Positions 1 to 64,000 of a stretch of 64,000 nucleotides of DNA are shown in pieces. The notes beneath the pieces are model-generated. The model saw nothing but the letters and a program-made list of their open reading frames with translations, had not been told where the DNA came from and ran no database searches. A program made the translations under genes and the position numbers. The stretch covers positions 415,898 to 479,897 of the forward strand of contig SDOX01000017.1 in NCBI GenBank assembly GCA_004565275.1, in the 5' to 3' direction. The stretch is from Nannochloropsis salina CCMP1776 (Eukaryota > Sar > Eustigmatophyceae > Eustigmatales > Monodopsidaceae). Every line of letters begins with the position of its first letter. Position 1 is the stretch's first letter.

Positions 1-2
1 TT

Positions 3-1124
3 CCTCTCCTTGGCGTTCGCGGGGGACGTTGGGGTCGTACAGCTCCTACGCCCCCGCCAGCGCCCGAGGTTGTCGAGACTCCTTCACCCGCTCAACCACG
101 TTCTTTAGCATCGCCGTACGCCAACTTGCGAGCTTTGGCAATATTAAGCGCTGCTGCAGGGTCCTGGGCTGTGCTGCGAGCTCCCAACGTGCGGGAATGG
201 TTCGATGACGTCCGCCCCCTGCACCCTAAATACTTTCCCCTGGCCCGGCACCAAGTCCTCATTCTTCTAGCCTGGCTGACCAATAAAATCGCCGTGCGGA
301 TTCCGGGAAGGTCCGACGGGAAAAGCTGGAAAGATGCCATGTCCTCCCCCGTGCGCTTTTTTACCCCCTCTGCCTACGCCTTTGCGATATGGGCCCCCAT
401 CTTCCTCGGCGAATTCCTCCTCACTTTCTACCAACTCGCCTCGAGTCGTCTCGCCCCGGCCCTTCAACCCTACCTCGCGCGTTTGGCTCCTCCCCTGGCG
501 CAGGCCTTCGCGGCACAGAGCTTGTGGTGCGTGGCCTTTCGGCCCTGGGTGGGGAGGATGCAATTTGTGCCTTCCGCGCTGTTGGCAATGACAGCGGTGG
601 GTCTGTCGCGGGTGCACACGGTCCTGCGGGAGGCCGTGGCCGCGGGGGCCATGCGGCCTTGGGACTACCTGATTGTCCACTTGCCCCTCTCCCTCCATTT
701 CGGATGGATCACCTGTGCCACGCTCGTCAACTTGAACGGCTGGTTTGCCGTCGCCCCTACTTTGCGCACAGGGGACAAACTGGGCTTGGCGCTGGCTTCC
801 ATCAACGTGGCTGTCACGCTTGGGAGTCAGGTCACCCTTGCCTCGGGCGACCCTGTGATTGCTCTGGTCGTGGCGTGGGCCTTGTACGCGGTGGCTCACG
901 ACCTGGCGCCATCCCGATCGCTGCTCAGGAAGAACAAGCTTGTGGACGACGACGCTTTGGATTGCCTGGAGATCTCTGCCCGTGTCTCCGCCTTCTTACA
1001 AGCGGGCCTGGCGGGTGCTGTGATGGTTTGGAAGGTGCTGCTGAAAGCAGGAGTGGTAGTACCTGGCGACGCGAAGCGATTGATGGCTGTAGCGATGGGG
1101 CCTGTGAAGACTTTATTGGGATGA
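3..1124 (+). CDS. TspO/MBR-like multi-pass membrane protein (5' end outside window)
   Basis: The reading frame is open from the first bases of the window to a TGA at 1122-1124, and there is no in-frame ATG near its beginning, so the start lies upstream or in an earlier exon. At least 370 residues are visible. Several hydrophobic helices are present. The segment around 350-400 reads FFTPSAYAFAIWAPIFLGE, which resembles the conserved F-P-x-x-x-AFxIWxxIF signature at the first helix of TspO/MBR (tryptophan-rich sensory protein) relatives. The N-terminal visible part is Pro/Ala/Thr-rich and could be a targeting or linker segment. TspO-family proteins bind tetrapyrroles or sterols in mitochondrial, plastid or ER membranes; that role here is inference. 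The protein is longer than classical TspO (about 160 aa), so it belongs at best to a larger TspO-like group found in algae. Confidence 0.55.
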   Translation, partial: PLLGVRGGRWGRTAPTPPPAPEVVETPSPAQPRSLASPYANLRALAILSAAAGSWAVLRAPNVREWFDDVRPLHPKYFPLARHQVLILLAWLTNKIAVRIPGRSDGKSWKDAMSSPVRFFTPSAYAFAIWAPIFLGEFLLTFYQLASSRLAPALQPYLARLAPPLAQAFAAQSLWCVAFRPWVGRMQFVPSALLAMTAVGLSRVHTVLREAVAAGAMRPWDYLIVHLPLSLHFGWITCATLVNLNGWFAVAPTLRTGDKLGLALASINVAVTLGSQVTLASGDPVIALVVAWALYAVAHDLAPSRSLLRKNKLVDDDALDCLEISARVSAFLQAGLAGAVMVWKVLLKAGVVVPGDAKRLMAVAMGPVKTLLG

Positions 1125-1808
1125 GCGGACGTGTGGATTAAATTATAAGGAGGGATAACTGCGGAGAGAGGAAAGAATTGATCGGACGCATAGGATTGTA
1201 GGTGCACTCCAGGACACATTTTGATTTATTCTTTGGTGCGCATTCGTAGTTGTCTGGCATCATTTCAAATCATCTTGCTCATGCCATCTTAATCTGGCAC
1301 CAACTTTATGAAAACTGTATGGCACAAATTGACAACATCATAAGTCATTAGTCAAGCCTTGCCCTACTGACTGGACAGGACTTCGACCTAATTCAGAGCC
1401 GTTTCCGGCAACATTTCCCAGAGACACACTGTCATGCACAACGAGCCGTCCATCTAGGGAAAGACAGACGACGCAACCTTGTTCGGGGACCCTATACTTT
1501 GAGCGGAGGCCTGCCCACGCTACCGAAAGCATTCAATCCATTCTGGTCGACACACTTGGGCATCTGACTATTTGCACTCCTACCAACAGACAGCTCTGCT
1601 TTGTCGGGAACAGGACACAGACGCACACTCTTGCATCCACTCGTGAGCATCGCATATCGATTGGTGGTCGAGACTATTCACAAATAACTGCACATTAAAT
1701 TTGGTGGTAGACCAACGGGATGCAACCTCAGCGACCCAGGCTCTTATTCCCCTTGGCTATCCTGATTTTCACAATTGCCGAAATTGCCGTATCTTCACCT
1801 ACATTCCA
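1125..1808. other. intergenic, convergent 3' flanks
   Basis: This 684-base gap lies between two convergent genes. It is moderately AT-rich and has only short ORFs without coding character. I see no RNA gene or repeat. Confidence 0.5.
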
Positions 1809-3092
1809 TCATTTCAACTTTAATTCTTCACCTCCTTTTCCCTCCTTTAGCAAACGCGCATAAATATTGCGGTGCGCCCGGCAGAAAAAGAGATTCGAAA
1901 GCCCCTGCTTTCCTTGATGAAGCCTCTCACAGCCACGCACCTGGCATCGACCCCCACCACAAGCCTCGCACAGATACCCTGGCGCTCGATAACGATTCGT
2001 GCAGTGCGGTGTCCGACATGACCGATTAGATCTTTTTTCAAGCAGGCTTCCCGGAAGGACCTTGGGGATTGGGACAATGTCGAAAACCACGGAGTCAAGA
2101 GAACATTTCCGCTTCCTTCTTTGAGCTTCCGTGCTCGATTCCTGCTTGGCGTCAGTGTGACTGACATTAAAGCATGTAAAAGCCCTGAAACTCTTGCTCT
2201 TTCCCATAGGTTGATCAGGTGAGATTGGCCTCGCTCTGCTGCAGGCAATGGCTGGCTTTCCACCATATTCATGCGCAGGGGGAGTACTAGAGGGAGCATG
2301 CTTATTCTGACAAGTTGTCGCCTCGGCCCTTCCATAGGGGCTTCGCAAACCTCCTGTAATCGTACATATACCGGAAGTGACGCAGCTGCTCTTTATGCTT
2401 TTGTTCGTTTTGCAGCCCTTGCTGCCACGGAAGGTGGGGGTGTTGCCCTTCGCGTCATAATTGAAACGACGGCAGCTTTTCTGGCTGTCGCGGGCGAATC
2501 TTTCTAGGGCACAGGTATTCGAATTGTCGGAAGTGCCCAGACTGAAAGCCTCCTCCCCGCAAAGAAGGCTGTGACACTCTGAACCCAGATCACCCTCATC
2601 GAATGAGAGCACGGAAAGTGGAGATTCCAGAAACACCAGGCTGTCCCCCGTCGTGCCTTCGGCTACATCTCGTACACTGCCATGCGGGCGGCCATCGGTG
2701 GATTGTCGTTTGAGCTCATGCACAACACAGAAACTTGCGTTTGTGGATGAGCCCGCCGCTTCGGTGGTGCAACTGCTGCTTTCGCCATCAAATTTGGGAC
2801 AAGCCATGTCGTTGAGGGCGAGGTCATCGGGTTTGGCCTGCGCAGTAGCCATAGTGATTGCCTGCAGCTGCTGTAGCTGCCCGTCGTCGTAAGCACTTGG
2901 GCGGAAATCGAGCTGGTCGGACACCCGCTCCTGATGTTCCTGAAACGATCTAGGAGCGAGAGAATCATGGGCGCTGGCAAACTTTATGAGCATTTTTGGC
3001 AGTTGATTTCCAATGTCTCGCTCGTAATGCTGAGATAAGCCTCTATCAGACAGGAGACATAGCCTCCTTTGCCTCTGCAAACCGCCGTCCAT
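1809..3092 (-). CDS. Cys/His-rich (WRKY19-like) zinc-finger protein
   Basis: A single 427-codon frame runs from an ATG at 3092 to TGA. The first ~330 residues are Ser/Gly-rich, low in structure and not recognised. The last ~70 residues hold a compact Cys/His cluster: CRTPHCTNRYRAPGYLC, then CGGGRCQVRGC and FFCRAH. The order C-x4-C, GGG-x-C-x3-GC, then a C-x2-H resembles the small WRKY19-type zinc fingers that occur in large numbers in stramenopiles, usually as tandem HGGGxxC units; here there is one such unit with ACGGGRC. Basic stretches (EAQRRKRKCS) suggest a nuclear protein. A DNA- or protein-binding regulatory role is inference. It is convergent with the TspO-like gene and tandem with PDAT. 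No introns are needed. Confidence 0.6.
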   Translation of the reverse strand: MDGGLQRQRRLCLLSDRGLSQHYERDIGNQLPKMLIKFASAHDSLAPRSFQEHQERVSDQLDFRPSAYDDGQLQQLQAITMATAQAKPDDLALNDMACPKFDGESSSCTTEAAGSSTNASFCVVHELKRQSTDGRPHGSVRDVAEGTTGDSLVFLESPLSVLSFDEGDLGSECHSLLCGEEAFSLGTSDNSNTCALERFARDSQKSCRRFNYDAKGNTPTFRGSKGCKTNKSIKSSCVTSGICTITGGLRSPYGRAEATTCQNKHAPSSTPPAHEYGGKPAIACSRARPISPDQPMGKSKSFRAFTCFNVSHTDAKQESSTEAQRRKRKCSLDSVVFDIVPIPKVLPGSLLEKRSNRSCRTPHCTNRYRAPGYLCEACGGGRCQVRGCERLHQGKQGLSNLFFCRAHRNIYARLLKEGKGGEELKLK

Positions 3093-3980
3093 CCTGTTAC
3101 GTTGTAAGAGGTGTATGGGAGTATTGAAACCACTTTTGCAACAAACTCGGGTACACCCGATAGATCTCTTTCAAAGCTAAAGAAAACTATCAGACTTCGA
3201 TTTATAGCACGCTACGTGATGATAACTCGTGTAGGTGTTTATGTCCAATGTTTGAAAAGCTCCCTTCGGCTTTCTGGGCACTTCCCGTATCAACAAGTGC
3301 ATATGCAAATAAGTCTTTGGGACTAAATCATGCGACCAGTCTTGCCTACGGCCATTCCAATATCCTAGAAAAATTTAATATGCATGTGCTTAGCATCGAT
3401 CCATCAAAAGTCAACACACTTTGCTAAAAGACATCATGACAGACCATGTCCGTCTATCTCGGAGGTTCGCTGGGTCCGGGATCTGCTCCTGATCCCCCCG
3501 CAAGGCCCACACCGCGGTGTCTGATTCCGTCCTGATTTTAAAACACCAAATGACACGACGGTGGATCCACGCAAAATTGCCGTGGCTCATGGTCGATACC
3601 AGGGGCATCCGACCCCGTCAGAGCTTGCATCTTCCCCTGTACCTGAACAGACTTCAAGACTGGATGTCCTAACTCCGTCCTGGACCGGCCGGAACTGTTC
3701 ACCGCGGACTCCTGGTAGTAGTCATCAGAACCCGCGAAAAGGGCGCAGCGGCCTTGTGCTGCAGTGAAAAGCATATACCACGCGGGGCCCGGCGTGTCGT
3801 CACAGAAGGTGTGCAAACTTTCGATTTGAGCTTTTCATTTTAAATGCGTGGTAAAAATGGTTGTCATGCATTTAGAAGTATACATGCTGACGTCGTAAAT
3901 AAGAATCTTGACATAAGAACGCTTCGACAAGAAAAGGCGATTTTTTATTTCCTTCTTTCATACAGCATTGTTACACTCCC
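3093..3980. other. intergenic with a GC-rich island
   Basis: This 888-base gap separates two minus-strand genes. It is AT-rich at both ends (3110-3440 and 3820-3980) but contains a conspicuously GC-richer island at about 3450-3800 with open minus-strand frames of 65 and 92 codons. I could not match these to any family. The gap should include the zinc-finger gene promoter and the PDAT 3' end. Confidence 0.4.
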
Positions 3981-6900
3981 TTACAACTCGACATTCTGAG
4001 CAATCTCTCGAATACGGGAATAGAATATGTCATCACCAAATACTTCCTCCTGGTCCTGACCGCTGACGACTTTCAGCAGGTCCGCTGCCATTTTCGTATT
4101 TCCCATGACATCCACGTGGTCGGCGCTCCCTCCGTCCCCGCGCATGGATAGAAGACCTCCCGTCGTATGCCAAAGCTCTCTGGTCGTGACCCCAATCTTG
4201 GAGGGGTTGTGTGTTTTTTCCCTCCAAAGCCGTGCGCAGTGGAAGCCTAAGGACATGAGAGTCACAGTCCCGTCCCCCTCAGCCATGACCACCCCTCCCG
4301 AAATGTTGCGCCGCGCGTCGTTCACACTGATATCCATCACATCTGGCTTACCATTGTCGTCAGCACGGTAAATGTACGCGCGCTCCGTTGCCTTCCCAAC
4401 ACCATAAAAGCAGAGAACCCGCATGGACGGAGCTTGAGGAAGTTGAACTGCCAAGGGGTTCGTCCAGTATTTCCGGTCATCTTTCACGTGCTTTTGTTTC
4501 TTGAAATCCTTCACAGGTGGACCGAAGTCGTAGTCCTCCGCCATGCGTCGGCGCAAGTGCGCGTCCTCAGGGTCAGTCTGCAGGTAGCGGATCACCTCAT
4601 CCATGGTCCAATTTTGGAGCGGCGGCGGAGGATGTCGCGTCCTATCTGCCCCACTTGCCGGCGTCGAAGACGAGTTTGCGAAGGCCGTTTCCTGGAGACT
4701 TCCGCCTTCAGGCTTGCGAGCGCCAATACCATCCCTCGACGGATTAGCTTCTCCCGTGCGTCTCACGTGGTCCTCCACCGCCTCTTCGCCTTCGCACGCC
4801 AAAGACGCAGAAGGGGGGGCGGAGGCTGCCGCGACAGCCATGGCCGATGCGCTGATCGAGCTCGCACTGAGAGGAACAGGGGGAGTAAAGCCGAATATGT
4901 GCCCGTGCCGGACCGGCTGCCGGCGTTTCTCGTCGGCGGTCACGCAGGTCTCTCCTCCTTTCGCTCCCGCCGCCCTCGGAGCTTCCTCGGGATCTCCGTG
5001 CGCGGGCATGCCTCCGCTTTCTTCCTTTGCCCGGTGCAGGCTCGCCTCGTCCTGTCTGAAAGTGCCCGTTTCGCTCTCCAGGTGCGGCAGGCACGTCTTC
5101 TCCCCTTCTCCCTCCTTCCCTCCCTCCTCCCATCCCTGTACCACCCCCACCTCCATCTCCCACTCCACGTCTTCGGGGGCGTGGCTTGCGTTGCCCCACA
5201 GCACATTCCCACCCTTTGGCAGCATCGCCGTCAAGCTTCCCCAAGTCCTGAACAGGCGCTTCCGGTTCTTGCGGTGGAAAGCGTTCTTGGACTGACCGAA
5301 GAGGATGCCTTCCAACGGACCCAACTCCGCCGTGTCGTGCATTTCCCCGCTCACGTAGGCCGAAGCACTCTTCACCACGCCCAGGAGGGGCCCGGCAATG
5401 TTAACAAATGTGGCAATATGCCTCTCAACCCAATTTTTCCCTCCGTTTCCGCCTCGAGAGGACTCGACCCAGGCAAAAAAATATAGGATGACGTTTGAGC
5501 CGTAGCTAAAGGGAGGAAGGGAGCCCAGCGGGCGGTGGAACAGAGTGAGAGCAAAAAGGTGGCGAAATGTGTAAGAAGGGATACTCTATCCTCTCACAAC
5601 TTCCAGTAGAGCCTAAAGGCGACAAGAGCGCTTTGAGAAAACGCATTTCATCGCACAGGCATGCAGATCTGTGTACTTCCCAGTCCCTTACCTGTGAGCA
5701 ATAAGCACCACTTTCTCTTTGTTTATGGCCACAATCCCCTCTATTTTCCATTTCAAAAGCGTAAAATAATGGTCTCGACGCTCCATGTCGTGCAGAGACA
5801 GGCGCCAGTCGTAGGCCTGGAGCGCCAGATTCGAATGATCGTACCCAATCGCGGCAAAGTCTCGGATCAGACGCGCCTGTATCAACAGGAAACAGCTTTG
5901 AGAACGTTCTGCATTTTCTCGACAAAAAGCACAGGGCGTACGGAAAACTCCCACATGCTCGTCCCTAACCCCCCCATTGTTCTCTTCTTCCCCTTCCGTC
6001 GAGCACGCACCCAAACCCAAAAGCCGGGCATGAAAAAATCGGCCGCCTCCAAGCCTTGCGCCGCCCGGACCCTTATACCGGGCGGGTCCAGACCGCTGGC
6101 CATGTCCAGGGCCATGTGTTTCGTCCAGCAGTCCGGCTTCATCAGCATGGTTTGCAGCATGGTCATGGCACCCCACAGGCGGGAGCGAAAGAGCGAGGAG
6201 GCGCAGTCTTCGCCCTGCCAGACCTCCAGGCCCGAGGTCACAAAGCCGGGAATCAGGACGATCGGGTACTTGGCCGTGTAGTTCTTGGCGGCGGCTTCCA
6301 GGCCGGGGTAGGTCTCGGGGGTGGAGGCCCCGGAGAACACGCCGTATATGTCGGAGAGGATGGTGCTGTTCACGTCCCCCCCAATACTCAGCCCCGCGGG
6401 CAGGACGGAGGAGATGTTCAGGGAGGGGGGAAGGTTGAAGTACTGGGGGTAGATATGTTGGTAACGCCATAAAGCCCAGGCGCCGGAAACCACGCCCAGC
6501 ACAAACATGAAAAATAGGCGTCGTTTCTTCATGCTGGTGGCAGTCCTGGCGCCCGAGTCAGAAAAGTCCCGGCCGGCCGAGCCGTCAGAGGCGGCGGAGG
6601 AAATCGAAGCGTGCTGGGGCGGACGAGCCGGAGAAAGTGGAAATGTTTGTGACCTATTCCGCTGCGATGAAGAAAAAGTGGCGTCTGCAGGGGACGAGTC
6701 CGAGAGAGAGTCCTCTTCCTCTCCGTCCTCAACCTCCTCGTCGGCATGCGTATGCTGCTTTTCGGTGCCCCACTTTATTTCCCTCTTGTCAGTGCGAGGA
6801 GTGCTCGGACGGGACGAACCACCCTCGGCGCCATCTGAGCTGGGTGTCGGGGGTGTCGATGCAAAAGGGGCGCTTGCACCGTCCTGTTCGCCATGTTCGT

Positions 6901-7045
6901 TCAAGCTGTCTACATTGTCTCCCGGTGGTCTTCCTGCCATGGTAGTGGCAGTGGATTCGTCGGCGCCGTGCGATGGTGAATGCGGCGCGGACGCCACCTC
7001 TTTGGCAGCATCAGTATTATGGTCCTCGTTCGATGCCATGTGCAT
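3981..7045 (-). CDS. PDAT: phospholipid:diacylglycerol acyltransferase (PDAT), three exons
   Basis: LCAT-like acyltransferase that moves an acyl chain from a phospholipid to diacylglycerol, giving triacylglycerol, at the ER. I read exons at 7045-6011, 5876-5692 and 5505-3981. Introns of 134 and 186 bases have GT/AG borders and restore a 914-residue protein. Order: Ser/Asp-rich cytosolic N-terminus; KKRR plus one TM helix (about 180-200); the lid region GLEVWQGEDCASSLFRSRLW; a nucleophile elbow AHSYGS with Ser407 formed across intron 2; Asp818 in GDGTV; His870 in DHVDVMGN. The elbow is AHSYG, where fungal and plant PDATs usually have HSMG. The protein is longer than plant PDAT1 (about 670 aa) because of the N-terminus and a ~200-residue Gly/Glu/Ala-rich insertion after the SKNAFHRKNRKRLF segment. 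Its 5' end faces the F-box gene across a 610-base divergent gap. Confidence 0.93.
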
Positions 7046-7655
7046 TTGTTCTTTAATCTATTAAGCGACAGCTGCGGTAGAAGCGATACTACCGCACATA
7101 CACGCACCAGAGGAGGTGCTGCGCGGATCCTTCCTGTGCTGTGCAACACAAACCGCAATGAGGAAGACGTTTCGTCCAACCAAAACCACAATCAAGCACC
7201 TCCGTAGCACTTTCGGAGAAATACATGCATGGCCCACTAGGAACACTAGGGAACGAAGAAATTCCTATGCTTGAGACGACCAGCCGCCGACGGGCATGGG
7301 GCGAGGATCTGAGAGAGCGAAGGGGAGGGTTGAACTATCCCTGTTTTCACAAAGTCCGCCAGGGGGTGACGAGCAAACAGCATTTGCTATGGTTAAGTCG
7401 GCCTTTGCTATCATTCTCACATCTGAATTGCCTCTTGTATTCGCGGGGCAGATGAAGCGCATTACCTGTAGCGCGCCTCATTGACAAGCTCGTGGATCAC
7501 TATCGGAAGCAGATCTGGGAGGAGGTAGAAGGAGGAAAGCAGAAAATACACAACATTTGTCGATCAAGTTCAGCCTCCACTCACTCACAGTAGATGAATC
7601 TCCACTAGGCTTTAGATTCGTTTTCCATCCGACGTTTCGACCGCCCACGCCCTCC
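7046..7655. promoter_or_regulatory. divergent promoter region, PDAT / F-box gene
   Basis: This 610-base gap separates two head-to-head start codons (PDAT at 7045, F-box protein at 7656) and must carry both promoters or 5' UTRs. A frame on the plus strand is open from 7557 but has no ATG before 7656. I see no clear TATA box or repeat. Confidence 0.4.
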
Positions 7656-10600
7656 ATGAGGACATCGGGAGCGGCAGGAGATCCTGTGATCGAGCCTTCC
7701 TCCCCTTCACACTGCCTCCTGCCAACCCATCGGCACGAGCGCGGGGATACAGCAGCACCATTTGATCCCTCCTTTCGGCTACCCACAGCAGTCATACATT
7801 TGGTACTCTCGTTTCTAAACGGAAGAGAGCTGTGCATTTGCGCCCAAGTCTGCTGCGAGCTGTACGAGTGCTGTGACTACCCGCCTTTGTGGGAGGGAGC
7901 CGGCAGGGCAGCTTATCCACACGCGGAAAAGTTGGGCACGATCAACTTATACAGCGGAGAATGGAAGACACTATTGCGGGACAGGAACCGTCGGGATCGA
8001 TCGGTGCTTTTTGAGTGGGAAGTCACGGATTGCCTCCGCAACACCAACCGGCGCTTCTCCCCTACGTTCACGTTGGGAGCCTACTCCTTCCAACTCATCG
8101 TCGATCCGAGTGGTAATCCTTACGTGCCACTCGCAAAGCCAGGTGTGTCCGTCTACCTGACCTGTAGCCCCACTCAGTACGTGCGCGGACTAGCCCCTTC
8201 CGGTCGCATGTGTGTGGACCCGGCGGCCGACGAGATGCCGTATCTGAACCCCGCCGACACCCGCGCGGAGGACGTGTGGGAATGCGCGGTCGCCTTCACC
8301 TTGGCCATTGTCAACCAGACGGGCGCACGTCCTGACCTGCCCTGGTCGTCCAACCTTCTGCACGACCGGTTCCGGCCTCATTGCCGGGAGTGGGGGGTCC
8401 ACAGGCTAGTTTCCTTGCGGCGACTGCAGGACTCCGCCAACGGATATTTGAGCGAGACGGGGAGCATCAAAGTGGAAGCGCGCCTCCGGCTTGCCTTTTT
8501 GTCTCTGAAAGTGTTCACCTCAGACGGAATGCGGGAATACGCTGGCTTTGGGCTGGCGAATGTCCACGCCCCGGCCCCCGCCTTATCGCGCGGAGGGACC
8601 CGCTCCTTCTTGCAGCCCCCCCCCCGGCCCAGGTACCTGGCCAGTACGGACGCCTTCCCTCCGTCCCCAGACACATACACGACCAGCTTGCTGACAACCA
8701 CCACGGCCTTAGATCCGGTGTTGGCGGTGCCCCCCCTCCCTTCCTACGCCGTGCTGCTCCCGGAGGCGGACGGTATGGAGGAAGAAATGGAGGAGGAGTT
8801 GGGAGAGGAGTCGAAAGAGGAGGCGCGGGGGATGGAGACAGGAGAGCCAGTAACCTCTCCTCCTTCCTTCTTCCCTGAATGCACAGCAGACCGGCCCCGC
8901 TCCAACTCTCCTTCTCCTTCCAGCCACCCCTTTCCCGCCTTCACGACGCCCTTCTGGAGGTACGAGGTCTTCCAATGCATGACCGTTGCCGCTTTTCGCG
9001 CTATTCTTGCCAAGGACCTCAATCTCTCTTCGCCCAACCACCTCCGTCTCTGGATCGTGACCCAGCCCTGGGCGGATTCGCCGGCTGCCCCGCGCGAGTT
9101 GATACGGACCGTTCCCCTACCCGATCACCCCGCCTTACCCGACGACTTCAATTACGAAGAGCTGCCTCTGTCCATTCTGGAGGAGCACCAGACATTAGCC
9201 ATGGCCCTCGGTGCCCACATGGACTGCTTGGATGAGGTGCGGGTGTGGGCGGAGGTGGCGGGGGACGGGGGACTAACGGTGGCGGAGGGAGGAAAGGAGG
9301 GAGGGAGGGAGAAAGGGAAGGGGCCAAGCGGGAAGGTGGTGAAGACGTTGGTGCCCGTGAGCAGGGAAGCGGAGCTGGACGTATCCCCGCAGACGTTGCG
9401 GATGCTCCCTGATCCGACGGATCCTGTTCAGTACATGGACGCGGTGGAAGACCGGGGGGACGGAGGGCTCGGCCGTTGGGGGGACGGGGCGGTGGAGGAA
9501 CAGGGAAATCGAGAATCGGAGCCCGATCAGGGTGTCCTCGGTCTGAGCTCGGCATCAGCCGCGCAAGCACGCCAGATGCCTACTCTTGGTGGGGCCAGGG
9601 AGGAGAAAGAATTCGAAGGAGGCGCCCGTGACGACGCAGGAGTCCTGCGCGACACTACGGAATCGGGGCAAGACGTGGCTACGGCCCCTGCCTTGGACCC
9701 CTCCAGCCTTCCACCGTTGTCGGAGGGGGACAGCCAAATAGCTGCTGGATCCATGGCTCCGCCAGAATCGCCCACCTTCATCCTCCTCTTCTTCAAACAC
9801 CTGGTCCCCGCCTTTCCTGTGGGACCTGGCAAGCTTGGGAGCTCTGCGATCCCGGCTACGGGCGCCTCTCTTGAATTCTCTTCTCACGCCTTGCTGCCCA
9901 TCGACACCCCCGTCCACGCCCTTTTCACATTCATGGCCCGCGAGATGCTTCCGCGGGGAGGAATGGGGAAGTCCGGTCAGACAAATGCGAAAAGGAACAC
10001 GTTGGCTACTGCCGATCCTGGCGTCGCCCCCATGGAGTCGGGGAGTTCCGCTGCGATGCTGCGGTGCTTGGTAGAGACGCCTCCGAACAATTGGCAGCCC
10101 GCCTCAGCTGGATCTGAAAAGGCCAAGGGCCGACTTAGCAGTCTATGGAGTGACAGGAAGGAAAATGGTTCCTTTATGGGCGACAACCACTGCGGGAGGA
10201 AAGATAAAGATAGCTTGCTTGTCGAGCTGGGCGAGGCAGATTCTCCGCGAGGCGAGCAGCTGGGGCGTGAGGAAGGGGCCCGCCCGGTCCGTTTTCGGTA
10301 CCTGAACTACCATCCGACCAAGACCATTAGCGATTTGAGGCTGGAGAACGGGCACATCCTCTCCTTTTTTCAGGCTGGACAGGAGGATTTGATCCAGCAC
10401 GTGTACTGTTCCATGGCACAAAACCTGCTCCGAACTGCGGCAGCCATTTACGACTGGATCGGTCCCTCTGCCAAAGTAGAAGAGACCCCCTGCCCGATCA
10501 ACGTGACGTTACATCAGCGGCACGATTACGTCCCAGAAAACTTCCCACGCGTCTCCTCTCTCTCTACCGCCCCGTGGTTGGCACCTGGGCCCTCGGCCAT

Positions 10601-11030
10601 GTGCCTGCGCCCCCGGGGATCGCGACTTAGGCCCCGCTTGACCCTCGAGACCGTCGTCGATCTTTTCGAAAAGGTAGGGAACCAACGTTTCCGCGTTCGC
10701 AACACATTCTTTGAGCAAGAGCACACAGTCGCCCGTCAGACATTGGACTACGGATATGGCCGCCACCTGGGCTTTTGCTGCGACCGATGTGGAGAGTTAG
10801 ATTTTACTGGCCCTCGTTACAAGTGCTGCGCGTGCCAAGACTTTGACCTTTGCCATGATTGTCATCTGTTGCCTGTGGAAGGGCATCGATACCGCTTCAA
10901 GGGTCGGTCTTGGGCGCGGGAGGATTTTTCTGGTCACACCGACGCTCACGCCGTGGTATGCCTGCAGCCCATTCCGTCCACGTTAGCTATGCTCCGTCGC
11001 TTTAGCGTCAAGGAATCTGCCGAGGTGTAA
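7656..11030 (+). CDS. F-box / USP7-type UBL / ZZ zinc-finger protein
   Basis: Single-exon frame of 1,124 codons from the ATG at 7656; the open frame begins earlier at 7557 but only with a TTG. Residues ~40-85 form an F-box-like segment (LPTAVIHLVLSFLNGRELC, then a PPLW motif), the domain that ties substrate receptors to SKP1-cullin ubiquitin ligases. The middle contains pieces resembling the USP7 ICP0-binding (UBL) region: ILLFFKHLVP, LEFSSHALLPIDTPV and, near residue 890, LNYHPTKTISDLRLENG. Residues ~1040-1095 form a ZZ zinc finger with C-x2-C, C-x2-C, C-x2-C pairs and a terminal His cluster (CCDRCGELDF, YKCCACQDFDLCHDCH). Low-complexity Glu/Gly-rich linkers join the parts. Ubiquitin ligase substrate recognition is inference from the F-box; the ZZ finger probably binds a peptide or N-terminal degron. 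Confidence 0.75.
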   Translation: MRTSGAAGDPVIEPSSPSHCLLPTHRHERGDTAAPFDPSFRLPTAVIHLVLSFLNGRELCICAQVCCELYECCDYPPLWEGAGRAAYPHAEKLGTINLYSGEWKTLLRDRNRRDRSVLFEWEVTDCLRNTNRRFSPTFTLGAYSFQLIVDPSGNPYVPLAKPGVSVYLTCSPTQYVRGLAPSGRMCVDPAADEMPYLNPADTRAEDVWECAVAFTLAIVNQTGARPDLPWSSNLLHDRFRPHCREWGVHRLVSLRRLQDSANGYLSETGSIKVEARLRLAFLSLKVFTSDGMREYAGFGLANVHAPAPALSRGGTRSFLQPPPRPRYLASTDAFPPSPDTYTTSLLTTTTALDPVLAVPPLPSYAVLLPEADGMEEEMEEELGEESKEEARGMETGEPVTSPPSFFPECTADRPRSNSPSPSSHPFPAFTTPFWRYEVFQCMTVAAFRAILAKDLNLSSPNHLRLWIVTQPWADSPAAPRELIRTVPLPDHPALPDDFNYEELPLSILEEHQTLAMALGAHMDCLDEVRVWAEVAGDGGLTVAEGGKEGGREKGKGPSGKVVKTLVPVSREAELDVSPQTLRMLPDPTDPVQYMDAVEDRGDGGLGRWGDGAVEEQGNRESEPDQGVLGLSSASAAQARQMPTLGGAREEKEFEGGARDDAGVLRDTTESGQDVATAPALDPSSLPPLSEGDSQIAAGSMAPPESPTFILLFFKHLVPAFPVGPGKLGSSAIPATGASLEFSSHALLPIDTPVHALFTFMAREMLPRGGMGKSGQTNAKRNTLATADPGVAPMESGSSAAMLRCLVETPPNNWQPASAGSEKAKGRLSSLWSDRKENGSFMGDNHCGRKDKDSLLVELGEADSPRGEQLGREEGARPVRFRYLNYHPTKTISDLRLENGHILSFFQAGQEDLIQHVYCSMAQNLLRTAAAIYDWIGPSAKVEETPCPINVTLHQRHDYVPENFPRVSSLSTAPWLAPGPSAMCLRPRGSRLRPRLTLETVVDLFEKVGNQRFRVRNTFFEQEHTVARQTLDYGYGRHLGFCCDRCGELDFTGPRYKCCACQDFDLCHDCHLLPVEGHRYRFKGRSWAREDFSGHTDAHAVVCLQPIPSTLAMLRRFSVKESAEV

Positions 11031-11685
11031 CCAATCAATATGGAGCATACGACGCTGCGTTCACCAGAGTGGGAAATTGTAACGTGCTAGAGAACCTACG
11101 CTCTCACATCACGAAGATGCACCATATAGCCCGACGTCATCGAGAGTATGCGATACAAAGAAAAATTGGAGAGCGATGCATCTATATCAGCATATAAATG
11201 GACATAACGGACATAACAATATAATGTTCAAAAGACTTTGCAGGGGGCCATTTTATTTCCCATGCACCAGAAATTTACGTGTCAAAATTTCCAGCCATGC
11301 ACGACGTGGAGAGGAGGTTATTGCCTGGAACCGCAACCGGTCATTTGCCGTAAAAATGGCACATCTAAGTAGTATGAGTAAGCAGTGTAGCGTTGACTCT
11401 TGGTTTTCATCCTCGTTGCTCCTCACTGACGGATCTGGGGCGTACGCCTTTTCCCGCTGTACCCGCCTACCCCTCGCCCACGCCAGGGGAGACGGCTCGC
11501 CAATTTTTTTTTGTTCGCAGACTTGTCTTATCTGTGTCTCATCTCATGTTATCTAAGACCGACACCCTCAGCTTTGCCTCATTTGGGGAACGTGTCGATC
11601 ACTATGCTTCATTGTTCCATTCTCTGGGTTCCCTTTTTCTCCCTCGAAAGTTTTGGTGCCATTTCCCGAGAGGGGCGCAGAGGAC
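11031..11685. other. intergenic between tandem genes
   Basis: This 655-base AT-leaning gap has no supported gene. It holds the F-box gene 3' end and the dynactin gene promoter, with a pyrimidine-rich stretch at about 11500-11650 just before the next ORF. Confidence 0.4.
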
Positions 11686-13593
11686 ATGGCCTTGAATGCT
11701 GAACGGTTGCTGCGGCCACTATTTCCGTCCCATAATCACGATGATCGGATTTTAGACAACGACTATGGCACAAATGAGGGTGTATCCGATGTAAAGGTCG
11801 TATTTGCAGATTACCAAGGCTGGTGGGCACCTTTGACGCATTTGTTTTATAGCAATGCCTCCCAATGCCTCGTCAGCGCGCACCCTGAAAGCAGTATTGA
11901 AGAAGTCGAGTCATTTTACTGCTCACATTGCCTGGACTACTTTGCTGACGCAGAAGCGGCAAGTTCTTATCATCGTTGTCCTCGTTGCTTCGATTGTCCG
12001 CAGTGCACAAGTGCGCTTCTCATCATATCAGTCGACGAGGAAAGCAATCAAGAAGAGAATGATGCAGGTTACACGTTTCGGTGTGGATACTGCCGTTGGT
12101 CCTCCGCTGACTCAATTGGACTGATCGAGAGCACTCCCGAGGCTTTGATAGAACGGTTAAAAAAGACAGAATTGGATGATCCCCAGGCAGTGCGGTATCG
12201 CGCCTTGTTGCAGCATCTTCGCCAACGGGCCGTGGCGATAGCGCGGGCACGCCGACACCACGATCGACAGTACTTGCTCTCTGCGCCCTCCGCACTGCCA
12301 ATAGAAAACGAGCTGGACAGTCTAGGTATGGGCCCCGTTCGGGCACGGGCGCGTTGGCATTTGTCGGACTTGGAGGAGAAGGAAGATCGCCGGCAAGCGG
12401 CCCGGACCCGCGCGACGGACGGAAAAGAGACTGCCTATCTGTATACGTTACTCACGGAGGAAAGGATGGGAACGAAGACTGCAGCCGACGCCTGCCCTTT
12501 TTCAGCCGAAGACGTGGACCGCGCCCCGGCATCCTGGGTCACCCTGAGGACACTTTTCCCCCGTGGTCCGTCATCGCAAACGGCCAGTCGCTCTCTGTAT
12601 CCCCCTTTGACAAGCCACTCACGACCTCGGCGACGCCCCCTGTGCACCAAGCGGGTGCGTCGGTGTCGCCAAGACGTGGAAGCGGGGAGACCAGGCATCC
12701 TCCTCAAGCCCAAGGTGAACCCATTGGAGGGTGATTCATCCTGGACGGGCACGGCAGGAAAGTGGTGGCAGAAAGACTCGAGCGCAATCCATGTTCTTCC
12801 GTCCGTGAGCGTCATCCGCGCCCAAGGACTAGAGAGCGTGTTTGCAGGGAGGGCGAGAGCCACAGGGGTCACAGAAGGCGGTGGACAGGAAAGTGATGCT
12901 GACGCAAGACAATGGGCGAAGAGTCCTTTTGCTGGCACTGGAGACGATCCTGAGGCCCTCTCTTTTGTCTTGCGCCTGCGCAACCCTCTACGGGGCGCGG
13001 TACAGGTCGTTCTCGTCCCACCTCCGGCGACTCCCGAGGGCGCTGGTGCTACGGAGCTCTATTACCTGCGGCGCCTGCCAGTGGCGCTCGGAGGCGATGT
13101 GAATAGCAGCAGAAATGTGGGCAATTTATTGTATGCCCGTGTACCTTGCGCGGGTGCTGAGCAGGCGGTCGCGGGCGAGGCGGTGAACCTGGAGGCTTTC
13201 GAAGACGACCTTCTGGAGGAGGAAGAAGAAGGTGAGGACCAAGAGTCGTTGGACGCCCTCGCCTTGCGTCTACTGGATGGCGACACGAAGATACAGCGGG
13301 AGGAGGGCGCACAGGAGATCTCAGCCACACGAGTGCTCTTACGACGCAAGTCCCGTGCCTGGCTTCACGTGAAAGTCCCGGTCCCAAAGGCTCCCCTTGT
13401 CCTGGACAAGGACGCTGCGGTGGGGGTTCTATTATTCTTACGATTCTTTAGTCATCGAAGTGAGTTTAGCAGCAATCGTAAAGAGTCCGCATTTATCACT
13501 GTGCCCGTGTGCTTGGCGTTTACTCGGGATAGTAAAAGTAGTGATTCTTGCCATGACGTGGACCGGTGTACGAAGCATTTAAGCATAAGATAA
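11686..13593 (+). CDS. DCTN4: dynactin subunit 4 (p62) homologue
   Basis: A single 635-residue frame from the ATG at 11686 (the frame is open further 5' from 11653 without ATG). The N-terminal third carries the paired-Cys pattern of the dynactin p62 family: FYCSHCLDYF, then RCPRCFDCPQC, then FRCGYCRWSS, with WSS the usual family signature. The C-terminal part ends with a beta-rich domain (LLFLRFFSHRSEF and FITVPVCLAF) matching the family's final domain. Dynactin p62 sits at the pointed end of the Arp1 filament in the dynein activator dynactin. Poorly conserved Arg/Glu/Ser-rich loops lengthen it compared with animal DCTN4 (about 460 aa). This implies cytoplasmic dynein in the organism. Confidence 0.85.
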   Translation: MALNAERLLRPLFPSHNHDDRILDNDYGTNEGVSDVKVVFADYQGWWAPLTHLFYSNASQCLVSAHPESSIEEVESFYCSHCLDYFADAEAASSYHRCPRCFDCPQCTSALLIISVDEESNQEENDAGYTFRCGYCRWSSADSIGLIESTPEALIERLKKTELDDPQAVRYRALLQHLRQRAVAIARARRHHDRQYLLSAPSALPIENELDSLGMGPVRARARWHLSDLEEKEDRRQAARTRATDGKETAYLYTLLTEERMGTKTAADACPFSAEDVDRAPASWVTLRTLFPRGPSSQTASRSLYPPLTSHSRPRRRPLCTKRVRRCRQDVEAGRPGILLKPKVNPLEGDSSWTGTAGKWWQKDSSAIHVLPSVSVIRAQGLESVFAGRARATGVTEGGGQESDADARQWAKSPFAGTGDDPEALSFVLRLRNPLRGAVQVVLVPPPATPEGAGATELYYLRRLPVALGGDVNSSRNVGNLLYARVPCAGAEQAVAGEAVNLEAFEDDLLEEEEEGEDQESLDALALRLLDGDTKIQREEGAQEISATRVLLRRKSRAWLHVKVPVPKAPLVLDKDAAVGVLLFLRFFSHRSEFSSNRKESAFITVPVCLAFTRDSKSSDSCHDVDRCTKHLSIR

Positions 13594-14148
13594 ATATTGT
13601 TCCTCCTCCTAAGCATTGTCTACTTTGCTTCCTGTATTCAAGTACTTTTTTCTTCCCGTTAAACGTCTCACGGAGTTGTAATGTGTGGACAGTCTGTTGC
13701 GTCACGCAAAAGCCGTCTCGGGAGCGCGCTTTCATGGTGCTGACCTTTGAGACAGAAGTTTCAAGAGTGAAGGTCACACGACATTTTAAGCTCGTTTCCT
13801 GCCTTCAGGACCGTATATCGCTTAGATAGAGGGTGACTTTTGAAGCGGGTGCTCGTTTCACGAGGCCTTCGAATGATCGCGGACACTGCAGTCCCCTCGG
13901 ATGTGCATTTTACAACAAGACCCAAAACAACATTATCGATGAGAAGGAGGCTGTAAATTAAGCGAGTCAACAACTATGTTGGTGACTCCCTTCAACGACA
14001 AATCAGAAAACAATCAAGGGAGTAAATCGACAGGCGACGGCGCAATGGCCAATTGCTTGGCCGTTGCTTCACTTCATTTTCTTGTGCACGTCACATCCTG
14101 GTGCTTGGTGTCTACGTCATAGTTCTACCATGACAAAGCAACGCTCGC
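13594..14148. other. intergenic
   Basis: AT-rich, with no coding character that I can support. It probably includes the 3' UTR of the dynactin gene. Confidence 0.35.
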
Positions 14149-14457
14149 ATGCATTGGCAGGGCACTGTTGTGGTTTGCTTGGGGGGGCGCTATCACGGAT
14201 GGGCCCGCCGCGCGCTTTTGCGCGCCCTAGAACGTCACGCGCCAAGGCTTTTCGAGATGGTGTCGGTTAATTCCTTCCGAAAGAGTCTTTCGCGAACTCC
14301 CCCCCCCGCCCTGGTGCCTGTGGAACGCCGGGACGCCAACAAAACGGGATGCACCCACCCCCTGGTGGTGAAGCTGTACCGTACCTCGTTCTTCATTGCG
14401 AGGCAGGATGTGTGCAGCTTGCGTGATTGCGTGAGCGTGGCGCGGTGTGGCCGATGA
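14149..14457 (+). CDS. possible small hypothetical protein (uncertain)
   Basis: A 102-codon frame begins at ATG 14149 after an in-frame TGA 15 bases upstream and ends with TGA. It is GC-rich at third positions, unlike its AT-rich surroundings, and its product is basic with evenly mixed composition. I recognise no family. A minus-strand frame (14807-14235, 190 codons) covers the same bases, so at most one of the two is real; the plus frame has the better local base bias. Mitochondrial or ribosomal roles would fit a small basic protein but are only guesses. Confidence 0.2.
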   Translation: MHWQGTVVVCLGGRYHGWARRALLRALERHAPRLFEMVSVNSFRKSLSRTPPPALVPVERRDANKTGCTHPLVVKLYRTSFFIARQDVCSLRDCVSVARCGR

Positions 14458-15086
14458 CGATGCCACAGCTGCGCGCCATTGATTCGGTGGTTGGACGCGT
14501 TGACTGGCGGGATGTCTATGAGAACAATTCGCACAACGAATGCACGGCCCAGACGCGCCCAATAGTCTTTGGCGACCATATTCTTTGTACATCTGCTGTT
14601 TATGGCAGGTGCACAACGTGTGACTTGCTGCGGATAGGCGTGTTGAGGCTCATGGCTTTCCGAGAACAATAAGGTCGGACTCGAGGATGTTCGATGCTGC
14701 CTGAAGCGTTTGCTCTTCGGAGTCTGCCACTTTGCAAACCATGGACTCGTGAGCAATGCCTTGTTATCGTACATGTTTCTGCCAATGTGCTTAAGTAATG
14801 CTTGCATGCTCGTGTCGCGCCGACCTCTCTGCCCTCATTCGTTGGAGACTGGGGTTGTACATGGAATGCGGCGACAAGGATGATTTAGAATTTGGGACCG
14901 TTGTTTGCTCATCATGAAGGGCGTTCCAGTATCCCGATAGGTCTGTTTTCTTTGATGAAGTCACATCATTCACAATGTATTAAACATTTTTTTTTAACGC
15001 ATCGTGTCATCGAACAGGGGAGACTCCGGGCCAGAAGGAGAGCGTGCAGAGAAACGAGCAGCAAAAGTAAGAATTGCTAACCAAAC
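14458..15086. other. intergenic, 5' flank of the H+-pyrophosphatase gene
   Basis: No supported gene. A T9 tract near 14989 and a purine-rich leader precede the start codon at 15087. Confidence 0.35.
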
Positions 15087-17396
15087 ATGGGCACAACATC
15101 GCAAGACTTGTGGCTCTCCATTTTTGTAGTGGCTTTCTCTGTCATCGGCTTGGCGTTTGCGGCAGTTCAATTTAAATTGATCGCCGACATCCAGATCATC
15201 TCTTCCACGGACGGCGCCAGTAATGGGGAAGCTGGCCGCGCCGGAGGGGATAGTGAGGTAACCAAACGTCTGAAAGACATTTCTGGTGCGATTTCTACGG
15301 GTGCCGACGCATTTTTGCACGCCGAGTACCTGATTTGCGTTTGGTTTTCGATCATCTTTGCCTGCATCATCTTCGCCTTTGTGTCGTGGGGCTCCACTCG
15401 CGTTCCCGGGAACTCGACGACCGACGGGCTCATCCAAGGGGCTTTGACTACCGTGGCTTTCCTTCTTGGTGCCTTCACCTCCATGCTCTCTGGCTGGATC
15501 GGAATGAAAGTCGCCGTCTTCGCCAACGTCCGAACCACCATCGCCGCTCAGAAGCCTGGGTGGACGGAGTGCTTCAACACCGCCTTCCGGGCGGGAGGTG
15601 TGATGGGATTTGCCTTGACCTCATTGGCGATTCTCATCCTCTACATTGCCTTGCAACTTTACAAGATCCAGTACCCGAGCTCCAGCGAGTGGTTCATGGT
15701 GATGGAGGCTATCTCCGGGTATGGTTTGGGCGGGTCCTCTATCGCCATGTTCGGCCGCGTGGGCGGAGGTATCTATACCAAGGCGGCCGACGTGGGCGCA
15801 GATCTGGTAGGGAAAGTGGTGCACGGTATTCCGGAAGACGATCCTCGCAATCCGGCCGTGATTGCCGACAACGTGGGTGACAACGTCGGGGACGTGGCAG
15901 GGATGGGGGCGGATCTCTTCGGCTCTTTTGCCGAGTCGACCTGCGCCGCGTTGGTGATTGCCTCCCAGGCCGACGAGGTCGTGGACGGAATCGTCAAGGC
16001 CGATTATTTGTACAACTACAGCTGGAGCGCGGTTCTTTTCCCCTTGGTCATCTCGGCGACGGGGCTCATCATCTGCCTTCTCTCCTCCTTTGTCGCCACG
16101 CACCTTCTCCCCGTCCGCAAGGAGAAGGACGTGGAGAATGCCTTGAAAATCCAGCTTATTGTCACGACCCTGGCCGTCATTCCCGTCGTCTTCGGACTGG
16201 CCCACTGGTTCCTGCCGGGCACCTTCTCCCTCTCGGGCGTGGGCAGCACGGTACCCCAAGGCACGCCCGACAAGGCCGCCGGCGCCATTGTGGCGGGCGC
16301 CTTGGGAGGTCTGATTATCGGGCTGATCACTGAGTTCTACACATCCCATTCCTTTAAACCGGTCCGGGAGGTGGCGAACGCCTGCAAGACGGGAGCCGCC
16401 ACCAACATCATTTACGGCCTGGCGCTGGGCTATAAGTCCTGCATCATCCCCGTCTTCATTCTGGCGATCGTCATCTTTATCGGTTTTTACACCTTGAACA
16501 TGTACGGCGTCGCGCTGGCCGCCATTGGGATGCTCGTCACCCTGGCCACGGGCCTGACCATCGACGCCTACGGCCCGGTCTGCGACAACGCAGGTGGGAT
16601 CGCCGAGATGGCTCTGCAAGACTACCCGGAGGTGCGTGAGAAAACCGACGCCCTGGACGCGGCTGGCAACACCACGGCGGCTATTGGCAAAGGTTTTGCG
16701 ATTGGATCCGCGGCCCTGGTCTCCCTGGCCCTGTACGGAGCCTTCGCCGTCCGCATTGGGATTCGAAACGGGGTGAACATTTTGTCCCCTGTGACCTTCG
16801 CCTTCCTGCTGATCGGCTCCAACCTGCCCTACTGGTTTTCTGCCTTGACGATGAAATCCGTGGGCACGGCCGCCATGCAGATGGTGATGGAAGTCGAGCG
16901 TCAGTTCCGAGAACAACCTCAGCTCCTGAACGAGGGCACTACATTGCGTCCCGATTACACACGCTGCGTGGACATCTCCACCAAGGCCGCCCTCAAGGAG
17001 ATGGTCCCGCCCGCTGCGCTGGTGATGCTGTCCCCCTTGATCGCCGGCACGTTCTTTGGGAAGTACGCGGTGGCGGGCGTCTTGACCGGCGGCCTGGTCT
17101 CGGGGGTGCAGCTGGCTGTCTCAATGTCCAACACGGGCGGGGCCTGGGACAACGCCAAGAAATACATCGAGAAGCAGAGCCCGGAACACGAGCTCCAGGG
17201 CAAGGGTTCGGATATCCACAAGGCGGCCGTGGTCGGTGACACGGTGGGCGACCCCCTTAAGGACACGTCTGGGCCGTCTCTTAACATCCTTATGAAGCTG
17301 ATGGCGATCATTTCCTTGGTCTTCGCACCCTATTTCTTGGCGATCAACGACGGAAACGGGGTCTTCCACCAGATCACGGAGAGCTCAGTGCTCTGA
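15087..17396 (+). CDS. K+-dependent (type I) vacuolar H+-translocating pyrophosphatase
   Basis: Membrane proton pump that couples hydrolysis of pyrophosphate to H+ transport into the vacuole or acidocalcisome. The single 769-codon frame starts at ATG 15087 in the strong context CAAACATGG and has the full family length. About 16 hydrophobic helices are spread through it. The acidic catalytic loop DDPRNPAVIADNVGDNVGD lies near residues 247-270, preceded by DVGADLVGKV, and the closing motif DTVGDPLKDTSGPS lies near residue 712. The ion-class motif reads GNTTAA at about residues 527-532, with Ala where K+-independent type II enzymes have Lys, so this should be a K+-stimulated type I enzyme. Third positions are strongly GC-biased, as expected of a highly expressed gene. 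Confidence 0.97.
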   Translation: MGTTSQDLWLSIFVVAFSVIGLAFAAVQFKLIADIQIISSTDGASNGEAGRAGGDSEVTKRLKDISGAISTGADAFLHAEYLICVWFSIIFACIIFAFVSWGSTRVPGNSTTDGLIQGALTTVAFLLGAFTSMLSGWIGMKVAVFANVRTTIAAQKPGWTECFNTAFRAGGVMGFALTSLAILILYIALQLYKIQYPSSSEWFMVMEAISGYGLGGSSIAMFGRVGGGIYTKAADVGADLVGKVVHGIPEDDPRNPAVIADNVGDNVGDVAGMGADLFGSFAESTCAALVIASQADEVVDGIVKADYLYNYSWSAVLFPLVISATGLIICLLSSFVATHLLPVRKEKDVENALKIQLIVTTLAVIPVVFGLAHWFLPGTFSLSGVGSTVPQGTPDKAAGAIVAGALGGLIIGLITEFYTSHSFKPVREVANACKTGAATNIIYGLALGYKSCIIPVFILAIVIFIGFYTLNMYGVALAAIGMLVTLATGLTIDAYGPVCDNAGGIAEMALQDYPEVREKTDALDAAGNTTAAIGKGFAIGSAALVSLALYGAFAVRIGIRNGVNILSPVTFAFLLIGSNLPYWFSALTMKSVGTAAMQMVMEVERQFREQPQLLNEGTTLRPDYTRCVDISTKAALKEMVPPAALVMLSPLIAGTFFGKYAVAGVLTGGLVSGVQLAVSMSNTGGAWDNAKKYIEKQSPEHELQGKGSDIHKAAVVGDTVGDPLKDTSGPSLNILMKLMAIISLVFAPYFLAINDGNGVFHQITESSVL

Positions 17397-18359
17397 GCGT
17401 AACGTAGGGAAGAGAAAGGCAGGAGGGTGAGGAGGGCATAAGGAAGAGGAGGCTGTCATCGTGGGTTCCTTGGTGTCGGTTGGTCACCCCTTGTTCGATT
17501 GTTATATCTCTGTATTCACGCATGAAGGTTGGCACCCATGTTGAGAGGATTATTTGGGAATCGCGCGACTGAGATGGCGGTGCACAGGCACATATAGCAC
17601 TGTGTCCTAGGAGGAGGTGGTGGTCTGGAGCATTGATTCCTTGTCTAAGTGTAGGGTTGGGTGCGGGTAGAAGCAAGACGGGCCTTGCTGGAAGGAAAAA
17701 AGGCTGGTTGGCGCCGTCGTAGCTATCCGCCTAATCGTGTGCAGAGGCCGGCGAAGAATGTGTTTTTTGCGAGGGGAAAACTAGGTCGGGAAGTTGAGAA
17801 GGGGGTTTCCTGGATGACCGCGTAGGGCAGGATCGATCTGGGGGACGCAGGACCGGACTAGAGAGCGAAACCACGATGGGATTAGAAGTGTTGCATGGAA
17901 GATTTTCTTAGGGAAAGAGTAATGGTGGGAGTGATCAAGACTCGGAAAGGAATGAGTGCAGATGCAAGGAAATGAGGGGAGGTGAGGGGGGTGGTGAGAA
18001 AACATGTTGAGACTTGCTTGAAATTTACGGGTTTAGGCGCCGTCATTCGGAAGCGTTTGATGAGCGTCCGTCATCTTTCTACATAGTGGCAGACTCGGCG
18101 ATAAGAAAAGGAACAAAAATCAAGACACTAGCAATGTGAGACGTCCCAAGGTTACTACCATGGAGGAGGGAAGGAGGTGGTGTTTCCCTGGGCACCGCCA
18201 ACCTTGCCACAAGATACCCTCCAGAGTAAAACAAGCACCTGCCATAGCTACGCAGAATTGGCGCGTGTCGTGTCCGACTCGTTTTCATGCACTTTCCTTC
18301 GCTTGCCACCTCCAATCCGCCTGCACTCGGTGCGGTCGGCCTTAAAACTCAAGAGGCCA
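17397..18359. other. intergenic, convergent 3' flanks
   Basis: This 963-base gap lies between convergent genes. It is purine-rich (17400-18020), as expected of a long 3' UTR, and only short frames are present. No RNA gene or repeat was recognised. Confidence 0.4.
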
Positions 18360-19325
18360 TCACGCGGGCCACAACGTCCCAAGCTGTAGCCCTTCTTCCT
18401 CGACACGCTTGGCTGTTGCCATGACTACTTTGTCCACGCCTTCACTTACTTCCTCCAGGGACACGCCTGCGTCCACGACGTGCCAGATGTTGTCCCCTTC
18501 CATCAGTTTTTGGAAATTTTCCCTCACTCGGCATTGCATGCCCTGGTTTTCGTACCGTTCTTCTCCGTACTGCCCCCGTTTCGCCGCGGCCTCCGCAGAT
18601 ATATCCAGATATATCACTGCGTCTGGCTGTGGAAGGCCCCGGTCACACTGCTTACACCAGTCGAAATCCATCCCATCCTTGGCGGCCGAGAAGGCCACCC
18701 CACTATATGCATAGCGGTCGCAGACCAAGGTCATTCCCGCGGCAAGCTTGCTGCGTAGCGAGGCCATGGCTTCCCATCGATTGGCAGAGAAAAGAAGGTG
18801 AATGACGCGGTCGTCCAGGTCGGTGGCATTGGCGAGGTAGGCGTTAATCATTTGACCGATGGTAGTGGTGCGATCTGGAAAACGAATCGCTTCTGCCGCG
18901 CGCCCTTGAGCATGCAAGGCTTTCACGACCTGAGCAACTTGTGTTGTTTTACCACAACGATCTACGCCTTCAAGGACGATGAAGGCTCCTCGAGGTTTTG
19001 AAAAGCTGGGGAGTGAGGAGGCGTCGCCCGACTCGGTGCAAGCCTTTTCGACGCTACCTCCCGCCGTCATGAACGGACGCCTATTGACAGTAATAAAAGG
19101 TGGGTGTCCTGAAGGTCGATTTCCAGTGTCTAAGAGCGCGGAGGCGAAGGAGATGAGGGAAGAGTGAGCACGGAGCTGTGTAGTTGTGCTACAGGATTCG
19201 AGGAGGTGCTGCAGCACAGGGGGCCTGAAGGCACACAAGGAAGATAATACGGCCACGTTCCGCCACGTCCAAGCCAGTATCCGCGCCAGCGTCTGTCTGT
19301 CGCCACAGAGCCTGCTACGATACAT
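18360..19325 (-). CDS. thymidylate kinase with N-terminal extension
   Basis: dTMP kinase phosphorylates dTMP to dTDP, the step after thymidylate synthase. The single 321-codon frame starts at ATG 19325. The P-loop is EGVDRCGKTTQ at residues ~119-129; the DRY-type motif LVCDRYAYSGVAFS and the lid GQYGEERYE follow in the expected order. The first ~105 residues precede the kinase core and contain Arg, Ser and Leu with few acids (MYRSRLCGDRQTLARIL), a likely mitochondrial or plastid presequence; an internal Met at residue 86 could give a cytosolic form. The gene stands head-to-head with DHFR-TS across a 608-base gap, which joins two successive steps of dTTP synthesis. Confidence 0.93.
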   Translation of the reverse strand: MYRSRLCGDRQTLARILAWTWRNVAVLSSLCAFRPPVLQHLLESCSTTTQLRAHSSLISFASALLDTGNRPSGHPPFITVNRRPFMTAGGSVEKACTESGDASSLPSFSKPRGAFIVLEGVDRCGKTTQVAQVVKALHAQGRAAEAIRFPDRTTTIGQMINAYLANATDLDDRVIHLLFSANRWEAMASLRSKLAAGMTLVCDRYAYSGVAFSAAKDGMDFDWCKQCDRGLPQPDAVIYLDISAEAAAKRGQYGEERYENQGMQCRVRENFQKLMEGDNIWHVVDAGVSLEEVSEGVDKVVMATAKRVEEEGLQLGTLWPA

Positions 19326-19933
19326 GTGTCGTAGTCGTGAGATATGATAACGAGTTGCCTGACGGTCTCATTCGGTAAGCGCGAAAACTAGAAGTGAAAG
19401 TGCCGTCGCCATAAGCGGGTTGATCGACTCGCTCAAAAAAGAAGAATGAAAACCCGAGGGGTAACATACAGGGATCAGAATAAAGCAAACGGAACCCGCG
19501 TAGTTAGTTATTTTGATGTGCGTGCTTCTTACGTTTTCACTTGCTCATAGCGTGTAGATTGTATGTTTGGGCCGTATGGTTTGAGGTTTTCAACCTGTCA
19601 CCATTCCTCCTACCTCGTCTTGGCGCCTTTTAGTACTTTTGCCGAGCGGCTGCCAACTTCTTAATAGCACAGGACACGCACGCGCATAGCCCGTTTCATA
19701 CGACTGACATGACCTGACAATTTTTGCCACACTGACACACACAGATCTTCGCCACGGGGACTACGGGTGAACTTTTCAGGCGTCCTGCACGTCGAAGCCC
19801 TCCTCCAGCTGGCGCCCGCACACGTTTTCCAAGTTCTTGCTTACTGTTATTGAGCCTTGCATTGTCAATAATCAACGCCGCTGCCCTCCCAACCACCACA
19901 TCTTCCAGTTTGTCATTTCCCGAATCCATCTCC
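19326..19933. promoter_or_regulatory. shared divergent promoter region, dTMP kinase / DHFR-TS
   Basis: This 608-base gap lies between two start codons facing away from each other. It should drive both thymidylate-pathway genes and may hold S-phase control elements. A TTTTGGCGCC-like string is not obvious, but TCTTGGCGCCTTTT at about 19618-19631 carries a GGCGCC core similar to E2F sites (TTTSSCGC). That similarity is suggestive only. Confidence 0.4.
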
Positions 19934-21511
19934 ATGCCTTCGACCGCTGCCGCTGCCGCAATGAGCACGAGCGCAGCCGCGGCTGCTACTGGCAAGACAG
20001 AGGCCCTGCGGGGTTTTACAATCGTGGTGGCCGCCACAGCCAAGACCTTCGGCATCGGCAAAGCCGGTCAGCTTCCTTGGAACCTGCCGCAAGACATGGA
20101 GCATTTCAAGCGACTCACTGCATGCACCAGTGTGCCTGACAAAATCAACGCGGTTATTATGGGACGGCGGACGTGGCAGTCCATCCCCGAGAAGTTTCGC
20201 CCACTGCGGAACCGGTTGAATGTTGTCTTGAGTCGGAATCCAGGCATCCGGGAACAGCTCAACCTTCCGCAAGGAGTGCGGGTAGCCACTTCGTTAAAGG
20301 CTGCGCTGGCTCTCCTGGCGCACGGAAACGACGCCTCGGTGGTGGAGAAGGTGTTTGTGATCGGTGGGGCAGCGGTTTACCGGGAGGCCGTGATATCAGA
20401 GGCCTGCGAGGCCATCGAGTTCACATCTATCGAGGAGAAGCGGGGTGCTACCCCCTTGTTTGCCGACTGCGACGCCCATTTTCCCGTCATCCCTGCCACT
20501 GAATACTGTCTTGTCAGCTCCACGCCTGTTTTGTCGCAGAATGCTTTGCGTTTCCGTTTTCAACGCTACGAGCGTTTGGATCGGGGGCCTTCCGCGGATT
20601 CGCCGGTCGGCGGCGGCCCAAGCAAGGTCTCGGGAGCGGCTGGGAACCAAGAGGAGGCCCAGTACCTGCGACTCGTGCAGGAGATCATCGAGCACGGGAA
20701 GCGGCGGGGGGACCGGACGCAGACAGGCACCCTCTCAAAATTTGGCGCCCAGCTCCGGTTTTCCCTGCGTGACGAGACCTTTCCCTTGCTCACCACCAAG
20801 CGGGTCTTTTGGCGCGGGGTGGCCGAAGAACTCTTGTGGTTCATCTCCGGATCGACCGATGCGAATTATTTGAAGGAGAAAAAAATTGGAATCTGGGACG
20901 GGAACTCCTCCCGGGAATATTTGGACAAATTGGGCCTTTCTCACCGGGAAGAGGGGGATTTGGGCCCCGTCTACGGCTTCCAATGGCGGCATTTCGGGGC
21001 GGAGTATTCGGACATGCACGCAGACTACACAGGCAAAGGCATCGACCAGTTGGCTCGGGCGATCACCACCATCAAGGACAACCCAGAGGATCGCCGCATC
21101 ATTGTCTCGGCCTGGAACCCCGCGGATTTGGGGAAGATGGCCCTGCCGCCGTGTCACATGTTTTGTCAATTCTATGTGGCAGACGGAGAGCTCTCTTGTC
21201 AGATGTATCAGCGTTCCGCAGACATGGGGTTGGGTGTGCCGTTCAATATTGCCTCTTACGCACTCTTGACACGCTTGGTAGCTCAAGTCTGTGGCTTGAA
21301 GGCCGGAGAGTTCATTCACACGATTGGGGATGCACATGTGTACCTGAATCATGTAGACGCGCTGAAAGAGCAGCTCACCCGGACCCCTCGATCTTTTCCG
21401 AAGCTGCGGATCAATCCTGCTAAGAAACATATCGATTCGTTCACTTTCGAGGACTTTACCATTGAGGGCTATCTACCTCACGAGAGTCTGAAGATGAAGA
21501 TGGCAGTGTAG
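19934..21511 (+). CDS. DHFR-TS: bifunctional dihydrofolate reductase-thymidylate synthase
   Basis: One chain makes dTMP from dUMP and recycles the dihydrofolate produced. The frame is open from 19850, but the first ATG is 19934, giving 525 residues. An Ala/Ser/Thr-rich leader precedes the DHFR domain (~28-210): [41 protein letters not shown] and [11 protein letters not shown] are its cofactor- and substrate-site motifs. A short linker leads to the TS domain (~235-525): [32 protein letters not shown], the active-site Cys407 in [29 protein letters not shown] and the C-terminal MKMAV tail. Fusion of the two enzymes is typical of plants, alveolates and stramenopiles. The gene is divergent to dTMP kinase. 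Confidence 0.97.
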
Positions 21512-22634
21512 GAGAAGTTCTCAACGGAGGTTAAAAAAAACGATAACGGAGATGTAGGAGTAAAGCACATTGTTTCTCCGAATAGAAGCAAGACATAAAT
21601 GGACGCCATAAAATAATTACTTGCCAATGTTGCGCAATTTTTCGAAATCGGCCGAGATGTACGGTAAGAAGTGACGTGCGCTGGATTTCCGTACATGCTT
21701 TCAAGCACGACGACTTGAAGCACAAGAGGCAACGTAACGCCGTCCCAGCCGTTGCTTTCGTCCAGGAGAAAATGACCGCTACACCATATTTATCGCTCCT
21801 CGTTGAGTTCTGCTTCAATTATGAAAGCATGTGATTCAGGAACATCTTTACTTAAGGTTTGTTTGGAAGTCCCATAATTCTTCTCCAAAAGTGAGCCAGC
21901 GACGATCGCGACTAACCCCCTTCAGATCGTGCTCGGGCGCGATATGCACGCACAAGCTCCGCCCACTTGTTGTGTCGCGCAATACATTTCAGGCTGTATA
22001 TGCTACGTTGAAGAAGACGACCTAGACAAGGGGAGATCATCGATCCCTTCGCGTCTTCTGTCTGTCTTCACATGGCGCTGGGAATCGCTTCGGATCCGTT
22101 GCAAGACCGGCGAGCTTCTTCTATCTAATCTAGAGCTTACTTCTGTCCCGTGCCCACGTGCCTATGCACCTCACCACAGTTAATCTCGTCTGCCAAGTCG
22201 CTTGTCTTGTCTTGCTGCTATCAGAATACCAAACATTGAAGGCATGTCCGCTTCCCCCGAGCAGATGTTTGCCCCTTTTGAGGTACGTAGAAGGAAAAGT
22301 TACGGGAATCTTGCTTAAAAAATGGATTGGCCACGTCTTGCTTAAATACTCGTTTGGTTATTCGATTATGCGTGTAATGAAGTAGTGTGTAATGCTTTAT
22401 TTGAACCTTCGCTTCGTAAAGATTCTTGCGCCCGGGACACGCCATGGCGCCCTGTAGCCCACATTGGCGTGCGTGCTCCCCCCCAGGGTTTGCCACGCTC
22501 AAACATGGGCTTCTCTAGGTCTTTATATTATGTTGCTCAAGTTTTTGTGTGAAAAGACTGACTTGTAATGTGTTTGACAAAGATCCTACCTCACGTACAA
22601 GCCGTGATGTGTTAGTCTTCCCTTTGAATTTGTT
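21512..22634. other. intergenic between tandem genes
   Basis: This 1,123-base gap is AT-rich, especially at 21530-21640 and 22280-22420. It has no frame with coding character and no RNA gene that I can support. Confidence 0.4.
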
Positions 22635-25600
22635 ATGCTCGCCTTCCCCACTCCGGGGCTCACGGCCCCTTTCCTCGCCATCACGCAGGCCAAAATGCGG
22701 AAAGAGCATCTGAGTGACGCGGCCATTGCCTCCTTCAAAAATTCTTACATGGCCCTGGTGTCGGGCGCCTCAGGAGTCATTGCCGAAAGCGATATCAAAC
22801 CCGCCGAGGGCCTACCCAATCTGGAGAAAGATCTAAAGCCCAAGATCAAGGTGAACCCGGAGCTTCTCAAGGAAACCGTGGTCTTGAAACTGAACGGCGG
22901 GCTGGGCACTGGCATGGGCTTGGACAAGGCGAAATCCCTGCTGCCCGTGAAGGGGAAGGATACCTTCTTGGACCTGACCGCCAAGCAAGTCATGGCCTTC
23001 CGGCATAAATTCAAGAGCCACGTCCGCTTTATCCTCATGAACTCCTTCAGCACCTCCGAGGACACGCTCAGCTACCTGAGCAAGTACCCGGCGTTGGTCG
23101 CCGACCCCAACCTGGAGCTCCTGCAAAACAAAGTCCCCAAGGTGGATGCGGCCAGCCTGGAGCCAGTGGCATGGCCCACGAATCCCGCGCAAGAGTGGTG
23201 TCCTCCAGGCCACGGCGATCTCTACGCGGCCTTGGACGGATCGGGGACCTTGGACCGTCTCCTGGCGGACGGGGTCAAGTACATGTTCGTGTCCAATTCG
23301 GACAACCTGGGCGCGACCTTGGATCTGTCCCTGCTCACGTATTTCGCCGAGTCGGGCTCCTCCTTCATGATGGAGTGCGCGGAGAGGACGGAGGCGGACA
23401 AGAAGGGGGGGCACCTGGCGGTACGGTCCAGCGACGGCCAGCTGATCTTGCGGGAATCTGCCCAGTGTGCCAAGGAAGACGAACCCGCCTTCCAAGATGT
23501 CTCGCGGCACAAGTACTTCAACACCAACAACCTGTGGGTGCGCCTGGACAAGCTCAAGGAGGCCACCATCGCCGCCGGGGGTCTCATCCCCCTCCCCATG
23601 ATCAAGAACGGGAAGACCGTGGACCCCAAGGACGGGAAAAGCCCCAAAGTTTGGCAGCTGGAGACGGCGATGGGCGCGGCCATTGAATGCTTTCCCGGCT
23701 CGTCCGCCGTGGTCGTGCCCCGCACCCGCTTTGTCCCCGTCAAGAAATGCAACGACCTCCTCCTCCTCCGCTCCGACACCTACGTGCTCACTGCCGACGG
23801 AACTCCGGCTCTGGACCCGTCTCGGCACGGCGCCGCCCCTCTCATCAATTTGGACGATAAAGCCTACAAGCTGGTGCAGCAGCTCGAGGCGGCCACTCAG
23901 GGGGGAACGCCCTCTCTGGTGGGCGCGGACCGCTTGACCATCCAAGGGCAAGTCTGGCTCTCCTCGGGGGTCGTCTTTCAGGGCACCACCACGGTCACGA
24001 ACACGGGCGACGAGCCCAAAGTGCTGCCGAAGGGGGTTTACAAGGATGCGAGTGTGGACCTGACGGCGGCGCCCGGTCTCGGGGCCCTCCGGCCCACGAT
24101 TGTGGCCACGGCTCCCATCCCCGGACAAAAGCCTGGTACCTCAGGGCTTAGGAAGAAGGTGGTGGAGTTCCAAAGCCCCCATTACCTGAACAATTTCGTG
24201 CAGGCCGTATTTAATGCCTTGGTGGACTTTGGGACGGACGTGACCCTGGGGGGTAGTCTGGTTGTGGGCGGGGACGGCCGCTACTTTAACCCCGAAGCCA
24301 TCCAAATCATTACCAAGATGGCGGTGGCCAACGGAGTCAAACGGATCTTGATCGCCAAAGACGGCCTTCTCTCGACCCCAGCCGCGTCGGCGGTCATCCG
24401 TGAGCGGGGCCCCGCCTGGCAAAAGGCGTTCGGCGCGTTCATCCTCTCTGCTTCCCACAACCCGGGCGGACCCTCGGAAGACTTTGGGATCAAGTACAAC
24501 ATCGAAAATGGAGGACCGGCTCCCGAGAAGGTGACCAACGCCATGTACTCGTATACCACCACCCTGACCTCCTACAAAATCGCGCCGGATTTCCCAGATG
24601 TGGACACAAGTAAGCTGGGCAGCACCCGGGTCGTCTCGGCGGACGGGAGCCGTGGTGTGGTGGTGACCGTGTTCGACGGCCTGGAGGGGCACGTAAAGCT
24701 GCTCAAGACCATCTTCGATTTCGAGGCGATCCAGACGCTTATGCAACGGCCGGATTTTTCCCTTGTCTACGACTCCATGTCCGGAGTCCAGGGGCCGTAT
24801 GCCCACAAGGTGTTTGTGGAGGAGTTGGGCGCGGCGACGACCTGTCTCTTGAACGCGGAGCCCAAGGATGATTTCGGGGGAGGGCATGCGGATCCGAATC
24901 TGACGTACGCACACGATCTCATCCATGTGATGGGGGTGGACAGCAAGGGTAACGCGGTGGCTGCGAAGGAGGGGGTCTTGATCCCTTCCTTCGGCGCGGC
25001 GGCGGATGGAGACGCGGACAGGAACATGATTTTGGGCCGACAGTTCTTTGTGACGCCCTCGGATTCCTTGGCGATCATCGTGGCGCACGCAGACGTGATC
25101 CCCTTCTTCCGGGACCAGGGAGGCCTGCGTGGGGTCGCGCGGTCCATGCCCACGAGCGGTGCGGTGGACCTGGTGGCCAAGCGGATGAACATGAGCCTGT
25201 TCGAGACCCCGACGGGCTGGAAATTCTTTGGAAACCTGATGGACAGCCGGGAGATGGGCGGTGCGAACTACACGCCCTTCATTTGCGGGGAGGAGAGCTT
25301 TGGCACGGGCTCGGATCACGTCCGGGAGAAGGACGGCATGTGGGCTGTCCTGGCCTGGCTGTCCATTCTGGCCCATTACAACCAAGACCCGAAGAAGGCC
25401 CTGGTCTCGGTGGAAAGCATCGTGCGGGAGCATTGGCGGACGTATGGGAGGTGAGAGGGGGACAGAGAGGAGGCTGGGTCGAGGCGAGGAGGGGCTGACG
25501 GAGAAAGGGCGTCCGGCACGAGCGCATGCCTGCAGACAATCGTCTTAGGCTGTTCTCCCCTCTACGTCGCTACCACCTGTGTGCATGGCAGTGGCCCGAC

Positions 25601-26101
25601 GATCGTTCCAAATGCATATATTATCCATACTTATTCACCGAGTCAAACCTCTCTATCCTCCCCGGCCCATCCTCCTCCTTGGACCCCCATAGGAACTACT
25701 ACGTGCGGTACGACTACGAGGGCGTGGACAAGAGCCGGGCCGAGGCCATGGTCGGGCACATGACCTCCTCCTTTGCCGCCGTTACCGGGCAACGCCTCGC
25801 GGGCGGTTACACGGTGGCGGTTGCCGATGAGTTCCAGTACGTGGACCCCGTGGACGGCTCGGTCTCCTCCCACCAGGGGGTCAGGTACCTGTTCACGGAC
25901 GGTTCGCGCGTCATTTTCCGCCTCTCGGGCACGGCAGGATCCGGTGCCACGGTCCGCATGTACCTGGAGAAGTACGAGGCCGACCGGAGCAAGCTGGGAT
26001 CGCACCCTCTGGAGGCCCTAGGCGTCTTGGTGCAGGTGGCGTTGGAGCTCTCTGATCTCGAAAAGTTCACGGGGCGCAAGGAGCCGACGGTGATCACGTG
26101 A
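22635..26101 (+). CDS. UDP-glucose pyrophosphorylase-phosphoglucomutase fusion, two exons
   Basis: This fused enzyme interconverts glucose-6-P, glucose-1-P and UDP-glucose, feeding beta-glucan, cellulose and glycolipid synthesis. Exon 1 is 22635-25450 and exon 2 is 25693-26101. The 242-base intron (GTGAGA...CATAG) splits an Arg codon inside the conserved HWRTYGR-NYYVRYDYE segment, and the spliced product has 1,074 residues. Residues ~1-490 are UGPase: LKLNGGLGTGMG nucleotide loop, FILMNSFSTSEDT, and SNSDNLGATLDL. Residues ~500-1074 are alpha-D-phosphohexomutase: phospho-serine Ser607 in LSASHNPGGP, the metal site DGDADRN and the sugar loop GEESFGTGSDH. No plastid or mitochondrial presequence is evident, so it is probably cytosolic. 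This fusion is known from stramenopiles, where it is linked to chrysolaminarin metabolism. Confidence 0.95.
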
Positions 26102-26807
26102 GGGGGAGGGAGGGGGCGAGGGAGGGAGGTAGGGATGACGGTGGACGAACTCAAAGGGGGGGTTTCGGAGCAGTCAGGCGAGAATGGTTGGGGGTGTATC
26201 ATCTTTACTCATGCGTGCAGGCGTCCTTATGATCCATGCGTCTCGAAGGGAGGGGGTAGACGGGAGAGTAGAGGCGAGACAGGGGCAGGGAGGGCATCGG
26301 ACCGCACCCTGTTGGGAGGAATGGCGGCCGCAGTGACGCCGCGCTTCGGGGCAAGGGAAGGTCGGGAGATAGTCAGGGAGAGGAGAAGGGGTTGTGTCGG
26401 GGGAGCGAGGGAGAGAGGGCTCTGGACGACGGGAGGGCCGGGGTGGACCTCTTCTGTACGTGAAGATGAGAAGGGGGGAAAAGACGAAGTAATCACATGG
26501 GAGAGAAACGGGCGCGCATCTGAGGAAGGACGTTAAATTCCAAGGAAATTACGACAGTGGGCTCCAGAAGGAATCCAATGTTCTTTCTTTTATCCACGTG
26601 CTCCCTCGTCGGTCCCGCCCTCTACCTCCCTTGGCTCGCACAGTGTTTCCTCTCAGAGGAACCTCCCCTACACGCTAGGTATACAAGCCTCGTCCACACC
26701 CCACAGACACACAAATATTTACACATGCACGCAGACGTACACGGACACATGCATGCCATGACATATGCACATACAGACATCCATGCACGCGAAGAACACA
26801 GCCTGCC
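26102..26807. other. intergenic, convergent 3' flanks with CA-rich tract
   Basis: This 706-base gap lies between the UGP-PGM stop and the RHL1 stop. It is G-rich at 26100-26480 and has an imperfect ACA/CAT-rich simple-sequence stretch at about 26690-26790. Plus-strand Ser/Pro frames over its right end are the complement of the RHL1 Glu-rich tail. Confidence 0.45.
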
Positions 26808-28240
26808 TCACCCTGAAAAATCGGAATCTTCCTCATCATCGTCGGCCTCCTCGTCGTCCTCCTCCTCTTCTTCTTTTCCTTCTTCCTCTCCCTCTTCATT
26901 CTCCTCTCCCTCCTCTTCCTCCTCACTTTCTTCTGCGACTACCCGCCGTCGCGCTCTCACCGCAGCTTTCCGTTTCCGCCGCCCCGGAGGGGTCCCTCCC
27001 ACCTCCTCCTCACCCTCCTCCTCCTCCTCCTCCTCCTCCTCCACCACCACCATCTTCGTGCGCGAGACGACGCCACCACTCTTCGTCCGCCGTGCCCTCT
27101 TTACCACCTCCGCCCCCCGGGACCACCTCCGTGTCGCACCAGTATCCCCCTCCTCCTCCCCTTCCTCCTCCCCCTCTTCCCCCTCACTGTCGTCCGCCAG
27201 GTCCACCACACTCCCTTGCTTCTGCCTCCCAGTTCTTCTCCTGTCGATTTTGGCCTTGGAGGCATGTTGGTTCTGTCTTTGTCGCCCGCTTTTTATTTTA
27301 CATTTCGCTTCAAGTTTCGAGCCCCTTTCCTCCTCCTCCTCCTCCTCCTCCTCCTCCTCCTCCTCCTCCTCCTCCTCCTCCACGTCTTCATTCTCGTCGT
27401 CGTCTCGGTACGTGGCCGCGGAAGCCGTGCGGCGCTTCAAATGGCTCCTGGGCGGCAACTTGATCTCCTCCTCCTCTTCCTCACCCCCCCCGTCCTCCTT
27501 CCCTCCCTCGTCCTCCTCCCCCCACGAATCGCTTTCGTCCTCATCACTTCCACTCTCCCAGCCACCTTTCTGCTTCATAACTGGCTTTCGCGCCCTCTTC
27601 GGTCGCCCCCCCCCCCGGGCCCCTCAACCTCCCCAACTGCGTCCTTCCCCTCCCCCTCCCCCCCGCCTCCCTCCTTCCTTGTCCCTCCCAGCGCCTCTCC
27701 CGCCCGCGGCCCCTCCACTTGGAAATTCATCTCCTTTGGAAACGGCCAGGGCTTCTCCTCCGGATTTTCCTTCTCGGTGCCGATCCACCAGACCTTGGAG
27801 AAGACAACCAGGGTGTTGACAAGGTCCTTGCACGTCACGCTGCGTTTGCCCTCAAAAGCGAGAGGAAGCAAACGGACCTCCGGGCGCACGATCCTACCCT
27901 GACATTTCATCCGGCCTTGTGTAAAATCCAAATAGAGGACAGGCGTTTCCGTGTCCATCTGTGCGATAGTACCCAGTTTACCGCCCGCTTGCGTTATGGT
28001 CATGATTGCAGGAAGGATGAAGACGTAGCGTGTTTTCTTCGCGCCTTTTCGCACGATGTCACAGCCATCCCAGCGTCGAAGGTCTTTGACGCGTATTGAT
28101 GAGGGCACTAATTTGGCGGCGTCCAGATTCACAGATTTCTTTGCCAACACGTGCTCAACGCGGGCTTCGGCGTCGCGAAGTTCAACGAGGGCAGGGTCGT
28201 CGTCTGCTTTTGAGGCTTTCGAATTATTTATAGACGACAT
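26808..28240 (-). CDS. RHL1: RHL1-type topoisomerase VI accessory protein (two frames)
   Basis: Plant RHL1 is a nuclear component of the topoisomerase VI complex needed for endoreduplication. The part from ATG 28240 to about 27620 contains the family core: RRWDGCDIVRKGAKKTRYVF, VLYLDFTQGRMKCQGRIV and VVFSKVWWIGTEKENPEE. A second frame (27600-26808) carries the acidic tail, opening with RPKRARKPVMKQKGGWES and then Glu-rich runs with basic patches (GRRKRKAAVRARRR). Acidic, basic-patched tails also occur in plant RHL1. The two frames are offset by one base exactly around an 11-C run at 27606-27616, so either a short intron lies between about 27730 and 27600 or the run length is wrong. I see no unambiguous intron borders there. 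The tail is encoded by long TCC repeats. Confidence 0.82.
27328..27381. repeat. (TCC)n trinucleotide microsatellite, about 18 units
   Basis: A nearly perfect TCC repeat that encodes an unbroken Glu run in the RHL1 tail on the minus strand. A second shorter tract of about ten units lies at 27013-27041. Lengths probably vary between strains. Confidence 0.85.
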
Positions 28241-29246
28241 TTTTGGTTGAAAAAGATTCAGGTGTACATGAGATGAAAAATATGTAGATAAAGGCCTGTG
28301 CGCATTTGGAGGTTAACGTGTGATGATACGGAGGAAACAGACATATATGAGGAAGAAGGCTTGGGGAATCGAAGAGCATGAGAAGTAGGCATTGACCCAA
28401 AAATGCAAGGCCTCAGACACCAAGAATTGCCCAGACTACAGCACACAAGTGACTGAAGCACTGTCGTTGCCTGCCATGCCTTGCATCTTTTCCGCCGTGC
28501 GGGGGACGCTTGGAAGGAGACATGGAGGTGTCGGGGTGTATGATTAGGGTCCGAAATTATGACGATTTGGAAGCTGAGGTGATAAAGAAGGGGAGAGTGC
28601 GCCGCAAAAACACACCACATACTAGCTTCGAAACCTTTCACCGTGTGGCATACACGCGCATAAGCCCGTGTGCACGCGTTTCAGCCACATCGTGGGGCCG
28701 CCTCGCCCGGAAATCTGACCTCATGACCTATGTTTTGGTTTCGCGGTGATATCAGGGCCGCTAAAGGAGTTTGTGGCAGCCGACCAGCCAGCCTTGGCAC
28801 CGGCGTGGTCAACGGGGAGCCCTTTTCCCACGGGGCGTGCCGCGTGTCATCCCTCGCGCGGGACGGAGGGTGCGTATGTATCCTTTGTGGGTGCACGGCT
28901 AGGGAAAAGTGTGTGTTTATGGTGGGGATGGCGGCCGCCTGTACTCCACTAATCCCTCTGGCAGAACCCTCCCTCTCCCTCCACGCACCACCAGCCGGAT
29001 GGATACTTGAGATGCCTCCCGTTTTCGCGTCAATTATACCCTACTCCGCAAATCTACCCCTCGTATATATCTCAACCATACATTTTCGTGTTTATGAGGG
29101 CAATGATGTCGGTCAGGCATCGTCGTTCCTGAATAATGGGACACCTACAAGGGTCCCCTTCAAATCGATCCTTCTCTTTTCATGTCTCCTCATCTATTGG
29201 CCCGTGCACTCCATTACCTTTGCAGACTACCACCAGAAAAATAAAA
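28241..29246. other. divergent intergenic region, RHL1 / small plastid protein
   Basis: This 1,006-base gap separates two diverging genes. A long plus frame (28730-29347) crosses into exon 1 of the next gene in another frame and shows no family features. I support no gene here. Confidence 0.4.
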
Positions 29247-30163
29247 ATGGTGCGACTACTGGCAGTGCTGGTCATTGCGGGCACGGCGTGCGTCTCTGCG
29301 TTTATGCCCGTGCTACCAGCGACACGTGTGCTGCAACAGCAAGGTAAGAACGGGGGTCGTTCTCACCAAGCAACTTAAAAAAGAAATGTAGACGAGTTCC
29401 CAGGCAGATCCTGTACGAAGAAAGAATGCATGCTTATGTGCGACAATTTAGGAAGGCTTAAGAAAAAACATTTAAGGGTGGATGTGGAGGATACAGACAC
29501 GACATCGATGCGGTTCCTGGGTAGGGAGAGGAGGGAGGCCCGGAAGGACGAAGATTGCGGTGGACGACATCAATGAGCACGCCGTGACACCCAACATGCT
29601 TGCGCCGCATGTATACATATGCAATCCTTCTCCTGACCGTGTTTCCTCCCATGGCACCGGGAACCGGCATCCTCCACAGCACGACCGCTAGTGGCTCCGT
29701 TGGAGATGGCCAAGCACCCCCAGTTCAAGATTATCAAGAAAAAGATGCACAAGCGCCCGAAAAAGGTACTGCCTGGCGTTCTAGCATTGCTCTTGGCCTT
29801 CAATCATTTCCCTGCTTCCCTTATCCTTTGTTTTTTTCTCTCATCCGGTACCCTTTTCCTGTCTTCTTTTCCCTCACCCCCTCCTTCCTCCCTGCTCGTC
29901 TTGGCGCCGCGTTCCTTGCCTCAACCTCGCAGAGCAACGCATCAGATCGCAATCGCGGAGGGCACTCGACCCACCCCGTGGACCAACGGGACATGAGCGG
30001 GCCCGGCTGGCTCTTCCCTGACCAGGAGGGGTGGGTGCCGTACGACGAGAGCGTGCACGGCCCCTTGGACGAGGAGATGAAGGAGATGACGGAGGGCCTG
30101 GACCCGATTTGGGTCCGAATTGTGGACCCGGCCACCGGGGAGCCCAAGTTGGAGGACGCGTGA
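29247..30163 (+). CDS. small plastid-targeted basic protein, three exons
   Basis: Exons read at 29247-29343, 29692-29765 and 29933-30163; all junctions are GT/AG and phases match, giving 133 residues. The N-terminus MVRLLAVLVIAGTACVSAF is a signal peptide ending in the SA-F border that marks plastid import in stramenopiles. The mature part begins with a very basic stretch (MAKHPQFKIIKKKMHKRPKK, then SNASDRNRG) and ends with an acidic tail (GWVPYDESVHGPLDEEMKE). The RPKK-S-x-x-DRNR style resembles small plastid ribosomal proteins such as the plant PSRP6 type (HRKTRPKKTQPWDIKRK), so a plastid ribosome component is possible; this is inference. It is encoded divergently from RHL1 and convergently with LCB2. 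Confidence 0.7.
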
Positions 30164-30870
30164 GGAGGGGGCCGGGTGCGATGGGGAGGGAAGGGGTATT
30201 TATACGACGTGCTGGTGTGATATTCGACCACACACGGAGGGAGAGGGGAGGAAGGAAGGGCAAGGCGTTGCGGGGGATGACGGGGAAAAGACCCTCCGCT
30301 GGAGACATTTCTGTGTGCGCACGTGCACGTGGATGGTCCTGGATATGACACCAGGGAGGGGGTAGGCACACAGGGCGACCTTGTGAGTGCGGGAGAGGGA
30401 GTTGAAGGCACTGACGCAATGCAGAAAGAATAAAGGGATCAGTACCGCGAAGTTAATGAAGCTTAAAAAATTCGAGCAAGCAATCAGAGGTGCCGTTACC
30501 CCGTGTCTCTGCTTCCCTTCCTTCCAGCCGTGGAGCCCTCTGGAAAGGGTTGGTTTGCTTTCGATCCGATCCCTTTGCGAGGCATAGTGCCCACGAGGCT
30601 CGCCTCTTGCCAGCACTGAATGCTCTTCTTTCTCTCTTTTTTGTCTCACCGCGTGCTTCGACGCTTTCTTCGATCGAATCCTACTTGCTGCGGGCCTTCT
30701 TATTGACACAACGCAGGCCACATTATCACATACCCTGCAATAAATACAATGCAAACTACCTTGCCCTCCTTCTTCCCTCCTTCCTTCCTACCCTGCTCGC
30801 GTTTCAGCGCGCTCGCGCCGTCTTTTTTCTCGTCCAATCTATCTCCCTTCTCCCTTCCTCGCTTCTCCCC
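30164..30870. other. intergenic, convergent 3' flanks
   Basis: This 707-base gap lies between convergent genes. A strongly pyrimidine-rich plus strand at 30620-30870 corresponds to a purine-rich LCB2 3' UTR. No gene is supported. Confidence 0.4.
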
Positions 30871-32727
30871 TCATCCCATCACGTTATTCGCGTACCGCAA
30901 GCGCAGCAGGTCCACCAGCTCCTCGATCACCTCCAAGGCCCGCTCGATCTCCTTCCGGGTATGCCCCGCGCTCACGCATATCCTAGTCCGTGACAACACG
31001 ATGGGCGTCGCCGGGAACCCCACCACCACGACGGCCAGGCCCCGCGTGAAGGCCTCCCGGGAGAAGGCCGCGATCTTGGTGGGGTTGTAAAGCATCACCG
31101 GGATGATGGGCGAGTCGTAGTCCCCATAGACGTGACACCCCATCTTGATCAGCTCCCGCCGCATGTGGTTGGAATTGTTCCTGAGCGCCGCAATCTTCCG
31201 CCGGCCCGTGTCCGTGCCGTCCTCGCCCATGATCACGCGAAGGGCTCGATAAACCTGGCTGCACACCAGGGTGGAAAGCGAGTTGTGGTAGACGCTCCCG
31301 GCGCTGGCCCGCCGCAGGTACTGGATAAGGGCCTTGTCCCCCGCAATATACCCGCCCATGCCGCCGAAGCTCTTTGTGAAGGTGCCCATGAGGATGTCCA
31401 CGTCGGCCGGGTCCACCCCCGCGTACTCGCAGATGCCCCGCCCGGTCTCCCCCAGGGCCCCGATGGAATGCGCCTCGTCCACGTACAGGTAGACCCCGTA
31501 GCGTTTCACCACCTCCACGATGCCCTTCAGGTTGCAGATCTCCCCCTCCATGCTGTAGATCCCTTCCACCATCACCAGGATCTTCCGCCAGGGCCGGTGG
31601 GTCCGAGGCATGCCTCGGGCAATCGCGTCCCTCAGGACCCGTTCCAAGGAGGCCGCGTCGTTGTGCACAAAGGTGCGGACCAAAGCCCCTGAGGCCCGGG
31701 ATCCGGCCACGATGGAGGAATGGTTCATGGTGTCGCTGATGATCAAGCTCCCCCGGCCCACCAAGGCAGGGATGGTGGTGGAGTTGGTCCCGAAGCCCAT
31801 GTTGTAGACCAAGGCCGCCTCCTTCCCCACATAGCGAGCCACGAGCTCCTCCAAACGGACGTGCTCCCTGGACGTACCCAGGTCCATGCGCGCCGAGCAC
31901 AGACAGCTGTTGAAGTTGTCCAGGGTGGGCATGACGTGGGACTTGCAGGAGGTCTGCCAGTCGTCCGCGAAGCCCAAGTAATTGTACGACCCCAGGTTCA
32001 AACACTCCCGCGTGCGCTTGGTCATGAGCATCGTCTTGTTCCCATCCGGGGAATCCCGCTCCACCACCGTGATCCTCCCTCCCGGCGCGCTGCACACAGG
32101 GCGCTCCCAGCAGTCACGGATCCGGTGGTACAGGCGGCGAGTGTAGAAGTTTTCCCAGTCCTTGAGCAGGGGCGCGTACCCGGGGGGGGGTGATGTGGCC
32201 AAGTATCTAGACATCCCAAACATACGGCCGAAAAAATCCCGGATGTGTCCGAACAAGATCAGGACCGCATAGCCAAAATAGGTGGTGATGGCAGCGAACC
32301 AGGTAATTGGGACCTCGTGGCCCCGTTCGTAAGACTTGGGCATGTCTCGCAGCCCTGCCACGGTGGAAAAGGGCCGGTCTATTTTGACTGGAGCAGGGGG
32401 TCCAGTCTGCGCAGGTTGCGATGTCACAGGTGGGAAGAAGTGAGAGGAGGATGAGGAGGCCGGCGCCGAGGAGGGGCCAGTGCTTCGTGCATCAGCGGCT
32501 GTGGTGGTGGATTTTCTGGATGACAGACGCCGCAATTTAGCAAAGGGATTGCTCCTGCTGGTAGGTGTAGCGGCTGCCCTGGAAGTACGCCCAGAAGTGG
32601 ACAAACTTCGGCGTGCTTTGCCGTTGGTCATTGCTGTCGTAGCTGCGGGAGAGGAGGTAGTATTGGCCTCCTCTCCACTTGTCTGCGGCGGGCTCCCTGG
32701 AAAGGCCTGGAGGGAACAGGGATTCAT
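30871..32727 (-). CDS. LCB2: serine palmitoyltransferase catalytic subunit LCB2
   Basis: ER enzyme that condenses serine with palmitoyl-CoA, the committed step of sphingoid base synthesis; it acts with LCB1, which is not in this window. A single 618-codon frame starts at ATG 32727. A Ser/Thr/Pro-rich N-terminus (~130 residues) is followed by one TM helix (TWFAAITTYFGYAVLILFG). The alpha-oxoamine synthase fold follows: LNLGSYNYLGFAD, LVYNMGFGTNST, DTMNHSSIVAGSR and the cofactor acid in YVDEAHSIGALGETGRG. The PLP lysine lies in MGTFTKSFGGMGGY. The GTFTKSFG context identifies LCB2 rather than LCB1 (which lacks the Lys) or the soluble ALAS/KBL relatives. The C-terminus ends soon after ISAGHT-like sequence, as usual. 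Confidence 0.96.
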   Translation of the reverse strand: MNPCSLQAFPGSPPQTSGEEANTTSSPAATTAMTNGKARRSLSTSGRTSRAAATPTSRSNPFAKLRRLSSRKSTTTAADARSTGPSSAPASSSSSHFFPPVTSQPAQTGPPAPVKIDRPFSTVAGLRDMPKSYERGHEVPITWFAAITTYFGYAVLILFGHIRDFFGRMFGMSRYLATSPPPGYAPLLKDWENFYTRRLYHRIRDCWERPVCSAPGGRITVVERDSPDGNKTMLMTKRTRECLNLGSYNYLGFADDWQTSCKSHVMPTLDNFNSCLCSARMDLGTSREHVRLEELVARYVGKEAALVYNMGFGTNSTTIPALVGRGSLIISDTMNHSSIVAGSRASGALVRTFVHNDAASLERVLRDAIARGMPRTHRPWRKILVMVEGIYSMEGEICNLKGIVEVVKRYGVYLYVDEAHSIGALGETGRGICEYAGVDPADVDILMGTFTKSFGGMGGYIAGDKALIQYLRRASAGSVYHNSLSTLVCSQVYRALRVIMGEDGTDTGRRKIAALRNNSNHMRRELIKMGCHVYGDYDSPIIPVMLYNPTKIAAFSREAFTRGLAVVVVGFPATPIVLSRTRICVSAGHTRKEIERALEVIEELVDLLRLRYANNVMG

Positions 32728-33205
32728 ACATTACCAGTAAAGATCGTTATGATATTATTTCCACTTCAATGCCGTCCCTTCTGGCCTTTCTCGATTTCAT
32801 TTCCCCCTCAAGCATATTGGCTGTTTGTTTGCCGCCTCGAGGCAATGATGCGCGCTCTTCTTACCATGATGCTGCCGTGACTGATTACCCACCGCACCCC
32901 CGACGACTCACTAAGGCTGAGGTCTCCAAATTGTCTGTATACGTGCGAAGCGAAGTGTATTTAAAGTAGGAAGTGAGGGCTTCAAAGCTTGGCGGGATAA
33001 GGCCGGTGTGTCGCCCTCTGCGTGGTGCGTTCTTGAGCGAGCGATCCCCTATCTACATTCCCCCCCCGGCAAAATAAACGACAAACGACACGTAAATAAT
33101 TTACCTAAGATCGCAATGAGCAGTCACAAAATTCTTTTTTCCTTTAGCCTATTTTTCTGTTCCATGCTTTGCCTGTCCTCCGATCCCGTCCAGGCGCAAC
33201 GACAT
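32728..33205. other. intergenic between tandem minus-strand genes
   Basis: A 478-base gap holding the LCB2 promoter and the E2-like gene 3' end. Moderately AT-rich, with no gene supported. Confidence 0.4.
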
Positions 33206-34960
33206 CTAAAGCAACAGCAGCTCGGGCCTTGACATGTAGCTTTTAAAAGCTTGCAAAAACTGCGCCGCCAGAGCCTCATCCAGCACACGTCGATCAAAGG
33301 ACAAGGTGGCAGTCATTACCGTGGCGGTATAAGGCTTCAAGTTGCCTGCATGTTGATTTGGTAGGTAGGGAGGAGCTCGCACTCGCTTTGCCCCTCTTCC
33401 GACCGCCATGATGGCGGCTTGTGGGGGGTTGATCACCGCCGAAAATTCATCGATGCCGAACATGCCAAGGTTTGAAATTGTAAATGATCCCCCCTGGAAC
33501 TCTTCAGGCTTCAACTTCCCTTGCCGCGCCCTCCCCGCCAAATCCTTCATGGTCGCGCTGATCTCACTCAATCTCCGCCGGTCCGATCCGCTAATGATGG
33601 GGGTTATCAACCCCGCGGGCGTGGCTACAGCCACCGAGATATCTACGTCTTCTTTTGGGACTGCGGTCCCTTTCGGTCCATCCCAAAACGCATTGGCTTC
33701 TGGTACGTCCCGGAGGGCCAAGGCCGCTGAGCGGATGATGAAATCGTTCACGGAGACATTGACCTCGAAGTCTCGTTGCATCTGTTTCCGAAACAAAAGC
33801 ACCGCGTCGATCTCACAGTCCACCGTCTCGTAGGCATGGGGCACCGTCGCCTTGCTTTCTGCCAGCCGGCGTGCGATCACCTTCCGCATGTTGCTGTTTT
33901 TCGTGTCCGAGAAGGCTCCGGGGCCCGCCTGGATGGTCGGGATTCGGACTTGGGCCGGATCTAGACCAGGGGGCGGGGGAGGCACTGCCGCGAGCGCAGC
34001 AGCTTGAGCCTTGGGTGGCGTTGAGGGTGGAGGGGGGGCGGTAGAAGCAGGGGCTGCTTGCCTTGGCGCTTGGGCAGTCACTTGGCCGTTGGCGATAGCC
34101 TGTATCACATCGCCCTTCGTGAGCCTGCCCCCCTTCCCCGTCCCGTGCACCTCCGCCGACAGGGTCAGGTGCCGGCTGTGCAGCAGGTGGCGTGCGGCAG
34201 GCGAGAGGGCAAAGTCACCGAGATGCGCGGTGGGCGTTGGGGGGGAAGGAGGAGGGGAAGCCGGGAGGGAGGGAGCAGGTGGAGACGTCGAGGAAGCCGT
34301 GGGCGAAGGTAATGCTTCCGCACTGGGCGTTGCGATCTTTCCGGCCTTATCTGCCTCCACAAATGCCTCATAGGCAGCCTTATCCTCCACAGAAAGAGCC
34401 ACGGGCATGCCCACCTGAATCTCCCGGCCTTTGGCCTCTTCAAGAATCTTGGCCAACACGCATTCATCCTGGACGTCAAAGGCCACCACCGCCTTGTCCG
34501 TTTCGATCTCGCACAGCACATCTCCTGCCTCGCATACATCTCCTGGCTTTTTGGTCCACTCACTGATGGTTCCATGCGTCATGGTGGGGGAGAGGGCGGG
34601 CATAACGATTGTGCTCACTTCCGGCAGGTCCGCAAACCCTCTGCGGCTCATGAGGCAGGCGCTCTTTCTACCCGCGTAAAAGCCCATGGTAAGCAGTGGC
34701 CTACGCCCATCGCTGCAACTAAGAAAAAAAAGTGGCCTCGCCATGTGCGCAAGCCTCCTCCTACTTGTCCTGATGCTGGCATGGGGAGTAGTTCCGAAAG
34801 AAGCCGCCTGCTTAAGTGCAAATCGACGAGTGGAAGAGATGACGCGCTGGCGCATCATGCTGCACGCCCAACGCCTCGCAGGAGGCGACCACCAAACCTG
34901 TACGAAGATTCGAATACGCAGAACATTGGTGAAAGCCCGCGGCGCGGTATCAACGTGCAC
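33206..34960 (-). CDS. mitochondrial PDH E2-like / E3-binding-protein-like acyltransferase
   Basis: Core protein of the pyruvate dehydrogenase complex. From the ATG at 34960 it has 584 residues; an ATG at 34855 gives a more typical mitochondrial presequence (MRQRVISSTRRFALKQAASF). Order: one lipoyl domain (MPALSPTMTHGTISEW, lipoyl lysine in EIETDKAVV), a Pro/Ser/Thr-rich linker, a peripheral subunit-binding domain (LSPAARHLLHSRHL...GTGKGGRLTKGDV), a second linker, and the catalytic-fold domain (SFTISNLGMFGIDEFSAVIN). The motif that should read DHRxxDG is DRRVLDEA: the catalytic His is Arg557, and Gly after the Asp is Glu. Mammalian E3BP/PDHX has the comparable DSRVVDDE. The protein may therefore be an E3-binding or structural subunit instead of an active E2. 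It is divergent to MSH4. Confidence 0.88.
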   Translation of the reverse strand: MHVDTAPRAFTNVLRIRIFVQVWWSPPARRWACSMMRQRVISSTRRFALKQAASFGTTPHASIRTSRRRLAHMARPLFFLSCSDGRRPLLTMGFYAGRKSACLMSRRGFADLPEVSTIVMPALSPTMTHGTISEWTKKPGDVCEAGDVLCEIETDKAVVAFDVQDECVLAKILEEAKGREIQVGMPVALSVEDKAAYEAFVEADKAGKIATPSAEALPSPTASSTSPPAPSLPASPPPSPPTPTAHLGDFALSPAARHLLHSRHLTLSAEVHGTGKGGRLTKGDVIQAIANGQVTAQAPRQAAPASTAPPPPSTPPKAQAAALAAVPPPPPGLDPAQVRIPTIQAGPGAFSDTKNSNMRKVIARRLAESKATVPHAYETVDCEIDAVLLFRKQMQRDFEVNVSVNDFIIRSAALALRDVPEANAFWDGPKGTAVPKEDVDISVAVATPAGLITPIISGSDRRRLSEISATMKDLAGRARQGKLKPEEFQGGSFTISNLGMFGIDEFSAVINPPQAAIMAVGRGAKRVRAPPYLPNQHAGNLKPYTATVMTATLSFDRRVLDEALAAQFLQAFKSYMSRPELLLL

Positions 34961-35279
34961 GGATCATTCAACACAGAGAGGGTCGGAGGGAGGGAGCACG
35001 GAATGGATTGCCCTCCTTCACGCCCCTCCTGCCGCCCTTCCCACCTCCTCACCCCCATCCTCCATTTTTTCCCCGCATATAGTGGATGTAAACATGGCTC
35101 TTTGATCTAATCTCCATTAAAATATATAAAACTATACCTAAATTTATTATTTTGAGGATTTATCTTTTCCTTGTCCTGCCTACCAATAGAGATCCCACGA
35201 GCACCTCTGCCCATTATCCTCCCTTCCTCCAACTCAAATACATATCAGGCTATTTGCCGTCGGAAATAACTCATTATCC
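34961..35279. promoter_or_regulatory. divergent promoter region, E2-like / MSH4
   Basis: This 319-base gap lies between two head-to-head start codons. The MSH4-proximal half (35110-35280) is strongly AT-rich (ATATATAAAACTATA near 35122) and may carry a TATA-like element. Confidence 0.45.
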
Positions 35280-38030
35280 ATGGCAGACGAACAAGATGAT
35301 TTGATTGCTTGCGTTGTCGAGGTGAGAATCCAATTTGGTAAAGCGACCTTTCATTTCAAATTGCGCCCCTTGGACTGTACTGGGAAAGTGTGCCCAACCT
35401 CCTACCAAACACGCGAAAGCATTCACTGGATTATTCATTCACATTATTGCTTCAAATAGAACCGTGGACGAGAAGTGGCGATCGCGACGATGTCAACCCT
35501 GAGCACACACATCCTTCAAACGTACTTTTGTCAAGATTCTCATTCCTATGCCGAGACCATTGATCTCTTACTTGAACTCCGTCCCCGAGAAATCCTTCTT
35601 CACGATGGTTCCCGCAAGAAACCCCTCGCACGGAAAGTCCAGCAGCTTTCTCGTACACCTGAGATGGAATCGCGATATTATGCGCCTGTTTTTGTCGCTC
35701 GAGGGTACTTCGACCAGGATCGGGGGGCGGATCTTCTCAGGAAACTCAGTATGAACTCATTAGACCAAGACCTGTTTGACAGCTACATATTTCTCGCATC
35801 AGCTCATTGCTTGCTGAAATATATGGGCTCTACATTCTCTGTTCGATTTCCACCTCGATGTTTGAAGGTGTCGTTCGGGTATGGCTTCGGAAAGCGCTTG
35901 GTTATTGACCGTCATTCCGTCAGAGACTTGGAATTGGTAAGCAACGCCCGAACGGGAAGCCAGCGGGAGAGCCTTTTCGGGTATTTGAACAGGACTAAAA
36001 CTGACGTGGGCGCGAAAGCATTGAAAGCAAATCTTCTGGCCCCCCTCACTGATAAAACAACGATTGATGGCCGCCTGGACTTGATCGAACTGCTAATTTC
36101 TCGCGGTGGCCCGGAGACAATTGAGGCCCTGCAGGCAACCTTGGCGAACCTCACCTCTCTCGACCGAATGCTGGCTGGCATTGCGGTGATTGAAAACAAA
36201 GAGGACCTTAACATGGCCAAAAAAATGATCCATACAGTCGTCCTTCTCAAGACCTTCCTCCAACTCGCCCCCACACTGGTAATGGAGCTGACCCAGCTAT
36301 TACCCGAGGCTCCCGATAACGACGCAAATGGCGGGGGAATTGAGGTTGAGGACAGTGAACCCCCTCGTGCTGAGGCCTTGGTCCGTGCCATTATTGCCGC
36401 TCTCTCACCTCCGATGTTTGCAGAAATGGTGGCCTTTGTCCAGGAGTACATTTCTGAGAGCACAATCCACGACCGAAGCGCCAAGACCCGGCGGTTGCAA
36501 GAATGCTTCGCGGTTTCTGCTGGTCTGTGTGGCCTCTTAGACGTAGCTCGGAAGACTTTCCTCCAGTCGGTGGAGGACATTTACGCTCTTGCGTCCACGT
36601 ACGCCAAGGACCACGGACTTCCCGAGCTACGTGTCTTGTACAGCACGTCACGCGGGTATTACCTTTCCCTTCCTTCTTCGCTGGCCGATCTCCCTCCGGT
36701 CTTTATTCAGTGCTCTTTGGTGAAAAAGACATTGCAGTGCACCACGCAGGAACTGACCTCCTTAAGCCGGGCCGCGGACGAAAGCGCTAATCAATGCATC
36801 CTCTTGACTTGTGCTGTTCTCCGAGACAATGTGCTGGGGAAAGTCCGGGAGCACGTCGAATCCCTGTTCAAAGCCGTGGAGGCGATCTCACTTTTGGATA
36901 TGTTAGTGGGCTTCGCAGACTTGGTTGTGTCGGACCAGTCGGGCCCATGGACCCGGCCTGAGATCACTGCCGCCTGCCAAGGGGAAAGCGCTTGCGGGGA
37001 CCCCTCCCCGGAAGCGCACGAAAAGACCAGGAGCGGCTGTGGTAGCGGGGCTTTGGCAATTAAACAAGGGCGACACCCTGTCGTATGCAAGTATGTGCCT
37101 GCCTTCGTTCCCAACGACGCCTTTGCGGGGCGGTTCGGGAATATGGTGGTCGTCAGCGGTGTGAACGGCAGCGGGAAAACGGTCTTTGTCAAGTCGCTTG
37201 CGCTGATCGTGGTGCTCGCCCAGATCGGGTGTTTCGTGCCTGCCGAAGCGGTAAGCATCCCGATTCGAGACCGAATTTTTACCTCTCTTTCTACGGCGGA
37301 TGATATGGAGAGTAATTTGTCCACGTTCATGAGCGAGATGCGGCGGGCCGCCTACATTATCGACAACCTATCACCCGACTCCCTCGTCATCTTGGATGAG
37401 CTTGGCCGCGGCACCAGTACCATGGACGGCTCCGCCCTCTCCTACAGCATTGCCGAAGCTCTTCTCTCCTCCCCGGCGCTCTCCTTCTTTGTGACCCACT
37501 ACCGCCTCCTCCTCCTCTCCGGACCTGGGGGCCAAGGTCTGTCTTCCTTGTACGGAAACGTACGGCATGTACACTTGGCAGCTTCCCTCGCGCAAGATAT
37601 GCGACAGTTGGCATTCAAGCATCGAGTAACCGAGGGTCCTTCTTCTATCACATGCGGATATGGGATTGCCCTGGCTGCTCATGTTGGATTTCCGGAGGAT
37701 GTGTTGATGGATGCTGAGCGGGTGAAGGCTCTGTTGGAAGCGCAAGAGGCAAAAAAGGAGGAAGAAGGGAAAGAAACGACGGCAACAGAACTGTGCGAGC
37801 AGCCTTGGAAATATGAAATTTTGCGGAGATTAATGTTGGTAAAGGAGTGCATCGGGGAAGAGGGAAGCGAAAGGAAGACGCTCCAGGAAGTGAGGGAAAT
37901 GTTACAGGATGTGCGAGCAACGGCTGTGATCAAGGGCCAAGGGAGAGGGAACCGCGGTGAGGACACCAACATGGAGGTGGAGGTTTATCCGCAGAGTCGT
38001 ATAAAAGAAGAGGAGGGGAAAGAAGAATGA
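35280..38030 (+). CDS. MSH4: MutS homologue MSH4 (meiotic crossover protein), two exons
   Basis: MSH4 pairs with MSH5 to stabilise meiotic recombination intermediates and does not repair mismatches. Exon 1 is only 35280-35321 (14 codons, MADEQDDLIACVVE); a 138-base intron leads to exon 2 at 35460-38030, giving 870 residues. The start of exon 2 (NRGREVAIA) matches the typical MSH4 beginning, and the N-terminal mismatch-recognition domain of MSH2/3/6 is absent, as expected. The connector, lever and clamp regions follow (SLFGYLNRTKTDVGAKAL). The ATPase domain has Walker A GVNGSGKT, Walker B LVILDELGRGTSTMDG and the switch FVTHY. Walker A is unusual, since nearly all MutS proteins have GPNMSGKS. 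The C-terminal ~90 residues are charged, where MSH proteins dimerise. Confidence 0.9.
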
Positions 38031-38375
38031 AGAGGGAGAAATGCAAGAGACGTCGTACGCGCGGTATAATAGATGCAACGGGATACATAAAAATGAGGGG
38101 CTCCAGGGATGAGTGAATCGCGCTCTCTTAACAGTAATCGTAGGGGAACAGTCCTGGGAAAAGGAGAACGATGTGAACTGAATGAACGAGATGAAGGATT
38201 CTTCGCCGAGAACACCGAATGCATGCCGTCAAGGCGACATCAAATTATAACCCTGCAGCACTGCAGTAAACTCAATGATTAACTCTAGTAGGAGCAGGAC
38301 GGCTTTGATTTACTTTTCCTCGACAGTTGGATCCCCTTTATATATCTAGTTATCAACACAGCCTCTCCTCCCTGC
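38031..38375. other. intergenic, convergent 3' flanks
   Basis: A 345-base gap between the convergent MSH4 and Hsp70-like stops. No features seen beyond AT-rich 3' UTR sequence. Confidence 0.4.
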
Positions 38376-41300
38376 CTAGAACCCCTTCCGTTGCTTCTGC
38401 GAGCGTGGCTCCGCTTGTCCCGCCCGGGCCTCGTAGTCCAAAAGACCTCTGGCGATCGCCGCCTGCATCGGCGTCAGCATGTCCATGTCTTCAATGATCC
38501 CGTCCAAGACACCGGCATGAATGCCCGCCCCCAGGGCGACTGCTTCGTCTGGATCGACGGTTGTCCTCGGCGTGATGCCAGTGACGGCTGCCACCAGGCG
38601 TCGGATCGATGGCATCCTGGTCGCCCCGCCCACCATCACCACCTCTTGAATACTTCGTCCTTGTGGGAATTCACGGATTTTCAGGCCAGGGTTGCGTTTC
38701 CGTACGGCGTTCAAATTCTTACTGTACATGCTCCGGGCTTTGCTCACCTTGCGGCCGGTCATGGCGCGTTCCCGCATCAACGTCGCCAGTTTTTCTTTCT
38801 CCGATTCCATCCCCTCCGCGTCTGCCGCTGCCAATTCCTGGTCCCGCATCAAGACTTCCATGGCTGCTTTCTCCCCCCCGTCCCCAAGGGCATCCACCAG
38901 TTGCCCTCCCAGCGCATCCGGCGCCACTTCCCCACCAAGAGTCGCCCCTGCCATCAAGGCCGCCTGACGCATGGGCTCCAGCAGCCGATCGTACAGATCT
39001 CCGCACAGCTTCTCCATTCCCGCCCTCGTCAGCGTCAACGGGCCCAAATCCTTCCCTTCGCCCCCCAGCGCCGGGATTCGAACCTCGGTTTCCGAGGCCT
39101 GCGACAAGCGCACCCTCGCGCCTTCAGCCGCCTCCATCAGCTTCCTCTGGCTCGTCCTGTCCGACTGCGGGCCTTGGCCCCCGTGCTGCTTCCTGTACTC
39201 CCCCACCAGCCAGTCCGCGACGCGCTTATCGAAGTCGTTCCCACCCAAGGTCGCGTCCCCAAAGGTGCTGAGGACCTCCACCACCCCGTCCCCCACTTCC
39301 AATACGCTCACGTCGAAGGTGCCTCCCCCCAGGTCAAACACCATGATCAGTTCGTCCTCCCCCAACATGCGGTCCAGCCCGTAGGCCAGGGCGGCCGCCT
39401 CCGGCTCCCGCAACAATTTGATCCGTTGCAAGCCCGCCAGTGCCCCCGCCCGCTCCGTCGCCGCGCATTGAGCCGGTGTGAAGTATGCGGGCACGGTGAT
39501 AACCGCCCTGTTCACGGGTTTTTCCAAGTAGGCAGCCGCGTCTTCAAGGAGGGTCTTCAAAATCTCGGCCGACACCTCCTCAGGGGTCACCTCCCTACCC
39601 AGGGCCGGACAGCGCATGGCCACACAGGCCTGGCCGCCCCCCTCGGCCTCCCCCTCGGCCTCCTCCACCGTCCGTCGCACCAGGTTCAGCGACCCCAAGA
39701 TCTCCTTCTCCTGCAGCATCTCCTCCAGGCCCCGGCCCATGAGCCGCTTCACCGACGAGAACGTGTTGTCCGAGTCTGCCACTGCCACGGCCCGGGCGGC
39801 CTCCCCCACCACCACCTCCTTGCCCCGGAATCGGACCACCGAGGGGGTGAGCGCGGCCTCCGTGGCTCTGGACGGCAAGATCAAGGCCTTCCCGTCCTTG
39901 ACAAGGGAGAGGGCAGAGTTCGTCGTCCCCAGGTCGATGCCCACACACGCCCCTACCGACTTCATCGCCGCCACCTCTTCCTCGCTCAAACGTCCCACCG
40001 ACAGAGGCACCTGCAACCCTCCCCCGTCCTCCTCCGCCTCCTCCACGAGCGGCACCTGCGCCACGGCTCTCTTGTTCCCCAAAGGCGCCCGGTAGCTGTC
40101 CAGCGCCTCGACCTCCTCCTCCAGGTCCCCCACCTCCAGACCCATCTCCTCCATTCGCTGAAGCAACTCCGAGGCAGCCGCCAGATCCCCGCCTTCCACG
40201 CTCGCTTTCAGGGCCGTCAGGATGGTGGCCGGGTCTGCCAACTCGTCCCGCAGTCTTCCTTCCGTCTCGGCCGCCTCCTCCTCGCCCTCATCCCCGCCCC
40301 CCGTGTCTTCCCCATGGCCCTTCTTCAAGTTCCGCCACAGGTGCCTTAAACCATCCTCCACCTCCTCCGAGCTCATCTCCTCGGCTCGCAGGTGCCCGCC
40401 CACGTCAAACACGTCCTCGTCCTCCTCATCATCCCTGACCGTGTCGTCGTTTAAAAGATCTCGGGCTAACCTCCTCCCCTCTTGAGACCCGCTGAGGAAA
40501 CGGAGCAAATTCTCCTCTCCTTCCTCCTCCTCCTCCTCCTCCCCTCCGTCTCCTAGCGGCCCCAAAATATCGTCCAAATCCATCTCCTCCTCGTCCTCGT
40601 CCTCTCCCTCAGGCATCTTTCCGAAAATTTCCTCGGTCATGCCTTCGTCGTAGAAGTCCGTCTTGGGGTCCACCTCCTCGTCAGGATCAAACAGGGCCTG
40701 GACAGGGACACCCGTCCACTCTTTATCGCTCTCAATGTCCTTCAAGAGCAAGTCCATCAGTCTCTTCTTGTCCAAGGCCAGCATCTCCTCCTCCGAGAGG
40801 GTTTCCAGCCAGCGCATGGACCAGGCAGGGGGCTCCCTTTCCACCCCTCCCGACTCAGTGCCCCGCCCTTCGCCTTCGCCCTCCTCATTCCTTAACCTTT
40901 CGTCCGACGCCGCTTTCCCTGAAGCCTCGGAGCGCGACAACTTTCTTCCATGCACCCGGCCTGTGACTTCCTCGATCATCGCGTCGCTAATGGCCAATGG
41001 ATCAACATCCTCCTCCTCTTCTGACTCCGCAGCCTCTTCCCCCGCCTTGGGAACAAATGGTTTAGCTCCTTTTGAATTCGACTGAGTAGTACGTTTCTTT
41101 TCATCGCCGTCGTCGTTCTCAATTTTTTTGCGCATACCACCCCATCGCTTGGCAGCGCGCAGGACGACTGGACAAAGACCATCCCATACCGGCCCAGAAT
41201 TTGGCACGTGAGGCCCCCAATGCCTCCTCCAGCGTGCCATCGGTGTGAATGATATGGTTGTGGTCGAAAGATGCCTCTGCTTCCCGTGTGGTAAGGTACC

Positions 41301-41432
41301 AGGGCCAACCCAGGCTTCGCAACCCGCCAGCAGCAACAGCACCCCCAGCAGCATGATCAGTCCACACTCCGCCCCCAAATGGCCAGGCATGACACCTGAT
41401 CCCTGTCTCAGTGCTGCGCCGTGTGGGTGCAT
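38376..41432 (-). CDS. plastid-type Hsp70-like protein lacking the substrate-binding domain
   Basis: A single 1,018-codon frame from ATG 41432; the ATG at 41390 gives a cleaner signal peptide (MPGHLGAECGLIMLLG...) ending in a CEA-W border like the plastid import site. Residues ~60-490 form a long acidic, low-complexity region with Glu/Asp runs. At ~490 a canonical Hsp70 nucleotide-binding domain begins: GIDLGTTNSALSLV, then RAVITVPAYFTPAQ, REPEAAALAYGLD, VFDLGGGTFDVSVLE and VVMVGGATRMPSIRRLV. An inserted Glu/Ala-rich helix (AADAEGMESEKEKLATLM) lies before the last subdomain. The chain ends just after VDPDEAVALGAGIHAGVL and lacks the interdomain linker and peptide-binding domain. It may act as an ATP-driven scaffold or regulator instead of a classical chaperone; this is inference. 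Confidence 0.88.
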   Translation of the reverse strand: MHPHGAALRQGSGVMPGHLGAECGLIMLLGVLLLLAGCEAWVGPGTLPHGKQRHLSTTTISFTPMARWRRHWGPHVPNSGPVWDGLCPVVLRAAKRWGGMRKKIENDDGDEKKRTTQSNSKGAKPFVPKAGEEAAESEEEEDVDPLAISDAMIEEVTGRVHGRKLSRSEASGKAASDERLRNEEGEGEGRGTESGGVEREPPAWSMRWLETLSEEEMLALDKKRLMDLLLKDIESDKEWTGVPVQALFDPDEEVDPKTDFYDEGMTEEIFGKMPEGEDEDEEEMDLDDILGPLGDGGEEEEEEEGEENLLRFLSGSQEGRRLARDLLNDDTVRDDEEDEDVFDVGGHLRAEEMSSEEVEDGLRHLWRNLKKGHGEDTGGGDEGEEEAAETEGRLRDELADPATILTALKASVEGGDLAAASELLQRMEEMGLEVGDLEEEVEALDSYRAPLGNKRAVAQVPLVEEAEEDGGGLQVPLSVGRLSEEEVAAMKSVGACVGIDLGTTNSALSLVKDGKALILPSRATEAALTPSVVRFRGKEVVVGEAARAVAVADSDNTFSSVKRLMGRGLEEMLQEKEILGSLNLVRRTVEEAEGEAEGGGQACVAMRCPALGREVTPEEVSAEILKTLLEDAAAYLEKPVNRAVITVPAYFTPAQCAATERAGALAGLQRIKLLREPEAAALAYGLDRMLGEDELIMVFDLGGGTFDVSVLEVGDGVVEVLSTFGDATLGGNDFDKRVADWLVGEYRKQHGGQGPQSDRTSQRKLMEAAEGARVRLSQASETEVRIPALGGEGKDLGPLTLTRAGMEKLCGDLYDRLLEPMRQAALMAGATLGGEVAPDALGGQLVDALGDGGEKAAMEVLMRDQELAAADAEGMESEKEKLATLMRERAMTGRKVSKARSMYSKNLNAVRKRNPGLKIREFPQGRSIQEVVMVGGATRMPSIRRLVAAVTGITPRTTVDPDEAVALGAGIHAGVLDGIIEDMDMLTPMQAAIARGLLDYEARAGQAEPRSQKQRKGF

Positions 41433-41846
41433 CAAAAGGGGTCGAAAGGACGTACACGCGCGTGAGTCGGTGCGATGTTGCAGTTGAAGGGGCCAGGGGA
41501 GGGAAATGCCAGGGTGTGTGGATGCGCCGGCCCGTCATATGTTCATGATACGCCGGAAAGCCGAGGGCGAGGCTGCCGAAGCTTGAGGAGAGGAAAACGC
41601 ACGGTAGAGGCCCCTTTGTATGCTTAGCCCCATGACCGTCACGCATGCACTGCTCTGCGAGCAAGTGGGTAATTGACTTGGTCATCTCCTCATCCTTTTA
41701 TCCCCCAGGGACAGCAACAAAGAGCGCCGGCCGGACGCCTCACTGTCACACCCCTCTTGTCACGGTACTGAAGGGGGCCAGGAGCTCGTGCCAGCTTATC
41801 GCACTCATCGACCACCGACAGCGTCTATCGAGAACTTAAAAAAATC
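41433..41846. promoter_or_regulatory. divergent promoter region, Hsp70-like / LSM4
   Basis: A 414-base gap between head-to-head genes. No TATA box or heat-shock element (nGAAn repeats) is evident to me. Confidence 0.4.
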
Positions 41847-42966
41847 ATGGTACGTGCACATATCCAGCATCTGCTCCTTGGCTGCCGCATTTTGTAATCT
41901 TTCAATTTCATCGCGCCTGCTACATCCCTCCATCTCCGAAAGCTCCCCTTGTCGCTTCTAAAAACGGCGCAAGGCCACCCCATGCTCGTGGAACTCAAGA
42001 ATGGGGACACGTACAATGGCCGACTGGTTTCGTGCGACACTTGGATGAACATCACATTGAGGGATGTCATCTGCACTTCCAGGGTGAGGAGAGCGAGAGA
42101 CGATGGGAGGGAGGGGGCAAGGAGGAGGGAGAAGAGAGGCACAAGGGACGATAAGCTCTCATGCGACCTTCCCCCCTGATCTGACCCTCTCGCGCCCCAT
42201 TTCTTTTCCCTCCTGCTTTATCTCGTCAGGATGGAGACAGGTTCTGGAAGATTCCGGAGTGCTACGTCCGGGGAAACAGCATCAAGTACCTGCGGGTGCC
42301 GGAGGAGGTGATCGACATGGTTAACGAGGAGGACCTGGAACGGGAACGTACGTACAATACCTTGCCTTCCCCCTTTGTCTCTCATCTTTTGCCCCGGGAA
42401 ACCCGCCACTGGCAAGTATGTCCCGGGCACTCGAAGAGCGGGCGTGTAGGAAGCTGGATTCACGCGCCTTGAGGACCGCGACTCCTTCCTTCCCGCGTAC
42501 TTGGACTGGGAGTGGCTTTAGCATGCTTTTGCACGTCCATGTTATTTTCCAATTGACATGCTATCCCCATCACTCTCACACAATTCGAACGCTTCGCACT
42601 GATCGGGGCACAGGGCGGGGAGGGGCCGGGCGGGGCCGGGGGCGTTTGGGCGGAGGCCGCGGGGGACGAGGTAAGAGGGCGGACGAGGCGTGATACGATA
42701 CAGACATGGCACGGAAGGTGCAAGAATCTGGGCAAGGAATAGCGTCTCATGATTTGTCGTCTTTCCCTCGCATCTCATCACATCGGCTGGGTGTGTGCAC
42801 AGGCTACGGTCGGGGGGGGGGTCGTGATTTCCGCGGCGGGCGGGGGGATCGCGGCGGGCGAGGAGGGAGGGGTGAGTATCGAGGAGGGGGTGGAAGAGGA
42901 GATTACAGAGGCGGGCGTGGAGGGGGAGGGGGACGAGGGACAGAAGGGCCTGGAGGCAGGCAATAA
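41847..42966 (+). CDS. LSM4: U6 snRNA-associated Sm-like protein LSm4, five exons
   Basis: LSm4 is part of the LSm2-8 ring on U6 snRNA and the LSm1-7 ring in mRNA decay. Exons read at 41847-41849, 41943-42083, 42230-42347, 42614-42670 and 42803-42966, all GT/AG with matching phases, giving 160 residues. The first coding exon is the ATG alone: GTACGT follows it directly, and exon 2 resumes at [20 protein letters not shown], the exact family N-terminus. Sm1 includes [20 protein letters not shown] and Sm2 [18 protein letters not shown]. The C-terminus is an RGG-rich tail ([17 protein letters not shown]), typical of LSm4 and a target for arginine methylation. It is by far the most intron-dense gene in the window. 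Confidence 0.95.
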
Positions 42967-43320
42967 AGAGGGGTATAGCGGGATGACTGGCAACACCCAA
43001 AAGAACGGGCAGGAACGTGATAATGTAGCACCACCGAAAACGCCAAGGCCATCCAAAGCATCGAAAGGCACATTGGTTACTTGATTTGAAGCGTCTCAGG
43101 CCTTTAATAAGCTTTTCTTTCATGGTTATATTGGGGGGGAGGGAGGCCGTTCCGAGCCGCTCATTTGCTTTCTTCTACGAGCTAGGTCTTGAACAGAGAC
43201 GTGGTCAAGTGCGGACTCACACACGCTACCTTTCATGCCCCTTGAGGCCCTACATCCAATTATCACACCGTGCTTCTTCCAGAAAAAACTCATGATGCCT
43301 ATGTATCCTCAGGTGGTACC
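42967..43320. other. intergenic between tandem genes
   Basis: A 354-base gap holding the LSM4 3' UTR and the promoter of the next gene. No other feature recognised. Confidence 0.4.
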
Positions 43321-44241
43321 ATGCTCGCTCTTCGCACAGCGTTTTTCATCCTTTTGCCCGCTCTGACTGCCGGGTTCCTCATGCCGACGCCCTCTTTGTC
43401 TAAGCCTTTCAGGTGCGTTGGACTCGTCCTTATACCCATAAAAACACTCAACTTTGTTGAATTTTCCAATAATCTTAAATTCACTGACTTGTATTACCTC
43501 ATGATCAATGATGATCGCTTGATTTTTTCACATAAGCAGCATTATCACTCGCTCCCGAGGTGTTCCGGCCCGTCTGCCCGTCACTGCGCTCAACAGTTGG
43601 GGTGGGAAAAAACAAAAAACTGCCCGTGTAGCAGTAGAGCCAGAGGTTATTGCGCCCGATTATCGTGTGGCTGCCGGATTTTTCCTCGGTGGGGTTGGCT
43701 TGGCGCTTCCCCCTCTGTCAAATCCCGGCGCGGGTTTGCCGTTGGCCTTAATAGGCGCTTTCTTGGCAAGCCGCACCCAAAAAGTACGTTTTGTTTTCGA
43801 TGAGGAAGCAATGGAAGTCATGACAGTTGGCGCTGACGGTCAGTCTCTGTCGATGGAGCGGGAAAATTTTGCCGTGGGGGGGCGCAATCGCTGGACTTAC
43901 GCGAGTTTCACGAACTGGGAGGTAAGAATCAATCGTTCATTTTTTCTTTGCGACCGTGCGCAGGAAATGTCGCGTGGATGTTTGTCTGATCCGATTTCTG
44001 CTTGCTTCATTCTCCCCCACCTCCACTCAACTATATTTGCACCTCGGGTCTCCCGCTCTCCCCCGCCTTCTGCCCCGTCACTTCCCGGCAGTTCTACCCT
44101 TCCGAGCAAGTGCCTGTCCTGGTCTATTTCAAAGAGACGCAGACCAAGCCAGAGGGACAAATCCACTTCTTCCCCGTGATTGGAAACCCGGCCAGGCTCC
44201 TGGAAAATTTCAGGAAGTACGTGCCTTTGCCTGGGAAATGA
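43321..44241 (+). CDS. plastid-targeted DUF3119-like membrane protein, three exons
   Basis: Exons read at 43321-43412, 43540-43921 and 44092-44241 with GT/AG borders and matching phases give 207 residues. The N-terminus MLALRTAFFILLPALTAGF is a signal peptide with an AG-F plastid-import border. The mature protein has VEPEVIAPDYRVAAGFFLGG, a hydrophobic pair of helices (~75-105: LGGVGLALPPLS, LPLALIGAFLAS) and a beta-rich domain (VRFVFDEEAMEV, RWTYASFTNWEFYP, GQIHFFPVIGNPARL). The PDYRVAAGF-helices-beta arrangement resembles DUF3119 proteins conserved in cyanobacteria and plastids, whose function is unknown. The family call is from memory of the pattern and is moderate. No catalytic motif is visible. 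Confidence 0.7.
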
Positions 44242-44783
44242 GGGATCGGGAAGGGAGGACGGGGGCGGTGGCGAGGCAGGGCGGATCATGACGTGTTGTG
44301 ACAGCAGCGCCGCAGCGGTTGAAAGATAGGAGTGGTAGTTGAAATACGATTGGAGCCTGCTAAGCACGTGCTGAAAGGAAAGACAGGGGACTGAACACGC
44401 ACGGCTTGTTATGGTGTGGCTCACGGTGAAAGCTCCCAAGCAATCATGGCATTGCTCGCTCTCGTCTTTTGTTTTGCTTTCGATGTCCGTAGGTCCTCTT
44501 TTGACACGTTCTGAACAGAACCAAAAGTGGTGCTTTTGCCCTGCGACTCAGTTTCACGCCGAGACGCACGATTAATCCCCGACTGGGGCGGTCCGAGGCC
44601 TCATCAAGGGCAGACCTTGCTCCTCGTGTGCCCACAACCGGCCCCCTGCCCCTTCCCGCCTCGAATTCACTGCTCTCGTAATTTTCCGTGAGCGATCACC
44701 GGTATACTGTCCTTCGCCTGCTGCGAGACAACCGGTCGCCCTTCAAGACTTGGGGTACCTAAGAGCTTCGGCTGGAGCTCAAC
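44242..44783. other. intergenic, convergent 3' flanks
   Basis: A 542-base gap between convergent genes. GC-neutral, with short meaningless frames only. Confidence 0.4.
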
Positions 44784-47700
44784 TCAACAGGAGGCCGGAG
44801 TCGACCTCCGCCCTTTCTCTCGAGGCGTGCGGCTGGTGTTCGCCGCGTCCGTCACGCTGCTGCCACTCGCACGCCTCGATGATCGGGGCGTGCTCTTGTC
44901 CTTACCGCCCTTGACGCTGCCGGTGCTCTTCCGCCGCTGGCTGCTGGCTGCGATGCTGTTGCTCGCCTTCTCCTTCGATCGCTTCGCGGAGATATCGGGA
45001 GCCTTCCTAGCGTTGCTTTTGCCCGCAGGATCGGCGTGCTTGGCATGCCCATTCATTGCCTCGTTCCCTGATCCACCTACCCCGTCACTCCCCCCTTTGA
45101 GTGCGGCCGAAGCCCTCCCTGCCCCTCGCCTTCCTGGTGACGGGGAGGAGACCACCGAGCCCCTGCCTAGTCTCCCTCCTGCGCCTGCCCTCTGCTTTTT
45201 TTCCTTCGGCTGCACCTCTTCCAGGCTAGGAGCTTCTGCTAGGGGCACTCCTTCTTCCCGGCCCTCCTGTAAGGCGGAACCTTCGGAAATGGTGGTGGTC
45301 GGCTTGGCAGCCTCCGTCGGGGGGGTCCGGCCATCGCCCACTTGCACCCTTTCCCTCCCGCTGCTTTCCGGAGGATACGACCGAAAGCTCTGTCGAAGCA
45401 AGGCGATCAAATCTTTCTTCAGCCCCGGCGTGGGCAAAGCCGTCCCGGGTACTCGAGGGGCATGCGGCGGTCTGTGCTGCAGCTGCTGGTGGGGTTCCCA
45501 GATGCGCTCGTCCCCCCTTGACTCGGCAGAGACGTCCGTCGCTGGCATGGGCTCGACGGGATTTTCAGGAAGGACCAAGGTGGGAAATGAAGAAGGCGGA
45601 GGAAAGGAAGAGGAGGACGGGGGAAGGAGGCCGCTCATAAACGCCCCGAAAATGGCCGAGGGCTTCGGCAATTGCCCTGTGGGGATGTCACCGAGCAAGT
45701 CCGAGATAGAGGGAGGGTTGTGAATTTTTGCCGCAGGATCCCCCAAAGACACCGTTGGCGCTGGTCTTCGTGCCTCCTTTTCGAGCCGCTGCCGCTTTCC
45801 TAATCTGTCCTCCGCCCCGGCCTCAGGGGCCACAGCCGCGGCGGCGGGGGCCAGACCCCGTGCGGGCCGTGCGGGATGGTGGTGGGGGGAAGCGAAGGAT
45901 CGAGGGAGGGAGGGGCTGAGGAGGGTGACCCCATCCCGGCTCATGTAGCAGAGCCCTAGGGTATCCTCGCCCTGCCGGTCCACAAATGCCAGGGCCAGCA
46001 CGGGGCCGGCGTGTCGGGGAAGGGGATGGGTGCAGACGGGGGCGGCTTCGTAAGCATTGAACAGGACAAGGGACTGGGACGGTGGGGGCGGCGGGACGGA
46101 AGGAGAGGTGGAGAATTTGGGGTCGTCCCTCCCTTCCAGCACGGCCGCAAAATGAACCAGAGTCTCTCTTCCCCCGACCCCGTTCCCCGCCAGCAGCCTC
46201 GGCGTCTCCGCGCCTCCGGCACACAGGTGCAAGACCCTCCCCGCCGCGTAATACTGGACAATGTGGAGACGAAGCAGGTCCCAGACGACCAGGCTTCTGG
46301 CTGTGGCGACGACGAGGCGGGGAGCGTCCGGGAGGAACGCCAGGGCCTTGATCTCTGACGGCTCCTGACCCTTGGGCAGGGCGGGAAGGACGGCGGGGTC
46401 CAGGGTGAGGATGCCCAGAAGCCGGAGCCCCTCGGGGTCCCACAAGGCCACCTTGGCCCCGCAGGCCACCGCCAGGAGCGTTCCGTCCGAGGAAAAAGCC
46501 AGGCTTCGGGAAGCTCCGCGCTCGAACGCCACGTGCGCCTGACAAATCCATCGGTAACGAGCCCCAGACCCGGCCTCTTCCTGCCCCCGTCCCTCCTTCC
46601 CTTCCTCCCCGGCTTCTAAGACCCGCACCCAGAGCGCAAAGTCTCCCGAGGCCGCGCAGGTGGCCACCATATCCAAACGAGGGTGGTAGGCCAGGGATAG
46701 CACCTGCCCCGATTCCCCACCACCGTGCGGCTCGTCCACGACCGCTCGCAGGACGTAGGGAGAGCCCCTCCCTCCTTGCCCCGCCCGCTCCCAGAATTTC
46801 AGGCTCTCTCGTTTGATGCCCATCTCCCCCACCCGCATTTCCACCGTCGCCATTCGCCCTCCGTCGCAAGAGAGAGCAGCTTGGGTCACCCACGGGGGAA
46901 CCAGCTTTCCTCCCTCCTCTTGCGCCTCGCTCCCTCTCGACACGACGTTGCTGGAAACCACCTCCACCTCTCCCGCCACCTCCCCGCACTCCACGTCGAA
47001 AAATTGCAGTTTTCCAGGCTGACAATTGCTAACGAGTCTACCCCTGCCTCCAAAAGCCCACAGACGCGCGGCTTTGGACATGTTTTGGTAAGCATTCCCC
47101 TTCGCTTTTCTTCTTCCCCCCCACCCTCCGGTGCTTCCCAGGGTCGCCGAGAGGTGCGCCATCCCGCGCCATTCCCACCGGGTTTTCAGGTCCATGGGGT
47201 GCAGCACTCGAAGGGCGTTGCTGAGTGTGATGAGGGCGCACAGGGACCCGTCTTGACTGAGAGTCAACCCGCCCAGGCAGGCACCCAAACGCGGGAGGAA
47301 GGTCATGGGGTGTCCGCCCTTGGAGACTTGGCAGACGACGAGGACGGCCTCCTCCCCTCCCGAGAGGAGGTAGTGCCCGTCCGGCGTGTAGGCGAGGCAG
47401 CGGACACCGTGGGCGTGCCAGCGTTTCACCTCGCTCCGAAACAAGGCGTTTCTCCGGTGCGAGAGCCCCGGGCCACCCCGTTGCAAGGCACGGGCCTTGG
47501 CCTGCTTAAGCCGGGTGCCCAGGCGATTGAAAAGGGTGTGCCAGAGAAAGACACGCCCCTCCACGTCTCCGGTGGCGATTTCGGGGCGCGAGGGGTGCAG
47601 TGCGACAGCCTGGAGGGAACCTTCCCGGGGAGAGTGGTCGTCGAAGAGCACTTGGGAATAGACTTCTTTGGAAGGCACGTGCCAGACGTTCAGACTCGTC

Positions 47701-48389
47701 GAACAGGCCGTGACGAGGAAGTCACCCGTGCTTGTCGTTCGTAGGAAGAAAGGGGCGGCTTTCAGGGTCTGGATTTTGCTTCGCTGCTTCTCCTTTACCT
47801 GATACCGTATGATTTTGTACGAGACCTTTTCCGTGAAGGCTGCAGGAGTGGTTGGTGCGCAGGATTGGTCTCCTCTTGACAATGATGTCTGATCACCGTG
47901 TAGTGGCTCACGATGGTGGGGTTTCCGTTGCCCCAGAGCCATGTAGAGGGTGTTGGACGGGTCCGTGGGCGCGACGCACAAGGCCAGGATTTCCGCCTCA
48001 GGGAAGGTTCTGACGAACAAACAAGCTTCTTCTTTCAAATAATCCCACCCTTTTAGACAACCGTCCTTTCCTCCGCTAAACAATAGCTGATCAGGGCCAA
48101 AAGAAACGCATGTGACCCCGCTGGGATGGGCATCGTCAAAGCGGGCTACAGGTTCACCCGTCTGGGTTGAAAGCAGCAGGATGGACGAGCCCATAGCGCA
48201 AGCCAGCAGGTCCCCGCCATGATTGAAGCAAGGTGTGACTTGGTGAAGATCGGCGGAGACGATGCGAGGGATCAAGGAGGGGCTGGAGTCCTTGGCAGGA
48301 ACTAGGCTGGTGGTCGAGGGAGGGGAGGCTGAACTCACTGTAGGCGTCGCCCGCTTTTTGTTCTTACTTGGCGCGGCAGCCACAGCCAT
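44784..48389 (-). CDS. UTP17: WD-repeat protein WDR75/UTP17, SSU processome subunit
   Basis: A nucleolar t-UTP subunit that binds nascent pre-rRNA and promotes its transcription and early 18S processing. The single 1,201-codon frame starts at ATG 48389. Two tandem WD40 propellers occupy ~30-780. Recognisable repeats are SGVTCVSFGPDQLLFSGGKD, RPEIATGDVEGRVFLWH, and HAHGVRCLAYTPDGHYLLSG followed by FLPRLGACLGGL, a segment characteristic of WDR75/Nan1. In the second propeller SRSLAFSSDGTLLAVACG is clear. The last ~350 residues are Pro/Ser/Lys-rich and disordered, with basic clusters suited to nucleolar retention. This makes it longer than human WDR75 (about 830 aa). It is divergent to the LRR gene. 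Confidence 0.85.
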   Translation of the reverse strand: MAVAAAPSKNKKRATPTVSSASPPSTTSLVPAKDSSPSLIPRIVSADLHQVTPCFNHGGDLLACAMGSSILLLSTQTGEPVARFDDAHPSGVTCVSFGPDQLLFSGGKDGCLKGWDYLKEEACLFVRTFPEAEILALCVAPTDPSNTLYMALGQRKPHHREPLHGDQTSLSRGDQSCAPTTPAAFTEKVSYKIIRYQVKEKQRSKIQTLKAAPFFLRTTSTGDFLVTACSTSLNVWHVPSKEVYSQVLFDDHSPREGSLQAVALHPSRPEIATGDVEGRVFLWHTLFNRLGTRLKQAKARALQRGGPGLSHRRNALFRSEVKRWHAHGVRCLAYTPDGHYLLSGGEEAVLVVCQVSKGGHPMTFLPRLGACLGGLTLSQDGSLCALITLSNALRVLHPMDLKTRWEWRGMAHLSATLGSTGGWGGRRKAKGNAYQNMSKAARLWAFGGRGRLVSNCQPGKLQFFDVECGEVAGEVEVVSSNVVSRGSEAQEEGGKLVPPWVTQAALSCDGGRMATVEMRVGEMGIKRESLKFWERAGQGGRGSPYVLRAVVDEPHGGGESGQVLSLAYHPRLDMVATCAASGDFALWVRVLEAGEEGKEGRGQEEAGSGARYRWICQAHVAFERGASRSLAFSSDGTLLAVACGAKVALWDPEGLRLLGILTLDPAVLPALPKGQEPSEIKALAFLPDAPRLVVATARSLVVWDLLRLHIVQYYAAGRVLHLCAGGAETPRLLAGNGVGGRETLVHFAAVLEGRDDPKFSTSPSVPPPPPSQSLVLFNAYEAAPVCTHPLPRHAGPVLALAFVDRQGEDTLGLCYMSRDGVTLLSPSLPRSFASPHHHPARPARGLAPAAAAVAPEAGAEDRLGKRQRLEKEARRPAPTVSLGDPAAKIHNPPSISDLLGDIPTGQLPKPSAIFGAFMSGLLPPSSSSFPPPSSFPTLVLPENPVEPMPATDVSAESRGDERIWEPHQQLQHRPPHAPRVPGTALPTPGLKKDLIALLRQSFRSYPPESSGRERVQVGDGRTPPTEAAKPTTTISEGSALQEGREEGVPLAEAPSLEEVQPKEKKQRAGAGGRLGRGSVVSSPSPGRRGAGRASAALKGGSDGVGGSGNEAMNGHAKHADPAGKSNARKAPDISAKRSKEKASNSIAASSQRRKSTGSVKGGKDKSTPRSSRRASGSSVTDAANTSRTPREKGRRSTPASC

Positions 48390-48833
48390 CCTACCAACCC
48401 AGCCACGAAAAAAATTGTTTGACTCGATCCAGTAGTCCTGTGGATGTTATACAGCGTCTGTGGGTTTCAAAACTGCGAGAAAAAAGGGCTACAGGAGGCC
48501 AGGATACCAGAATAGGGGGATGGGTGGGCGGGGGGAAGAGGAAACGAGCGACGCTCGCCTCCGTCTCGTTTTCGCACATTGTAAGTTGTCGGCACGTACA
48601 ATTTTTGGGACGGATCATGGAAGAAGCACAGCAAAAACGCGGCATTAAGATGTTGGAGGTCTGTTGTGATCCTGGTTTGCTTGCTCGAGTTTTCTTGCGC
48701 TGGATTCAGCCTTCCTTTCCTTACCTTGTACAAACTAAACAGGGGCCCAAATCAAGAAGTACAGGAAGAGGGATGTTATCGAGGCGAATACCGTGACCGC
48801 AAGTACGACCTGGAGCATAGCACGATTCGGAGC
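48390..48833. promoter_or_regulatory. divergent promoter region, WDR75 / LRR protein
   Basis: A 444-base gap. An ATG at 48618 opens a 14-codon frame ending at a possible donor (GAGGTCTG, about 48659), and AAACAG at about 48739 could be an acceptor, but the phase does not fit the LRR frame, so I did not join them. Confidence 0.35.
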
Positions 48834-50714
48834 ATGTCCTCGACCACATCGTCGTCCTATGCCGAGTTGTACTTGCGGAAAAAAGGCGTGCTCCCTCTTT
48901 CTACCCACAGCACCAGCGCACTGTGTCACTCATACGACCCCAATGACTACTTTGCCGGTCCCTCACAAGCCCCTTCCTCAACATCGCCGCGCCTTGCCTC
49001 CGCCTCAACAGTCCCAGATGAAGAGCTGTTCATCTCGTTGGATCCACCTGGGCAACAAGCACGTGCTTCCTTGGGAACATCGGCCCTTAAGCATGCGCCG
49101 AATGATTCAATGATTTCCTCGTTGGGCACCGGGTCCCCGGGGAGACAAAGCGTTAAATCCTGTCCATTAAGAGGTGCAAGATCCAAAGCGTCCATGCATA
49201 ATGAAAAGGGCAGCCGTAGCATCAGCCATGGAGGAGTGGAACCAGGGCGGAAGGTGGGCGGCGGGATCCGCTGTCGGGTAGGACAAAATGATGGCCGCCT
49301 ACAGCTCGCTGTCCCGCCCGTGCTTCCAGAATCCACCGACGCCAAAGGAGGCGCATCGATGCACCCCGTTGTCTCCTCGCGCGCGGTCCAAGCACGGCCA
49401 CGTCCTGGTGCGTTGTTGGAGGGTCTCCACGTCACAGCTGGCGCCCGCCTCCCACGTCGACCTCTTTCCCTGGTCCTGGAGTCCAGCCTCTCCCAGCATC
49501 TCCTCTTGAACGGGCAGCGCCTCAGCGCCGTGGGTCGCGGCATCACGGTGATCGACCGGCTGTACGACCCCACCTCGGCCTTCCTCCACGATGGAGAGAG
49601 GAAGATGCCCAGTGCGCCCTCCTCCCAACCAAGCCTCCTTGAGGATTCCGTCTCCCGGCCCAGCTCTCGCGCCCGGGGCCGGCCCGTCTTAGCCGAGCGC
49701 CAGGCTCATGCCGTCACCTCGCTTTTCTTGAGCGACAACGACTTGACCTCCTGCGCGGGCCTGGCCCAGTTTCCTGGCCTGAGGACCCTTTCCCTCGCCA
49801 ACAACCTGATCGCCCGACTCGAGGACGTGGCCCCCCTGGCCGCCCTCCCGCACTTGACCTGCCTGCTCTTGACGGGCAACCCGATCAGGGACGTGGAACC
49901 CAACTACCGCCTGTGTGTGCTGGGCCTGTTGCCGACTGTGGCGACCCTGGACAAGGAGGCCGTGCTCCCCTGGGAGAGGGAGCGGGCGCGGTCTTCCTTC
50001 CGCGACCGGCAGCGTTTCCTGGAGGAGGGCCTCCGGGTAGTCTGCGAGCATATCCAAACGGAACATGCGCGGCGGCTCTGGAGGGTGCACCAGGCGCTGG
50101 CGGAGGCGTGGGAGAGCCGGTGGTGGGAGGGGAAGGACCGTGGAGGGAACCAGGGCCTCTCTGGAGGTATCCCGTCGGAGCTCAGGGAGGGGGGGGGTTG
50201 GCGATGCTCGCGGTGGGCCATGGAAGGCGACGGCGACGGCGACTCGGGAAAGGGCGGGGCTTTGGCACGCCTGCTTGGGATGCGGCCTCTCCGCGCGACG
50301 GTGTGCGGGGACGTGCATTTGCGTCGGTGTGTGGAGGACACGCTGCTGAAGGAGGGGGGCCAGACGGGGGAATGGGCAGCGGCAAGAGGGCGGGACCGAG
50401 GGGGATGGGGGGAGGTCGGTCGGGAGAGAGGACAAGCGGACTGGGAGGGGGTGTACGCGGCCGTGTTGGAGCGGCAAGGGGCGGCGGTGGCGCGAGAGAG
50501 GGAGATGGCGAGGGAGGCGCTTGCGGGTGTGCGGAGAGTGGTCAGCCGGGGGGGGGGGACGGAGAGGGAGCAGGGGAAGGACAGGAGCCGGGCATTCTTT
50601 CCCCGACCAGGCGATGTCCTCTTTTCCCCCGCGCCCCTCGCTCCTTCCCACGGGGGCCAGAGGGAAAGGGCGGGAAGAGGTTGGAGGCCTATGAGGCAGC
50701 CCCGCCCTCAATAG
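48834..50714 (+). CDS. leucine-rich repeat protein (SDS22/LRRcap type)
   Basis: The frame is open from 48666, but the first ATG is 48834, giving 626 residues to a TAG at 50712-50714. The first ~285 residues are Ser/Pro-rich and disordered. From ~290 there are about three LRRs (VTSLFLSDNDLTSCAGLAQF, LRTLSLANNLIARLEDVAPL, LTCLLLTGNPI), closed by an LRR-cap (NYRLCVLGLLPTVATLDKEAV). This layout is shared with axonemal and centrosomal LRR proteins such as LRRC and centriolin types. The C-terminal part is helical then Gly/Arg-rich. The SFI1-like frame that follows is in the same phase, with only this TAG between them, so the two could be one gene with an intron around 50.7 kb. Confidence 0.65.
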   Translation: MSSTTSSSYAELYLRKKGVLPLSTHSTSALCHSYDPNDYFAGPSQAPSSTSPRLASASTVPDEELFISLDPPGQQARASLGTSALKHAPNDSMISSLGTGSPGRQSVKSCPLRGARSKASMHNEKGSRSISHGGVEPGRKVGGGIRCRVGQNDGRLQLAVPPVLPESTDAKGGASMHPVVSSRAVQARPRPGALLEGLHVTAGARLPRRPLSLVLESSLSQHLLLNGQRLSAVGRGITVIDRLYDPTSAFLHDGERKMPSAPSSQPSLLEDSVSRPSSRARGRPVLAERQAHAVTSLFLSDNDLTSCAGLAQFPGLRTLSLANNLIARLEDVAPLAALPHLTCLLLTGNPIRDVEPNYRLCVLGLLPTVATLDKEAVLPWERERARSSFRDRQRFLEEGLRVVCEHIQTEHARRLWRVHQALAEAWESRWWEGKDRGGNQGLSGGIPSELREGGGWRCSRWAMEGDGDGDSGKGGALARLLGMRPLRATVCGDVHLRRCVEDTLLKEGGQTGEWAAARGRDRGGWGEVGRERGQADWEGVYAAVLERQGAAVAREREMAREALAGVRRVVSRGGGTEREQGKDRSRAFFPRPGDVLFSPAPLAPSHGGQRERAGRGWRPMRQPRPQ

Positions 50715-53700
50715 TGGGGAGCCCCCCCCCCCCAGACGTCTCGCTCCCTGCCCCATGGCAGAGCCGCCTCCCCTGTTTCCTCCACCCGCTCCTCTTTCCC
50801 GGCCGCCCTGTCCTTGGGCGACCCCGGGGCCCGGCGGCGGGATATCTACCGACGGTACACGCGCCTTCTGAAGCAACGGGAGAATGGAGGGCGGGGAAGG
50901 GGAGGGGGAGGGAGGGGCGGCCAAGGGGTTGGAAAGAGCCGTGGGAAGAGTGTGCTGGGCTTTGGGAGCAGCAGTCGGCGGACTGTAGTGGAGCCTCTAG
51001 TCAAACCAAGGGGGTGGTCGGGGCTGGCGAAGGGGGGAAGGGGGGCGGAGCGAAGTACCAGGATGGAGGAAGCGGGGGAGCGGGGCGATGACGAAGTCTC
51101 CTCGTTGGGTCTGGCGGAGGTGTATCCCTGGGGCGAGGATTTCCGGGAGAGGGACCAGGGGGGGCTTAGAGGCAGGGGGGGGGGGGGGAGGGGGGGGACC
51201 GGTGCCGTGGCCCTGTGGTCGAGGAGTCTCCAAGGGGGTCGGAGGCGCTGGGGCCGGGTGGGACCTCGGGCCTCGGGAGCCCCCGTGAGGAGTCTGGTGT
51301 GCTCATTGCCGCCGCAGCAGCGGGAGCCAGAGGAGAGGGCGGGGCGGGGGGGAGCAGGAAGAGGAAGAGTGGATGGAAAGGCGGTGGTGCTCAGGAGACC
51401 CCGTTCGCCGACCGCACGTGGAGGGGGGGAAGGAGGGAGACATAGTCCAGCTGAAAGCCAAGCGCGGGGGGAGGAGGGGGAGGGCCCCCTCTACTTTTCG
51501 GGCGCCTTGCCGCCCCCCCAGCACGTGGACCTAGGGGAGGAGGAAGCGCTGTACGTCTCCCTGATGGGTGGCCGGCGCCTTCCTCGGTGGGGTCTGGAAG
51601 GGGTCCTTCTTGCCGACGAGGGCCATCAAGTCGACCAGGCGGGGTCTTTGTGCCATCCCAGCGCCTTCGCGTCGCCCGCGAAAAGCGTGAAAGGCCTTCA
51701 ACAGCAAGTGGCCAGCCTCCAGGGAAACGTCCAGGCGCGCCTGCAACGGGAAAAGGAACTTTTGAATTTGAACCGGGTCTTGCACGAGCGTTTCAACCAG
51801 ATCCGATCCCTTCGCGTGAAGGAAGCAGAGAATGTCGCGGGGAAAATGCGAATGGCCGCGGCGGAGTACGCGCGGCTGGGTCGGTGCCTGGAGAGGCTTC
51901 AGGCCAGGGGATCAGAATTGAGGGAGATGGCGCGGCAGGAGGAGGATGTCAAGGGAGAAACGGAAGACATCATGAGGGAGGCGGCACGGTTGAGGGAGGA
52001 GAAGGCGGAGGTAGAGGACCGGCGGAGGCAGGCCTTGGAGAGGCAGGAGGCATTGGTCACGCGCCTGGAGGCTGCTAAGCGCGCGGTGGCGGAGGGGATG
52101 GCCTACACCGAAGCGGACTTGGAGCTGGCGGAGTCCGAGGCGATCTGGCGGGGTCTGGAATTCGCCGACGCCTTTCGACGAGCATGGATCCGACGGCCCG
52201 ACTCGGCTTTGGCTCGGCTTGTGCGCACGCGGGTGTATCAGGAATGGCCCCGGCGGCTGTGGTGGCAACGGGAGGCGGAGGCCCGCATCGCGCAGCATCA
52301 TCTCCGTGTACTCCAAGTGCGGGCTTTGGCCGGGCTCTGGCGCTGGCGCGCCCGCTCCAATGAGGCCCGTGCCGCCCGAAAGGTCTCAGCATATACCACC
52401 TCGGGGATCCAGACCCGGGCCTGGGGTCGGTGGCGCCGGGTCACGCGGCGGGTGCGGCATCAAAGGCGTCTCCGGGCCGTCCGTCTCCTGCGACGCGTGC
52501 GAAACGGGCTCCACGAATGGCAGGCTTGGGCGGTAAATCGGCGGAAAAGAAGGGAAAGCCTAAAAGAAATGGAGGCCCGCAGACTGTCGCGTCGCACCCT
52601 TCGGGCGTGGCACAAGGCTCTGGCCAAACAGCGCTTTATGGGCGCGGTGGACCGGGAAGTCAACGCCTCTCTTTGGGCCTCGGCGACTGGGGAAAGGGAC
52701 GGCGGCAACATGCACGATGGAATCGACAGGGAGGCTGTCGCCGCGTGCGCCAAGGCGGATCGGCTGTGGCGCTCGTTCGTCTGGCGGCGATGGCGACGGC
52801 GGGCACGGTGGGCGAAGGCACAAGAGCAGGAATGGGTCAACAAGGTGGAAAAGGCACATCGATTGGCCGTAGTAGGAAGAGGCTGGCGCGAATGGCGTGC
52901 GGTTTGGAAGAGACGCGAGTTGGAACATCGTTTGGGGGGGCGTGCGAGGGATGGGCGAAGTACGCAAGTGCCGAGGAGTTTGTGTCTGCTCGCCTCCCGG
53001 ATCGAGAAGCATGCGTTGGCCCGCAAGGAAAACGCCTTCGTCCGGTGGCGGCTGGAGACGTTGTGGGCACAGGAACGAAACGATTTAGTGGAGCGCTTGG
53101 TCCTTATCCTGATTCGGGGGCACCGACGGCGGGCGTTGCGGGAATGGCAATCAAGGGTCGTTCAGATGGCGCGAAATGAACGCAATCTGGTCAAAGCCAA
53201 ACGCCGGTATGGAAAGCGGATGATGGAACAGGTGCTGTGGGCATGGGCGTGCCTGGCCAAGCGGGAACGGGCCCTGCGACAGACCCAAGCGACCGTGACA
53301 CAGCGGATACGCCGACAGCGGCAGCGTCGCGTCCTCTTCGCCTGGCGTGGGGCGTGGCAAGGTCGGCAGGTGGAGGCAGTTGCGGAAACGCAGACGCGCA
53401 GGCACCTGCAATGGTATGCGGCAACGAAGGAGCGGGAGGCCTTGAAACGGGCCTTGCGACAGTGGGGAAGCTGGGTGCGCAGGAAGCAGCGAGAGGGGCT
53501 AGGAGGGGGCCAGGCGGTGGAACATCAGGGGGGCCTGGGGAGTATGGGCGGGTCCGCGGTGACTGATTATGGTGTTTCCTTGAAGAAAGCTCGAGGGGGA
53601 AGGGATGGGAGGAACGGTGGGAAGAAGAAGAAGGACTGCGGAGGAACCCAGCGTAAGCCCGAGGGCGGTAGGCATCAGGTCCTGCAGCAAGTTGAAGGAG

Positions 53701-54689
53701 AGCTGTCGGAGGAGGCCGGCCAGGGGGAAGACCAAGGAATGCATCTGGGGCGTATGGCAAAGCTAAGGGAAGGAAGATATCGGGGGCAAAGGGAGAGGGA
53801 GCCGGGACGGAGGCCCTCCGGCTATACCCGGGGACCTCGAAAAGGGGCTGCCAGAACCAGGAAGCTCCAAGGACTTTCCCCGCCACTCCAGGAAGATCTC
53901 AGAAGGAAGCGACGACAATTATTGGAGGTCGAGGAAAGTAATAGGGTAAACGAAACTTTCCACAACACCTTACTTCTATTGGAAGAGCTGTCTGCGGAGG
54001 CCGAAGGAGATGATGTCAGAGAGGGCTTGCAACTTGATGGAAGACCCGAGCGCCATGTCGCGGGAAATAAGATCGTACCCAAAAATCAGATTGAACAATT
54101 GGTGGAGGGTTTTGGACGGGCGGAGCAAGGCCGAGAAATGTTTGGGGAAGAGACATCACACCGGGAGTTGGCAAGTGCAGAAGACGAGGTCCGTAGGTTG
54201 CGCGCGTTGGTAGCAGATCTTGAAAAATCCGCTCTTGGAATAGAAGGGGTCGAAGGGCTTAGAAATTCTCCTGAGACCTATCTAGAGTGCAAGGCGCAAA
54301 GTATGCACCGGGAAAATGGAATGATGCAAGAATTGGAGGAGCGGGCGCAAATTTGGGCACTCGATGCGGGTATCCCGGGATTAGCAGGAAGATCAATTGC
54401 CAACGAGGGTCACATGGAGCGAATTCCTTTAGGGCCATTGCAATCCCGCAATTTGCAAGGCATCGCTTCTGGCACGGGCGCCAAATGTCTGATTGACGTG
54501 TTGCCAGATTCGCCTGCACAGTTTCAGGATCATTGCGAGAAGGAAGTGGGCGCAAGTTACCTCGATGACGAGGAAGAGACAGATCTGGAGGCTCTCGAAG
54601 TCATGCGCGGGGAAATATCCCTCCTGGAGCATCGTATTAAATTTCGATTTCAGCAAAAATCTGCACGGGGAGAGATTTGTGCGGCATAG
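50715..54689 (+). CDS. SFI1-like centrin-binding repeat and coiled-coil protein
   Basis: The frame is open directly after the TAG at 50712 and has its first ATG at 51063; from there it encodes 1,208 residues. The first part is Gly/Arg-rich. Residues from about 51690 on are long helices (VASLQGNVQARLQREKELLN). Between about 52310 and 53510 some twelve units share a spaced Trp core (GLHEWQAW, TLRAWHKAL, GWREWRAVW, ALREWQSR, VLWAWACLAK, VLFAWRGAW, ALRQWGSW) with Arg-rich flanks, the pattern of SFI1 centrin-binding repeats. The C-terminal ~350 residues contain further coiled coil. SFI1 proteins form centrin filaments at spindle poles or basal bodies. It may be the second half of the upstream LRR gene; the start is uncertain. 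Confidence 0.65.
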   Translation, partial: WGAPPPQTSRSLPHGRAASPVSSTRSSFPAALSLGDPGARRRDIYRRYTRLLKQRENGGRGRGGGGRGGQGVGKSRGKSVLGFGSSSRRTVVEPLVKPRGWSGLAKGGRGAERSTRMEEAGERGDDEVSSLGLAEVYPWGEDFRERDQGGLRGRGGGGRGGTGAVALWSRSLQGGRRRWGRVGPRASGAPVRSLVCSLPPQQREPEERAGRGGAGRGRVDGKAVVLRRPRSPTARGGGEGGRHSPAESQARGEEGEGPLYFSGALPPPQHVDLGEEEALYVSLMGGRRLPRWGLEGVLLADEGHQVDQAGSLCHPSAFASPAKSVKGLQQQVASLQGNVQARLQREKELLNLNRVLHERFNQIRSLRVKEAENVAGKMRMAAAEYARLGRCLERLQARGSELREMARQEEDVKGETEDIMREAARLREEKAEVEDRRRQALERQEALVTRLEAAKRAVAEGMAYTEADLELAESEAIWRGLEFADAFRRAWIRRPDSALARLVRTRVYQEWPRRLWWQREAEARIAQHHLRVLQVRALAGLWRWRARSNEARAARKVSAYTTSGIQTRAWGRWRRVTRRVRHQRRLRAVRLLRRVRNGLHEWQAWAVNRRKRRESLKEMEARRLSRRTLRAWHKALAKQRFMGAVDREVNASLWASATGERDGGNMHDGIDREAVAACAKADRLWRSFVWRRWRRRARWAKAQEQEWVNKVEKAHRLAVVGRGWREWRAVWKRRELEHRLGGRARDGRSTQVPRSLCLLASRIEKHALARKENAFVRWRLETLWAQERNDLVERLVLILIRGHRRRALREWQSRVVQMARNERNLVKAKRRYGKRMMEQVLWAWACLAKRERALRQTQATVTQRIRRQRQRRVLFAWRGAWQGRQVEAVAETQTRRHLQWYAATKEREALKRALRQWGSWVRRKQREGLGGGQAVEHQGGLGSMGGSAVTDYGVSLKKARGGRDGRNGGKKKKDCGGTQRKPEGGRHQVLQQVEGELSEEAGQGEDQGMHLGRMAKLREGRYRGQREREPGRRPSGYTRGPRKGAARTRKLQGLSPPLQEDLRRKRRQLLEVEESNRVNETFHNTLLLLEELSAEAEGDDVREGLQLDGRPERHVAGNKIVPKNQIEQLVEGFGRAEQGREMFGEETSHRELASAEDEVRRLRALVADLEKSALGIEGVEGLRNSPETYLECKAQSMHRENGMMQELEERAQIWALDAGIPGLAGRSIANEGHMERIPLGPLQSRNLQGIASGTGAKCLIDVLPDSPAQFQDHCEKEVGASYLDDEEETDLEALEVMRGEISLLEHRIKFRFQQKSARGEICAA
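50722..50734. repeat. C12 homopolymer beside the in-frame TAG
   Basis: A run of twelve C lies 8 bases after the stop codon that separates the LRR and SFI1-like frames. It is a likely site of sequence-length error or replication slippage. Confidence 0.6.
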
Positions 54690-56066
54690 ATAACCAGACT
54701 GTCAGAAGGCTTGTCGCTGGAATGTTTGTCGTCGCAATGGATAGCAGCCCAAGAGCGAAGCTTGTACACACTGTACCAAGAAATTTAAAAAAACTTTAAA
54801 GTGTAACATTTCACATAGAGACGATAATGTGGCGTTTTTTTTGGGGTTCGAGTGAAATCTCTGAGCCATCCAATGGGGAGGTTGGGCTCGAGTGAGAGCG
54901 GCACGGTAGCGATTCCTGCCGTTAAAGTCGGACTGTGTGTCAGCTATACCAAGCTTACGTGGGCTCTCGCACATTTGTAGCAACCACATGCGCGACCAAT
55001 ATCTCTTATGTCTGTCCATATATTTCATTCAGTAAGGACGAGCTTATAGAATTTATAGGCTCGTGTCATGGATGCCTCCGACACATCGCTCTAGGCAAAG
55101 TGCGTAAGTGTTGCTCTCGTCTCCTGGTGCATAGCTAGCTTCCGTGCTTGTAAATTACGATTTTCTTCGCTACATTTTATCACCAGTATTATTTTGACTT
55201 GTTTTGTTAGCCGAGTTGGGCTGTCTTTGCTTTCATATTTCTTTTTTACACACAGGAAATGGCGAATTTTGCTTATTCAACGTGTGTATTTTAAAAATTC
55301 AAAATAAGAGGGGGAGAGCGAAAAAACGATCGAGCAGTTGAATTCGTCGCCGTCCTTTGAAGCATTTGGTATGCACCCACAAATGATGTTAAGCGTCCCC
55401 CGACCAACGTAAAATTTTCTGGCACGCGATAATTTAGTGCACAGAGCTTTATATCTTTGTGAGAGAGGATGGCTTTCTTTGACATAATACGGCCGCCTAT
55501 CAATAAGTTCGCTATGCGTCAAGGAAGGCGAAGGGCTGGCAGGACCATCGGTGACGCGATCACCATTTGTATTGCAGCACAGCGTTTATTATCTCAGCGC
55601 AAGATCAAAATACAGCGAAATGTGCATATGGGCAGTTTCTAGTGTGCTGCACTGAGATGTGCCGCATACAAAAGATCTTCTTGACCATCGCGGACAAAAC
55701 AAAAAAGGTTCTCTCAAAACGAACAAGCAGCAAACTAAGGCCCAGTGCACAAATTCTGGCCAGGAGAGGCTTTGTTTGTCGATCCAGCATATAATGGAGC
55801 GACATTGATAGAGAAAAGGAAGGGAATCTGTGGGATACGGCCATGTTTGCTTGTGCTATGCATATGTTGGAAAAGACCGCTGCTTGTGCCCTCTTTATCC
55901 GCCCCTATATACTTATCCGTGTGATGTGGTACAGAATTGAATTGAAATCTTGGGATCGACACTCATCTATCACTTACGTACAACATTCTTTATCGCTACC
56001 CCACCCGCTCGCAGAGTCCTAACAGTCGCACCAAGTTAGTACCCGTTTTCGCATCCGACGTACAAA
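54690..56066. other. AT-rich intergenic region
   Basis: This 1,377-base gap is clearly more AT-rich than the genes around it and among the longest in the window. It contains only short frames (up to 108 codons) with stop-rich surroundings. I see no tRNA cloverleaf, repeat or transposon end. Confidence 0.45.
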
Positions 56067-57308
56067 ATGCCATCTGTCGCAGCGCCACTCTGTGCAGCTA
56101 GCAATAGCAAGTCTGTCATGAGTAGTATCCTATCTGTAACAGCGGCTTGGGCTGCAGACTCTGTATCGCTCCCAGCCAAAAACGAGTCTCCAAACAAAAC
56201 AACTTCATCAACGCCGCTCAAAAAACGGAAGTCGTCGCATGACGACACGCTTACTCCCGGCATAGCGTCTTCCGAGCCTCCCATCCGACGCCCGAAATAC
56301 GCGCCGACCGCCCTCTCTCCTGGAAAGATTTCCGCGGCTGTCACGGGCGCCGGGCATCATAGGAAGGTCTTGCCTACGATTATCCGCCTTGTCGGCGCCT
56401 GCAATGAAAGCCCCAGAATGGGTGTCAAACGCCGGGCCCTGACCGCACATCCCTCTTCTTGCAAGCGGGTGAAAAGCATGGTTGCCGAGGTCGTGCACCC
56501 CCATGGTCAAGACACGCAGCCGCCACCACCCCCAAGGCCCCTCGAAGAACCCTTCATCCTCGGCGTCCCCCCCACGTGCAGCAGCAACAACAACAGCAGC
56601 AGCGGTAAAAACGGCAACAACAGCTCGAGGATAGCCAAAGCAATGAAAGACATCGATATGCAAGTCAAGAGCAGTAATGGAAGCATGAACGGGAGCCCTT
56701 CGTCAGGCAGCGTCAATTCAGTCAGTACACCGTCCAAGTGCACTTTGTCTTTGCGATCCTCTTCGCAAGGAGGCATAAGCCCACCCACATCGAGAGGGAG
56801 GGGCTCGGCAGCAAAAGAGCAACCGGCACCGGAGCCAGTCCCAGTGGTTCTAACAGAAGCCATGGAAGAAGCCATGGATCGGATCTCCTCGAGGCTCCTC
56901 GCTGACGACTTGGCCGGCATGGCCCAGCTGCTCTCCTTCGTCGCTCAAGCTCAAGTACAGTGCCAGGAGCATTTGGAACTCTTTAACATGGCCATGAAGA
57001 AAGTAAACGAGGCTCCTGCGCTACGAAAGGATTTTTGCGATTTCGAGAAAGTCTGGAGCTGTGTGGATGTCGTATATGGGCGGCGACCCTCGGCGATTTT
57101 TGCCGATTTAATAGACCCTCGTTTTCCTGTGGTACACACGTACCACCAACACATCTTCTTGCGCCTATTCATGCACTACGCTGTCACACGCCTGCAACTG
57201 CTGCGAGACATGGTGATGGAGAAAAGCGGGGGTCCAGACGTGGAGGAAGTAGGCTTGGTAGATACTTTCCTCAAGTTTTGGTTCCAACGGGCCCCTGCAT
57301 ACCTATGA
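56067..57308 (+). CDS. unknown nuclear protein
   Basis: A single 413-codon frame starts at ATG 56067 (context ACAAAATGC). I recognise no family. The first ~275 residues are Ser/Thr/Pro-rich and disordered with basic clusters (LKKRKSSHDD, GVKRRALTAHP) typical of nuclear import, and an Asn/Ser simple-sequence run (SSNNNSSSGKNGNNSS). The last ~140 residues look folded and helical (AMEEAMDRISSRLLADDLAG, LLSFVAQAQVQCQEHLELF, DFEKVWSCVDVVYGRRPSAI), ending with FLKFWFQRAPAYL. The composition is less GC-biased than neighbouring genes. The helical C-terminus may be an interaction domain, but no function can be assigned. Confidence 0.6.
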   Translation: MPSVAAPLCAASNSKSVMSSILSVTAAWAADSVSLPAKNESPNKTTSSTPLKKRKSSHDDTLTPGIASSEPPIRRPKYAPTALSPGKISAAVTGAGHHRKVLPTIIRLVGACNESPRMGVKRRALTAHPSSCKRVKSMVAEVVHPHGQDTQPPPPPRPLEEPFILGVPPTCSSNNNSSSGKNGNNSSRIAKAMKDIDMQVKSSNGSMNGSPSSGSVNSVSTPSKCTLSLRSSSQGGISPPTSRGRGSAAKEQPAPEPVPVVLTEAMEEAMDRISSRLLADDLAGMAQLLSFVAQAQVQCQEHLELFNMAMKKVNEAPALRKDFCDFEKVWSCVDVVYGRRPSAIFADLIDPRFPVVHTYHQHIFLRLFMHYAVTRLQLLRDMVMEKSGGPDVEEVGLVDTFLKFWFQRAPAYL

Positions 57309-58472
57309 GACTGAGGGTCTCACCCAGACAAGCCTTTCAGGACACACGTGCTTCTTCCTGCCTATTTAATAGGGGTATAGAAACTCTGGCGACAATACCA
57401 GGGTACAGGCCATCTTAAAATGGCCGAAAACTTTTGTCGTGCCGCTATGGGAGAGTAACCGCTATTTGAGAGTTATGAGTACGAAAATTACATATACTTT
57501 TTTATATCTATATATAGACGGGACTTTATGAATGAAAAATTAGGCTGAAAAGAATGGCAATCGGGTCGTCTAGCCATAGAATTCTGCCAATGGTTATATA
57601 GCCCAGGGGTATCGAACTTTTAAAATATGCGGTATCAAGCTGTGTCTCACACCTTCATATATCCGTCTTGGGGCAGCAGCTGCTTGCTGAAGTCAAGTAT
57701 GCGCTTTGTTAAAAAGGCTACTCCGCACATACGTGAAAAAGACCAAGCAGATTTGCTACACAAACGCACTATAATGTTGGTCATAACGTCAAACGCTCTG
57801 TCTAAGCTTGTAGGCAATCATAATGATAAAGTGCACAGTGAAAAAGAAAGATCTTCATCAGCAACATTTTGCTTATATCTATATTCATTGTAAATCACGT
57901 AGACAACATGTCAGCATTTTTACTCAGAGACTTTATTCTAGTTTTTACGCTAGCCCGGAATCACATTCGCAATCGAAAGTTTGAGCTTCGAACAAAAAAA
58001 TTAATGTCCGCTTATTTGCTCTCCCGGGACATCTTTTCGAGGCAAACACACCATGAAGAGTAGCCACGATGCCCACAAAATGTTGATACGCACGAGCAAT
58101 ATTAAGTCCAAGCTTGAAGTTGGTCATGGTCGCGTGAAAAGCATTTGCTTCGTTCTTCTAGACAATTCTTTGTAAAATATGGCCAACCTCCTGCCCTGTT
58201 TCTGGCAGTCAAGCGACAATAAAGCAACACGCATAAGCGTGCTGCAAATCGTGCGATGCTTCAAAGCACTATCAAATAATGAATAACTTGAACTCAGGAA
58301 AGCTGGAACCCTTTGGTTTGCCATTACAACGCTCCCTGGACTTTGCCCTAGTGTTCAGTCTCCTCGCTGGTCGCTTCTCGGAAGACGTTAACCCGGAGCT
58401 TCTGTATCGCTACACAAAAACGTTCACCTTAAAAAAACTCTACCGCTCACGTGCTACCGACAAATAGTCCAT
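57309..58472. other. AT-rich intergenic region
   Basis: This 1,164-base gap is strongly AT-rich (for example TATATCTATATATAG near 57509 and AAAAAATTAATG near 57997). Only short frames occur. No RNA gene or repeat unit was recognised. Confidence 0.45.
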
Positions 58473-59708
58473 ATGTCTCTTCGCTCTAGTGCATCGGCGA
58501 CCATCAAAGGCCAACGCAACTATAGGAGTACGCTGCGGCGTGTGTGGCAGTTCCTCCTCGACCGCTTTCTCGTGTCCTTTAATGGCCTGATTACCGTGTG
58601 GCGTCTTGCCCTGCATTGGGTGAACAGTTACATTCTATATTACGACTACGGAGGAAAACCTGCCAATGATTTTTATCATAAGGCGGTTTTAATAGGAGAC
58701 GGATTGGCGCAAGGTTTTGGGTCGTGGGTTTCATTAGGGAACACGTCGGGTCCTATGCGTTACCTGAACGAAGAAGTGAGGAGGAATGCGGCAGTAAAAA
58801 TGGAGTGGGTGTTTTTTGAACGCGGAGCTTTACATAGCACCACTCAAGATTGGATGCCTCATGGAAGCGAGAACAAAGGCGTGGGGACGTCCGAAGCGGC
58901 GAGGCCGGAGCCACAGGGTGAACTTCGCGGAGACCACCCAGAAAGCGAAGACTCCTCCCTCCTCCAGCCCCTCCCTGCGATCAAGCCCCCGCGGTCGCTG
59001 TTGGAAGCCGTGCTCTCAAGCCGAAGTGGGCGCGATGCCTGCGTGTACATCATCATGGTGGGTTTGCAAGACCTTCTCCGCACGAAGGATGCCGGCGCCC
59101 TCGCGGCCCTGGCGGCTGGGGGAGACGGAGCGACACAGACCGGGCGCATGCTCCCTTCCACTGCCCTTGGCACCAACAGCGAAACACACGGGATGGACAG
59201 GGAGCCTTCGAGCGCGAGGCCTTGGTGTCGAACGGTCAGCCACCTCCGCGCCATCCTCCTCCACCTCTTGGCTCAACCCCACAGCCCGCACGTCTGCCTC
59301 TGCACGCTGCCGACCGTGGGGGTGCCTTCCTCCCTCCGCGCGCGGGCCATCAAAGGTGTGAACGCCCAGATTGCCTCCATGGTGCGGTCTTTGCCCCCTG
59401 TCCCTTCACCTGCCTCCCAGCCACAGGCACCGCGGCTTCCAGTCACCCTTGTGGATCTCAGCCAGCGCCGAGTCTCACGCCCGGAGGGAAGGGCCTTGGA
59501 CGGGGTGCATTTCAACTCGACGGGATACAAGAGCATGGCAACGGCGGTCTTGGAGGAACTGGCGCCGGCCATGGTCCGGCATGAATGGGCCATATTGCAG
59601 GGATTCTTGTCGGGGAAAAAGAGGAGGGACAAGAGTAGGCCCGATGGGTGGCTGGGGGGGTGGCTAAGGAGGGGAGGAAGAGAGGGCGAGAAGGAGAAGG
59701 TGGGGTGA
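58473..59708 (+). CDS. SGNH/GDSL-fold protein without catalytic serine
   Basis: A single 411-codon frame starts at ATG 58473. A membrane-proximal helix (~28-55: FLVSFNGLITVWRLALHWVN) suggests anchoring to a membrane. The SGNH-hydrolase pattern follows. Block I is VLIGDGLAQGFGSW, with Gly77 where the nucleophilic Ser of GDS normally stands. A beta-strand and Block III-like VYIIMVGLQDLL follow, with Gln where the oxyanion Asn usually is. VCLCTLPTVGVPSSLRARAI comes next, then Block V DGVHFNSTGYKSMA with Asp343 and His346 intact. Most SGNH members are esterases or acyltransferases. Loss of the Ser and Asn suggests a pseudoenzyme or a changed mechanism. The loop at ~130-175 is low complexity. Confidence 0.72.
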   Translation: MSLRSSASATIKGQRNYRSTLRRVWQFLLDRFLVSFNGLITVWRLALHWVNSYILYYDYGGKPANDFYHKAVLIGDGLAQGFGSWVSLGNTSGPMRYLNEEVRRNAAVKMEWVFFERGALHSTTQDWMPHGSENKGVGTSEAARPEPQGELRGDHPESEDSSLLQPLPAIKPPRSLLEAVLSSRSGRDACVYIIMVGLQDLLRTKDAGALAALAAGGDGATQTGRMLPSTALGTNSETHGMDREPSSARPWCRTVSHLRAILLHLLAQPHSPHVCLCTLPTVGVPSSLRARAIKGVNAQIASMVRSLPPVPSPASQPQAPRLPVTLVDLSQRRVSRPEGRALDGVHFNSTGYKSMATAVLEELAPAMVRHEWAILQGFLSGKKRRDKSRPDGWLGGWLRRGGREGEKEKVG

Positions 59709-59896
59709 GCGAGGGCAGAAGCCCCACGCATGTATTCTATTTTTCTTTCAGTGCCAACAAATACATTTACCCGCCAATTGCGACGCACAAGGGGCTTCGT
59801 TTGATGTGCATGTGGTCGTGGGGTCCCGTGGCTGACCATGGTAGGTGAAGGGGGCGGTGTGCCACCTGTAACGGACGCTCGCCCCCCCTGTCCTTC

Positions 59897-60936
59897 CTAT
59901 TCCTCGTCGCCGTCCGCGTCATAGCCTCTCTCTCGGGGCAGGTAGTGTCTTCGAAGCGTCCGCCAAAGCTCCCGGTCCAGGGCCAAGCCTTGTCTCAGCA
60001 CCGCGCGGGCAGCGCCCTCCCCTTCCCCTCCCTCTCCCTCCATCACGTCCCAGCTGCCTTTCAGTACCTGGTCCTCCAGCTGTCCCGGACCCCATGACAT
60101 GTAATTGAACCACCATTTGAATTGCGATCGATCCAGTCCATGCTCTGCCTTGTTTTCTGCGGGGGCGAGAATATGATGGTCTGTGGGATGAGTTTCGTAA
60201 CATGGAGGAAGGGAAGGGACAATGGACCGGCGCGGAGGGAGGAGAGACGTGGAGAGCATTGCGAGCCATGTTCCTTCAGAGGCATGCATGCCTTAGCCAT
60301 AACGACAGCGAACGATTTTCTGTGGTCAAGCCACAAAGAGACGCCACACATGGTTGCAGAGATACTGCGCCCGCCTGTCCCGATTCACTTACCCTCCTGC
60401 TCTTTGAACATGGCCTCCGCTCCACTCAAACCCCCATAGTAAAGCCCGCCACCCACGGAACGCACTCCTGGCACGTGCTTGTATGGATGCAGCAGCACGG
60501 CCATGTCTCCTCCTTGCTCCCCGCCCAAAAAGACGGTGTGATTCGCGAAGACGGACGCCGCAAAGGGCGGCGCAAGCTCGGACAAGGTAAAGGCGGTCGG
60601 CTTCTCCAAGACAACCCCGCGGGAGCCAGTCTCAGAATCATGCTTGTACAGGAATAGGCAGCTTTTGCTTGTGAAGTGGTTGTACTCCCATGGTTTTGCT
60701 ACCAGGATCTGGCCTTGTTGGAGAGTCGGGGGTACGCCCTCAGGGAGGCTGCGTATATTGATGCCTTCAGCGAGCAACGGTTTGTCGAGTGAAAGCGTCG
60801 TACTCCGGCGACCACGACGCTGCGCTGGTGACCGCTCAAGTAGTTTAGTAGACAAGTGCAAGTGGTGGAATGCGAAGATGCTAGTGCTTTGGACCAGGAA
60901 ACTCAAGCCTAGAATAAGATAGAGCGTAAAGGGCAT
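59897..60936 (-). CDS. plastid-targeted UPF0301/AlgH-family protein, two exons
   Basis: Exon 1 is 60936-60393 and exon 2 is 60156-59897. The 236-base intron (GTAAGT...CGCAG) splits a Glu codon, and the spliced product has 267 residues. The N-terminus MPFTLYLILGLSFLVQSTSIFAF is a signal peptide with an FA-F plastid border. The UPF0301 (YqgE/AlgH, DUF179) core follows: GQILVAKPWEYNHFTSKSCL, then GSRGVVLEKPTAFTLSEL, VFLGGEQGGDMAVLLH, VGGGLYYGGLSGAEAM and, in exon 2, WWFNYMSWGPGQLEDQVLKG. The GQLExE-type ending is the family's strongest signature. The family's biochemical role is unsettled; plants have plastid versions. It is convergent with the SGNH gene and divergent to the DIX gene. Confidence 0.88.
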
Positions 60937-61609
60937 ACCCGCGCCCCAAACCCCAGCTCTGCAGCTCCTCCGGTTGGCTTCAACACACCTTTTAAAGCAA
61001 CCGCCAGGTTAGTGTGCCCTGATTTTTTGGTATATTTTTTTGTACACATAAGTAAAAGCCCGAGGGAGGAGTGAATATTTAACCCATGTCTCTTTTTGTA
61101 GGCGGCATCGCCCAGAAAACCTCAGCGTGAGGGATCTGGCGATGGCGGCCGTGTCGCTTTTAGTGCAGCAAAACCTTACACAGCACCTCAGGCCCCGAGT
61201 ATTTTACGGTCTCATGTGTCGTATCAGATCGATATACAATTGTGCACGCTGTACGTGCCCTGTAGCGCGGAGGTGGAGAGTGTTCGAACACGTCAAAAAG
61301 GATACGAGGAACCGAATTCGGAGCATTGCGATGAAGCCCGTGCCGTAAATTATTAGTTAGTTCCAAATGGTATTCACCCTGTGACACGACCGCGCGAGCC
61401 ACCCCGAGTATCGTCTGCAGTGGTGCTCCAACGTGTGAAGCATGTATCCCGTGCCAAAGGATTGTCGGGGATCCTTTGCGTTTCTCGGTTCAGTGATCTC
61501 CCGACACTGATCCTAACTGCTCGCCTTCTTGTCCTTTCTATTTCTTACAGAGTCTTGCGCCTCCAGCATTCGCCCGCCAAGCCTGGTTCACAGCCTATTT
61601 CCCAATACC
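60937..61609. promoter_or_regulatory. divergent promoter region, UPF0301 / DIX-domain gene
   Basis: A 673-base gap between head-to-head start codons. AT-rich at 61015-61080. A pyrimidine tract ending TTTCTTACAG at about 61542-61551 looks like a splice acceptor, so the DIX gene may have a 5' UTR intron. Confidence 0.45.
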
Positions 61610-62452
61610 ATGATACGGTATTACATTCCTGGCGACGGGGACGACGCGTCGCACCCAAACATCTTTCATCTCCCACCATCGGTCCAACAACCCCCACGGT
61701 TGCGGGACGTTCGACAGCACTTCCCGCTCCCAGGCGCCTACCACTTCCGCTTCAAGACACGATTGGATGGAACCCCCGACAAGAAAGCGGTCTGGATGGA
61801 CGTCACGGAGGACGTGGCCGAGCTTCCTACTTTTGACGGATTTTACATAGCCAAGGTGTCACGGATGCGCATGGAAATGCCGAGCAAGCCCACGGCGGCG
61901 GGGAGTACGGGTATGTCTTCTTCTTCTTCCTCCTCCCCCACGTCTGCGGGTTATTCCAGGACAAGCCAAGCCACAGGCCCCGTCTCAGCGACCAGAGCGA
62001 CTCCCTCCGCCTCCCAATCCCCGCCCCTTCGAGGCAACAAGGGACTTGTGCCGCCGGCCTCCGACAATGATCCGTTCGGGCTCTTTCACGAGGCCCCTCC
62101 CTCGTCCTCCACCACCTCCTCCTTCTCAAAGGCCCCAGCGAGCGTGTCTGGGAACAGCAGTGCGCCCCACGCGACGACGGGCAGCAGCCACCCCGCGGCT
62201 CGCGGCCATCCACCGCACTCTACTACAGGGCCACAGGGAATGTCTGGAAAAAGCAAGGTAGCTGCAGGAATGGCCGCTGGTGGGAAAGGAGATTTACTAG
62301 ATTTTGATGCCTTTGGCAGCCAACCGCCGGCTCCTTCAGTGCCACCCATGAGGGGAGTGCCTCCCATGCGTGGAGTGAGTCCACCGCAGCAGCCACAGCA
62401 GCGGCAGACGGGCTACCCTTCCTCGTCCAATGCGACCGAGGGATGGATGTAA
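61610..62452 (+). CDS. DIX-domain protein with clathrin-box and AP-2 motifs
   Basis: A 280-codon frame from ATG 61610. Residues 1-85 match a DIX domain, the head-to-tail polymerising module of Dishevelled and Axin. MIRYYIPGDGDD aligns with the opening strand (V-YYIxGE), RLRDVRQHFPLPGAYHFRFK with the LGDFKxxLxxxGNYxFFFK segment, and VWMDVTEDVAELPTFDGF with the VxEEVxDDxAxLPxFxGK segment. The rest is Ser/Pro-rich and disordered and contains DNDPFGLF (a DPF-type AP-2 appendage motif) and DLLDFDAF (LLDFD fits the clathrin box L-phi-x-phi-D/E). This suggests a polymerising endocytic adaptor, which is inference. It is divergent to the UPF0301 gene and convergent with the membrane protein gene. Confidence 0.82.
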   Translation: MIRYYIPGDGDDASHPNIFHLPPSVQQPPRLRDVRQHFPLPGAYHFRFKTRLDGTPDKKAVWMDVTEDVAELPTFDGFYIAKVSRMRMEMPSKPTAAGSTGMSSSSSSSPTSAGYSRTSQATGPVSATRATPSASQSPPLRGNKGLVPPASDNDPFGLFHEAPPSSSTTSSFSKAPASVSGNSSAPHATTGSSHPAARGHPPHSTTGPQGMSGKSKVAAGMAAGGKGDLLDFDAFGSQPPAPSVPPMRGVPPMRGVSPPQQPQQRQTGYPSSSNATEGWM

Positions 62453-62964
62453 AGAGAGAGGTATTACTCCTAGCAGGGAGTAAAGAGGAGCCAAATAGAG
62501 GGCCGCTCCCGACGTCTGAACCAAAGCAAAATAGGGACCACGAAGAACACACTTCTTTGATCGGGTTCGCAGTCATTCAACATGTTATGTAAACACGCGC
62601 CTTTGTACACTGTGGCTTTGTCGTTCGTCCTCCACATTTCTCACCCTTTACTGTCCTCCTTCCTCTCCTCTGCGCATCGGGACCCTTTTCCCCCAGCACC
62701 ACCCTCCGCGCTGTCTTCCCCCTCCCCCCTTTCTTGAACCGCGGGCCCTGCTTTGTCAAGCGAAGAAAGTCTTCTCCCACCCTCCCTTGTCCTCCTTCGT
62801 CCTTTGACAGCCTGACTGTCCCTCCCCGGCTTCATGGGTTCGCCTCCCTTGTGCAGAGAAAATCGACCGGGCAGACCGCCCGGGGGAACGAACGTGGGAA
62901 GCTCTGGGATGTCTGGCAGACGGCCCTTGGATGTCCACGCTGTGGGGTATGGTGGGATGAACGG
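62453..62964. other. intergenic, convergent 3' flanks
   Basis: A 512-base gap between convergent genes. Pyrimidine-rich on the plus strand at 62640-62830. No gene is supported. Confidence 0.4.
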
Positions 62965-63885
62965 TCAGGGCCCCTGAAGGCAAATGCAGGCGGGGCACAT
63001 GCACACATGCGTGGAATGGTGTACTGCCACACCGCATCGAGACGGCAGGTAGAGGGGGTCGCTTTGAGAGGCACGGCTACATCCATACACACCCAGAGGA
63101 ACAAATGGTTGAAAGGCCTGAGCCCCACCTAAGACGCACGACAAGAGAGATGAAGAGCAGACAGGAAGCTTTGCCGGTTCCCAGTCCCAGACGAAATACT
63201 TACGCCGGTCACAGTCACAGCACAGATAGCAGCAAGAGATCATGCTCTGCGTCATGACTAGGGCGAGGAGGACGACAGCGATTACAGTTTGCGTGTACAC
63301 GGCCCCAAAAAAATGTTCACAGAAGGAAAAAAACGAAGGCAAGTAGCAACACGGACTGGAACTTGCCATCGTCACAGCCCCTTCAGCCCCAGAGACCCCT
63401 TCCGTCGGATCGGCCAGTACCCGCTGACGTGTCTGAGTGGCAAAAGAACTGACGGGATAAGGACATAGACTCAAATCCTCAACAGCCAGGCAGGAGGCTT
63501 CAGCGGCCAGACATAATCCTTTTCTTGTCGTGCCCCACACTGTTGGGATTATTGCTGCGGTCAGGCATACAGCAAAGCCAAAAATATTGGCGCAGTAGTA
63601 GACACCATACAGAGGGGCAGCGTGCAGGCACCGCCCTATCAACCCGATGGCGCTTGCTACCATTACATAACCCCCAGCAATCCAGCTGACACGGACCAGC
63701 ATGTCAGTCGCGGCTTCTGCACTGTAGGCGTAGGTAGGGTCGTCAAGGACCCCGTACACAGGTTCAGGTTGGATTTCCCCTTTAATGTGATGAGCATGAC
63801 CAATCAATGCGGCGGCCACTATGACTTTGAGTATTAAAACAAGTATGTCTACGATTGTTGACTTGTTCCAAGCCGCGTACTGCAT
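62965..63885 (-). CDS. four-TM, Cys-rich membrane protein (tetraspanin-like topology)
   Basis: A 306-codon frame from ATG 63885. Four hydrophobic helices are visible: IVDILVLILKVIVAAALIG, VSWIAGGYVMVASAIGLIG, CANIFGFAVCLTAAIIPTVW and TQTVIAVVLLALVMTQSMI. The large loop between helices 3 and 4 carries several Cys (CLAAEASCLAVEDLSLCPY and SSPCCYLPSFF), and helix 4 is followed by CCYLCCDCDRRK, a likely palmitoylated juxtamembrane cluster. This is tetraspanin-like topology, but the CCG signature is missing, so it may be an unrelated family. The last ~55 residues after FVWDWEPAK look non-coding in style, so the true C-terminus may lie in another exon or stop earlier. It is the last gene in the window. 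Confidence 0.55.
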   Translation of the reverse strand: MQYAAWNKSTIVDILVLILKVIVAAALIGHAHHIKGEIQPEPVYGVLDDPTYAYSAEAATDMLVRVSWIAGGYVMVASAIGLIGRCLHAAPLYGVYYCANIFGFAVCLTAAIIPTVWGTTRKGLCLAAEASCLAVEDLSLCPYPVSSFATQTRQRVLADPTEGVSGAEGAVTMASSSPCCYLPSFFSFCEHFFGAVYTQTVIAVVLLALVMTQSMISCCYLCCDCDRRKYFVWDWEPAKLPVCSSSLLSCVLGGAQAFQPFVPLGVYGCSRASQSDPLYLPSRCGVAVHHSTHVCMCPACICLQGP

Positions 63886-64000
63886 CTGCCGTCGACAGCG
63901 GTCGCACGCACCAATATGTGTGGATACCTGGCAATGACAGCCTAGGAACGTTGAGGACAGGCAATGAGCAATGGGAACCGTGTCGAAACGTCGTGTGGGG

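Follow-up and report, generated by a model that had tools for sequence, protein, structure and literature searches.

A DIX protein of the ATHOS type with candidate clathrin and AP-2 binding motifs, and a DIX protein with an auxilin-type J domain, in the alga Nannochloropsis salina

The genome of the alga Nannochloropsis salina CCMP1776 encodes two proteins headed by a DIX fold, one of the ATHOS type, which alone of the two carries a clathrin box and a DPF motif, and one of the DARTAGNAN type, which ends in an auxilin-type J domain, together with a clathrin and an AP-2 whose binding domains are recognisable. The occurrence of a DIX auxilin in the same genome as the ATHOS gene represents the strongest new fact of the present analysis. 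On balance, it seems probable that the ATHOS-family protein acts on clathrin coats and that the co-polymer formed by its DIX domain with that of DARTAGNAN would behave as a split auxilin. The co-polymerisation of both proteins in the alga, the binding of the motifs and the uncoating role are what we infer from the domains and motifs described below.

DIX proteins of this kind belong to four "Musketeer" families distinguished in the SAR group by Kostareli et al. (2025), namely ATHOS (DIX and a disordered region), PORTHOS (NAK kinase), ARAMIS (ELMO) and DARTAGNAN (DnaJ), and Nannochloropsis is named by these authors among the non-motile algae that possess such proteins (PMC12077222). Head-to-tail polymerisation of DIX domains from SAR organisms was demonstrated by van Dop et al. 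(2020), who also found that the Dvl2 DIX domain can be replaced by its counterpart from Blastocystis or Cryptosporidium (PMC7042713). The first-pass annotation of the locus had suggested an endocytic role for DIX polymers outside Wnt signalling and had framed the protein as a stand-alone adaptor; DIX domains outside Wnt were already in print in these two papers, and the stand-alone framing gives way to the published ATHOS family, of which the gene is a new member, Pfam finding none of the membrane- or cargo-binding domains that characterise adaptors. The main text of PMC12077222 names neither clathrin motifs nor any other motifs of the ATHOS tail and contains the word "auxilin" zero times. Among the titles and the openings of abstracts listed by searches of the open-access literature, no statement was found on clathrin motifs of ATHOS or on a DIX auxilin; among the papers listed by a full-text search, the term "DIX domain" occurs only in PMC12077222 and in a paper on phosphosignalling (PMC9103620).

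The DIX protein encoded at 61610-62452

The window, i.e., the whole stretch of 64,000 nucleotides that was analysed, contains the ATHOS-type gene, with the following features:

61610..62452, + strand: whole coding frame of 280 aa, an ATHOS-type DIX protein (DIX and low-complexity tail), the open reading frame being read as one protein
61610..61867, + strand: DIX domain, residues 1-86 (Pfam and predicted structure)
61652..61663, + strand: H15-P16-N17-I18, putative equivalent of H34, H36 and F37 on the head surface of SOK4 (register by eye; SOK4 residues from the accessible part of PMC7042713)
61793..61801, + strand: W62-M63-D64, putative counterpart of SOK4 W83-Y84-D85, a polymer contact (by eye; same source)
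61877..62449, + strand: Ser/Pro/Ala/Gly/Thr/Gln-rich tail, residues 90-280 (composition)
62063..62095, + strand: island 1, DNDPFGLFHEA, residues 152-162 (motif and island scan)
62288..62320, + strand: island 2, GDLLDFDAFGS, residues 227-237 (motif and island scan)

An in-frame stop occurs upstream at 61514, and the ATG at 61610 is the sole in-frame ATG between this stop and the DIX domain. A scan of the 100 bases upstream of the gene for bacterial promoters returned nothing, the underlying model being not applicable to a eukaryote. On the opposite strand, the gene adjoins an AlgH-like (DUF179) frame (60388-60936, - strand). Elsewhere in the window, UDP-glucose pyrophosphorylase and phosphoglucomutase are fused in a single frame (UGP-PGM; 22638-25451, + strand), a layout found in stramenopile algae and consistent, like the SAR-type DIX set, with a stramenopile, and another open frame (7560-11027, + strand) associates F-box, MATH and ZZ zinc-finger matches, to our knowledge an unusual combination. 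A Dynactin p62 match (11656-13590, + strand) covers profile positions 1-119 of 477 only. Finally, an open frame of 1019 aa (38379-41435, - strand) matches HSP70 in two stretches, the best one at residues 498-825, its upstream part corresponding either to a long N-terminal extension or merely to an open upstream frame.

The Pfam DIX profile PF00778 matches residues 14-83 of the whole protein (E=6.9e-10, 39.1 bits for a cut-off of 22.2), residues 12-83 when the domain is scanned alone (42.6 bits), and, in a six-frame search of the genome, aligns with the gene over profile positions 2-77 of 77 (43.9 bits). A model of residues 1-97, built from a three-sequence alignment, reached medium confidence (mean pLDDT 74.1, pTM 0.62) and exhibits the ubiquitin-like DIX fold according to Foldseek, ranks 1-23 against the PDB being occupied by DIX domains only (Axin, Dvl, Ccd1 and SOSEKI). 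The best of these matches has an E value of 1.9e-4 (TM 0.62/0.73), three of the 23 lie at E<=0.001, and SOSEKI occurs at rank 22 (E=0.11). A search of solved structures with the single DIX sequence proved misleading, titin (E=0.0014) and Rtt102 coming on top and Axin following at 0.22-0.35; with a profile of the three DIX sequences of the genome, Dvl1 ranked first (E=0.006). Since Pfam and Foldseek agree, the identity of the domain is settled despite the misleading single-sequence search, and the N-terminal DIX domain of the first-pass annotation, for which profile and fold checks had been recommended, is confirmed by both. The annotation was equally right in reporting neither DEP, PDZ nor RGS domains, none of which is listed for the protein by Pfam at E<=10, a threshold at which the filters still remove most weak matches and DIX and a sub-threshold SOG2 are the only entries. 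The DIX-like domain of SOK stays below its Pfam cut-off (12.8 bits versus 24.3).

With respect to polymerisation, W62 and D64 are invariant in the alignment of all three DIX proteins of the genome and, by eye, match W83 and D85 of SOK4, whereby they provide a residue-level hint that the ATHOS DIX domain may assemble head to tail; H15 similarly matches H34 of SOK4 by eye. By its layout, the protein is assigned to ATHOS as defined in PMC12077222, consisting of an N-terminal DIX domain and a tail disordered by composition, without any C-terminal domain.

The tail comprises 191 aa, 71% of which are S/P/A/G/T/Q, and is presumably disordered, as judged from this composition. It contains a single DPF (residues 154-156, window 62069-62077) and a single LLDFD (residues 229-233, window 62294-62308) corresponding to the clathrin-box pattern L-hydrophobic-x-hydrophobic-acidic, in agreement with the DPF and the clathrin box that had been annotated. 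Both are embedded in the two 11-residue islands, which, counted by eye, account for every Asp of the tail (five) and for all but one of its five Phe. Since both the motifs and the island count were chosen with the sequence already in view, the composition controls are post hoc: 200,000 shuffles of the tail yielded a clathrin box in 0.26%, DPF/DPW in 2.4% and both in 0.0045% of cases, and none of 20,000 shuffles reached the 12 of 16 tail D/F/L/I/W residues that are gathered in the islands. Short linear motifs have a degenerate consensus and bind weakly. Within an otherwise inert tail, islands of hydrophobic and acidic residues are the usual appearance of short binding motifs. DPF and LLDFD are predicted to bind the coat machinery.

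DIX partners and clathrin machinery in the genome

When PF00778 was searched in six frames (E<=10) against the assembly of this alga (26.5 Mb in 103 contigs), three places were obtained, namely the ATHOS gene and two other loci, L003 and L004. In L003 (1402-2742, G000:C29), a DIX domain is combined with an ELMO_CED12 domain (E=1.7e-22), which corresponds to the ARAMIS type, and L004 (1444-2986, G000:C37, about 749032-750574) consists of a DIX domain, a long low-complexity stretch and a C-terminal J domain, as in the DARTAGNAN type. The DIX domains of L003 and L004 scored 22.5 and 22.3 bits, respectively, in the genome search, and 19.2 and 17.8 bits in a whole-frame hmmscan, both under the cut-off of 22.2. 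Because of its weak profile score, the L004 domain was folded as a model (mean pLDDT 70.6, pTM 0.55), for which Foldseek ranks 1-24 are all DIX domains, with a best E value of 1.3e-5. The ATHOS and DARTAGNAN DIX domains share 35% identity in the alignment (BLASTP: 32% over 76 columns, E=5e-6). Outside this genome, the whole ATHOS protein returned 16 pattern stretches and no relatives from a collection of viral contigs, and the three-DIX alignment gave 62 stretches among prokaryotic genome contigs and 14 among viral contigs, again with no relatives.

The J region of L004 matches the solved chains 1nz6 of auxilin (E=5.6e-20), 1xi5, labelled auxilin J-domain (7.3e-20), and 3ag7 (1.9e-15), whereas the best ordinary Hsp40 is found at E=0.02; by these E values the J domain is of the auxilin type. 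The Pfam DnaJ profile remains below its cut-off on this locus (21.2 bits versus 27.8). Besides L004, the genome gave no strong match to an auxilin-type J domain, the next ones having E values of 0.02 and 0.69 in a six-frame search without introns. Its last exon reads VFTSVNEAYTVFAAKELK-stop, and the spliced protein amounts to 465 aa.

Canonical coat motifs (clathrin box, DPF/DPW, FxDxF, NPF and DLL) are entirely missing from the 465 residues of spliced DARTAGNAN, non-canonical ones being possible, and the ARAMIS linker is similarly devoid of coat motifs, the sole match, LIMVD at 352, being located inside the ELMO domain. These absences are unsurprising because shuffles give the same result, a clathrin box and a DPF/DPW appearing in 1.1% and 3.7% of the shuffles of DARTAGNAN residues 96-370, and in 7.3% and 1.8% of those of ARAMIS residues 96-250, respectively. 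The complementary pattern of the candidate motifs, present in ATHOS and missing in DARTAGNAN, is thus only suggestive. The fourth family, PORTHOS with its NAK kinase, was not found with two DNA patterns of kinase motifs, and introns could hide such a gene; the first pattern occurred at two places, L012, a GSK3-like frame by eye, and L011, with a different residue string, and the second one at none. Since PORTHOS was not found, the GAK-like set appears incomplete.

The partners expected for the motifs are present. Clathrin heavy chain is represented by seven PF00637 repeat matches on contig C55 and by a terminal domain (E=4.2e-93), its C-terminal tail containing QLMLT, which we take to be the Hsc70/auxilin uncoating motif. 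Of the residues R64, Q89, F91, K96 and K98, presumably those of the clathrin-box groove, R64, Q89, F91 and K98 are kept in the alignment of the algal clathrin, K96 is replaced by Arg, and the Thr two positions before Q89 by Gln. The light chain gives a partial match (E=1.3e-4), and PF01394, searched for the heavy chain, had no match in this genome nor in the control genomes and is thus uninformative. The AP-2 alpha appendage is present (E=5.3e-28) and its alignment conserves W840, R905, E907, R916 and R920, which we assume to form the platform site for DPF, a textbook ligand of AP-2 alpha; a neighbouring Phe is replaced by Met.

Among the eight ENTH/VHS/ANTH open frames that were read (L022-L029), three of which (L023, L025 and L026) appear to be exons belonging to a single gene, a clathrin box occurs in one (L027) and DPF/DPW in three (L022, L027 and L029). 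The tail of L027, a VHS-GAT (TOM1-like) adaptor (G000:C48:136834-137127 and beyond), contains LMSFD, FDDDF, DPW and DPF. Judging by these frames, the putative words of coat binding are used elsewhere in the genome, though not in every adaptor-like frame. The clathrin-box pattern also occurs in folded regions, once within the VHS domain of L027, besides once in its tail, and once within the folded appendage of the AP-2 alpha frame L010 (LLRIE).

A role on clathrin coats and its alternatives

In the mechanism proposed here, the ATHOS DIX head would polymerise head to tail, engaging both other ATHOS heads and the DIX domain of DARTAGNAN. The resulting co-polymer would multiply the weak contacts of the ATHOS motifs by avidity and would be held on the coat, whereas DARTAGNAN, entering via its own DIX domain, would present its Hsc70-recruiting J domain beside clathrin. 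The coat-binding part and the J domain of this split auxilin would thus reside on two chains coupled by DIX. A related idea had been put forward by Kostareli et al., who speculated that DARTAGNAN and PORTHOS might rebuild a GAK-type activity (PMC12077222). Compared with this speculation the cast changes, DARTAGNAN possessing the auxilin J domain and the canonical coat motifs being located on ATHOS, not on DARTAGNAN.

Pulldowns in two other organisms fit the split-auxilin reading. ATHOS and DARTAGNAN of Phytophthora palmivora each pull down the other, and spectra of both ARAMIS and DARTAGNAN were obtained with ATHOS as the bait (PMC12077222). For Plasmodium, the accessible part of Miao et al. 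(2025) presents in Table 1 a DIX protein of 177 aa and a DnaJ protein of 568 aa, found with 61/62/56 and 62/68/62 spectra, respectively, in the clathrin light-chain pulldown and with none in three controls (PMC12742282). The heavy-chain pulldown gave 3/9 spectra for the DIX protein (P 97%, FDR 0.6%) and 9/10 for the DnaJ protein, and that of AP-1 gamma gave 2, 0, 0 (not significant) and 3, 5, 4. According to a word search of the main text, both proteins are named only in this Table 1 and its legend. As far as their accessible parts go, a review of J-proteins classifies the Plasmodium DnaJ protein as type III and does not mention auxilin (PMC11594657), a paper on AP-2 mu places a DnaJ chaperone, called Vps9, in the clathrin interactome and leaves the DIX protein unnamed (PMC7042695), and the main text of a paper on Tepsin names neither of them (PMC12323583).

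The clathrin link drawn by the first-pass annotation partly holds, because the one J protein of the auxilin type detected in this genome belongs to the DIX proteins and the Plasmodium pulldowns, as reported in the accessible part of PMC12742282, put a DIX protein with clathrin; the stand-alone character of the adaptor does not hold. The clathrin reading of ATHOS is well motivated. Against a split auxilin, each ATHOS motif occurs in a single copy, the Plasmodium DIX protein is scarce in the heavy-chain pulldown (accessible part of PMC12742282), and the Phytophthora ATHOS is located near the flagellar insertion (PMC12077222). Moreover, other motifs might allow DARTAGNAN to contact clathrin without a partner.

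The latter location leads to the best surviving alternative, which we nevertheless regard as unlikely, namely a scaffold of polarity or motility, whose DIX polymers would mark a cortical site and whose tail motifs would recruit a non-clathrin partner or be incidental. ATHOS-mScarlet was observed close to the ventral groove of the zoospore, where the flagella insert, a motile stage exists in 97% of the SAR species of the data set, and the authors themselves favour polarity or motility (PMC12077222); polarity is also the role of DIX proteins in plants and animals, according to the accessible part of PMC7042713. Yet Nannochloropsis is a non-motile exception (PMC12077222), the present genome keeps three DIX loci, and a scaffold of this kind leaves unexplained both the auxilin-type J domain located behind a DIX domain and the DIX protein in the Plasmodium clathrin pulldowns (accessible part of PMC12742282).

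It is somewhat less likely still that the coat partner is the AP-1 clathrin of the Golgi or endosome instead of the AP-2 clathrin of the plasma membrane, which would associate ATHOS with secretory or endosomal traffic, not with endocytosis. A clathrin box cannot distinguish AP-1 from AP-2 coats, and in Plasmodium the clathrin with which the DIX protein co-purifies is for the most part associated with AP-1, AP-2 being scarce; the same pulldowns, however, show no significant association of the DIX protein with AP-1 gamma itself (both points from the accessible part of PMC12742282). In addition, the residues aligned with the presumed DPF site are retained in the AP-2 alpha appendage of the alga. 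AP-2, rather than AP-1, is to be regarded as a candidate partner of ATHOS. Least of all do we expect that the motifs arose by chance in a low-complexity tail and that the protein oligomerises with, or caps, the other two DIX proteins without direct coat contact: the motifs are single copies of a degenerate consensus chosen with the sequence in view, but their joint rarity in the tail shuffles, the clustering of hydrophobic and Asp residues in two islands and the use of the same motifs by the VHS-GAT tail speak against it.

Returning to the split auxilin, a broader proposal is possible, although it is to be held tentatively: in this alga, and possibly in SAR eukaryotes generally, auxilin would consist of two pieces coupled through DIX co-polymerisation, where ATHOS reads the coat and the adaptor, DARTAGNAN brings the J domain, and the length of the polymer sets the loading of Hsc70. 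Were this true, control of the coat cycle would be an old job of DIX, of which Wnt signalosomes and plant polarity are later or parallel uses, and this old job would account for the repeated encounters between DIX proteins and clathrin adaptors in animals. Functions of DIX polymers beyond Wnt and plant polarity have been suggested by the 2025 paper on SAR, in terms of motility and, speculatively, of GAK-type activity (PMC12077222); the auxilin type of the J domain in the DIX-J protein, together with the coat motifs of ATHOS, turns the GAK speculation into a precise and testable scheme. If correct, this scheme would represent a new way to build an uncoating factor, polymer-coupled and in two pieces, and would give a reason for the presence of DIX and DnaJ proteins in Table 1 of the malaria clathrin paper (PMC12742282, accessible part).

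Comparison with known systems

The protein resembles the ATHOS family (PMC12077222) by its N-terminal DIX domain, its long disordered tail with short motifs, the lack of a C-terminal domain, and its occurrence beside proteins of the ARAMIS and DARTAGNAN types. Compared with the main text of that paper, the present analysis adds the clathrin box and the DPF of this ATHOS, as well as the assignment of the J domain of its partner to the auxilin type.

With respect to auxilin and GAK, the likeness resides in the J domain of DARTAGNAN and in the working parts of fly auxilin, of which the clathrin-binding motif and the J domain, over-expressed, suffice for rescue according to the accessible part of PMC2391152. 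Here, in contrast, the motifs and the J domain are distributed over two proteins, each headed by DIX, and Pfam lists neither a kinase nor a PTEN-like domain in ATHOS or DARTAGNAN. Unlike auxilin, DARTAGNAN has no canonical clathrin or AP-2 motif of its own.

Dishevelled, Axin and DIXDC1 share the DIX fold with ATHOS, which differs in being devoid of DEP, PDZ and RGS domains, and the likeness implies no Wnt pathway. Dishevelled and LRP6 also interact with AP-2 and clathrin in the course of Wnt signalling (accessible part of PMC12095580). Similarly, the SOSEKI proteins of plants possess an N-terminal DIX domain with the W-x-D motif of polymer contact, but the Pfam SOK profile stays below its cut-off on ATHOS. 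The clathrin-associated sorting proteins, e.g., epsin, AP180 and TOM1-like adaptors, whose usual layout is described in the accessible part of PMC11246429, come close to ATHOS by the association of a folded N-terminal domain with a low-complexity tail containing DPF and a clathrin box, which ATHOS presents once each. They differ in that the folded domain of ATHOS is a predicted polymeriser and not a known binder of lipid or cargo, no membrane- or cargo-binding domain being present among its Pfam matches at E<=10.
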